A stretch of 34,148 nucleotides of DNA from a virus. Numbering within the stretch: the first letter of the stretch is position 1; each line of letters starts with the position of its first letter. The position numbers and the translations under genes were made by a program. Shown piece by piece: positions 1 through 34,148 of the stretch. The notes below the pieces were generated by a model, which did no database searches, had not been told where the DNA came from, and was given only the letters and a program-made list of their open reading frames with translations. The stretch covers positions 1 through 34,148 of IMG/VR virus record IMGVR_UViG_3300005843_000026; one strand, 5' to 3'.

Positions 1-72
1 CGGTGGGTGCACCACGAGTCGTTCAAGACGATCGGCGACGCGAAGCGGGTCGCCGACGCGCGGTCGTCGTGA
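1..72 (+). CDS. C-terminal end of an unidentified protein (partial)
   Basis: The first 23 codons of the window read open in frame 1 and end in TGA at 70-72. The tail is basic and helical (ends KRVADARSS). The next gene starts at a GTG that overlaps this stop (GTGA), as is usual for coupled genes in this block. Too little is present to identify a family. Confidence 0.55.
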   Translation, partial: RWVHHESFKTIGDAKRVADARSS

Positions 73-260
73 GCCGGGCCCGTCGGCTGCCGCCACTCCT
101 CGACGTCCTGCTCTTCGAGGAGTGGCGGCGAGCGCGCGTCGTCGCGCGGTCGCGGACGACAGGCCGCTACACCGTGAAGCTCGTCGAGCCGTGCCCGCCG
201 TACGGCGTCGACGAGCGCATCGTCGTGTCGCACGGTGAGTGGCGACGGGTGCAGCCGTGA
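69..260 (+). CDS. small hypothetical protein (63 aa)
   Basis: The start is the GTG overlapping the upstream stop in a GTGA arrangement, and the gene ends in another GTGA overlap with the next gene, so it sits inside a coupled series. It is short and basic, with Arg-rich helices followed by a beta-like region around GRYTVKLVEPCPPYGVDE. That region resembles small accessory proteins with an SH3-like or OB-like core, but I do not recognise the family. A 15-bp inverted repeat (89-103 and 115-129) lies in the 5' part of the coding region. No promoter is seen directly upstream. Confidence 0.5.
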   Translation: MSRARRLPPLLDVLLFEEWRRARVVARSRTTGRYTVKLVEPCPPYGVDERIVVSHGEWRRVQP

Positions 261-754
261 GGCGCGGCTCGCGGTACGTCGAGGTCCCCGCCGCCCGGCT
301 GCTCCCGCACCTGCGTTCGATCTGCGAGTCGGTCGGGGCGAAGGGCGGTCGGTGCGCCGAGGGGCGCGCGGGGCTCGAGCTCGTGTTCGACGTGGGCGTC
401 CCGCACGGCCGCGCCATGGTGCGCGTCTACACGTCGCTCGCCGCCGGCGCCGACGTGGCCCGCCCGTGCGGCGAGGACGCGGTGCGCATCGTCGTGTGCG
501 TCGGGACGCCGGAGGGCGTGCGCGCGCTCGAGGAGTCGCAGAAGGTGCTCCGGACGGCGCCTCAGGGCGCGCCTGACCGCGCGGGGTACTTCCTCGCCCG
601 GCTGACCGACGAGATCCGTGCGGCGTACCGGCGCGCCCTCGCGGTGCCGGCGTGCCCGGACTGCGGCCGATCGATGGCGCGCCGGTACGGCAAGCACGGC
701 GAGTTCTACGGCTGCATCGGCTACCCGAAGTGCAAGACGACGAGGAGGATCTAG
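257..754 (+). CDS. hypothetical protein with C-terminal topoisomerase-type C4 zinc finger
   Basis: The 165-aa product starts at a GTG overlapping the previous stop. Residues 1-130 form an unrecognised alpha/beta domain. The C-terminus carries CPDCG (Cys133, Cys136) and GCIGYPKC (Cys153, Cys159), the spacing of the C4 zinc finger at the C-terminus of topoisomerase I (zf-C4_Topoisom). That finger binds single-stranded DNA in topoisomerases and is often recruited to other proteins. There is no topoisomerase catalytic domain, so this is a stand-alone zinc-finger protein that may bind nucleic acid. Its stop TAG overlaps the next GTG start, suggesting coupled translation. The finger call is firm; the function is not. 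Confidence 0.65.
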   Translation: MRRGSRYVEVPAARLLPHLRSICESVGAKGGRCAEGRAGLELVFDVGVPHGRAMVRVYTSLAAGADVARPCGEDAVRIVVCVGTPEGVRALEESQKVLRTAPQGAPDRAGYFLARLTDEIRAAYRRALAVPACPDCGRSMARRYGKHGEFYGCIGYPKCKTTRRI

Positions 755-1116
755 TGACGCCCGAGCAAGAGATTCTGCTGCGCGCCCGATGCGAAGGCGG
801 CAGCCCGTGGACCGCCGAAACGACGACGCCCGCCGGCGAGCGGCTCAGCGTGGGGGTGACCGACGTCCTCGCCGAGCTCGACCAGACGAGGCACGACCTC
901 GTGCAGCTCACGGGCGGGCGCGTGTTCGTCGCCGACGACGATGGCTTCCTCTGCGAGGCGTGCGCCGTCGAGCGCGGCGTCGACCTCGGCGACGATGCCG
1001 TGCAGACATGGGAGGTCGGTGGCGACGGGTGGCTCGCGCCGTGCGTCTGTCGCGGCTGCAAGCTCTCGATCCCCGTCGTCGTCGATGGCGAGAAGCCCCG
1101 CAAGCGGAAGCGGTGA
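754..1116 (+). CDS. hypothetical Cys-rich small protein (120 aa)
   Basis: The GTG start shares its first base with the upstream TAG, and GAGGAGG about six bases upstream is a good Shine-Dalgarno. There are cysteine pairs at CEAC (Cys67, Cys70) and CVCRGC (Cys97, Cys99, Cys102), which would suit a zinc ribbon. The C-terminus is a basic tail (KPRKRKR). It follows another predicted zinc-finger protein, so the pair may bind nucleic acid, but no family is recognised. It ends in a GTGA overlap with the next gene. Confidence 0.6.
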   Translation: MTPEQEILLRARCEGGSPWTAETTTPAGERLSVGVTDVLAELDQTRHDLVQLTGGRVFVADDDGFLCEACAVERGVDLGDDAVQTWEVGGDGWLAPCVCRGCKLSIPVVVDGEKPRKRKR

Positions 1117-1444
1117 GGCGCCCCGTCCGCGAGGTGCAGCTCGCGACGCGGCGCGCGTCGCGGGCACTGCTCGACCTGCTGCCGTCCAAGGTCGGCGGCG
1201 TGTTCGCGTTCATCGACGTCGCCGAGCAGGAGCTCGCCGCGCGGTGGCCCGAGCGAGTCGGCGAGCCGCGGAACGCGTTCCTGATCGTCTCCCCGCCGCC
1301 GGTGCTGCTCGCGAAGATCCCCGAGCTCTACCGCGCGCGCGGCTCGAGGCGGTGCCCGGCGCGCTCCGCGAGGAACGTCGGGCGCTCGCGCGCGCCGCCC
1401 GCGTCCCGACGTCGGGACGCCGTCGCCCCTCGCGTCCGGCGTGA
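1113..1444 (+). pseudogene. hypothetical protein, apparently frameshifted near 1341
   Basis: GTG at 1113 overlaps the upstream stop. Codon use is clearly coding in this frame to about 1340 (product ends ELYRAR). After that, natural codons continue in the +2 frame (LEAVPGALREERRALARAA) and end at TGA 1442-1444. A one-base change in the GC run at 1331-1342 would join them into one helical protein of about 110 aa. In the original frame there is no stop before 1700, so an uncorrected reading would fuse into the next gene. One copy of the 20-bp palindrome (1401-1420) lies inside the last codons. It could be a real broken gene, a programmed shift or a sequencing error. Family unknown. Confidence 0.5.
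1401..1420. repeat. 20-bp palindrome, copy 1 of 7
   Basis: Exact GCGTCCCGACGTCGGGACGC. It lies within the 3' end of the frameshifted gene, before the stop at 1442, and 32 bases before a TACTCT box. Confidence 0.9.
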
Positions 1445-1452
1445 GCCTCGGC

Positions 1453-1458
1453 TACTCT
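1453..1458 (+). promoter_or_regulatory. -10 box TACTCT, leaderless
   Basis: Ends eight bases before ATG 1467. Fits the window-wide TANNNT pattern. Confidence 0.6.
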
Positions 1459-1466
1459 CGCCGGGC

Positions 1467-1700
1467 ATGGCGCGTACCTTCGACGTGAGGGTCTTCGAGC
1501 GGCAGGAGGGGAAGCGCCCTGGCGTCGAGCTCCAGGAGCTCGCGTGCAAGGTCGAGGCGTCGCATTGCGACGCGGCGGCCGTGGCCGCGCGCGCCGAGGT
1601 CGCCAAGCGCTCGCCGAGCCGCGTGGTGCTCGCGACGTCGCACGGGCGCCGCGACACCGTCCTGATCACCGTCTCGAAGGCTGAGCTGAGGACCCCGTGA
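1467..1700 (+). CDS. small hypothetical protein (77 aa)
   Basis: The ATG is placed eight bases after a TACTCT -10 box (1453-1458), so the message is predicted to be leaderless or nearly so. The product looks like a small alternating alpha/beta protein (MARTFDVRVFERQEG to ITVSKAELRTP). I do not recognise a family. The stop overlaps the GTG of the next gene (GTGA at 1697-1700). Reading frame 0 is open from upstream, but the promoter and the palindrome before it favour this internal ATG as the true start. Confidence 0.6.
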   Translation: MARTFDVRVFERQEGKRPGVELQELACKVEASHCDAAAVAARAEVAKRSPSRVVLATSHGRRDTVLITVSKAELRTP

Positions 1701-2116
1701 CGACGACCAACTCCCCGGTGCGGAACGAGAGCGAGCAGGCCGCGAAGCTCGAGATCCTGCGCACCATCCCGAACAAGTTCGTCGACCTCGCGGTCAACAC
1801 GGTCCTGATGGTCGACCTCGCCGCGCTCGTGCACGGTTCGCTCGGCGTCACGACGTACCCGGCGGGGCTGACGGTGGACCTGCGCCAGAAGTGGGTCCGC
1901 TTCCGCGCGATCACCGACGGCGTCGCGTTCGCGCGCGGCGAGCACGACGGCTCCAACGGCACCGACACGCTCGCGGGCACCGGCGGCATCGTGCTCGCGG
2001 TGGCGCAGAACGTGACCGACCCGATGTACGTCGCGGGCAGCGGCGACACGAAGCTCACGCACGTGAAGGTCGCCGGCGCCGCGACGCTCCGCATCTTCTA
2101 CGACTCAGAGCTCTGA
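1697..2116 (+). CDS. hypothetical protein, possibly virion-associated (139 aa)
   Basis: The GTG overlaps the previous TGA. The N-terminus is polar, followed by a beta-rich, Gly/Thr-rich region (residues about 45-139) ending in KVAGAATLRIFYDSEL, the kind of sequence common in small virion beta-proteins. There are no cysteines and no membrane segments. It lies directly upstream of the portal gene, in the position of small head or packaging accessory genes, but no homology is evident to me. The assignment is by position only. Confidence 0.55.
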   Translation: MTTTNSPVRNESEQAAKLEILRTIPNKFVDLAVNTVLMVDLAALVHGSLGVTTYPAGLTVDLRQKWVRFRAITDGVAFARGEHDGSNGTDTLAGTGGIVLAVAQNVTDPMYVAGSGDTKLTHVKVAGAATLRIFYDSEL

Positions 2117-2142
2117 GCCTTCGCGCGGCGGCCGCGACGCGC

Positions 2143-2148
2143 TACCCT
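2143..2148 (+). promoter_or_regulatory. -10 box TACCCT, leaderless portal promoter
   Basis: Ends seven bases before the portal ATG. There is no Shine-Dalgarno. Confidence 0.65.
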
Positions 2149-2155
2149 CGACGCG

Positions 2156-4177
2156 ATGCGCACCCCCGTCGGTAAGTCCCGCGCGTCGCGGCCGGGCGAG
2201 CAGCGGCGCGACGACGCGACGATCGCGAAGGCGTTCGGCGACGACGCGCGCAGCCCGCTCGCGAAGGTGTTCGTCATCGGCGAGGACGGCACGCGGGCGC
2301 GCGAGTCGTCGCAGCAGCTCGACGAGGAGGTCGTCCGGCGCACGTTCTCGAATGCCGGCGCCGTCGAGCCGCCCTACTCGCCGCTCGCGCTCGGGCGCGT
2401 CTTCGAGGAGAGCAACGCGCTCCGGCAGAACGTCGAGGCGTACCAGAACAACATCCACGCGAACGGCTACCACCTCGAGCCGATCCTCGACCTCGACAGC
2501 GACAGCATCCACGACGACGTCGCGGCGGCGATCTACGTGGAACGCCTCGTCGCGCGCGAGCGCGGGCAGAAGGTCTCCAACCTCGTGCCGACCGACGAGG
2601 AGGTCGAGGCGGAGATCGATCGCGTCTCCGACGCGATGATCGTCGAGAAGTTCCGCGTCGCGTCGTTCATCGACGCGTGCACGGTGAAGGAGACGTTTAT
2701 CGAGCTCCGGAAGAAGACCTGCCAGGACCGTGAGGCGACGGGGAACTCCTACTGGGAGGTGCTGCGCGACCGCGCGGACCGCGTCGCTCAGTTCGAGTTC
2801 GTGCCGAGCCACCAGGTGCGGCTGCTCCCGCAGGGCTCCGAGTTCGTCGAGATCTCGATGCCGGTGCGCGTCTCGCCGCTCGCGATGGGGCTGCAGAAGG
2901 TGAAGGTGCGGTTCCGCCGCTACGCGCAGATCGTCGACGCGTCGGTCGTGTTCTTCAAGGAGCTCGGCGACCCGCGCCTCATGTCGCGCAAGACGGGGCG
3001 CTACTACTCGACCGTCGACGCGCTCCGGCGCGCGGAAGGCAAGGACGCTCAGCACGCGACGGAGATCCTGCACTGGCGCATCCACTCGCCGAGCTCGAGC
3101 TACGGGATCCCGCGGTGGTCGGGGCAGATGCTCGCGGTGCTCGGGAACCGCTCCGCCGAGGAGGTGAACTACCTCTACTTCGAGAACAAAGGCGTGCCGC
3201 CGATGGCGCTGCTCGTGTCGGGCGGGCGGCTCAGCGAGGACAGCGTCCAGAAGGTCACCGACTTCATCGACACCGAGATCAAGGGGAAGAAGAACTTCCA
3301 CAAGATCCTCGTGATCGAGGCGGAGCCGATGGGGCCCGGCGAGATGGACGGGCTCGCGACGGGGCGCATGAAGATCCAGCTCGTGCCGCTCACGCAGGCG
3401 CAGCAGGCCGACGCGCTCTTCCAGAAGTACGACGAGCGGAACATCGACAAGGTGGGCATGTCGTTCCGGATGCCGCGCATGCTCCGCGGCGACGTCCGCG
3501 ACTTCAACCGCGCGACGGCCGACGCGGCGCTCACGTTCGCCGAGGCGCAGGTGTTCGGGCCCGAGCGGCAGGCGTTCGACGACGCGTTCCAGCAGAAGAT
3601 CCTCGCGGGCCTCGGCGTGCGCTACTGGAAGTTCCGCAGCAACGCGGTGCAGATCCGCGACCCGCAGCAGCTCGCGACGATCATCGCGGACCTGACGAAC
3701 GCCGGCGTGCTCGTGCCCGCGGACGGGCGCTCGCTCGCGAGCGAGCTCGTCTTCAACCATCCGCTGCCGCGCATCGACGCCGACTGGGCCTACCAGCCGG
3801 TGCGTCTCACGCAGGTCGGCGTGCCGTTCGACACGCAGCGCGACGGCGAGATCCCGGAGGGCACCGTCTCGCCTGGCCCGCCGCACCTCAAACCGTCCGC
3901 TGCAGCTGCGGGCGCAGCCCCCGCCTCGAAGGCCTACCGGGCTGGCCGGTACGGCGGGCAACGCATGGGCCGCATCATGTCCCGCAAGGAGCGACTCGTC
4001 GTCGCGGCGCACGACCTGCTCGCGCTGCGCTCCGAGCTCGCGCGCGCCGAGGGCGACGCGGCCGTCGCGGAGCTCAAGAAGGGTGCGGTCGAGAAGGAAC
4101 CCGAGGTCGAGGTGATCCGCGTGCCGCTCGCGAAGATGAAGGATCTCGTCGGCGAGCAGCCGGCGGCCGCGGAGTAG
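2156..4177 (+). CDS. phage portal protein (PBSX family)
   Basis: This 673-aa protein should form the dodecameric ring at the head vertex through which DNA enters and leaves. The N-terminal part has the portal signature LARVYEESNALRQ-like (RVFEESNALRQNVEAYQNNI, about residues 82-101). The central block (about 313-360) matches PBSX/SPP1-type portals: YGIPRWSGQMLAVLGNRSA, then NYLYFENKG and LVSGGRLSEDSV. The C-terminus is an Ala-rich linker and charged helix, unusually long for the family. TACCCT at 2143-2148 ends seven bases before this ATG, predicting a leaderless transcript and fixing the start. The head morphogenesis gene follows after three bases, the usual portal-gp7 order. Confidence 0.95.
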   Translation: MRTPVGKSRASRPGEQRRDDATIAKAFGDDARSPLAKVFVIGEDGTRARESSQQLDEEVVRRTFSNAGAVEPPYSPLALGRVFEESNALRQNVEAYQNNIHANGYHLEPILDLDSDSIHDDVAAAIYVERLVARERGQKVSNLVPTDEEVEAEIDRVSDAMIVEKFRVASFIDACTVKETFIELRKKTCQDREATGNSYWEVLRDRADRVAQFEFVPSHQVRLLPQGSEFVEISMPVRVSPLAMGLQKVKVRFRRYAQIVDASVVFFKELGDPRLMSRKTGRYYSTVDALRRAEGKDAQHATEILHWRIHSPSSSYGIPRWSGQMLAVLGNRSAEEVNYLYFENKGVPPMALLVSGGRLSEDSVQKVTDFIDTEIKGKKNFHKILVIEAEPMGPGEMDGLATGRMKIQLVPLTQAQQADALFQKYDERNIDKVGMSFRMPRMLRGDVRDFNRATADAALTFAEAQVFGPERQAFDDAFQQKILAGLGVRYWKFRSNAVQIRDPQQLATIIADLTNAGVLVPADGRSLASELVFNHPLPRIDADWAYQPVRLTQVGVPFDTQRDGEIPEGTVSPGPPHLKPSAAAAGAAPASKAYRAGRYGGQRMGRIMSRKERLVVAAHDLLALRSELARAEGDAAVAELKKGAVEKEPEVEVIRVPLAKMKDLVGEQPAAAE

Positions 4178-4180
4178 CGC

Positions 4181-5254
4181 GTGCGTCGGGGCATGAGCTC
4201 GAGCCTCGCGTCGCGCGCGGTCGACGCCGCCGACGAGCTGCTCGCCGGGCTCGGCGTGCCCGTGTCGAAGGTGATCGACCCGCTCGACCCGGCGGGCTTC
4301 GCGCGCATCGTGGCGCGGCTCGAGCGCGAGCTCGCCGGCGCCGCAGGCGAGGCGGAGGCGGACGCGATGCGCGCCGCGTTCGCCGCGCTCGACGTCGACT
4401 GGGTCGGGATGACCGTCGCGCAGCGCGAGGCCGTCGTGCTCGCCGCGCGCACCGCGATCGCGGCGGCGGGCCCGCGCGCGATGCCGCGCATCGAGCAGGT
4501 GTTCGAGGCGCGCGGCCCGGCGATCTACGGCGACGCGCGCGAGGCGGCGATCCGCCGGTTCAGCCTCGACGTCGCGCAGACGCTCTCGCTCCGCGACCAC
4601 GCGGCCGAGCGCTTCGTGCGCGCGTCCAACGCGAACTTCGTACGCGACCAGTACGGGCGCCGCGCCGACGACCTGACCGCCACCGCGCGCGAGATCGTGG
4701 CGCGCGGGCTCGAGGAGGGGCGCGGGTCGGGCGAGATCGCGGCGGACCTGGCGTTGCGCCTCGGCGACCGCGTCGCGCGCGGCGACGGCTACTGGCAGGT
4801 CGTCGCGACGCAGTTCGCGAACAGCGCGCGCACGTACTCCCAGATCAACAGCTTCAAGGACGCGGGGATCGAGGAGATGGTGTTCGTCGCGGTGCTCGAC
4901 GAGGTGACGACGGATATCTGTCGGTTCCTGCACGGGCAGGTGTTCCAGGTCGACAACGCGAGCACGCAGCTCAACAGGCTCGCGAGCCTCGAGAATCCGG
5001 ACGACGTCGTGAACGTCGCGCCCTGGTACCGCGAGGGCCGCGACGAGGACGGGAACCGCATCATCTACTTCGAGCGCTCGACGGGCGACCGGCAGGTCGT
5101 GGCGCAGGTCGACCGCTCCGGGCGCGGCGTGAGCGACGACGTCGGCGAGTACTCGAGGACGATGTCCGCGCGCGACATGCAAGCGGGCAGCGTGCCCTAC
5201 CCGCCGCTGCACATGCGCTGCCGGTCGAACCTCGAGCCGCGCCTCACCGGCTGA
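4181..5254 (+). CDS. head morphogenesis protein, SPP1 gp7 / Mu gpF family
   Basis: The 357-aa protein is all-helical over its first 230 residues, then shows the family signature DEVTTDICRFLHGQVF (about residues 240-255) and the C-terminal PPLHMRCRSNLEP (about 341-353). These correspond to the D-x-x-T-x-x-x-C and P-P-x-H-x-x-C-R motifs of the minor head proteins SPP1 gp7 and Mu gpF. Such proteins bind the portal and a few copies enter the capsid. GTG 4181 lies three bases after the portal stop; ATG 4193 is an alternative start. The gene is followed after three bases by a copy of the 20-bp palindrome. Confidence 0.93.
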   Translation: MRRGMSSSLASRAVDAADELLAGLGVPVSKVIDPLDPAGFARIVARLERELAGAAGEAEADAMRAAFAALDVDWVGMTVAQREAVVLAARTAIAAAGPRAMPRIEQVFEARGPAIYGDAREAAIRRFSLDVAQTLSLRDHAAERFVRASNANFVRDQYGRRADDLTATAREIVARGLEEGRGSGEIAADLALRLGDRVARGDGYWQVVATQFANSARTYSQINSFKDAGIEEMVFVAVLDEVTTDICRFLHGQVFQVDNASTQLNRLASLENPDDVVNVAPWYREGRDEDGNRIIYFERSTGDRQVVAQVDRSGRGVSDDVGEYSRTMSARDMQAGSVPYPPLHMRCRSNLEPRLTG

Positions 5255-5257
5255 CGC

Positions 5258-5277
5258 GCGTCCCGACGTCGGGACGC
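5258..5277. repeat. 20-bp palindrome, copy 2 of 7
   Basis: Exact copy, starting three bases after the head morphogenesis stop and 12 bases before the TAGTCT box. A -35 element at standard spacing would fall in its centre. Confidence 0.92.
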
Positions 5278-5289
5278 CGCGAAGTCTGC

Positions 5290-5295
5290 TAGTCT
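5290..5295 (+). promoter_or_regulatory. -10 box TGC-TAGTCT, leaderless
   Basis: Extended -10 with TGC directly upstream. Ends seven bases before ATG 5303 and follows palindrome copy 2. Confidence 0.65.
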
Positions 5296-5302
5296 GCGAC
5301 CC

Positions 5303-5686
5303 ATGGCGGGCGAGATCCTGCGGCTGGTAGGCGGAGAGAAGCACGGCGCCGGCAAGCTCGTGCGCGTGATCGAGCGCGTGGTCGCGAAGTCGTTCCTCGA
5401 GGACAAGTCGCGGCAGACGATGTCCGAGGCGCGCCGGCGCACGGGGATCTGCATCGCGCTCTGTCGCGAGCTCCGCGCCGACATGCAATGGTCGATCGAC
5501 CGCATCGCGAGCGAGCTCCCCGTCGCCCTCCGCTCGAAGCTCGACGGGATCCCGTGGAACCCGAGCGAGGCCGCGCGACGCTCCATGTTCGCGCCGGAGG
5601 CCGCGACGGTGCTCGCCGTGCGCGACGCGAAGGGTGCGCTCGTGCGCGACGAGACGGGCGCGCTCGCGGTGCCGCGGCAGCGGTGA
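5303..5686 (+). CDS. hypothetical protein between head morphogenesis and scaffold genes (127 aa)
   Basis: TAGTCT (5290-5295) ends seven bases before the ATG, so translation is predicted to be leaderless. The product begins with a charged helical region (AGKLVRVIERVVAKSFLED), has one Cys pair (ICIALCREL) and ends in a beta-hairpin-like tail with two similar phrases (VRDAKGALV, VRDETGALA). It is found inside a head module, but I do not recognise a family. Candidate roles are head assembly or scaffold accessory. Confidence 0.65.
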   Translation: MAGEILRLVGGEKHGAGKLVRVIERVVAKSFLEDKSRQTMSEARRRTGICIALCRELRADMQWSIDRIASELPVALRSKLDGIPWNPSEAARRSMFAPEAATVLAVRDAKGALVRDETGALAVPRQR

Positions 5687-5754
5687 CCTTGCGCGTCGAC
5701 CTCGGCGCGGGCTTTACTACCACGACCGGCGGGCGACGCCCCGCGGAGGAAACC

Positions 5755-6840
5755 ATGCGGACCAACATCACGAAGAACGACCAGCCCGCAGCCGCGCCCG
5801 CCGCCGCTGCTCCGCCCGCTGCGCCTCCCGCCGTCGAGGCGGCCCCGCCCGTCGAGGCGCCGGCGCCGCCCGCGGTCCCGCCGACGCCGGAGCCGGCGGC
5901 GAAGGACACGAAGGGCATCGACGACGCGCTCGCGTCGATCGACACGGTCCTCGCGCAGCCGGCGACGCGGACCGACTTCACCGCGGAGACGTTCGAGAAG
6001 TACGTCGCCGACCAGACGGCGAAGGCGGCCGCGGAGGTCGCGGCCGGTCACCGCGACCGCGCCGAGAAGCGCATCGCCGCGCTCAAGGCGAGCGTCGCGG
6101 CCGCGAAGGCGGTGCTCTACTCCGCGAACCCCGCGCCGCAGCTCGAGGCGGGCGGAGGCGGGAACGCGATCCCGGTCTACGTCGACCCGTGGATCCTCCT
6201 GCCGACCGCGCCGGTCGACATGCGCGCCGGGCAGCCGCCGACGGGCCCGTCGAACGTGCAGTTCCCCGACGTGCCCGCGCCGAGCATCACGAAGGCCGTG
6301 CTGCGCAAGAGCGCGGACGGCAAGCGCGTGACGTTCGCGCCGGCGATCGTCGAGGCGCTCCTCATCTCGAAGGCGGCCGACACGGCGAAGTGCCGCGTCG
6401 AGCTCGCGAAGACGGAGGAGGGCCGCACGCTCGTTGCGAAGGCGGGCGAGGCGCGCTCGATCCTCGAGAAGATCCAGGCGATGTTCGCCATCGAGCTCGA
6501 CGAGCCGAGCGACCTGCTCGGGTGGGAGCTGCGCTGCCAGGTCGGCGACATCATCGGCGCGCTGCAGAACGCGGCGCAGGTCGAGGCCGTCATGGACAAG
6601 ATGGCGCCCATGCTCGACGGCGGCGGCGCCGACACCGTGAAGGCGGCGGCCGAGGCGGCCGCGAAGGCCGCGAAGGATGCCGCGGACAAGGTCGCGAAGT
6701 CGGGCGACGAGGTGCCGTGGCCGATGGACCTCGCGGTCCCGGAGACCCCCGAGGTCGTCGTCGACGCGCGCGACAAGGTCACGAAGGGCGCGCAGAAGCC
6801 CTACTTCGGGTTCGACAACGAGCCCGCGCCGGCGGACTGA
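5755..6840 (+). CDS. Ala/Pro-rich scaffold-like protein upstream of the protease
   Basis: The 361-aa product starts at an ATG preceded by GCGGAGGA. Residues 10-50 are an Ala/Pro-rich linker. Residues about 60-125 are predicted coiled helices. A central ordered part contains VYVDPWILLPTAPVDMR. The C-terminal third is an Ala/Lys-rich helix ending in PWPMDL and a short acidic tail. A similar WPLDM motif ends the gene after the protease, so both may share a binding or cleavage signal in prohead assembly. Composition and place suggest an internal scaffold or protease partner; this is inference. No family is recognised with certainty. Confidence 0.6.
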   Translation: MRTNITKNDQPAAAPAAAAPPAAPPAVEAAPPVEAPAPPAVPPTPEPAAKDTKGIDDALASIDTVLAQPATRTDFTAETFEKYVADQTAKAAAEVAAGHRDRAEKRIAALKASVAAAKAVLYSANPAPQLEAGGGGNAIPVYVDPWILLPTAPVDMRAGQPPTGPSNVQFPDVPAPSITKAVLRKSADGKRVTFAPAIVEALLISKAADTAKCRVELAKTEEGRTLVAKAGEARSILEKIQAMFAIELDEPSDLLGWELRCQVGDIIGALQNAAQVEAVMDKMAPMLDGGGADTVKAAAEAAAKAAKDAADKVAKSGDEVPWPMDLAVPETPEVVVDARDKVTKGAQKPYFGFDNEPAPAD

Positions 6841-6843
6841 GCC

Positions 6844-7551
6844 GTGCGCGTCCCGACGAGGAAGGGGGCGGAGACTCCGCCCCCCGAGCTGCAGGCCGCG
6901 ATGCTCGTGCGCGGCGTCGAGAAGATGTTCGTCGTCGACCTGGACCCGAAGGGGTCCGCGACGACGGACGCCGCTCGCGTCGCGCCGCTCGCGAAGAGCG
7001 TCGCTGGCGTGGGCGGGCTCGTTGTCGCGCTGCGCGACTCCGAGGAGACGCGCGCGGCGATCGCGAAGGAGGACCTCGTCGGGTTCACGGTGCCCGAGCA
7101 CGCGGGCGTCGTGTACGCGTCGAGCGAGCCCGTCGTCGGCGCGAGCGCGGTCGTCGTCGTGAAGCGCGCGCCGCACGCCCGCATCCTCAAGGACACGGGC
7201 GAGGAGCGCTTCGTCCTCGGCGTCGTGCTCGAGCCCGACGTCGTCGACGCGCAGAACGACACGTACTCCGCCGACGAGGTGCGCAAGGCGGCGCACCGGT
7301 GGATGGAGTCGAACCAGGCGCAGCTCGGGAAGCAGCACTCCGAGATCGTCACCGGCAAGCTCAAGGTGCTCGAGAGCTACGTGGCGCCGGCGGACTTCGC
7401 GGTCGGCGAGCAGACGGTGAAGAAGGGAGCCTGGGTCATGGCGATCCGCGTCGTCGACGACGACCTCTGGACCGCCGTGAAGAAGGGCTCGTTCACCGGC
7501 TTCTCGATCGGCGGCACCGCGATCCGCACGCCCGTCGACGCGACCACCTGA
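6844..7551 (+). CDS. prohead maturation protease, XkdF-like
   Basis: Residues about 114-235 match the XkdF-type phage serine protease: FVLGVVLEPDVVDAQNDTYS, the helix EVRKAAHRWM, then GKQH (His165) and KVLESYVAPADF (Ser178), KKGAWVMAIRV and GSFTGFSIGGTA. His165 and Ser178 are the likely catalytic pair of this herpes-protease-like fold, which cleaves scaffold and capsid precursors inside the prohead. The first 110 residues form an extra N-terminal domain not needed by minimal XkdF proteins. GTG 6844 begins three bases after the upstream stop; ATG 6901 is possible. A palindrome copy follows the stop. Confidence 0.88.
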   Translation: MRVPTRKGAETPPPELQAAMLVRGVEKMFVVDLDPKGSATTDAARVAPLAKSVAGVGGLVVALRDSEETRAAIAKEDLVGFTVPEHAGVVYASSEPVVGASAVVVVKRAPHARILKDTGEERFVLGVVLEPDVVDAQNDTYSADEVRKAAHRWMESNQAQLGKQHSEIVTGKLKVLESYVAPADFAVGEQTVKKGAWVMAIRVVDDDLWTAVKKGSFTGFSIGGTAIRTPVDATT

Positions 7552-7555
7552 GCCA

Positions 7556-7575
7556 GCGTCCCGACGTCGGGACGC
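7556..7575. repeat. 20-bp palindrome, copy 3 of 7
   Basis: Exact copy, starting four bases after the protease stop. The next nine bases (GGTGGAAGG) are shared with copy 6. Confidence 0.92.
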
Positions 7576-7609
7576 GGTGGAAGGCTTGCGGCCCCGAGAG
7601 GCGTGCTGC

Positions 7610-7615
7610 TACCTT
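7610..7615 (+). promoter_or_regulatory. -10 box TGC-TACCTT
   Basis: Ends 18 bases before ATG 7634, giving a leader of about 11 bases. Confidence 0.5.
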
Positions 7616-7633
7616 CGCGGCGAGCACCGACAC

Positions 7634-8770
7634 ATGCGCGTCGCGATCGGAAAGAAGAACGACACCACGAAGACCGACCAGGTCTTCAAGCTCGAGGACA
7701 TGGACGTCCAAGAGGTGTCGGTCGTCGACAGCGCGGCGAACAAGCGGACGTTCCTCGTCGTGAAGAGCGACACGCGCAAGGACGTCGCGCCGCCGCCCGC
7801 CGCGGAGCAGACGCCGCCGGCGGTCCCCGCCGCGCCGCCCGCGCCTCAGGTCGCGGCGCCGCCGAGCGGGGCGCCGAGCGGCGAGCCGACGATCCGCATC
7901 GCGCCGGAGATCAAGGACGAGCTCGCGAAGCGACTCGCCGCGACGCTGCTCGGCCTCGAAGAGCTGCGCAAGATGGTCGACGCCGCCGAGGTCGTGCAGG
8001 GCGTCGTCGAGGTCCCCGCGGAGATCGTCGCGGCCGTCACGAAGGTGCTGACGATCCTCTCCGAGGGCGAGGTCGAGAAGGCGCAGTGGACGACGGCGTA
8101 CGTGAACGACCTCCCCGACTCCGCGTTCCTGCACATCAAGCCGGGCGGGACGAAGGACGAGGAGGGGAAGACGACGCCGCGCTCGCTGCGCATGTTCCCC
8201 TACAAGGACGCGACGGGCGCGGTGGACCTGCCGCACCTGCGGAACGCGCTCGCGCGGATCCCGCAGAGCTCGCTCGACCAGTCGGTGAAGGACGCGCTCG
8301 CGACGAAGGGCAAGTCGCTCCTCGCGACGGCGACGAAGGCGGACCTCGAGAAGCGGCTGCCGCAGCTCACCGACACGCGCAAGGCCGTGCTCACGAAGGT
8401 GCGCGGGCTCGCCTCGGACATTTCGAGCTCGATGGACGAGCTCCTCGCCGAGGTGGCCGCGCACGTCGAGGCGCCGTCGCCCGCCCCGACGCCCGCTCCG
8501 CCCGCCGCGCCCGCGCCCCCGGCGAGCATCGGGAAGGACGCGGGCGCGATCGCGGACGGCGTGAAGCGGCTCGAGGTCGTGCTGCAGAAGGGCATGACGC
8601 AGATCGCGCAGGCGCAGGAGCAGGTAGCGAAGGCCGCGCAGGTCGTGCACGCTGCGGCTGCGACGAGGGACACGCCGGCATCGCCCGCGGAGCCGGTGGT
8701 CGTGACGAAGACGGACGACGACGCGGCCGACAAGGACTGGCCGCTCGACATGAACGACGGGCGCGACTAA
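7634..8770 (+). CDS. prohead assembly/scaffold protein with protease-tail motif
   Basis: The 378-aa product opens with FKLEDMDVQEVSVVDSAANK (about residues 18-37), the (L/V)xEVSxVDxPAN motif that follows the catalytic domain in many prohead proteases. Then come an Ala/Pro linker, a helical region and a conserved-looking block AFLHIKPGGTKDEEGKTTPR (about 158-177) with LPHLRNALARIPQS, seen next to phage proteases. The C-terminus has coiled helices and a WPLDM motif. It probably acts as scaffold, or as the separated C-terminal half of a protease-scaffold polyprotein. ATG 7634 is chosen because TACCTT at 7610-7615 precedes it; an in-frame GTG lies at 7577. Confidence 0.68.
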   Translation: MRVAIGKKNDTTKTDQVFKLEDMDVQEVSVVDSAANKRTFLVVKSDTRKDVAPPPAAEQTPPAVPAAPPAPQVAAPPSGAPSGEPTIRIAPEIKDELAKRLAATLLGLEELRKMVDAAEVVQGVVEVPAEIVAAVTKVLTILSEGEVEKAQWTTAYVNDLPDSAFLHIKPGGTKDEEGKTTPRSLRMFPYKDATGAVDLPHLRNALARIPQSSLDQSVKDALATKGKSLLATATKADLEKRLPQLTDTRKAVLTKVRGLASDISSSMDELLAEVAAHVEAPSPAPTPAPPAAPAPPASIGKDAGAIADGVKRLEVVLQKGMTQIAQAQEQVAKAAQVVHAAAATRDTPASPAEPVVVTKTDDDAADKDWPLDMNDGRD

Positions 8771-8806
8771 CGCGACCCTCGACGACGAACGAAGAGGAAG
8801 GAACCC

Positions 8807-9760
8807 ATGACTCTCGACAACCGAAGCCTCCTGGCGAAGGCCGACCTCGCGCTCGCCGACATCACCGGCAACAACGGCCTCCTGCAGCCGGCGCAGGCGC
8901 AGCGCTTCATCCGCCTGCTCATCAAGGGCAGCAAGCTGCTCGGGATGTCGACCGTGACGCCGCTGAAGAGCCCGAAGCAGCTGATCAACAAGACCCGCTT
9001 CACGACGCGCGTGCTGCGCGCCGGCGCCGAGGGCGTGCCGATCGCGACGGGCGACCGCGCGAAGCCGACGCTGACGAACGTCGAGCACACCGCGCAGCTC
9101 GTGAAGGCGGAGGTGCGGCTCACGAACGAGGTGCTCGAGGACAACATCGAGGGCCAGCAGCTGCGCGACACCATCATGTCGATGCTCGGGGACGCGATCT
9201 CCCGCGACATGGAGGAGCTCGTCGTGCAGGGCGACACGACGTCGCTCGACACGTTCCTCGCGCTCTTCAACGGCACGCTCGCCGGCGCGACGTCGCACGT
9301 CGTGAACGTCGGCACCGTGCCGATCAACAAGGGCGCGCTGCGCGACATGCTCAAGTCGATGCCGTCCGAGTTCCTCCGGAACAAGGGCGCGCTCCGCTTC
9401 TGCACGAGCGTGAACGCGGAGATCGACTACCGCGACTTCCTCGCGGACCGGCTCACCGTGCTCGGCGACAAGGCGCTCGGCGCGGCGATCGGCGACGAGT
9501 CGATGCCGGTGGGCTACTCGGGCATCCCCGTGATCGACGTGCCCATGTTCCCGGAGAACCTCGGCGGCGGCACGAACTGCACGGACATCCTCCTGCTCGA
9601 CCCGAAGAACATCGACGTCGGGATCTGGCGGAACATCCGCATCGAGACGGACAAGGACATCTCCGAGGGCATCGTGAAGATCGTCGCGACGATGCGCTTC
9701 GACGCCGTCTACCAGGAAGAGCTCGCCGTCGTGAAGGCGACGAACGTCAAGGTCGGCTGA
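8807..9760 (+). CDS. major capsid protein, HK97 fold
   Basis: The 317-aa product has the features of HK97-fold major capsid proteins: an N-terminal helix, an E-loop region (TRFTTRVLRAGAEGVPIATGDRAKP), the spine helix with VRLTNEVLEDNIEGQQL and LGDAISRDMEELVVQGD, a P-domain with FLADRLTVLGDKALG, and GYSGIPVIDVPMFPENL. The C-terminus IRIETDKDISEGIVKIVATMRFDA is typical. It forms the icosahedral shell. AGAGGAAGGA precedes the ATG as a strong Shine-Dalgarno, unlike the leaderless genes, which suits a highly expressed product. The order protease - scaffold - capsid supports the call. Confidence 0.93.
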   Translation: MTLDNRSLLAKADLALADITGNNGLLQPAQAQRFIRLLIKGSKLLGMSTVTPLKSPKQLINKTRFTTRVLRAGAEGVPIATGDRAKPTLTNVEHTAQLVKAEVRLTNEVLEDNIEGQQLRDTIMSMLGDAISRDMEELVVQGDTTSLDTFLALFNGTLAGATSHVVNVGTVPINKGALRDMLKSMPSEFLRNKGALRFCTSVNAEIDYRDFLADRLTVLGDKALGAAIGDESMPVGYSGIPVIDVPMFPENLGGGTNCTDILLLDPKNIDVGIWRNIRIETDKDISEGIVKIVATMRFDAVYQEELAVVKATNVKVG

Positions 9761-9766
9761 CCCATC

Positions 9767-9772
9767 TAACCT
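9767..9772 (+). promoter_or_regulatory. -10 box TAACCT
   Basis: Lies after the major capsid stop, with a long leader, a hairpin and a Shine-Dalgarno before ATG 9847. Confidence 0.45.
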
Positions 9773-9814
9773 CGCGCGCTGCGCCCTAGGGATGATCCCG
9801 GGGCGCGCCGCGAG
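9771..9814 (+). terminator. two-part GC hairpin after the capsid gene
   Basis: Outer arms CTCGCG (9771-9776) / CGCGAG (9809-9814) and inner arms GCGCCC (9781-9786) / GGGCGC (9801-9806). It has no T tract. It could be a terminator, or leader structure for the transcript from TAACCT. Confidence 0.35.
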
Positions 9815-9846
9815 CCGGTTCCCGGAGCACACGAGGAGAGACGAAC

Positions 9847-10182
9847 ATGAGCGCGGCACTCACCACGGTCACGAAGGTCGCCCGCAACGGCAGCCCTCCG
9901 ATGAACTTCGACGAGGTCACCTTCGAGGGTCCGACGGCGTACCCGTCGGGCGGCACGACGGGCTTCGAGGCGGTCATCGCGGCCGTGCTCGGACGCGGGA
10001 CCATCGACCTCCTGGCCGTCATCCAGATCGACGGCAGCGGCTACGTGCTCCGCTACAACAAGGGCACCGACAAGCTGATGATCTTCGAGTCGGACAACGG
10101 CGGCGCGGACGGCCCGCTGCAGGAGACGACCACGGCGGACCTGCACACGACGGTCTTCCGCTGCCTCGTCGTCTCGACCTGA
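9847..10182 (+). CDS. probable head decoration protein
   Basis: The 111-aa product follows the major capsid gene. Its layout matches small beta-barrel proteins found there in related phages: TAYPSGGTTGFEAVIAAVLG, a strand rich in hydrophobics (IDLLAVIQIDGSGYVLRYN), DKLMIFESDNGGADGPLQE and a final strand FRCLVVST. It would bind the outside of the shell. GAGGAGAG upstream is a good Shine-Dalgarno. A TAACCT -10 box (9767-9772) and a GC-rich hairpin lie in the 86-base gap upstream. The decoration role is inferred from position and fold-like pattern. Confidence 0.7.
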   Translation: MSAALTTVTKVARNGSPPMNFDEVTFEGPTAYPSGGTTGFEAVIAAVLGRGTIDLLAVIQIDGSGYVLRYNKGTDKLMIFESDNGGADGPLQETTTADLHTTVFRCLVVST

Positions 10183-10189
10183 CAGACCA

Positions 10190-10226
10190 CGAGGGCCTGC
10201 ACCGCGTGACGGCGCGCGGGCCCTCG
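10190..10226 (+). terminator. hairpin followed by pyrimidine tract
   Basis: Arms CGAGGGCC (10190-10197) / GGCCCTCG (10219-10226), then CCTTCCCCCCCTCTCTC. It lies after the decoration gene and is plausibly an attenuated terminator. Confidence 0.4.
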
Positions 10227-10275
10227 CCTTCCCCCCCTCTCTCACCCCCGGCACGGCGACGCGGAGCGAACGACC

Positions 10276-10938
10276 ATGACGACCATCTTCACGGACTACG
10301 GCAGCGGCGGCGCGAGCCTCACGACGCGCGCGGACACCCCGGGTGCGTCGCTCCGTCACCCGCCCCTCTCGCGCACGCTCCGCGACATCGCGGACGACCT
10401 CACGACGCTCAAGGCGGAGATGAGCATCGGGTCGGGGAACGCGGCGGTCGTCGACATCACGGCGTTGCGGACGAAGTTCATCGCGACGCTGACGACGCTC
10501 GACAACGACGGCACGGTGAACGGCACCGACTACACGTCGCTCGAGTCGCCGGCGGCGATCACCGCGACCGCGATCCTCGACTCGTCGGGGCTCGTCGCGC
10601 AGCTCAACGCGCTCATCGTCGACGTGACGGCGTTCCGCACGAAGCTCGTCGCGACGCTCGCGAAGCTCGACCTCGACTCGGGCGTGACCGACGTGAACTA
10701 CGCGCTGCTGTGGACGCCCGCCGCCATCACGGCGACGACGATCACCACGCTCGCGGAGGCGGCCGCGTGCCTCACGAAGATCGCGGCGGACCTCGCCGCG
10801 GTGCGCGCCGGCTACGTCGGCATGCTCGCGAAGCTCGACCTCGACGCCGGCGTCACCGACACGAACTACGCGTCGTCGGCGGCGGTCGGCGCGCTCACGG
10901 TCGGCGCGCGAGCCGCGCTGCTCACGATCAAGGGCTGA
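10276..10938 (+). CDS. virion protein with three 56-residue repeats
   Basis: The 220-aa product contains three copies of a segment spaced 56 residues apart, starting near residues 63, 119 and 175. Each has ALRTKFxATLxxLDxD followed by VTDxNY and, in the first two, PAAITAT. The consensus LDLDxGVTDxNY recurs in small structural proteins of tailed phages. It has no cysteine except in ACLTK and no membrane segment. Located between decoration and connector genes, it is probably a head surface or fibre-like component. GCGGAGCGAACGACC upstream contains a weak Shine-Dalgarno. Confidence 0.65.
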   Translation: MTTIFTDYGSGGASLTTRADTPGASLRHPPLSRTLRDIADDLTTLKAEMSIGSGNAAVVDITALRTKFIATLTTLDNDGTVNGTDYTSLESPAAITATAILDSSGLVAQLNALIVDVTAFRTKLVATLAKLDLDSGVTDVNYALLWTPAAITATTITTLAEAAACLTKIAADLAAVRAGYVGMLAKLDLDAGVTDTNYASSAAVGALTVGARAALLTIKG

Positions 10939-10971
10939 GCGGCGAGCTCGGCGGGACGGGCTACACCAAGA

Positions 10972-11004
10972 AGGGGCTCGGGCGTCCTAGGCGTCCGGGC
11001 CCCT
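10972..11004 (+). terminator. 13-bp hairpin before the TACCCT promoter
   Basis: Arms 10972-10984 and 10992-11004, with a seven-base loop and two G-U pairs in RNA, followed by CACGTTTC. The 119-base gap also holds the next promoter. Confidence 0.5.
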
Positions 11005-11022
11005 CACGTTTCTGGTCGGTGC

Positions 11023-11028
11023 TACCCT
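11023..11028 (+). promoter_or_regulatory. -10 box TGC-TACCCT
   Basis: Follows the 10972-11004 hairpin and gives a leader of about 22 bases with Shine-Dalgarno AAGGAG before ATG 11058. Confidence 0.6.
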
Positions 11029-11057
11029 CGGGCGCACCCCACAAGGAGCAGGAACCG

Positions 11058-11723
11058 ATGGCCACCCACTTCGTCCGCATCAAGCCGTTCAACCCCAAGA
11101 AGGGCTACAAGGTCCGCACCTACACGTACGGCGGCACGAAGTACGTCGAGGAGCAGGGCTGGTACCAGGTCGCGGACGACAAGCTCGCGGCCGAGCTCCG
11201 CGAGCTGACGCAGGCGGCGTACGACGGCGAGTCGCCGCCGCTCTTCGACGTGTGCACGCGGGACGAGGCGCTCGCGATCGAGAAGCGGGAGCGCGCCGCG
11301 AAGGACGTGCGCTCGACGGTGGAGACGGCGGCCGAGGCTGCGGTCGACCGCGCCGCGAAGCCGCGGCCGGGGCTCGAGCGCGCGCGCCGGCTGGCGGGCA
11401 CGCTCACGACGGACGACCTGAAGCCGGAGGACAAGGAGCGCGCCGCGGCGGCGCTGCTCGGCGCGGAGACCGACGACGAGGCGGAGACGAAGCCCAACGT
11501 CGTCGCGGAGGTCGGGCGGCTCGGCGACGAGGAGCAGCCGGACGACGCGGGGGCGGAAGCGGGCGCCGCGCAGCCGGAAGGCCGCGTGAGCTCGACGAGC
11601 GGCGAGGACGTCGTCGAGAGCTCGGACGACGACGCGAACGACGAGGACCCGCCGGCGCCCGCGCGCGGCGCGCCCCCGAAGACGACGAAGCCGACCGGTC
11701 GCTCGTCGCGCCCGGGGCGCTGA
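11058..11723 (+). CDS. hypothetical head-module protein with disordered acidic tail
   Basis: The 221-aa product has a short ordered N-terminal domain (residues 1-80, FVRIKPFNPKKGYKVRTYTY then KYVEEQGWYQV). The C-terminal half is long, charged and probably disordered, rich in Asp, Glu, Ala and Pro. AAGGAGCAGG is the Shine-Dalgarno, and a TACCCT box at 11023-11028 gives a short 5' leader. It sits directly before the connector gene. The N-terminal domain resembles small proteins found in phage head modules, but I cannot name the family. Confidence 0.6.
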   Translation: MATHFVRIKPFNPKKGYKVRTYTYGGTKYVEEQGWYQVADDKLAAELRELTQAAYDGESPPLFDVCTRDEALAIEKRERAAKDVRSTVETAAEAAVDRAAKPRPGLERARRLAGTLTTDDLKPEDKERAAAALLGAETDDEAETKPNVVAEVGRLGDEEQPDDAGAEAGAAQPEGRVSSTSGEDVVESSDDDANDEDPPAPARGAPPKTTKPTGRSSRPGR

Positions 11724-11761
11724 GCGAGCGTCGAGGGGTAGGCGGGCCGACGCCCGCGGGC

Positions 11762-11767
11762 TACGCT
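11762..11767 (+). promoter_or_regulatory. -10 box TACGCT, leaderless
   Basis: Ends seven bases before ATG 11775. Confidence 0.6.
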
Positions 11768-11774
11768 GGCCGCG

Positions 11775-12911
11775 ATGGCAGCGCAGCCCCAGCCCGCCTA
11801 CCGCCCCGACCTGCCGTGCACCCTCGTCGTCGACGCGGACGGGTTCCTGACGCGGCCCTACAGCCTCGAGGTCCAGGTGCTCGACCCGGCCGGCGGGACC
11901 GTCTACGCGCGCGTCGCGGTCGCGGTGGGGACGCCGCCGGGGAACGCGGGCGACGACGCGGTCGCGGACGCGCCGCTCGGCGCCGACGAGCTCGCGCTCG
12001 GGTACTACCGCCCGCACCTCTACGACCCGGACAACGGCGCCGTGGACGCGGCGGCCGCGGGGCGGCGGACGGTCCGGTACTTCTGCAAGCTCGAGTCGAC
12101 GAGCGCGGAGACGCAGTGGGACGTGCCGTGGGAGAAGGTCGCGGGCGGCGTGCGGTCGGACGGCGCGCCGCGGTACGCGCTCGTCGCGGACCTGCGCGAC
12201 GAGGGGTTCACGAGCACCGTCCTGCCCGACGCGCGCGCGATCGCGCTCCTGAAGCGCGCGTCGCGCATGGTCGAGCGGCTGACGGGGCGAGTGTTCGCCC
12301 CGGTGCGGAAGACGATCAGCGTGAACGGCAAGGGCGGGACGATCCTGCAGCTCGGCGAGGAGGTCGTCGGCGTCGGGCGCGTGGCGGTCGACTCGTCGTT
12401 CCTCGCGCCGGCGGACCTGCGGTTCGGGCCCGAGCTCATGCGGGTCTACTCGCGGCACCTGACGCAGCGGCTCCGCTTCCCCGACGACCGGCAGAACCCG
12501 AAGATCGAGCTCTACGTGGCGGAGGACCAGCAGCGGCCGCGCGGGTTCGCGTCGTACACGCTCGAGAACTTCCTCTGGCCGCGCGGGCAGCAGAACGTGC
12601 ACGTCGACGGCGCGTTCGGGTACACCGAGCCCGACGGCTCGCCGATGGGGCGGACGCCGAGCGAGCTCGCGCTCGCGGTGATGCTCCTAGTGCAGAAGGG
12701 GCTCGCGACGGTCGCGTCGGGCGACCTGCTCACCGACGGCACCGACTGGCGCGCGACGATGCAGCGCACGCGCGACCAGTCGGTGAGCTTCGCGGGGCCG
12801 CGGACGAACGCGCGGCCGGGCGACCCGATCCTCGGCGCGTTCACCGGCGACCCGACGGTGGATTCGATCCTCGTCTCCTTTGTTCGACCGCCTTCGCTCG
12901 GCGCCGCGTGA
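11775..12911 (+). CDS. head-tail connector / adaptor-like protein
   Basis: The 378-aa product has an N-terminal beta domain (residues 1-125) and a second half with an adaptor-like pattern: LPDARAIALLKRASRMVERL (helix), then TGRVFAPVRKTISVNGKGG and LQLGEEVVGV, the arrangement of head-tail connector proteins that dock below the portal. WPRGQQNVHVDGAFGYTEPD resembles the strand-turn region of gp6/gp15-type adaptors. TACGCT (11762-11767) ends seven bases before the ATG, predicting leaderless translation. Position between the capsid and tail-completion genes agrees. Confidence 0.72.
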   Translation: MAAQPQPAYRPDLPCTLVVDADGFLTRPYSLEVQVLDPAGGTVYARVAVAVGTPPGNAGDDAVADAPLGADELALGYYRPHLYDPDNGAVDAAAAGRRTVRYFCKLESTSAETQWDVPWEKVAGGVRSDGAPRYALVADLRDEGFTSTVLPDARAIALLKRASRMVERLTGRVFAPVRKTISVNGKGGTILQLGEEVVGVGRVAVDSSFLAPADLRFGPELMRVYSRHLTQRLRFPDDRQNPKIELYVAEDQQRPRGFASYTLENFLWPRGQQNVHVDGAFGYTEPDGSPMGRTPSELALAVMLLVQKGLATVASGDLLTDGTDWRATMQRTRDQSVSFAGPRTNARPGDPILGAFTGDPTVDSILVSFVRPPSLGAA

Positions 12912-12917
12912 CGCTGC

Positions 12918-12923
12918 TAGGAT
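12918..12923 (+). promoter_or_regulatory. -10 box TGC-TAGGAT, leaderless
   Basis: Ends seven bases before GTG 12931 and decides that start over ATG 12922. Confidence 0.55.
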
Positions 12924-12930
12924 GGCCCAC

Positions 12931-13242
12931 GTGGGCGAGCCTGCTCCTCGATTGGACGGCGTCACGATCGAGGAGGCCGTCGCGCGCGCGATGGAGATCG
13001 GCGAGTCGCTCGGCGGGCGCGACAAGCGGTGCCTCGAGGTGCTCTGCCGCGCGGCGACTCGAGGTGCGCGCATCTCGTCGACGGCGATCCCGGCGGTGAG
13101 CCACGCGGCGAAGGGCGCGCAGCACTTCGTGGCGGCGCAGCGCGAGCTCGCCGCGGGGCTGCAGGAGATCGGCGAGACGACGTCCTCGCTGCGCGCGGCG
13201 GTGGTCGGCGACGAGCGCGACCCCGACGACAAGGAGGAGTGA
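12931..13242 (+). CDS. small helical hypothetical protein (103 aa)
   Basis: I chose GTG 12931 because TAGGAT (12918-12923) ends exactly seven bases upstream, as in the other leaderless genes; ATG 12922 would overlap the -10 box. The protein is helical with an acidic C-terminus. Its stop overlaps the next ATG (TGATG). No family is recognised. It may be a connector accessory. Confidence 0.6.
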   Translation: MGEPAPRLDGVTIEEAVARAMEIGESLGGRDKRCLEVLCRAATRGARISSTAIPAVSHAAKGAQHFVAAQRELAAGLQEIGETTSSLRAAVVGDERDPDDKEE

Positions 13243-13781
13243 TGGGCTACAGGGGTCGACTCATCTTCCCGTTCGTCGCCGAGCTCGCGCGGCTCGACCT
13301 GGAGGGCACGGCCGCGGACCCGGACGGCGCGGGCCCGATGACGACGGGCTTCGACGACGTGCTGCAGGCGCCGCTGCGCGTGCCCGACGGGACGGTCGAC
13401 GGCGCGACAGCCGAGACGTACCTGTCGCCGATCAAGCTGCGCTGCCAGGTCGAGGACGAGTCGTGGGAGCAGCTGCGGATGATGCGAACCGGCGACGCGC
13501 CGGCGAGCGACGTGATCCTCGTCTTCCACTTCAAGGACCTCGAGCTGCTCGGGTACGTCGACGCGACGACGGGCGACGCGCTCGCGCCGCGCGTCGGCGA
13601 CAAGCTCGTGTCGATCCGACGCTCGCCCGACGACACGCTCGTGCAGGCCGTGCACGACCCGCCGGGGCTCTACTGCGTCGAGGCGCAGCCGCGCTCCTAC
13701 GGTCTCTCGGGGCTGCGCCGGAACCTGCTCGCGTGCACGTTCCGCGACCGCCCGCGCTCGTCGCCGACCGCCGGGCGGTGA
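13242..13781 (+). CDS. head closure-like conserved phage protein
   Basis: The 179-aa product starts at an ATG overlapping the upstream TGA, with AAGGAGGAG as an excellent Shine-Dalgarno. It begins GYRGRLIFPFVAELARLD. It has a beta-rich body with LSPIKLRCQVEDESWEQLRM and VILVFHFKDLELLGYVD, a pattern seen in proteins between adaptor and tail-completion genes of related myoviruses. Position suggests head closure or a stopper; this is inference. Next gene begins three bases after the stop. Confidence 0.65.
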   Translation: MGYRGRLIFPFVAELARLDLEGTAADPDGAGPMTTGFDDVLQAPLRVPDGTVDGATAETYLSPIKLRCQVEDESWEQLRMMRTGDAPASDVILVFHFKDLELLGYVDATTGDALAPRVGDKLVSIRRSPDDTLVQAVHDPPGLYCVEAQPRSYGLSGLRRNLLACTFRDRPRSSPTAGR

Positions 13782-13784
13782 CGC

Positions 13785-14408
13785 GTGGCGGACGTCCGGA
13801 TCCTGCGCGTCGGGAAGTGGGAGGTCGCGCGGCACATCCTGCACTCGCTGCCGCACCGCTTCGAGAAGGCGGTCGACGAGGGCATCGCGCAGGAGGCCCA
13901 CTTCATGCGCGGCAAGGTCGTCGAGGGCCTGCGCGAGCAGGCGCCGGGCGGGCAGACGTTCAAGCCGCTCGTCGAGTCGACGATCGCGAAGCGTCAGTTG
14001 CTCCGCTTCCGCGGGACGAAGGCGCTCATCGTGCGGGGCGACCTGGCGCGGTCGATCACGGTGCAGCGGCAGCCGAGCGGCTCCTACTTCGTCGGGGTGC
14101 TCCGGACGGCGCGCGGGCGGCTCGGCTCGCCGCTCGCGAACGTGGCCGAGCTCAACGAGTTCGGCAGCCGGCCGATCGCGATCCGGATCACCCCCAAGAT
14201 GCGACGGTTCCTCGCGATGCTCGGGCACATGACGGGGCACGAGCCGTCGGAGGACGGCGGCGGGACGGGCATCGTCGTCGTGCAGATCCCGGCGCGGCCC
14301 TTCATGCGGCCCGTCGCGGAGAAGTACTTCGGCGACCGCGACGCCGTCGCGCAGCGCTTCCTCGGGCGCATCTCGCGCAGCCTCGCGGGCGACCTCGGAA
14401 CGCCGTAG
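13785..14408 (+). CDS. tail completion / virion morphogenesis protein (HK97 gp10-like)
   Basis: The 207-aa product has the HK97 gp10 / Mu gpG-like arrangement: a long N-terminal helix (HRFEKAVDEGIAQEAHFMRG), a core with PLVESTIAKRQ and RGDLARSITVQ, the strand ELNEFGSRPIAIRITPKMRR, and the C-terminal IPARPFMRPV that closes most members of this family. It would cap the tail or join it to the head. GTG 13785 lies three bases after the previous stop. Its own stop TAG forms the first bases of the next promoter's TAGAGT box. Confidence 0.82.
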   Translation: MADVRILRVGKWEVARHILHSLPHRFEKAVDEGIAQEAHFMRGKVVEGLREQAPGGQTFKPLVESTIAKRQLLRFRGTKALIVRGDLARSITVQRQPSGSYFVGVLRTARGRLGSPLANVAELNEFGSRPIAIRITPKMRRFLAMLGHMTGHEPSEDGGGTGIVVVQIPARPFMRPVAEKYFGDRDAVAQRFLGRISRSLAGDLGTP

Positions 14409-14411
14409 AGT
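14406..14411 (+). promoter_or_regulatory. -10 box TAGAGT made from a stop codon
   Basis: The upstream stop TAG is the first half of the box. Ends six bases before GTG 14418. Confidence 0.45.
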
Positions 14412-14417
14412 CCCTGC

Positions 14418-15395
14418 GTGGCCGTCCCGACGATCGCGACCGTGACGCCGGCGACCGGGCACCCGGGCGGCGGCACGCTCGTGCGGGTCGACGGGACGGG
14501 GTTCCAGCTGCCCGCGTCGCCGCCGCCGGCGAGCGAGGGGCGCACCGTCGCGCCGCCGGGCACCGTCCGCGTGTTCTTCGACGGCGTCGAGGCGGCGGGC
14601 GTGAAGGTCGTGAGCTCGACGCGGGTCTACGCGTACGCGCCGCGGTACAAGCCTGCGGCGGACGCGGCCGCGGACCTGGACGGGCTCCCCGACGCGGTCG
14701 ACGTCGAGGTCCGGAACGTGGGCCCGTTCGGCGAGACGCTCGGCGCCGAGCGCGTCGTCGCGGCGGGCGCGTACACGTACAAGCACACGCCGCTCACGAG
14801 CAGGAGCAGCCTGACGCGCGTCGTGCGGCAGCTCGTGCTCGAGCTGATGCGTCAGATCCACCCGAACGTCGTGCTGACGCGGAGCGTGGACTTCTCGGAG
14901 ACGCCGAGCGACCCGTCGCGCCGGATCGCGAACGCGAAGGTGCCCGGGCTCTTCCTCGTCGGGCCCAAGCTCCGCGAGAACAAGCTGTACCGGACGCAGG
15001 TGCTCCCGCAGTCGACGTCCACCGAGGGGCTCACGCGCACGCACGCGAGCGCGCGCACCGTCGACCTCGTGTTCGGGATCGGGGCTCTGGCGGACGACCC
15101 GAACACGCTGCTCGAGCTCGCCAACGCGATCACCGACTTCACGAACCGGAACGTGTGGCTCCTCGTGCCGCGCGAGCAGGGCGGCGCCGAGCTCGTCCGG
15201 TACGACCTCGACATGGAGGACGACGTCGAGGTCGACTCGACGCCGAGCGAGTCGAACGTGCTCTCGGCGAGCGGGACGATCTCGGTGGCGGGCGTCGATG
15301 TGATCGGCCTGCCTGACTTCGACGCGGACGAGGTCCTGACCGAGCTGCCCGAGCTTGGCAGCGACCCGGAGATCGAGACGTCGAGCACCGTCTGA
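14418..15395 (+). CDS. tail terminator-like protein with N-terminal IPT/TIG domain
   Basis: Residues 1 to about 115 form an IPT/TIG immunoglobulin-like domain: PTIATVTPATGHPGGGTLVR, then VRVFFDGVEAAGVKVVSSTR and VEVRNVGPFGETL. After a short linker, residues about 130-325 resemble a tail terminator: LTRVVRQLVLELMRQIHPNV, then DLVFGIGALADDPNTLLELA and WLLVPRE. The combination suggests a tail-end ring with an exposed Ig decoration. TAGAGT (14406-14411) ends six bases before GTG 14418, so the message is predicted leaderless. The TIG call is firm; the terminator role is moderate and relies on position before the sheath. Confidence 0.72.
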   Translation: MAVPTIATVTPATGHPGGGTLVRVDGTGFQLPASPPPASEGRTVAPPGTVRVFFDGVEAAGVKVVSSTRVYAYAPRYKPAADAAADLDGLPDAVDVEVRNVGPFGETLGAERVVAAGAYTYKHTPLTSRSSLTRVVRQLVLELMRQIHPNVVLTRSVDFSETPSDPSRRIANAKVPGLFLVGPKLRENKLYRTQVLPQSTSTEGLTRTHASARTVDLVFGIGALADDPNTLLELANAITDFTNRNVWLLVPREQGGAELVRYDLDMEDDVEVDSTPSESNVLSASGTISVAGVDVIGLPDFDADEVLTELPELGSDPEIETSSTV

Positions 15396-15430
15396 CGGGC
15401 CGGACGTAGCGTCGCCGGAAAGGTGCGTGC

Positions 15431-15436
15431 TAGCCT
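15431..15436 (+). promoter_or_regulatory. -10 box TGC-TAGCCT
   Basis: Gives a leader of about 15 bases with GGAGG before ATG 15457. Confidence 0.55.
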
Positions 15437-15456
15437 CGGCGCGGAGGCTCGCCCCC

Positions 15457-15870
15457 ATGGTCACCCTCGAGAACGTCACCCGCCGAGCGCGCGTCTTCTC
15501 CCTCGGCCTCAACGTCGCGCCGCTGCGCGCGGTGCACCCGCGACGCGTCGTCAACAAGCACGGGGACGTGAGCGTCACCGACGCGAGGATCGTGCACGAC
15601 GACTCGCTGACGATCCTCGCCGGGCAGTCGGTCGAGGTGCCCGAGACGCACCTGCGCTCGCGGACGATCCAGAAGGCCATCCGGCGCGGCGAGGTCCGCG
15701 TTGTGGCGCCGGCGGTGGCGGAGGCGCGCAAGAAGGCGCGCGAGACGCACGCCGCAGCGGAGACGGCGCAGCGTGAGCACGTCGCGAAGACCAAGGAGGC
15801 GGCGACCGCCGCCGCGGAGGCCGCGTCGGCGACGCCGGCCGAGGACCCGCGCCCGCGCGCGCGTCGCTGA
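15457..15870 (+). CDS. small hypothetical protein before the sheath (137 aa)
   Basis: The ordered N-terminal part (residues 1-90) is beta-rich, with LTILAGQSVEVPETHLRSRT. It is followed by a long Ala/Lys/Glu helix and a disordered end. GCGGAGG upstream of the ATG is a Shine-Dalgarno, and TAGCCT (15431-15436) is a -10 box giving a leader of about 15 bases. No family is recognised; similar small proteins precede sheath genes in some myoviruses. A copy of the 20-bp palindrome follows the stop. Confidence 0.6.
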   Translation: MVTLENVTRRARVFSLGLNVAPLRAVHPRRVVNKHGDVSVTDARIVHDDSLTILAGQSVEVPETHLRSRTIQKAIRRGEVRVVAPAVAEARKKARETHAAAETAQREHVAKTKEAATAAAEAASATPAEDPRPRARR

Positions 15871-15877
15871 GCTGCTC

Positions 15878-15897
15878 GCGTCCCGACGTCGGGACGC
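15878..15897. repeat. 20-bp palindrome, copy 4 of 7
   Basis: Exact copy, seven bases after the stop of the small gene before the sheath. No -10 box follows. Confidence 0.92.
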
Positions 15898-15932
15898 GCA
15901 CCCAACGAACCCCGAAGAGGAGCTAGAGGACG

Positions 15933-18191
15933 ATGGCACAGCCGGGAACGGGCGCGAGCAAGGTCGAGGTCGGCGAGGAGACGCCGACCATCAGGCAGAT
16001 CGTGGGTGTCGCGACGGCGGTCGCGGCGATCCTGTGCGTGACGGAGCGCGGGCCGGTCGGGCTCGAGCAGCTCTGCACCTCCTTCGAGGAGTACACGCGA
16101 CTCTTCGGGCGAGACATCGCGGACGGGGACGGGAGCCACGAGGCGCGCGGCTTCTTCGCCGAGGGCGGGCAGGAGCTCCACGTCGTGCGCGTGGTGCACT
16201 ACACCGACCCGACGAACGCCGCGAGCGCGACGAGCGCAGCGTCGGCGGGGACCATCCCGACCGCGGCGACGTCGCCGACGTCGGGCACGGTGCTCGGCTC
16301 CGCGCTCGCGCCGTTCGACCTCGAGCCGGGCGACACGCTCGTCGTCACGATCAACGGCGGCGGGCCGGCGACGGCGACGTTCACCGCGACGGCTGCCGCG
16401 CGCGAGAGCGCCGCGGAGAACTACGCCCTGTCGAACGGCCAGATCCTCACCGTCTCGATCAACGGGGGCGGCGTCCAGACGATCACGTTCGCGACCGCGA
16501 ACTTCGTGTCGATCGGCGCGGCGACGGCCGAGGAGGTCGCGGCCGTGATCAACGCGCAGATCGTCGGCGCGCACGCGACGGTGACGTCGGGCGGCACGAA
16601 GGTGACGATCACGTCCGACCGGCGCGGCTCGACGAGCGGCGTGAACGTCACGGGCGGGAACGCGAACACGGCGCTCCTCTTCACGACGGGGAACATCGCC
16701 GGCACCGGGAACACGGCGAACGTCGACGCGGTCACGTTCGCCGAGGTCAAGACGATCGTCGAGGCGGCGGTCGCGGGCTGCACGGTGACCGACGGCGGCT
16801 CGGGCAAGGTGCGCATCACGTCGAACACGACGGGCACCGGCTCGAGCGTCCTCGTGGGCGCGAGCTCGACGGCGGACGACGAGCTCGGCCTCGACAACGC
16901 GACGCACTCGGGCACGACGGGCGCGGCGCAGGACACGCTCACCACGGCGGGCAAGACGGACGGCGCGTACGGCGACGACGTCTCGTTCCGCGTGGCGGAC
17001 GCGTCGAACGGGGTCGCGGCGGAGTTCAACCTGCAGGTGCTCGAGGACGGCATCGTCGCGCAGACGTTCGTCAACCTCACGATGGACTCGACCGCGACGC
17101 GCTACGTCGAGACGATCGTGAACGACGAGGACACCGGCACGCCGCTCGCGACGCTGACGGACCTCGGGCTGCTCGGGACGACGGCGGAGCGTCGCCCGGC
17201 GAACGGCACGTACACGATGACGGGCGGCGACGACGGGCTCGCGTCGCTCGCCGACGCGGACTTCGTGGGCGACCCGACGGCGAAGACGGGGCTCTACGCG
17301 CTCGACATCGTCTCGGACCTGCGGCTGCTCGCGTGCCCGGACCGCGCGACGAGCGCCGTCCACAACGCGATGCTGAGCTACGCCGAGGTCTACCGGAAGG
17401 GCAGCCTCTTCGTGGTGCTCGACCCGCCGGCGGACATGGACGAGACGGAGATCGTCGAGTACGTGCAGACGACGGCCGCGCTCGAGGGGAGCTCGGAGTT
17501 CGGCGCGATGTACGCGCCGCGGATCCAGGTGCTCAACCCGAACGTCTCGGTGTTCGGCGACGAGGCGACCATCGTCGTGCCGCCGAGCGGCGTGATCATG
17601 GGCGTCATGGCGCGCACCGACGCGTCGCGGCCGGGCGGCGTGTACCTGCCGCCGGCGGGCATCGAGGAAGGCCGCATGACGACGTGCCTCGGCTTCGAGG
17701 GCGGCAAGTTCGCGTGGTCGCTCGACGAGCGGAAGCGCGACATCGTCTACCCGCACCGGGTGAACCCGCTCACGACCGACAAGGGCCTGCCGCGCTACAT
17801 CGACGGCGTGTACACGCTCAAGTCGAACGGGCAGTTCCCGACGGTCGCGGAGCGGCGCGGCGTCATCTACATCGAGCAGAGCGTGAAGGGCCCGCAGGGG
17901 ATCCAGTTCGCTCGCCACAAGAACAACGACGAGTCGCTGCGCCGGAACGTGGAGCGCACCATCGACGCGTTCCTCCTGCAGCAGATGCGCGACGGCGCGT
18001 TCCGCAGCCGCGACCCGAAGAAGGCGTTCCTCGTCGACTTCGGCGTGGCGCTGAATCCGGAGTCGCTCGTCTTCGCCGGACAGATGCGCGGCCGCATGGG
18101 TCTCGCGACGCAGAAGCCGGCAGAGTTCATCTTCGTCGGCGTGTCGCAGGACACGCGGGCGCTCGACGCGGAGCTCGCGGCCGCGAGCTGA
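15933..18191 (+). CDS. tail sheath protein
   Basis: The 752-aa product is the contractile sheath subunit. N-terminal conserved region: IRQIVGVATAVAAILCVTER and TSFEEYTRLFGRD. C-terminal conserved region: HRVNPLTTDKG, GVIYIEQSVKG, NVERTIDAFLLQQ and KKAFLVDFGVALNP, as in T4 gp18 and P2 FI families. Between them (about residues 120-340) is an inserted Thr/Gly-rich region with two related units (TLVVTINGGGPATATF and LTVSINGGGVQTITF, then TVTSGGTKVTITS and TVTDGGSGKVRITS). These probably form surface domains. GAAGAGGAGC is the Shine-Dalgarno; no -10 box is evident after the palindrome upstream. Confidence 0.95.
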   Translation: MAQPGTGASKVEVGEETPTIRQIVGVATAVAAILCVTERGPVGLEQLCTSFEEYTRLFGRDIADGDGSHEARGFFAEGGQELHVVRVVHYTDPTNAASATSAASAGTIPTAATSPTSGTVLGSALAPFDLEPGDTLVVTINGGGPATATFTATAAARESAAENYALSNGQILTVSINGGGVQTITFATANFVSIGAATAEEVAAVINAQIVGAHATVTSGGTKVTITSDRRGSTSGVNVTGGNANTALLFTTGNIAGTGNTANVDAVTFAEVKTIVEAAVAGCTVTDGGSGKVRITSNTTGTGSSVLVGASSTADDELGLDNATHSGTTGAAQDTLTTAGKTDGAYGDDVSFRVADASNGVAAEFNLQVLEDGIVAQTFVNLTMDSTATRYVETIVNDEDTGTPLATLTDLGLLGTTAERRPANGTYTMTGGDDGLASLADADFVGDPTAKTGLYALDIVSDLRLLACPDRATSAVHNAMLSYAEVYRKGSLFVVLDPPADMDETEIVEYVQTTAALEGSSEFGAMYAPRIQVLNPNVSVFGDEATIVVPPSGVIMGVMARTDASRPGGVYLPPAGIEEGRMTTCLGFEGGKFAWSLDERKRDIVYPHRVNPLTTDKGLPRYIDGVYTLKSNGQFPTVAERRGVIYIEQSVKGPQGIQFARHKNNDESLRRNVERTIDAFLLQQMRDGAFRSRDPKKAFLVDFGVALNPESLVFAGQMRGRMGLATQKPAEFIFVGVSQDTRALDAELAAAS

Positions 18192-18221
18192 GGCACCACC
18201 CGGATCACGAGGAGATAGACC

Positions 18222-18704
18222 ATGCCTGCAGTCGTCGTCGGAACGCCCCGCTCCTTCTGGAACCGCTTCAAGTTCCTCGTCGAGATCGGCGGGATCACGT
18301 ACGCGGGGTTCCAGAAGTGCAGCGAGCTCTCGAAGGAGCTCGCCCGGATCGACCACTGGGAGGGCGGGCGCAGCACCGCGCACAAGAGCCCCGGGCGTCT
18401 CACGATCCCGAGCATCACGCTCGAGCGCGGCGCGACGGTGGACCTCGAGCTCTACCAGTGGTTCGAGCAGACGATGGACGCGAGCGTCGGGCTCGGCGTC
18501 GGGGCGCAGGACCCGTTCTACAAGCGGGAGCTCGACATCGTGCAGCTCGAGCGCGACGACAGCGTCGTGCAGCGCTTCCACGCGAAGGGCGCGTGGCCGG
18601 AGAAGTTCGTCGCCGGCGCGTGGGACAACACGAGCGACGAGAAGGTGATGACGAGCGTGACGCTCGCGATCGACGACTTCACGCCGGTGTTCCGCCCGGC
18701 GTAG
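18222..18704 (+). CDS. tail tube protein (T4 gp19-like)
   Basis: The 160-aa product matches the contractile-tail tube family: FKFLVEIGGITYAGFQKCSE, the glycine-containing turn GRSTAHKSPGRLTIPSITLER and ATVDLELYQWFEQTM. It then has LDIVQLERDDSVVQRFHAKGAWP and a final strand ending DFTPVFRPA. It would form the inner tube inside the sheath. It follows the sheath by 30 bases with GAGGAG as Shine-Dalgarno. A long GC hairpin after the stop may end this transcript. Confidence 0.92.
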   Translation: MPAVVVGTPRSFWNRFKFLVEIGGITYAGFQKCSELSKELARIDHWEGGRSTAHKSPGRLTIPSITLERGATVDLELYQWFEQTMDASVGLGVGAQDPFYKRELDIVQLERDDSVVQRFHAKGAWPEKFVAGAWDNTSDEKVMTSVTLAIDDFTPVFRPA

Positions 18705-18742
18705 CATTGACCCTCGCTGGTTCTGCAGGGTGGTAGTGGGGT

Positions 18743-18777
18743 CGGCCCCCGGAGGAACAGGCGCCCTCCGGGGGCCG
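18743..18777 (+). terminator. 13-bp perfect GC hairpin after the tail tube gene
   Basis: Arms CGGCCCCCGGAGG (18743-18755) and its exact complement (18765-18776 plus G18777), with a nine-base loop. It has no T tract. It fills the 128-base gap between the tube gene and the chaperone promoter. Confidence 0.55.
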
Positions 18778-18787
18778 CTCCGCGTGG

Positions 18788-18793
18788 TAGCCT
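18788..18793 (+). promoter_or_regulatory. -10 box TAGCCT for the chaperone gene
   Basis: Follows the 18743-18777 hairpin, with Shine-Dalgarno GGAGGAGA before ATG 18833. Confidence 0.55.
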
Positions 18794-18832
18794 CGTCGCA
18801 CGCGGGCCGAGCAGGGCCGCGGAGGAGACGAG

Positions 18833-19618
18833 ATGGACGAAGAGGCGGCGAAGGTCGCGGACGACTCGCTCGTGCGGTGTCCGTCGGGGCTGGTGGTCAG
18901 GGTGCGGAAGGTGAAGGTCGCGCAGCTCAAGCTGCTCAGCGACCGGCGCAGCGTGACGTCGGGCGCGGTCTACGAGGAGTTCCTCAGGTACGGCGCGAGC
19001 GAGGTGGTCGACCGCGGGCCGTACCCGGACTCGGCCGAGTTCGACTGGCGGCGCGCGCTGCTCGGGGACCGGTTCCGCGCGCTCATCGGCGTGCGCGTCG
19101 CGACGCACGGGCACGACTTCTCGTTCGACGCGAAGTGCAGCGAGTGCGGCGAGCCGATCAAGTGGACGCTCGACCTGCGCGAGCTCGTCTCGCGCGACTA
19201 CCCGAAGGCGACGATCGACGCGTGGCTCGCGCGCAAGCCGCTCGAGACGACGCTCGGCGGGCGGCGCGTCACGTACGCCCCGATGACCGGCGAGGAGGAG
19301 CAGCGCGTGCGCGGCGCGCTCGAGAAGCTGAAGAACGGCACCGCGGGTCGGCCGCGGCAGGCGGGCGACCAGATGACGGACACGCTCTTCGTGCGCCTCA
19401 ACGTCGAGGGCGTCGACAAGCGTGACCTGCGCGACTGGCTCGACGACGTCGACGGCGACGAGCTCGCGCGGATGCAGGACGTCATGGACCGGCAGTCGGG
19501 CGGAGTGGAGACGAGGATCTACGTGGAGTGCGGGGAGCTGAACTGCGGGGCGAAGGTGCTAGTCGAGATCCCTTTCGGAGCGGGGAACTACTGGCTCCCG
19601 CGGGCCCCGACGAGCTGA
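18833..19618 (+). CDS. tail assembly chaperone, unshifted product
   Basis: The 261-aa product contains a split zinc-ribbon: KCSECGE (Cys102, Cys105) and VECGELNCGA (Cys233, Cys238), ending VLVEIPFGAGNYWLP. This resembles T4 gp26-like / myovirus chaperone proteins encoded between tube and tape measure. Its 3' part holds a perfect -1 slippery heptamer, C CCT TTC, at 19570-19576 in frame; slipping there would extend the protein into the next frame. GGAGGAGA precedes the ATG, and TAGCCT at 18788-18793 is the promoter box. Both forms would coat the tape measure during tail assembly. Confidence 0.78.
   Translation: MDEEAAKVADDSLVRCPSGLVVRVRKVKVAQLKLLSDRRSVTSGAVYEEFLRYGASEVVDRGPYPDSAEFDWRRALLGDRFRALIGVRVATHGHDFSFDAKCSECGEPIKWTLDLRELVSRDYPKATIDAWLARKPLETTLGGRRVTYAPMTGEEEQRVRGALEKLKNGTAGRPRQAGDQMTDTLFVRLNVEGVDKRDLRDWLDDVDGDELARMQDVMDRQSGGVETRIYVECGELNCGAKVLVEIPFGAGNYWLPRAPTS
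19570..19576 (+). promoter_or_regulatory. -1 ribosomal frameshift site CCCTTTC
   Basis: The heptamer is C CCT TTC in the chaperone frame (codons ATC CCT TTC, Ile246-Pro247-Phe248). It is an exact X XXY YYZ site where both tRNAs can re-pair at CCC and TTT after a -1 slip. Four bases downstream, CGGGG (19581-19585) can pair with CCCCG (19605-19609) to form a stimulatory stem, with further GC-rich alternatives. The zero-frame stop is 40 bases further on. Confidence 0.75.
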
Positions 19619-19851
19619 TCGGCCTCGCGAGCGCGGCGCTCACCATCTTCGCGTGGTTCGACCCGGCGCAGCTCTGGCAGCTGGTCGCCGACCTCACGTG
19701 GAAGCAGCACGGCGGTTCGGGCTACAACTTCACCCGGGCCGACGTGCACGACATGGACTACGACGAGGCGCTCTGGTACCAGGAGCACGCCAACGAGCGA
19801 CGCGAGGCTGAGTCTCGGGCCATCGAGCAGGCGTCGAAGAAACCCAAGTAG
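19576..19851 (+). CDS. -1 frame extension of the tail assembly chaperone (GT-like)
   Basis: Frame 1 is open from before the slippery site and ends in TAG at 19849-19851. After a -1 slip at 19570-19576 translation would continue RSGELLAPAGPDELIGLASA, with a helical domain FDPAQLWQLVADLTWK and a charged end. The fusion would be about 339 aa (248 + 91). Position before the tape measure and the classical lambda G/GT logic support this. An independent start at GTG 19528 is possible but lacks a good Shine-Dalgarno. Read as a fusion partner rather than a separate gene. Confidence 0.75.
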   Translation, partial: RSGELLAPAGPDELIGLASAALTIFAWFDPAQLWQLVADLTWKQHGGSGYNFTRADVHDMDYDEALWYQEHANERREAESRAIEQASKKPK

Positions 19852-19886
19852 CGGCGCGCGCGGCGGCGTGCTTCCATGTCCGCGTG

Positions 19887-20459
19887 CTACTCGGCGAGAC
19901 GAGGACGACCGGTGCGGCCCCGGGGCGCGAGCCTCGGGCCGCCCACGTGGCGCCACAGCCGACCGTAGGCGACGCCGGCGACGAGGACGCCGGTCACGTC
20001 GAGGTCGCGCGCGATCGCGTCGAACGGCTCGCCGGCGGCTGCTCGCGCGCGGACCTTGAGGACGAGCGCCTCGGTGAGCTTGGCGGAGCCGTTCCGCGCG
20101 CCGAGGCCGCGACCGCGCGCGACGCTACGGCGGATGTTCTCGAGCTGCGGCACGGCCTCGAGGTTCTCGAGTCGGTTGTTCGTGTGCACCGCGTCGACGT
20201 GATCGACCTCGTGCCCCGGCGAGATCGGTCCGTTGTGGGCCTCGAAGACGACGCGCGAGACTGCTGCGCATCGAGCACGTGTCCCATCGGCGCGGTTCAA
20301 CTGCACGGTCAGGTACCCGTCTCGGACCGGGGTCTGCGCGACGATGTTTCCGGCTCGAATGCGATGACGGTCGACGAGGATCCGGACGCGTCCAAGCGTC
20401 GACGCCTCGTAGATCCCTTCGTACCCCAGCACAGGCCGCCACACCTCAGGTCGTCTCAT
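19887..20459 (-). CDS. homing endonuclease, NUMOD4 + HNH + C-terminal HTH (HEG1)
   Basis: The 190-aa product, on the opposite strand to all other genes, begins with NUMOD4 (EVWRPVLGYEGIYEASTLGR). The HNH nuclease core is GHEVDHVDAVHTNNRLENLE (His83, Asp86, His87, Asn94/95, Asn99). It then has a NUMOD1/HTH-like DNA-binding end (NGSAKLTEALVLKVRARAAA to YGRLWRHV). It would nick or cut a specific site and spread by homing. ATG 20459 is chosen because TACCAT (20471-20466, - strand) ends six bases before it; TTG 20477 is an upstream alternative. It has more AT-rich codons than its neighbours (AGA, CGA, CTT, ATT), a sign of transfer. It lies between the chaperone and the tape measure. Confidence 0.92.
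   Translation of the reverse strand: MRRPEVWRPVLGYEGIYEASTLGRVRILVDRHRIRAGNIVAQTPVRDGYLTVQLNRADGTRARCAAVSRVVFEAHNGPISPGHEVDHVDAVHTNNRLENLEAVPQLENIRRSVARGRGLGARNGSAKLTEALVLKVRARAAAGEPFDAIARDLDVTGVLVAGVAYGRLWRHVGGPRLAPRGRTGRPRLAE
19888..19893 (+). promoter_or_regulatory. possible remnant -10 box TGC-TACTCG
   Basis: Matches the + strand boxes except for the last base. It also forms the end of the - strand HNH gene (its stop is 19887-19889). It may be the tape measure promoter, separated from its gene by the insertion. Confidence 0.3.
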
Positions 20460-20465
20460 ACGCCG

Positions 20466-20471
20466 ATGGTA
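20466..20471 (-). promoter_or_regulatory. -10 box TACCAT, leaderless, for HEG1
   Basis: Ends six bases before the - strand ATG at 20459, in an AT-rich patch overlapping a + strand TATATC (20470-20475). Confidence 0.5.
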
Positions 20472-20476
20472 TATCA

Positions 20477-23092
20477 ATGTTGAACAGTATGGGATTGGGC
20501 TTCGTCTTCACCGCGCGCGACATGGCGTCGGGGACGATCCGGCAGGTGGGCGGCGCGTTCGGCGCGCTCGACGCGGCCGCGATGCGCGCGCAGGTCTCGC
20601 ACCACCGGAACATGCAGGCGATGGCGGCGGGGATCGCGGTCATGGGCGCGGGGCTCGGCGTCCTCGCCGGCGCCGGCGAGCTCGCCGAGATGGCGGGGCA
20701 CTTCGAGCAGGCGCTCGCGCGGCTGGGCGGCGTGAGCCGCGCGACGGCCGACGAGATGCAGATGCTCCACGACAAGGCGATCCAGGTCGGCGTCGCGACC
20801 ATGTTCGACCCGACGGAGGCGGTGGAGGGCCTCACGGCGCTCGCCGAGAAGGGCTTCACGGCGCGCGAGCAGATGTCGCTGATCATGCCGGCGGCGCAGC
20901 TCGCCGAGGGCGGCGCGATGGAGATCGCGACGGCCGCCGAGGCGATGAGCGCGGCGGTGCGCGTGTTCGGACAGGACGCGGCGGCGGCGGCGGACGACGC
21001 GGACATGATGCTCGCGTCGCAGCAGACGTCGGCCCTGCAGGCGCGCGACATGGTGCAGGCGTTCGCCGGCGTCTCTCGAGGCGCATCGCTCACGAAGCAG
21101 TCGCTCTCCGAGATGCTGATCGCGATGGGGTTCGTGCGCGACACGGGCGCCGACGTGAGCGTGTCGGCGCAGTCGGTGAGCTCGGCGCTCGTCTTCATGG
21201 CGAGCCGCGCCGACAAATTCAAGGCGCTCGGCGTCAGCGTCACCGACGCGCACGGGAACTTCCGCCCGTTCCTAGACATCGTGCGCGAGACGAGCGTCGC
21301 GCTGCAGGACAAGTTCCCCGACGCGGCGGACCGGACCGCGAACGCGCTCGAGCTCTTCTCCCGGTTCGGCCTGCAGGCGTACGCCGCGGTGAACGCGAAC
21401 CTCGAGCGCGGCATCCACACGACGACGGGCGAGGTGCTGCACGGCGCGGCCGCGATCGACTACCTGCGCTCGCGGTTCCAGGCGGCGGCGCACGACAACG
21501 CGGCGGAGGAGTTCCAGCAGCGGCTCCTCTCGACGTTCGCGGGGCAGCAGCGGCTCCTGCGCGGCTCGATCCACACGCTCGGCATCATCGTCGGCGAGGG
21601 CTTCACGGCGGCGCTCAAGCCGTACGTGTCGGGGGTCGTCGCGTTCGTGAACCGCCTGATCGGCTTCTTCCAGCAGATGCCCGCCGGCATGCGCACCGCG
21701 ATCGCGCACGCGGTGATGCTCGCCGGCGCCGCGATGACGGTCGCCGGCGCGTTCGTCGGCGCCGCCGCCGCGATCGCGCTCGTGGCGCCGCTCCTGAAGG
21801 CGATGGTCGTCGCTGCCGGCGGGCTCGTCGTCGCGCTCGCGCCGTTCGTCGCGCTGCTCGCCGTCGCGGCGGGCGCGGTGGCCGGGTTCCGTCACGCGGC
21901 GGAGCGCGACGTCGGCGGCATCGGCGCTCGGTTCACCACGTTCGTCGGGCAGGTGCGCCTCGGGATGGGCGCGCTCGTCGAGCTCTTCACGCAGGGCGGG
22001 TTCTCCGCGGCGGTGCGCGACGAGCTCGACGAGGGGCACGTCGGGCTGCGGCGCTTCGTGATCAACGTGTACGCGATCGGCTTCCGCGTGGTGCAGTTCT
22101 TCCGCGGCGTGTGGATCGGGTTCCAGGCGGCGATCGAGGGGATGGGCCCGACGTTCTCGCGGCTCGGCGACGCGTTCGGCCGGTTCGGGCGCGCGCTCGG
22201 CTTCGTGAGCTCGACGACGTCGCGCGCGGCGGGGACCTCGTCCGGCGAGTGGGCGGCAGCCGGGACGCGCATCGGGGTCACGCTGAGCGGCATCGTCGAG
22301 GGGCTCGCGAACGCGATCACGCTGACCGTCGACTTCGCGACGGGCGTCATCGACGCGGCGCGGAGCGCGCGCAAGGCCTTCGAGAGCGCGGGCGCCGGGA
22401 TCGGCGACTCCCTGTCGTTCGCCGGCGGCGAGATCGAGAAGCTGCTCGTGTCGCTCGGCGTGCTCGACGCGAGCATGGACTCGCAGGAGACGGGGTGGCG
22501 GAAGTTCGGGCGCGTCGTCGGCACCGTCGTCGGGTCGCTCGCGATCGGCGTGGGCATGGCGTTCGCCGGGATGAACGCGGTGATCGGGTTCACGGCGCGG
22601 TTCGTCGACCGCCTCGTCGACTCGTTCAAGGCGCTCTACAACATCGCGATCGTGGTGTGGCGCATCGCGTCCGGGATCCTCGGGAAGGGGGAGATCGGGG
22701 ACAGCCGCGAGGCGCGCGCGCAGCGAGAGAACGACTCGTTCTCGCAGCTCGGGTCGCTCATCTTCGGCGCGGGCCCGCAGGCGACGGTCGAGGAGCAGCA
22801 GGCGGCGCGAGCCGGGACCGACATCACGGGCGCGGTCGCGCAGCTGTTCGGCGGCCGGAGCATGATGGGGCAGGGCGCGCTGCCGGCCGCGACGGCGCAG
22901 GCGGCGCAGACGCAGCAGACGTCGGTGCAGCGCGACGCGCTCGACCGCGTGGCGAACCTGCTCGCCGACCAGCGCAAGCACGCGCCGGAGGTGACGCTCG
23001 TGCTCGACGGCGAGAAGCTCGCGGCGAGCGTCATCAAGAACACGCGCCGCATCGCGGCGGCCGACCACTCCGACGTCGCGAGCGAGGAGTGA
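20477..23092 (+). CDS. tape measure protein
   Basis: The 871-aa protein sets tail length and is probably ejected with the DNA. The N-terminus GLGFVFTARDMASG is the usual start, followed by the TP901-type core (about residues 85-250) with ATMFDPTEAVEGLTALAEKG and SALQARDMVQAFAGVSRGAS. A very hydrophobic region (about 406-471) could cross a membrane. The first codons are unusual for this genome (TTG AAC AGT ATG GGA TTG), next to the HNH insertion. ATG 20489 is an equally good start. The frame is open further left only because it is antisense to the HNH gene. A TATATC box (20470-20475) may drive it. Confidence 0.93.
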   Translation: MLNSMGLGFVFTARDMASGTIRQVGGAFGALDAAAMRAQVSHHRNMQAMAAGIAVMGAGLGVLAGAGELAEMAGHFEQALARLGGVSRATADEMQMLHDKAIQVGVATMFDPTEAVEGLTALAEKGFTAREQMSLIMPAAQLAEGGAMEIATAAEAMSAAVRVFGQDAAAAADDADMMLASQQTSALQARDMVQAFAGVSRGASLTKQSLSEMLIAMGFVRDTGADVSVSAQSVSSALVFMASRADKFKALGVSVTDAHGNFRPFLDIVRETSVALQDKFPDAADRTANALELFSRFGLQAYAAVNANLERGIHTTTGEVLHGAAAIDYLRSRFQAAAHDNAAEEFQQRLLSTFAGQQRLLRGSIHTLGIIVGEGFTAALKPYVSGVVAFVNRLIGFFQQMPAGMRTAIAHAVMLAGAAMTVAGAFVGAAAAIALVAPLLKAMVVAAGGLVVALAPFVALLAVAAGAVAGFRHAAERDVGGIGARFTTFVGQVRLGMGALVELFTQGGFSAAVRDELDEGHVGLRRFVINVYAIGFRVVQFFRGVWIGFQAAIEGMGPTFSRLGDAFGRFGRALGFVSSTTSRAAGTSSGEWAAAGTRIGVTLSGIVEGLANAITLTVDFATGVIDAARSARKAFESAGAGIGDSLSFAGGEIEKLLVSLGVLDASMDSQETGWRKFGRVVGTVVGSLAIGVGMAFAGMNAVIGFTARFVDRLVDSFKALYNIAIVVWRIASGILGKGEIGDSREARAQRENDSFSQLGSLIFGAGPQATVEEQQAARAGTDITGAVAQLFGGRSMMGQGALPAATAQAAQTQQTSVQRDALDRVANLLADQRKHAPEVTLVLDGEKLAASVIKNTRRIAAADHSDVASEE

Positions 23093-23096
23093 CGCC

Positions 23097-23621
23097 GTGA
23101 GCGAGGCGGCGACGGCGGACCCGACGCGGATGCACCTCGTGAACCTCGCGACCGGCGAGGACCAGGAGGCGCAGTTCAACCCCGAGGAGCTCGAGCAGGC
23201 CCTCGACGTGAACTACGCGGAGCCGGAGGTCGTCGGGCTGTCGCACCAGCCGATGCAGTACGTGAGCACGAAGAACCTCGAGACGAAGCTGACGCTCTAC
23301 TGCACGGCGCAGTCCGACCGCGAGCGCGACGTCATCGACTCGTTCCGCGCGTTCATCCTCGAGCTCTGCTACGCGCCGGCGGGCGGCTCGTCGATCGTCG
23401 AGGGGTCGCCGGCGCGCGTGCTCTTCGTGTGGCCGCGCCTCGCGACGCTGACGTGCAGGGTCACGTCGGTGCGGTTCAAGTACGCGACGTTCGCGAAGGA
23501 CGGCGGCGCGCTGCGCTACACGGCGGAGGTCACGCTCAAGGAGGCGCGCGACGCGCGGCTCACGGCCGAGCAGGCGCGCATGTTCGGGATGCAGCGCGGC
23601 GGCGAGGCCCCGCGCGGCTGA
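23097..23621 (+). CDS. baseplate / CIS tube-like protein
   Basis: The 174-aa product matches the CIS-tube / phage baseplate family: MHLVNLATGEDQEAQFNPEE near the N-terminus, then YVSTKNLETKLTLYCTAQ, LFVWPRLATLTCRVTSVRFK and a final YTAEVTLKEARD. Such proteins sit on the tube end and recruit the LysM protein encoded next. GTG 23097 starts four bases after the tape measure stop. A copy of the 20-bp palindrome follows this gene. Confidence 0.85.
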   Translation: MSEAATADPTRMHLVNLATGEDQEAQFNPEELEQALDVNYAEPEVVGLSHQPMQYVSTKNLETKLTLYCTAQSDRERDVIDSFRAFILELCYAPAGGSSIVEGSPARVLFVWPRLATLTCRVTSVRFKYATFAKDGGALRYTAEVTLKEARDARLTAEQARMFGMQRGGEAPRG

Positions 23622-23627
23622 CCCCCG

Positions 23628-23647
23628 GCGTCCCGACGTCGGGACGC
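23628..23647. repeat. 20-bp palindrome, copy 5 of 7
   Basis: Exact copy, six bases after the CIS-tube-like gene and 11 bases before the TACCCT box of the LysM gene. Confidence 0.92.
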
Positions 23648-23658
23648 GTGCGCTCTGC

Positions 23659-23664
23659 TACCCT
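23659..23664 (+). promoter_or_regulatory. -10 box TGC-TACCCT, leaderless
   Basis: Ends six bases before GTG 23671, just after palindrome copy 5. Confidence 0.6.
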
Positions 23665-23670
23665 CTCGGC

Positions 23671-24012
23671 GTGCCTCCGCGACGGTTCAGCCGGTTCACG
23701 TTCGCGACCGCGGTGCGCGGCGACGACGGGCTGCTCATGCTCTACGGGGGCGACCCGTTCCGGTACGTCGAGCTCGCCGACAACGTGCGCCACGTGGTGC
23801 GCGACGGCGACACGCTCTTCGCGCTCGCGGGCCGGTACTTCCGCGGGCTGCCGCGGCCGGCCGGGCTCTGGTGGGTGATCGCCGACTTCCAGCCCGAGCC
23901 GATCCACGACCCGACGCTGCGCCTCGCGGCCGGACGCGTGCTCTTCGTGCCGAGCCTGCGCACGGTGAACGAGCTCGTCTTCTCCGAGGCGCGCCGGCGT
24001 TCTGCGGGCTGA
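23671..24012 (+). CDS. LysM-like baseplate protein (gp53-like)
   Basis: The 113-aa product contains a LysM-like segment: VRHVVRDGDTLFALAGRYF, then a helical turn ending PTLRLAAGRVLFVPS, the usual DTLxxIAxxxxG and PxxGxxLxIP pattern. LysM binds N-acetylglucosamine in peptidoglycan and often acts as a baseplate linker in contractile tails. TACCCT (23659-23664) ends six bases before GTG 23671, so it is predicted to be leaderless. It stands between the tube-like and hub genes. Confidence 0.82.
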   Translation: MPPRRFSRFTFATAVRGDDGLLMLYGGDPFRYVELADNVRHVVRDGDTLFALAGRYFRGLPRPAGLWWVIADFQPEPIHDPTLRLAAGRVLFVPSLRTVNELVFSEARRRSAG

Positions 24013-24019
24013 GGTCGCG

Positions 24020-25306
24020 ATGGCCGACGTCTCCGCCCCGACCATCCACATCCGGTGCCTGCCCGACGGCGAGGGTGGCGCCGCGAGCCGCGTCGAGGAT
24101 CTGCGCGACGTGCTCACCGAGTTCGTCTTCGAGGACAAGGAGCGCGGCGCCGACAAGATGTCCCTGACGCTCGACAACTTCGAGCTCCTCCTCACCGACG
24201 ACCCGGCGTTCAAGCGCGGCATGCTGCTCGAGGTCTCGTGGGGCTACCCGGGCAGGATGGCGCCCACGCGGCAGATGGTCGTCACGGGGATCACCGGCGC
24301 GCAGGTGCTCAAGGTGGAGGCCCGCGACAAGTCGATCCTCATGGGGAAGGTGCGACGCACGCGCGCCTTCGAGCGCATGCGCCGCTCCGACATCGTCCGG
24401 CAGGTCGCGGCCGAGAACGGCTTCTCTGACCCGACGACAGTCGACGTCGACGACACCGACACCGTGTACGACTCGGTGCACCAGGCGCACCTGAGCGACG
24501 CGGCGTTCCTCACGCGCCTCGCGCACCTCGAGGGCTTCGAGTGGTACGTGGACTGGGACGGCTTCCACTGGCACGCGCGGCGGCTCGCGGCGCGCCCGGT
24601 CCGCGAGCTCGAGTTCTACACGGCGCCGCGCGTCGGCGAGGTCATCACGTTCGGCGTCGACAACGACATCACGGCGCGGCCGGCGCGCACGCGCGTGCAG
24701 GGGCGCGACCTCCTGAACCGCCGCGACGTCGACGAGACGGCGGACGACGCGAGCGACGCGTCGACGACGCGCCTCGCGCCCGTCGTCGAGCTCATCGACC
24801 CGGAGACGCGCCGCGCGACCGCGGTCGACCAGCGCGCCGCGAGCGAGGAGGTGCGGCCGACCAGCGCGCAGGACGACGCGAGCGCGCAGGCGGAGGCGCG
24901 CGGCCGCAACCGGCGCGTGCGGCTCACCGCGATCAAGATGAAGGTCGAGATGGTCGGCGACCCGCTCATGTTCGCGAAGACGTCGGTGCGCATGAGCGGC
25001 GTCGGGACGCGGCTCGGCGTGCTCTACTGGGTGAAGGTGGCGCGCCACACGATCAACGCGTCGGGCTACAGGGTGTCGCTCGAGCAGGCGAGCGACGGCT
25101 CGGGCGGGCACGAGCGCGCGTCGCGCGTCGCGCGCGGCCTGGAGCTCGTCGAGAACCCGACGACCGCCGCGCACGTGAACGCGCAGACGCCGCCCGAGCA
25201 CGCGGAGGGCGAGGCCGCGACGCAGCTCGAGCCCGTCGAGACGATCGACCCGGAGACGCGCCGCGCGACGACGACGTACCGGACGGTGCGCGCGAGGGAG
25301 GGCTGA
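24020..25306 (+). CDS. baseplate hub protein, gpD / T4 gp27-like
   Basis: The 428-aa product has the phage late control gene D / VgrG-like hub pattern: FVFEDKERGADKMSLTLDNF, ARDKSILMGKVRRTRAF, the switch helix SDIVRQVAAENGF and SDAAFLTRLAHLEGFEWYVD, then RELEFYTAP. It forms the central hub holding the spike. Two copies of a 26-bp sequence encode IDPETRRAT in Ala/Glu-rich linkers (24794-24819 and 25244-25269). ATG 24020 lies seven bases after the LysM stop. Confidence 0.9.
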   Translation: MADVSAPTIHIRCLPDGEGGAASRVEDLRDVLTEFVFEDKERGADKMSLTLDNFELLLTDDPAFKRGMLLEVSWGYPGRMAPTRQMVVTGITGAQVLKVEARDKSILMGKVRRTRAFERMRRSDIVRQVAAENGFSDPTTVDVDDTDTVYDSVHQAHLSDAAFLTRLAHLEGFEWYVDWDGFHWHARRLAARPVRELEFYTAPRVGEVITFGVDNDITARPARTRVQGRDLLNRRDVDETADDASDASTTRLAPVVELIDPETRRATAVDQRAASEEVRPTSAQDDASAQAEARGRNRRVRLTAIKMKVEMVGDPLMFAKTSVRMSGVGTRLGVLYWVKVARHTINASGYRVSLEQASDGSGGHERASRVARGLELVENPTTAAHVNAQTPPEHAEGEAATQLEPVETIDPETRRATTTYRTVRAREG

Positions 25307-25310
25307 GGCG

Positions 25311-25889
25311 GTGGGGACGGAGCACGACCCGGACAGGCCGGACCCGCCGCACCTCGGGACGTACGGCGGCGTCGTCACCGACAACGCGGACCCGCTGAAG
25401 CTCGGGCGCATCCGCGCGCGCGTGCCAGGCAAGTGCGAGCCGCAGAGCGGGTGGGCGTTCCCGAAGACGGTCGGCGGCGGCAGCCGGAAGCGCGGCGTCT
25501 ACCACGTGCCCCCGGTGGGCGCCGACGTGCAGGTCACCTTCCATCACGGCGACGTCGACGTGCCGCTCTACGAGTGCGGGCAGTGGGGGCGCGGAGACTC
25601 CGTCACGCCGATCGCCGGCGACGACGTGTCGCCCGAGGACGCGCCCAGCATCGTGTGCTGGGAGACCGAGAAGCACCTCCTCGTCTTCGACGCGCGCGCC
25701 GGCAAGTCGTCGTTCCACCTCTACGACAAGGAGACGGGCGACGGGGTCCTCTACGACGGCGTGACGCGTCAGCTCGAGGTGCACGGGACCGTCGGCGTCA
25801 GCATCCGGAGCGAGGGCGTCATCGACATCCGCGGCCTGACCGTGACGATCAACGGGCGGCCCGTGACGCCGGGCGGGGGCCCGATCTGA
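25311..25889 (+). CDS. baseplate spike protein, gpV / gp5-like
   Basis: The 192-aa product starts at GTG 25311. Its OB-fold N-terminal domain has GTYGGVVTDNADPLKLGRIR, KTVGGGSRKRG, VPPVGADVQVTF and VDVPLYECGQWG, the arrangement of P2 gpV / VgrG gp5-like spikes. It ends with short beta repeats (VGVSIRSEGVIDIRGLTVTI). It would form the membrane-puncturing spike on the hub. Its stop overlaps the next ATG (TGATG). The call is firm. Confidence 0.88.
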   Translation: MGTEHDPDRPDPPHLGTYGGVVTDNADPLKLGRIRARVPGKCEPQSGWAFPKTVGGGSRKRGVYHVPPVGADVQVTFHHGDVDVPLYECGQWGRGDSVTPIAGDDVSPEDAPSIVCWETEKHLLVFDARAGKSSFHLYDKETGDGVLYDGVTRQLEVHGTVGVSIRSEGVIDIRGLTVTINGRPVTPGGGPI

Positions 25890-26605
25890 TGCCGACCGTC
25901 GTCATCCCCGCGCCGCCGGCGCCGTCGAGCTCGAGCCCGGCGCTCGTCGTGCGCGGGCCTGGCGGCGCGCGGATCCTCGGGGTCGCGCAGTCGATCAGCG
26001 CGGACGCGCTCGGGCAGGCGCGCGCCATCCTCGGCGCTGCGAACGCGGGGCTCGCGCCGCTCGGCCCCATCTTCTCGATCATCGACGCGATCCTCGCGGT
26101 GAAGCACTTCGCGGACGCGGTGCCCGGCGTGCTGACGAACCCGGGCGCGGTGACGGACGCGATCGGGCAGCTCGGCGAGAAGGTCGGGCGGCTGCTCTCG
26201 CTCATTCCTCAGCTCGCGGTGCCGATCCTCGTCGTCGACGTGATCGACGTCGTCGTCGCGACGCTCGACGGGCTCGCCGGCGAGCTCGCGAACATCGCCG
26301 CGCAGGAGGAGAGGATCGCGACGGCGCGCGGGCTCTCGCTCACGCTGCCGTCAGCGGCGCAGACGGCGCTGAGCGCGGTGGCCGACGCGGCGGACGCGCA
26401 GGTCACGGTGCGGCGCGCCGACATCGCGTCCGCGCTCGGGCACGTGGGGCCGCTCCTCGAGATCATCGCGGCGTTCTGCCAGATCGTCGGGCTGCCGGCG
26501 CCGGCGGTGAGCGTCGACGCGGGCGGCTCGACGGCGGCGGCGGCCGCGTCGATGCACGCGGCGGCGGCGCAGCTGCACGCGCTCCGGGCGACGATCCCCG
26601 TCTGA
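25889..26605 (+). CDS. hydrophobic helical baseplate-associated protein
   Basis: The 238-aa product starts in the TGATG overlap. A Pro/Ser-rich N-terminus is followed by hydrophobic helices (IFSIIDAILAVKHFADAV and LLSLIPQLAVPILVVDVIDV), a charged coiled helix and an Ala-rich end. The pattern could be membrane-active or a helical bundle. It lies between spike and gp25-like wedge genes, so a baseplate or inner-tail role is likely. I do not recognise a family. Confidence 0.6.
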   Translation: MPTVVIPAPPAPSSSSPALVVRGPGGARILGVAQSISADALGQARAILGAANAGLAPLGPIFSIIDAILAVKHFADAVPGVLTNPGAVTDAIGQLGEKVGRLLSLIPQLAVPILVVDVIDVVVATLDGLAGELANIAAQEERIATARGLSLTLPSAAQTALSAVADAADAQVTVRRADIASALGHVGPLLEIIAAFCQIVGLPAPAVSVDAGGSTAAAAASMHAAAAQLHALRATIPV

Positions 26606-26608
26606 CGG

Positions 26609-26614
26609 TAGGAT
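26609..26614 (+). promoter_or_regulatory. -10 box TAGGAT, leaderless
   Basis: Ends six bases before ATG 26621 of the gp25-like gene. Confidence 0.55.
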
Positions 26615-26620
26615 GCGGCG

Positions 26621-27142
26621 ATGCCGACGGAGTACTTCTGGCCGCTCGACGCCGACCCGGGGCCGCTCCCCGAGGAGCCCGACGTCGTGGTCGACGCGGC
26701 GACGTCCCTCTCGGCTGCACGACCCGCGGCGGACGCTGGGATCCTCTTCCCGCTGAAGAGGTCCGCGGCCGACTACCAGTCGGCGCAGGGCGCCGCCCTC
26801 GTCGAGGCCGACCTGCGGTTCCTCCTCGGCACGCGCTGCGACAAGAACAACGGCGAGACGCAGGGCGAGCTGCCCTGGGAGACCGAGTTCGGCTCCCTGC
26901 TCCCCACGGCGCGGCACCGGAACAACGACGCGGTGCTCGGCGAGCTCGTGCGGCAGTGGACGGCCGACGCGGTCGCGCGATGGATGCCCGACGTCCGCGT
27001 GCGCCGCGTGACGATCGACCGGGCCACGTCGGACACGGGCGAGCGGCTCGTCGCGCGCATCGCGTGGGAGGTCGTCTCGGGCGGCCGCGCGATCGCGGCG
27101 GACGTCGCGTCCGTCCCCCTGACCGCGACGACCGCGCGGTGA
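26621..27142 (+). CDS. baseplate wedge protein, gp25-like
   Basis: The 173-aa product has the GPW/gp25 signature after an N-terminal extension of about 60 residues: ALVEADLRFLLGTRCDKNNG, then ELPWETEFGSLLPTARHRNN and TADAVARWMPDVRVRRVTI. This lysozyme-like wedge initiates sheath assembly and connects hub and wedges. TAGGAT (26609-26614) ends six bases before the ATG, predicting a leaderless mRNA. Confidence 0.88.
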   Translation: MPTEYFWPLDADPGPLPEEPDVVVDAATSLSAARPAADAGILFPLKRSAADYQSAQGAALVEADLRFLLGTRCDKNNGETQGELPWETEFGSLLPTARHRNNDAVLGELVRQWTADAVARWMPDVRVRRVTIDRATSDTGERLVARIAWEVVSGGRAIAADVASVPLTATTAR

Positions 27143-27148
27143 GGGTGC

Positions 27149-27154
27149 TAGTCT
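27149..27154 (+). promoter_or_regulatory. -10 box TGC-TAGTCT, leaderless, captured by HEG2
   Basis: Ends six bases before GTG 27161. Probably the original baseplate J promoter. Confidence 0.6.
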
Positions 27155-27160
27155 CGCGAC

Positions 27161-27826
27161 GTGCCGCTCCTCGGGCCGTCGACCGACTTCGCCTCCGCGC
27201 CGGCGCTGCCCGCGCCGAGCGCCCGTACGGGGCGCCCGCGGCTCGTGGACATCAACACCAAAGCGTTCCGGACCCTCGACGTCGCGGCCGCGTACTGGCT
27301 CGGCTTCATCTTCGCGGACGGGCACGTGTCGGCGCAGACCGGTCGGTGGGAGCTCGTCGTCCACCTCGCCGAAGTCGACCGGCGGCACATCGAGGAACTG
27401 CGCGAGCTCGTCGGCGGGACGATCGGACGGACGTCGACCGGCTCCCGGCTCCGCGTGTGTTCGCGTGCCCTCGTCGAGGATCTTGTGTCGCTCGGCGTCT
27501 ACCCGCGGAAGTCGACGCGATGCGGACGACCCCCCGTCCTCGACGGCGAGCCGCGACGTGCGTTCCTGCGCGGCCTCTTCGACGGCGACGGGTGCCTGCA
27601 CCTCGCGAAGGGCCGGCACCCGATGGCTGCGTTCTGCGGTCGCCCGGAGATCGTCGACTGGTTCGTGCGCGAGGTGTCGGTCTCGCCGGTCAGCTTCCGG
27701 GATCGCGGAGTGACGCGCTACGCGCAGTGGTCGTCGAGCACCGCTGCTCGCGCCCTCGCGACGTTCCTCTACGGCGGACCTGGTCCGCGGCTCGCGCGCA
27801 AGGCGGCTCTCGCGGAGGCGTTCTGA
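27161..27826 (+). CDS. LAGLIDADG homing endonuclease carrying the baseplate J start (HEG2)
   Basis: The 221-aa product has two LAGLIDADG motifs, YWLGFIFADG (residues 45-54) and FLRGLFDGDG (135-144), with the acidic metal-binding residues present. It would act as a monomeric site-specific nuclease. Its first ten residues, MPLLGPSTDF, are the N-terminus of baseplate J, which begins MPLLGPSTDY at 27826. The gene uses the promoter TAGTCT (27149-27154) and leaderless GTG that presumably belonged to J. Its last codons contain GGAGG (27814-27818) seven bases before the TGATG overlap with J. There are no intein splicing residues and no exon interruption, so it is a free-standing HEG that captured a gene start. 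Confidence 0.9.
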   Translation: MPLLGPSTDFASAPALPAPSARTGRPRLVDINTKAFRTLDVAAAYWLGFIFADGHVSAQTGRWELVVHLAEVDRRHIEELRELVGGTIGRTSTGSRLRVCSRALVEDLVSLGVYPRKSTRCGRPPVLDGEPRRAFLRGLFDGDGCLHLAKGRHPMAAFCGRPEIVDWFVREVSVSPVSFRDRGVTRYAQWSSSTAARALATFLYGGPGPRLARKAALAEAF

Positions 27827-29340
27827 TGCCTCTCCTCGGCCCCAGCACAGACTATACTGATAAAGACTTCGACGCCCTCGTCGCGCGTATCAGGAGTCTG
27901 ATCCAGACGGCGTTCCCGGAGTGGACGTCGCAGCGCGTCGCGAACTTCGGTAACACCCTCGTCTACGGGTTCGGGTTCGTGGGCGACGTGCTCACCAAGT
28001 ACCAGGACAACCAGGCGGCCGAGGCGTTCTGGGGGCGCGCCACGCAGCGACGGAACCTGATCGCGCTCGGCAAGCTGATCACGTTCGCGCCGCGCGGGAA
28101 CACGGCGTCGATCGTCGAGGTGGGGCTCACGCTCGCGTCGCCGACCGCCGGCGACACGGTGGTCCCCGCGGGCGCCATCGTACGCACCGAGTCGCCGACG
28201 TCGCCGGTGCGGTTCCGGCTGCTCGCCGACGCGCCCGCGATCGCGGCGAGCACCACGGGACCGGTGCTCGTCGAGGCGGAGAACAGCGAGACGCGCGAGG
28301 AGCTCTTCACGTCGACGGGGCTGCCGAACCAGTCGGTGCAGCTCTCGGGGACGCCGTTCCTCGACGGCACGCTCGAGCTCTCGGCGGCGAACGGCGACTA
28401 CGAGGTCGTCGAGGACCTGCTCGACTCGGGCCCGACGGACCGGCACGTGACGGTCAGCGTCGACCAGAACGACCGCGCGACGCTGCGGTTCGGGAACGGG
28501 ACGGCGGGGCAGATCCCGACGGGCACCATCACGGCGACGTACAGCGTCGGCGGCGGCTCGGCCGGCATGGTCGACGCGGGCAAGGTGACGCGCATCGAGG
28601 GCTCGTTCGTCGACGAGCTTGGTAACTCGGTGCGGGTCCTGGTTACCAACCCGGCGCGCTCGAGCGTCGCGCTCGACCGCATGACCGTCGAGGAGATGCG
28701 CCTCGCCGGGCCGAAGTCCCTGCGCGTGCTGACGCGCACCGTCGCGCGCGAGGACTACGAGATCAACGCGCTCCGGGTGCCCGGCGTCGCGCGCGCGCTG
28801 CAGCTCACGAGCGACCAGGACCCGTCGATCCCGGAGAACAGCGGGATCCTCTTCGTCGTGCCCGTGGGCGGCGGCGCGCCGTCGACGGGGCTCAAGGACG
28901 CGGTGCTCGAGATGGTGACGATGACGTACCCGCGCACCGTCACCTTCCGCGAGCTCGTGCAGGACCCGTCGTACCTCACCGTGAACGTGTCGACGCGGGT
29001 CTACTTCGCGCGCGGAGCGACGAAGGCCACCGTCGCGGCCGACATCCGCGCGCGGCTCGCCCGAGCGTTCGCGATCCAGCCGGCGCCCGAGGACGCGGAG
29101 CTCGCCGTCGGGATCGACTTCGGGTACTACCTGCGCGAGGCGGACGACACGACGGCGAGCATCGCGTGGAGCGACGTCGAGAACGTGGTGCGCGACACGA
29201 CGGGCGTGCGCAAGGTCGACGCCGGCGCGAACGGGTTGCTCCTCAACGGCATCCGCGCCGACGTCCCGATCGCGCTCCGGCAGTTCCCCGAGCTCGGGAC
29301 GATCGAGATCGTCGACGCCGACACGGAGCTCTCGCTGTGA
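27826..29340 (+). CDS. baseplate J-like wedge protein
   Basis: The 504-aa product opens with the gpJ/gp6-like pattern DFDALVARIRSLIQTAFPEW, VANFGNTLVYGFGFVGDVL and the helix AFWGRATQRRNLIALGKLI. It then has the usual central beta domain and C-terminal AREDYEINALRVPGVARAL and FRELVQDPSYLTVNVSTRVY, up to VDAGANGLLLNG. It forms the wedge arms of the baseplate. Codons 2-24 contain many codons unusual for this genome (CCT, AGC ACA, TAT ACT GAT AAA, CGT, AGG AGT). They encode the same N-terminus as the upstream HEG. Translation is probably coupled to the HEG by the TGATG overlap. Confidence 0.93.
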   Translation: MPLLGPSTDYTDKDFDALVARIRSLIQTAFPEWTSQRVANFGNTLVYGFGFVGDVLTKYQDNQAAEAFWGRATQRRNLIALGKLITFAPRGNTASIVEVGLTLASPTAGDTVVPAGAIVRTESPTSPVRFRLLADAPAIAASTTGPVLVEAENSETREELFTSTGLPNQSVQLSGTPFLDGTLELSAANGDYEVVEDLLDSGPTDRHVTVSVDQNDRATLRFGNGTAGQIPTGTITATYSVGGGSAGMVDAGKVTRIEGSFVDELGNSVRVLVTNPARSSVALDRMTVEEMRLAGPKSLRVLTRTVAREDYEINALRVPGVARALQLTSDQDPSIPENSGILFVVPVGGGAPSTGLKDAVLEMVTMTYPRTVTFRELVQDPSYLTVNVSTRVYFARGATKATVAADIRARLARAFAIQPAPEDAELAVGIDFGYYLREADDTTASIAWSDVENVVRDTTGVRKVDAGANGLLLNGIRADVPIALRQFPELGTIEIVDADTELSL

Positions 29341-30221
29341 GCGGCCCCGGCTGGCCGCTCCTCTGGCCGGTGACGTGGCCGACGGGCCCGTCGCTGCCGC
29401 CGCTCGACAACCCGGGCTACGAGATCGCCGGCGTCAACCCGGGCGACGCCGACTCGTGGAACTTCTCGACGAACCTCACGGCGGAGCGGCTCGCGCTCTT
29501 CGGCGCCGCGTCGCCGCCCGACGAGTGGGAGGGCTTCGAGGCCGGGTGGACGAACGACACGTACCTCTTCGAGTTCGACCCGCTGACCGACCTCGCGTCG
29601 GCGCTCTTCGACGACACCGTCGGCGAGGGCGAGTCCTTCGAGGACTTCGAGGAGGGATGGTCGAGCAACGAGACGTACGCCTTCGAGATCGGCTCCGTCG
29701 ACCCGGCGGTGTTCGCGTCGACCGACGAGTTCGAGTCCTTCGAGTCCGGGTGGGACAACGACGTCTACGACCTCGCGATGGGCTCGACGACGGCGGCGCT
29801 CTTCGACTCGGCGCCCGAGGACGTCGAGGACCTCGAGGAGGGCTGGGCCAACGACGCCTACGACTTCACGATGGGCGCGGCGACCGCGGCCGCGTTCGAC
29901 GGCGCGAGCCCGGAGAACTTCGAGGACTTCGAGGAGACGTACACGAAGCAGCAGGTCGCGGCAGATCCGGGCACCGACAAGCTGACGCTGACCGCGCACG
30001 GGTTCCTGAACGGGCAGCGTGTGACCTTCGAGCTCGTCGGCGCCGGCGCGATGCCCGGTGGGCTGAACCCGACGTACCTCTACTTCGTGGTCAACAAGAC
30101 GGCGAACGACTTCCAGGTCGCGCTCGTCTCGGGCGGCGCGGCCGTCGACCTCACCGACACGGGCAGCGGCTCGACTTTCGTCGCGCGAGACCCGACGCTC
30201 TACTGGAACATCGACCCCTAG
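29337..30221 (+). CDS. tail protein with FExGW tandem repeats
   Basis: The 294-aa product starts at a GTG in a GTGA overlap with baseplate J. It contains five acidic repeats near residues 62, 99, 131, 161 and 193, with consensus E-x-F-E-x-F-E-x-G-W then N-x-x-Y-x-F (conserved Trp at 71, 108, 139 and 170; the fifth unit is degenerate). The C-terminal 90 residues form a beta domain (DKLTLTAHGFLNGQRVTFEL) like small fibre or baseplate surface domains. It is probably a peripheral baseplate or fibre-attachment protein. A copy of the palindrome follows the stop. Confidence 0.72.
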   Translation: MSGPGWPLLWPVTWPTGPSLPPLDNPGYEIAGVNPGDADSWNFSTNLTAERLALFGAASPPDEWEGFEAGWTNDTYLFEFDPLTDLASALFDDTVGEGESFEDFEEGWSSNETYAFEIGSVDPAVFASTDEFESFESGWDNDVYDLAMGSTTAALFDSAPEDVEDLEEGWANDAYDFTMGAATAAAFDGASPENFEDFEETYTKQQVAADPGTDKLTLTAHGFLNGQRVTFELVGAGAMPGGLNPTYLYFVVNKTANDFQVALVSGGAAVDLTDTGSGSTFVARDPTLYWNIDP

Positions 30222-30227
30222 CGGGTG

Positions 30228-30247
30228 GCGTCCCGACGTCGGGACGC
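30228..30247. repeat. 20-bp palindrome, copy 6 of 7
   Basis: Exact copy, six bases after the FExGW repeat gene. It shares nine further bases with copy 3; these include the Shine-Dalgarno of the next gene. Confidence 0.92.
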
Positions 30248-30263
30248 GGTGGAAGGAACGACG

Positions 30264-30965
30264 ATGGCCTCGACGGACTGGAACGTGTGCGACGACTCCC
30301 TCGGCACGGGCAGCGTGAAGCGCGGCGCGACGGCCGGGTTCGCGCCGCCCCCGGGCGGCGGCTCCTTCATCTACGGGTTCGCGAGCAAGGACACGAGCGT
30401 CGGCGCCGTGGGGCTCTTCGTGAACCTGACCAACTTCGCCCCGAGCGCGAAGGGCGCGAAGGTCACCGGCGCGCTCAAGCGCGCGACGTCGGGCGGGCCG
30501 ACGGGCTTCTCGGTGTTCCTCTTCTCGTGCCTGCAGGGCCCGAGCGTCGACGACCAAGGCTACATGCTCGGGCTCGAGGACGAGGACCCGTCGCGCATCG
30601 TGCTCCGCAAGGGCGCGCTCTCCGGCGGCCTGCCGGACGTCGCGCCGGGCGGCTCGGGCGTGCTGCGTCGCAGCAACGCGACCTTCGCGCTCGACACGTG
30701 GAAGCACCTGCGGCTCGACGTGATCGCCGAGCTCAACGGCGACGTGCGCCTGCAGGTGTTCGTGAACGACCTGTCGCTCCACAACCTCGGGACCGCGCCG
30801 ACGTGGGCGGCGATCCCCGGCATGGACGAGTTCGTCGACGACGCGCTCGGGATCAACAGCGGCACGGCTCCGTTCACGAGCGGCCGCCACGGGTTCGGGT
30901 TCCGGACGAGCGACGTCACGCGTAACGCGTTCGTCGACCACGTTGAGGTATTGCGGCAACTGTAG
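30264..30965 (+). CDS. concanavalin/LamG-like tail protein
   Basis: The 233-aa product has a jelly-roll-like pattern: FIYGFASKDTSVGAVGLFVN, GFSVFLFSCLQG, GYMLGLEDEDPSRIVLRKG, TWKHLRLDVIAELNG and GRHGFGFRTSD. It resembles concanavalin-like domains used by phage tails for surface glycans. GGAAGG is the Shine-Dalgarno for ATG 30264. The last eight sense codons are unusual for the genome (GTT GAG GTA TTG CGG CAA CTG) beside the HNH insertion that follows. The ligand is unknown. Confidence 0.7.
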   Translation: MASTDWNVCDDSLGTGSVKRGATAGFAPPPGGGSFIYGFASKDTSVGAVGLFVNLTNFAPSAKGAKVTGALKRATSGGPTGFSVFLFSCLQGPSVDDQGYMLGLEDEDPSRIVLRKGALSGGLPDVAPGGSGVLRRSNATFALDTWKHLRLDVIAELNGDVRLQVFVNDLSLHNLGTAPTWAAIPGMDEFVDDALGINSGTAPFTSGRHGFGFRTSDVTRNAFVDHVEVLRQL

Positions 30966-30985
30966 TTAGACAACACTAAAACGAG

Positions 30986-30991
30986 TATGCT
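30986..30991 (+). promoter_or_regulatory. -10 box TATGCT for HEG3
   Basis: Ends eight bases before ATG 31000, in an AT-rich stretch (30960-30990) unlike the surrounding DNA. It probably arrived with the HEG. Confidence 0.55.
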
Positions 30992-30999
30992 TCCGGTGC

Positions 31000-31530
31000 A
31001 TGACTCGTCCGTACGCTGGTAGAACGCCCGAAGGCGAGGAGCGTCGTCTTGCCGCGCTCCGCGTCGCACTCCGATCCCCGGAAGCTCGCGCCAACGCCGC
31101 AGCTGCTGCGCGGCGTCGCTACGAGGATCCGGAGCAGAGACGAATCGCGTCGGAGCAACACGCAGACCAGATGCGCGACCCCGATTTCCGTCGACGTGGA
31201 GTCGAGGTGCGGCGTGTGAAGTGGGTAGGCCGCGAGAAGCCGAGCACGTGGCCTGAATACAAGACGTGGGCGCAGATGTGCTCTCGCTGCTCGAACCCGA
31301 AGGTCAAACAGTGGAAGGACTACGGCGGACGCGGGATCCGCGTCGCCGCGGAGTGGCGCGGGCGCGGCGGCTTCCTCCGGTTCATCGAGCACATTGGGCG
31401 GCGGTCGTCGCCGGAGCTGACCATCGAGCGGATCGACAACGACGGTCACTACGAGCCCGGCAACGTCCGTTGGGCGACGCGGAGCGAGCAGATGAGGAAC
31501 CGGCGTCCCGACGTCGGGACGCGCTCGTAG
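31000..31530 (+). CDS. homing endonuclease, NUMOD3-like + HNH (HEG3)
   Basis: The 176-aa product has an N-terminal Arg-rich DNA-binding part with NUMOD3-like SPEARANAAAAARRRYEDPE, then an HNH-family core: YKTWAQMCSRCSNPK (Cys94, Cys97), WKDYGGRGIRV, and TIERIDNDGHYEPGNVRWAT (residues 141-160) with EQMRNRR. TATGCT (30986-30991) ends eight bases before the ATG. The last codons run through a copy of the 20-bp palindrome and encode RPDVGTRS, so the resident sequence supplies the end and stop of the protein. The nuclease family call is firm; the fused C-terminus is odd. Confidence 0.88.
   Translation: MTRPYAGRTPEGEERRLAALRVALRSPEARANAAAAARRRYEDPEQRRIASEQHADQMRDPDFRRRGVEVRRVKWVGREKPSTWPEYKTWAQMCSRCSNPKVKQWKDYGGRGIRVAAEWRGRGGFLRFIEHIGRRSSPELTIERIDNDGHYEPGNVRWATRSEQMRNRRPDVGTRS
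31503..31522. repeat. 20-bp palindrome, copy 7 of 7
   Basis: Exact copy inside the last codons of the HNH gene (encodes RPDVGT), eight bases before its stop and 29 bases before the TAGTCT box of the gpI-like gene. Confidence 0.92.
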
Positions 31531-31551
31531 CGTCGCCGCGCCGCGGCCTGC

Positions 31552-31557
31552 TAGTCT
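31552..31557 (+). promoter_or_regulatory. -10 box TGC-TAGTCT, leaderless
   Basis: Ends six bases before GTG 31564 of the gpI-like gene. Confidence 0.62.
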
Positions 31558-31563
31558 CGCGCC

Positions 31564-33330
31564 GTGGCGGATACGACGACGCTGCAGCGGCGGCCGGGCA
31601 CGAACAGCCTGCGCGTCGTCCCGACCGGGTGGACGGCACCGGAGGGCACGCACGTCTTCGTGCTCGGCTCCGACGAGCCAGGCTACACGGGCCGCTTCCA
31701 GTCGGGCGACTACGTCTCGGTCGACCAGGACGGCGGGTGGGGCGACTCGTTCCACGTGCGCGTGAAGGCGCGGCTGCGCGGGCCGACGACCGTCCCGACC
31801 CCGACCGACGACTGGAAGTGGTCGGCGATCGGTCGCATCGGCTCCGAGGTCGCGTGGGCGATCGACCTGAAGCAGCCGCGCCACGTCGACGACCTCATCG
31901 ACCTCGCGTTCAACGTGACGGGCTACGTGCCCCCGCAGAACTTCAAGGTCTACCTGCAGCTCGTCGGGCCCGGGCCGGGGAACTACGCCGAGGCGGAGAT
32001 CCCGGCGGTCTACCTCGACGAGTGGACGTTCGACCCGACGGATGGGCTCTTCCTCACGAACCGCTCGCCGCAGCCGGGCGAGACGGGCGTCAACCGCGAC
32101 CTCGACGTGAACCTCGACGTGTCCGACACCGCGTCCGACATCGACGAGACGAACACGCAGATCTACGTGCAGGGCGTCCTCGCGTACGACGGGGCCGCCG
32201 GCGGCGCGCAGCCGGGCTTCGACGTGTCGCCGATCGCGCACCCGGTGCTCGCCGGCGTCTCGCGCTGGCGCATCAAGCGCACGCTGCACGACCTCTACCC
32301 GAGCGAGACGGTGGTCGAGGTCCGCGTCGTGTCGCGGAACCTCCTCGGCACGCACGTGCTCGACGAGACGTACAGCTACACGACGGCCGACGAGACGGCG
32401 CCCGTCGTGATCCAGGCGCAGTCGCGCGACCACAAGGTCGTGCGCGTCGTCTTCGACGAGCCCGTCGACGACTCGGCGCTCGAGCCGACCAGGTACGTCT
32501 TCGAGCGCCGCGAGGGCCCGAGCGTCGCGGTGACCGCGGTGAGCGTGGACCGCGTGACGTCGAGCGTGGTCGACGTGAACCTCGACGTGACGATCACGCG
32601 CGCGCTGCTCTACCGGCTCACCGTGACGGGCGTGCTCGACGTGCTCGGGAACGAGATCCTCGAGCCGGGCAGCAGCGTCGACTTCCGCGGCTACGAGTGC
32701 GCCTTCCCGGTCGAGCGCGACTTCGAGTTCTGGAAGATGCTCTCGCGCATCGCTCGCGACGAGGACGACGACGACACGCTCTTCCGCACCGCGAGCGTCG
32801 TGCAGGAGATCATCGACACGCTGCTCTGCGAGATCGACCGGTGGACCGACATCGTCGACGTGGACGTCGCGGCGGAGCGCTACGTCGACCACATGCTCAT
32901 CGGGCTCGGGAACCCGTTCGACTTCGACCTCGACCTCGAGGACAAGCGGCGGCTCGTCCGGACGCTCGTGCGCATCTACCAGCGCAAGGGCACGACGCTC
33001 GGCATCATCGACGTGGTCCGGTTCTTCCTCGGGCTCGAGGTGACCATCGACGAGTGGAACACGAGCACGGGGTGGATCCTCGGCGACTCGGAGCTCGGCG
33101 TCGACACGATCCTCGGGCCGAGCGACCAGCGCGCGCTCTACACGTTCGACGTCGTGAGCGTCGTGACGCTCACCGACGAGCAGCGCGACCGCATCCGCGA
33201 GCTGGTCGACTACATGAAGCCCGCGCACACCCACCTCGGCTCGATCATCGAGCCGACGCCGCCCGACGTGATCGACCACGTCGAGCTCGGGCTCTCCGAG
33301 CTCGGCGGCGACGAGTTCATGCTGCACTGA
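31564..33330 (+). CDS. gpI-like tail protein with inserted Ig-like domain
   Basis: The 588-aa product ends with the P2 gpI / phage tail family pattern: YVDHMLIGLGNPFDFDLDLE, YQRKGTTLGIIDVVRFFLG, WILGDSELGVDTILG and VDYMKPAHTHLGSI. The first 180 residues form a beta domain. A middle segment (about 180-380) holds Ig-like strands (SPQPGETGVNRDLDVNLDVS, APVVIQAQSRDHKVVRVVFD) typical of bacterial Ig-like domains. It joins baseplate wedges to fibres. TAGTCT (31552-31557) ends six bases before GTG 31564, predicting a leaderless mRNA. Confidence 0.87.
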   Translation: MADTTTLQRRPGTNSLRVVPTGWTAPEGTHVFVLGSDEPGYTGRFQSGDYVSVDQDGGWGDSFHVRVKARLRGPTTVPTPTDDWKWSAIGRIGSEVAWAIDLKQPRHVDDLIDLAFNVTGYVPPQNFKVYLQLVGPGPGNYAEAEIPAVYLDEWTFDPTDGLFLTNRSPQPGETGVNRDLDVNLDVSDTASDIDETNTQIYVQGVLAYDGAAGGAQPGFDVSPIAHPVLAGVSRWRIKRTLHDLYPSETVVEVRVVSRNLLGTHVLDETYSYTTADETAPVVIQAQSRDHKVVRVVFDEPVDDSALEPTRYVFERREGPSVAVTAVSVDRVTSSVVDVNLDVTITRALLYRLTVTGVLDVLGNEILEPGSSVDFRGYECAFPVERDFEFWKMLSRIARDEDDDDTLFRTASVVQEIIDTLLCEIDRWTDIVDVDVAAERYVDHMLIGLGNPFDFDLDLEDKRRLVRTLVRIYQRKGTTLGIIDVVRFFLGLEVTIDEWNTSTGWILGDSELGVDTILGPSDQRALYTFDVVSVVTLTDEQRDRIRELVDYMKPAHTHLGSIIEPTPPDVIDHVELGLSELGGDEFMLH

Positions 33331-33343
33331 GAGGAGCCTCCCC

Positions 33344-34148
33344 GTGGCGAACAGGCGCGACTACTACTTCCGGCAGAAGGTCACCGAGGCCGAGCTCGAC
33401 GCGGGCTTCGCGGAACTCGAGAACGCGGACCGCTCGATCATGGCGGACCTCGCGCTGATCGGCGTGGTCTACGGGCTCGCCATCTCGCAGGCGGGCTCGC
33501 CGAACCTCACCGTCACGGCGAGCGGCCCCGGCGCCGCGTACGACCAGACGGGGCAGCGGTGCGCCATCCCGAGCACGCAGACGGTGGATTGCTCCGTCGA
33601 CGAGAACGGGATCACGACCACGGTCACCACGCCCGGGAACTCGCGGAAGCTCTCCGTCTTCATCGAGTTCGACCGCGCGCTGACCGACCCGCGCATCGAC
33701 GGGAACTCCAACACCGTCTACTTCGTGCGCAGCGAGTCGTTCCAGCTGAACGTCGCGATGGGCGCCGAGGCCGTGTCGCCGACGCTGCCGCCGCTGCGCA
33801 GCGACCAGATCCTGCTCGCCGACATCACGCTCGTACAGGGGCAGACGCAGATCCTCACCGCGGACATCTCGACCGCGCGCCGGCAGTGGACGTTCAAGAC
33901 GACGAGCGGCCTGACCATCGGCGTCGGGACGCCGCTCGAGGCGATCCAGGCGCTCGCGACGTTCGCGGGCACGACGCTCGCGGGGCAGGGCGTGGGCACG
34001 TCGGGAGCTCGCTCCATCGGCGTTGAGCTGATCAGCGGCTCGCCCAACTCGACGACGGCGGGAACCCTCGTCAACGTCCTGAACCAGCTCCTCTCGCAGA
34101 TCAACGCGCACCTCAACGACACCGTCGACGCGCACCTCGCGACGGCGA
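33344..34148 (+). CDS. fibre-like tail protein, 5' part (runs off the window)
   Basis: The frame from GTG 33344 is open to the last base (268 codons). GAGGAG eight bases upstream is the Shine-Dalgarno. The product begins ANRRDYYFRQKVTEAELDAG, followed by GLIGVVYG-type strands (ALIGVVYGLAISQAGSPNLT), DRALTDPRIDGNSNTVYFVR and RSDQILLADITLVQGQTQIL, then helical heptads ending INAHLNDTVDAHLATA. This matches fibre or baseplate-periphery proteins placed after gpI in related myoviruses. The C-terminus, probably the receptor-binding end, is beyond the window. Confidence 0.75.
   Translation, partial: MANRRDYYFRQKVTEAELDAGFAELENADRSIMADLALIGVVYGLAISQAGSPNLTVTASGPGAAYDQTGQRCAIPSTQTVDCSVDENGITTTVTTPGNSRKLSVFIEFDRALTDPRIDGNSNTVYFVRSESFQLNVAMGAEAVSPTLPPLRSDQILLADITLVQGQTQILTADISTARRQWTFKTTSGLTIGVGTPLEAIQALATFAGTTLAGQGVGTSGARSIGVELISGSPNSTTAGTLVNVLNQLLSQINAHLNDTVDAHLATA

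Follow-up and report, generated by a model that had tools for sequence, protein, structure and literature searches.

Mobile open reading frames that carry a replacement for part of the gene they invade are known from fungi. In Allomyces (atp6), Glomus (atp6, atp9, cox2, nad3) and Phlebia (atp6, cox2), such reading frames are accompanied by replacement gene ends (PMC3630166, PMC4019555); the C-terminal ends replaced in Glomus show mainly synonymous differences (PMC3630166). In T-even phages, the homing endonuclease genes (HEGs) mobE (in nrdA of Aeh1), mobA (in gene 60 of T4) and the seg genes are intron-less, are read from upstream phage promoters and show stop/start overlaps with translational coupling (PMC2988022); mobE and mobA leave the interrupted gene as two proteins, and no replacement start was described for them (PMC2988022). 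The locus analysed here, the start of a phage baseplate J gene, shares with the T-even genes the lack of an intron, the upstream phage promoter, the stop/start overlap and, presumably, the coupling, but it has a replacement start. Our searches of open-access papers found no such 5′-end version in phages or fungi, in agreement with an earlier note on this DNA, which knew of no described phage example.

The window is the whole IMG/VR record of 34,148 bases with a GC content of 72%, and all features of the locus lie on the plus strand. A gene for a gp25-like baseplate wedge protein (26621..27142; Pfam GPW_gp25, E=2.1e-5, under the curated cut-off), which in relatives is found directly upstream of the baseplate J gene (J), is followed by a −10-like box, TAGTCT (27149..27154), whose end is 6 nt away from the GTG of a LAGLIDADG HEG encoding 221 amino acids (27161..27826; Pfam LAGLIDADG_3, PF14528, E=1.6e-10). 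The HEG starts at 27161 with GTG CCG CTC CTC GGG CCG TCG ACC GAC TTC, reads VPLLGPSTDF and ends with a TGA at 27824-27826. J, as now translated (27826..29340; 504 amino acids; Pfam Baseplate_J, E=1.8e-9), lies in a different frame, starts at 27826 with ATG CCT CTC CTC GGC CCC AGC ACA GAC TAT and has the N-terminus MPLLGPSTDYTDKDFD. Counting the GTG start as Met, nine of the ten residues are identical in the two proteins; seven of the ten codons differ (start, Pro2, Gly5, Pro6, Ser7 with TCG versus AGC, Thr8 and Phe/Tyr10). The last HEG codons contain GGAGG (27814..27818), a Shine-Dalgarno-like site for J 7 nt ahead of its ATG, and the HEG stop and the J start overlap in TGATG (27824..27828). 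These starts, codons and overlaps had been described in the earlier note, and on re-reading every one of them was correct. The name "HEG2" used there implied a further HEG, yet a search of the window with the family profile yielded only this one. The locus is known as one genotype, since a second contig (L002) is identical across 11 kb.

The HEG product matches phrog_4645 (E=1.1e-26). Its first LAGLIDADG motif, AYWLGFIFADG with D53 (27290..27322), is invariant in the family alignment and its second, FLRGLFDGDG with D143 (27563..27592), is at least 90% conserved; both catalytic acids are thus retained across the family. The AlphaFold model has a pLDDT of 89. Residues 1-13 and 15-17 fall below 50, and the captured J leader is therefore probably a disordered tail in the model. 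Most family members have a helix-turn-helix-like region at the N terminus; it is absent here and the J leader stands in its place. Foldseek gave I-AniI (2.3e-8), and structure and sequence searches together point to I-AniI, 2dch and I-HjeMI, which share the fold and the two-motif monomer with the window's HEG; those enzymes are encoded in introns, whereas this one is not. The two acidic motifs, the fold and an insertion that is missing from the same site of relatives assign the gene to the LAGLIDADG class.

Evidence for the origin of the HEG start comes from 70 loci with J relatives in IMG/VR. Most relatives have gp25 and J separated by −4 to 83 nt, whereas 683 nt separate them in the window, and a LAGLIDADG HEG was found at the gp25/J site in none of the other 69 loci. 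The closest relatives with an empty site, L003 and L004, have J proteins that are 59% and 60% identical, and both carry a leaderless-type box before J. A TAnnnT box that ends 6-7 nt ahead of the J start is present in 10 of 58 non-redundant relatives, compared with about 2.5% by chance; a box at this distance from the start codon is expected for leaderless mRNAs. Because relatives have the same box before J that now precedes the HEG, the HEG most likely starts where the ancestral J did, and TAGTCT would be the −10-like box of the original, leaderless-type J promoter. The gp25 synteny and the position of the promoter in HEG-free relatives thus lend good support to the earlier proposal that the element takes over both promoter and start and provides a new start in return. 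The promoter is also typical of the window, as had been stated: similar boxes precede several other genes, and TAGTCT itself recurs at the same spacing before the reading frame at 31564. In all, TAnnnT-type boxes were seen 6-7 nt ahead of the starts at 2156, 5303, 11775, 14418, 26621 (gp25) and 31564.

Two further observations were made on the J relatives. Inserts of about 450-2480 nt between gp25 and J also occur in L007, L011, L012, L014, L016, L023, L036, L042, L053 and L069, and those of L011 and L069 contain reverse-strand reading frames with HNH-like Cys/His motifs, as judged by eye; the gp25/J junction may be a hotspot of insertion. The J relatives from cellular genomes (L110-L135) are mostly from Myxococcota or deltaproteobacterial MAGs, which is a hint at the host.

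The direction of the change follows from the codons. Over codons 2-9 the HEG copy is two synonymous codons away from L003 and one from L004, whereas the present J copy is five and four away, respectively. It was this codon-level comparison that decided between the copies; raw nucleotide identity over the first 30 nt, 24 for both copies against L004, did not separate them. The HEG's first ten codons (27161..27190), directly followed by the insertion point, are apparently the captured native J start, and the same peptide is written in other codons in the replacement J 5′ end (27826..27897, codons 1 to about 24). GC3 is 1.0 in the HEG's first ten codons, 0.89 in the HEG and 0.98 in the rest of J, but only 0.67 in J codons 2-25, where codons 2, 8, 10, 11, 12, 13, 21, 23 and 24 are rare. 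None of 100,000 synonymous draws was as poor as J codons 2-25. Scored against each gene's own codon usage, the J start has a z of −7.83, compared with a mean of −0.91 (sd 1.20, minimum −3.64) for 76 non-redundant relatives. We rely on this comparison with relatives and set aside the window count of a first codon scan, whose reference included reading frames that are doubtful. The unusual J codons reported earlier, up to about codon 24, are therefore a true outlier, and native-like codons in the HEG copy together with foreign-looking ones in J back the capture and replacement of the start. A HEG-less relative with the same recoded start, named in the earlier note as the case that would speak against its proposal, was sought among the 70 J relatives and was not found.

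The HEG is inserted about ten codons into J, at the DNA for the highly conserved DYTDKDFD motif. In 66 of 67 relatives from GC-rich loci the core of this DNA has at most two mismatches to GACTACACSGACAAGGACTTCGAC; the window has four, although its genome is GC-rich. In a 22-bp stretch with the insertion point at its centre, six positions separate the new copy from L003 and five separate it from L004; between L003 and L004 themselves there are four differences. Since the replacement site deviates from the native target at five to six of 22 positions, it probably escapes cutting by the HEG product.

Altogether, we consider it probable, with some reserve, that the HEG inserted in J, took its promoter and start, and travels with a replacement 5′ end that probably resists cutting. 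The HEG would be read in frame from the original leaderless-type promoter and start of J and so would need no expression signals of its own. Behind it, translation would reinitiate at the overlapping ATG with the help of the Shine-Dalgarno-like site and pass through about 24 recoded codons before native J resumes. After cleavage of an empty site, HEG and replacement 5′ end would home as one unit into HEG-free phages via double-strand-break repair, and the replacement would keep J intact and, its site being probably uncut, immune to the nuclease.

Whether such elements occur at other genes was addressed by scanning 105 non-redundant related HEG loci for a translated or DNA duplication flanking the HEG. 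Besides the window, the only convincing match was L145 (2701-3678). There, the HEG stands ahead of a DUF1257 gene (Pfam 5.3e-9) and is flanked by a 52-nt direct repeat (87%) of the DUF1257 start region, one copy being left of the HEG (2701-2752) and the other at the restored DUF1257 start. For one Ser the left copy has TCA and the right copy AGT, the peptide SEFTV is retained, and one nearby residue differs (Gln/Thr), though this residue may lie ahead of the true start. The two copies share all 13 nt beside the junction, which means that recoding at this place is not a general feature. The HEG closest to that of L145 (39% identical), in L218 (2327-3661), likewise adjoins a DUF1257 start. Its open frame begins IFSVVKVGMTA, which ranks first of 11,418 windows against the DUF1257 start, the gene itself aside; this left copy was missed with a 14-residue window because of a stop and found with an 11-residue window chosen post hoc, so that L218 is only suggestive of a third case. 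A class of phage HEGs that targets conserved gene 5′ ends, seizes promoter and start, carries a recoded nuclease-resistant start and has at least two targets (J and DUF1257) is conceivable, and we propose it tentatively; its members would be nature's equivalent of engineered home-and-rescue drives. Other matches were discarded: L293 (1165-3172) holds a pair of consecutive HEG units whose 3′ ends resemble those of group I introns (repeated sequence, judged by eye), in L212 and L159 HEG motifs pair with each other as in tandem HEGs, and the match in L079 lies within probable chance reading frames.

HEG-free DUF1257 relatives are L297, L298 and L300. In L297, L300 (~1983-2010) and the left copy of L145, no ATG, GTG or TTG occurs from the preceding in-frame stop up to the conserved ISE(Y/F) start, and a strong Shine-Dalgarno-like run stands right ahead of an ATC or ATT. 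To judge from their sequences, these DUF1257 genes may start at AUC or AUU.

The altered J codons extend about 42 nt beyond the insertion point and thus past the typical 22-bp LAGLIDADG site. This favours a donor allele, and import from a divergent allele is, as far as the codons tell, no less likely than recoding by selection. From the earlier proposal, capture and replacement of the start therefore stand, while "recoded" may have to be read as imported and not as selected codon by codon. Taken further, the same observation leads to the most serious alternative, a simple hybrid gene: repair of the break would have drawn on the J 5′ end of another, less GC-rich phage, the foreign codons merely mark the donor, and protection is incidental or absent. 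The change does run beyond the likely recognition site, to codon 24; natural J pairs with seven of eight identical residues and five to seven synonymous differences exist; the repeat of L145 has diverged in its non-coding part too; and the same origin was argued for Allomyces and Glomus (PMC3630166). However, a donor allele with J's altered codons was found nowhere among about 95 J relatives, of which only L003, L004 and L018 have no more than two residues that differ from PLLGPSTD. We regard a hybrid gene devoid of any role in immunity as unlikely, though it deserves to be taken seriously.

Two similar starts would also result if the HEG had landed between gp25 and J and only later copied the start of J, the present J start then being the original one. 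Yet the codons of relatives and of the genome sit in the HEG copy and not in the J copy, and the leaderless-type box precedes the HEG, where relatives have J; this order of events is very improbable. We give similarly little credence to a duplication of the J start in place, at insertion, with codons then changed for Shine-Dalgarno initiation. J has indeed switched from leaderless to Shine-Dalgarno initiation, and AT-rich starts can favour initiation. However, compared with synonymous draws, the initiation region shows no clear loss of structure (fraction 0.20), which argues against a pure translation effect, and relatives with Shine-Dalgarno starts lack such codons. A codon ramp for translation initiation found no support for the same reason, and because the J start is an outlier compared with relatives.

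A group I intron or intein whose reading frame is fused to the upstream coding part can hardly be upheld: the HEG does share its frame with the captured start, like many intron reading frames, but no Rfam match was obtained at E<=1 over 26400-29400, the HEG has its own stop, and J follows in a different frame with a complete Shine-Dalgarno start. An intein, which needs a frame shared with both host parts, is excluded by the stop at 27824 and the change of frame. Chance likeness of the two N-termini is negligible, since the match lies exactly at both N-termini with a score of 47, whereas mismatched-locus controls reach 38 at the 99th percentile and 45 at most (the latter being the best match anywhere in two flanks), and gp25 synteny and promoter position also speak against it.

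With capture and replacement of the J start as the preferred reading, the locus illustrates how the first codons of a gene that the phage needs can be invaded by a selfish nuclease that supplies a spare start and so does not kill its host. It also calls for caution in annotation: the N terminus of a HEG can be a captured start, and the start of the downstream gene can look foreign. Free-standing T-even enzymes cut far from their insertion site, hundreds of bases from the HEG and in a neighbouring gene, whereas the anatomy here suggests a target at the insertion point itself. In the engineered, Cas9-based HomeR home-and-rescue drives (PMC7968924), the nuclease likewise travels with a recoded piece of its target that restores function; the likeness is one of logic only, and the rescue role at the J locus is a presumed one. 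If it is true that the altered start is not cut, the locus would be a natural home-and-rescue element, and the origin of rescue copies would become testable. The fungal mobile reading frames resemble the J locus in that an endonuclease reading frame lies in a conserved gene and a diverged duplicate end restores the protein. The earlier note had called this parallel a loose one; it is closer than that, since the Glomus copies, too, differ mostly by synonymous changes (PMC3630166). The fungal elements replace the 3′ (C-terminal) end, with the endonuclease behind it; in this phage it is the 5′ end, and promoter and start are taken as well. The J locus is thus the 5′-end mirror of the fungal mobile reading frames with replacement 3′ ends.
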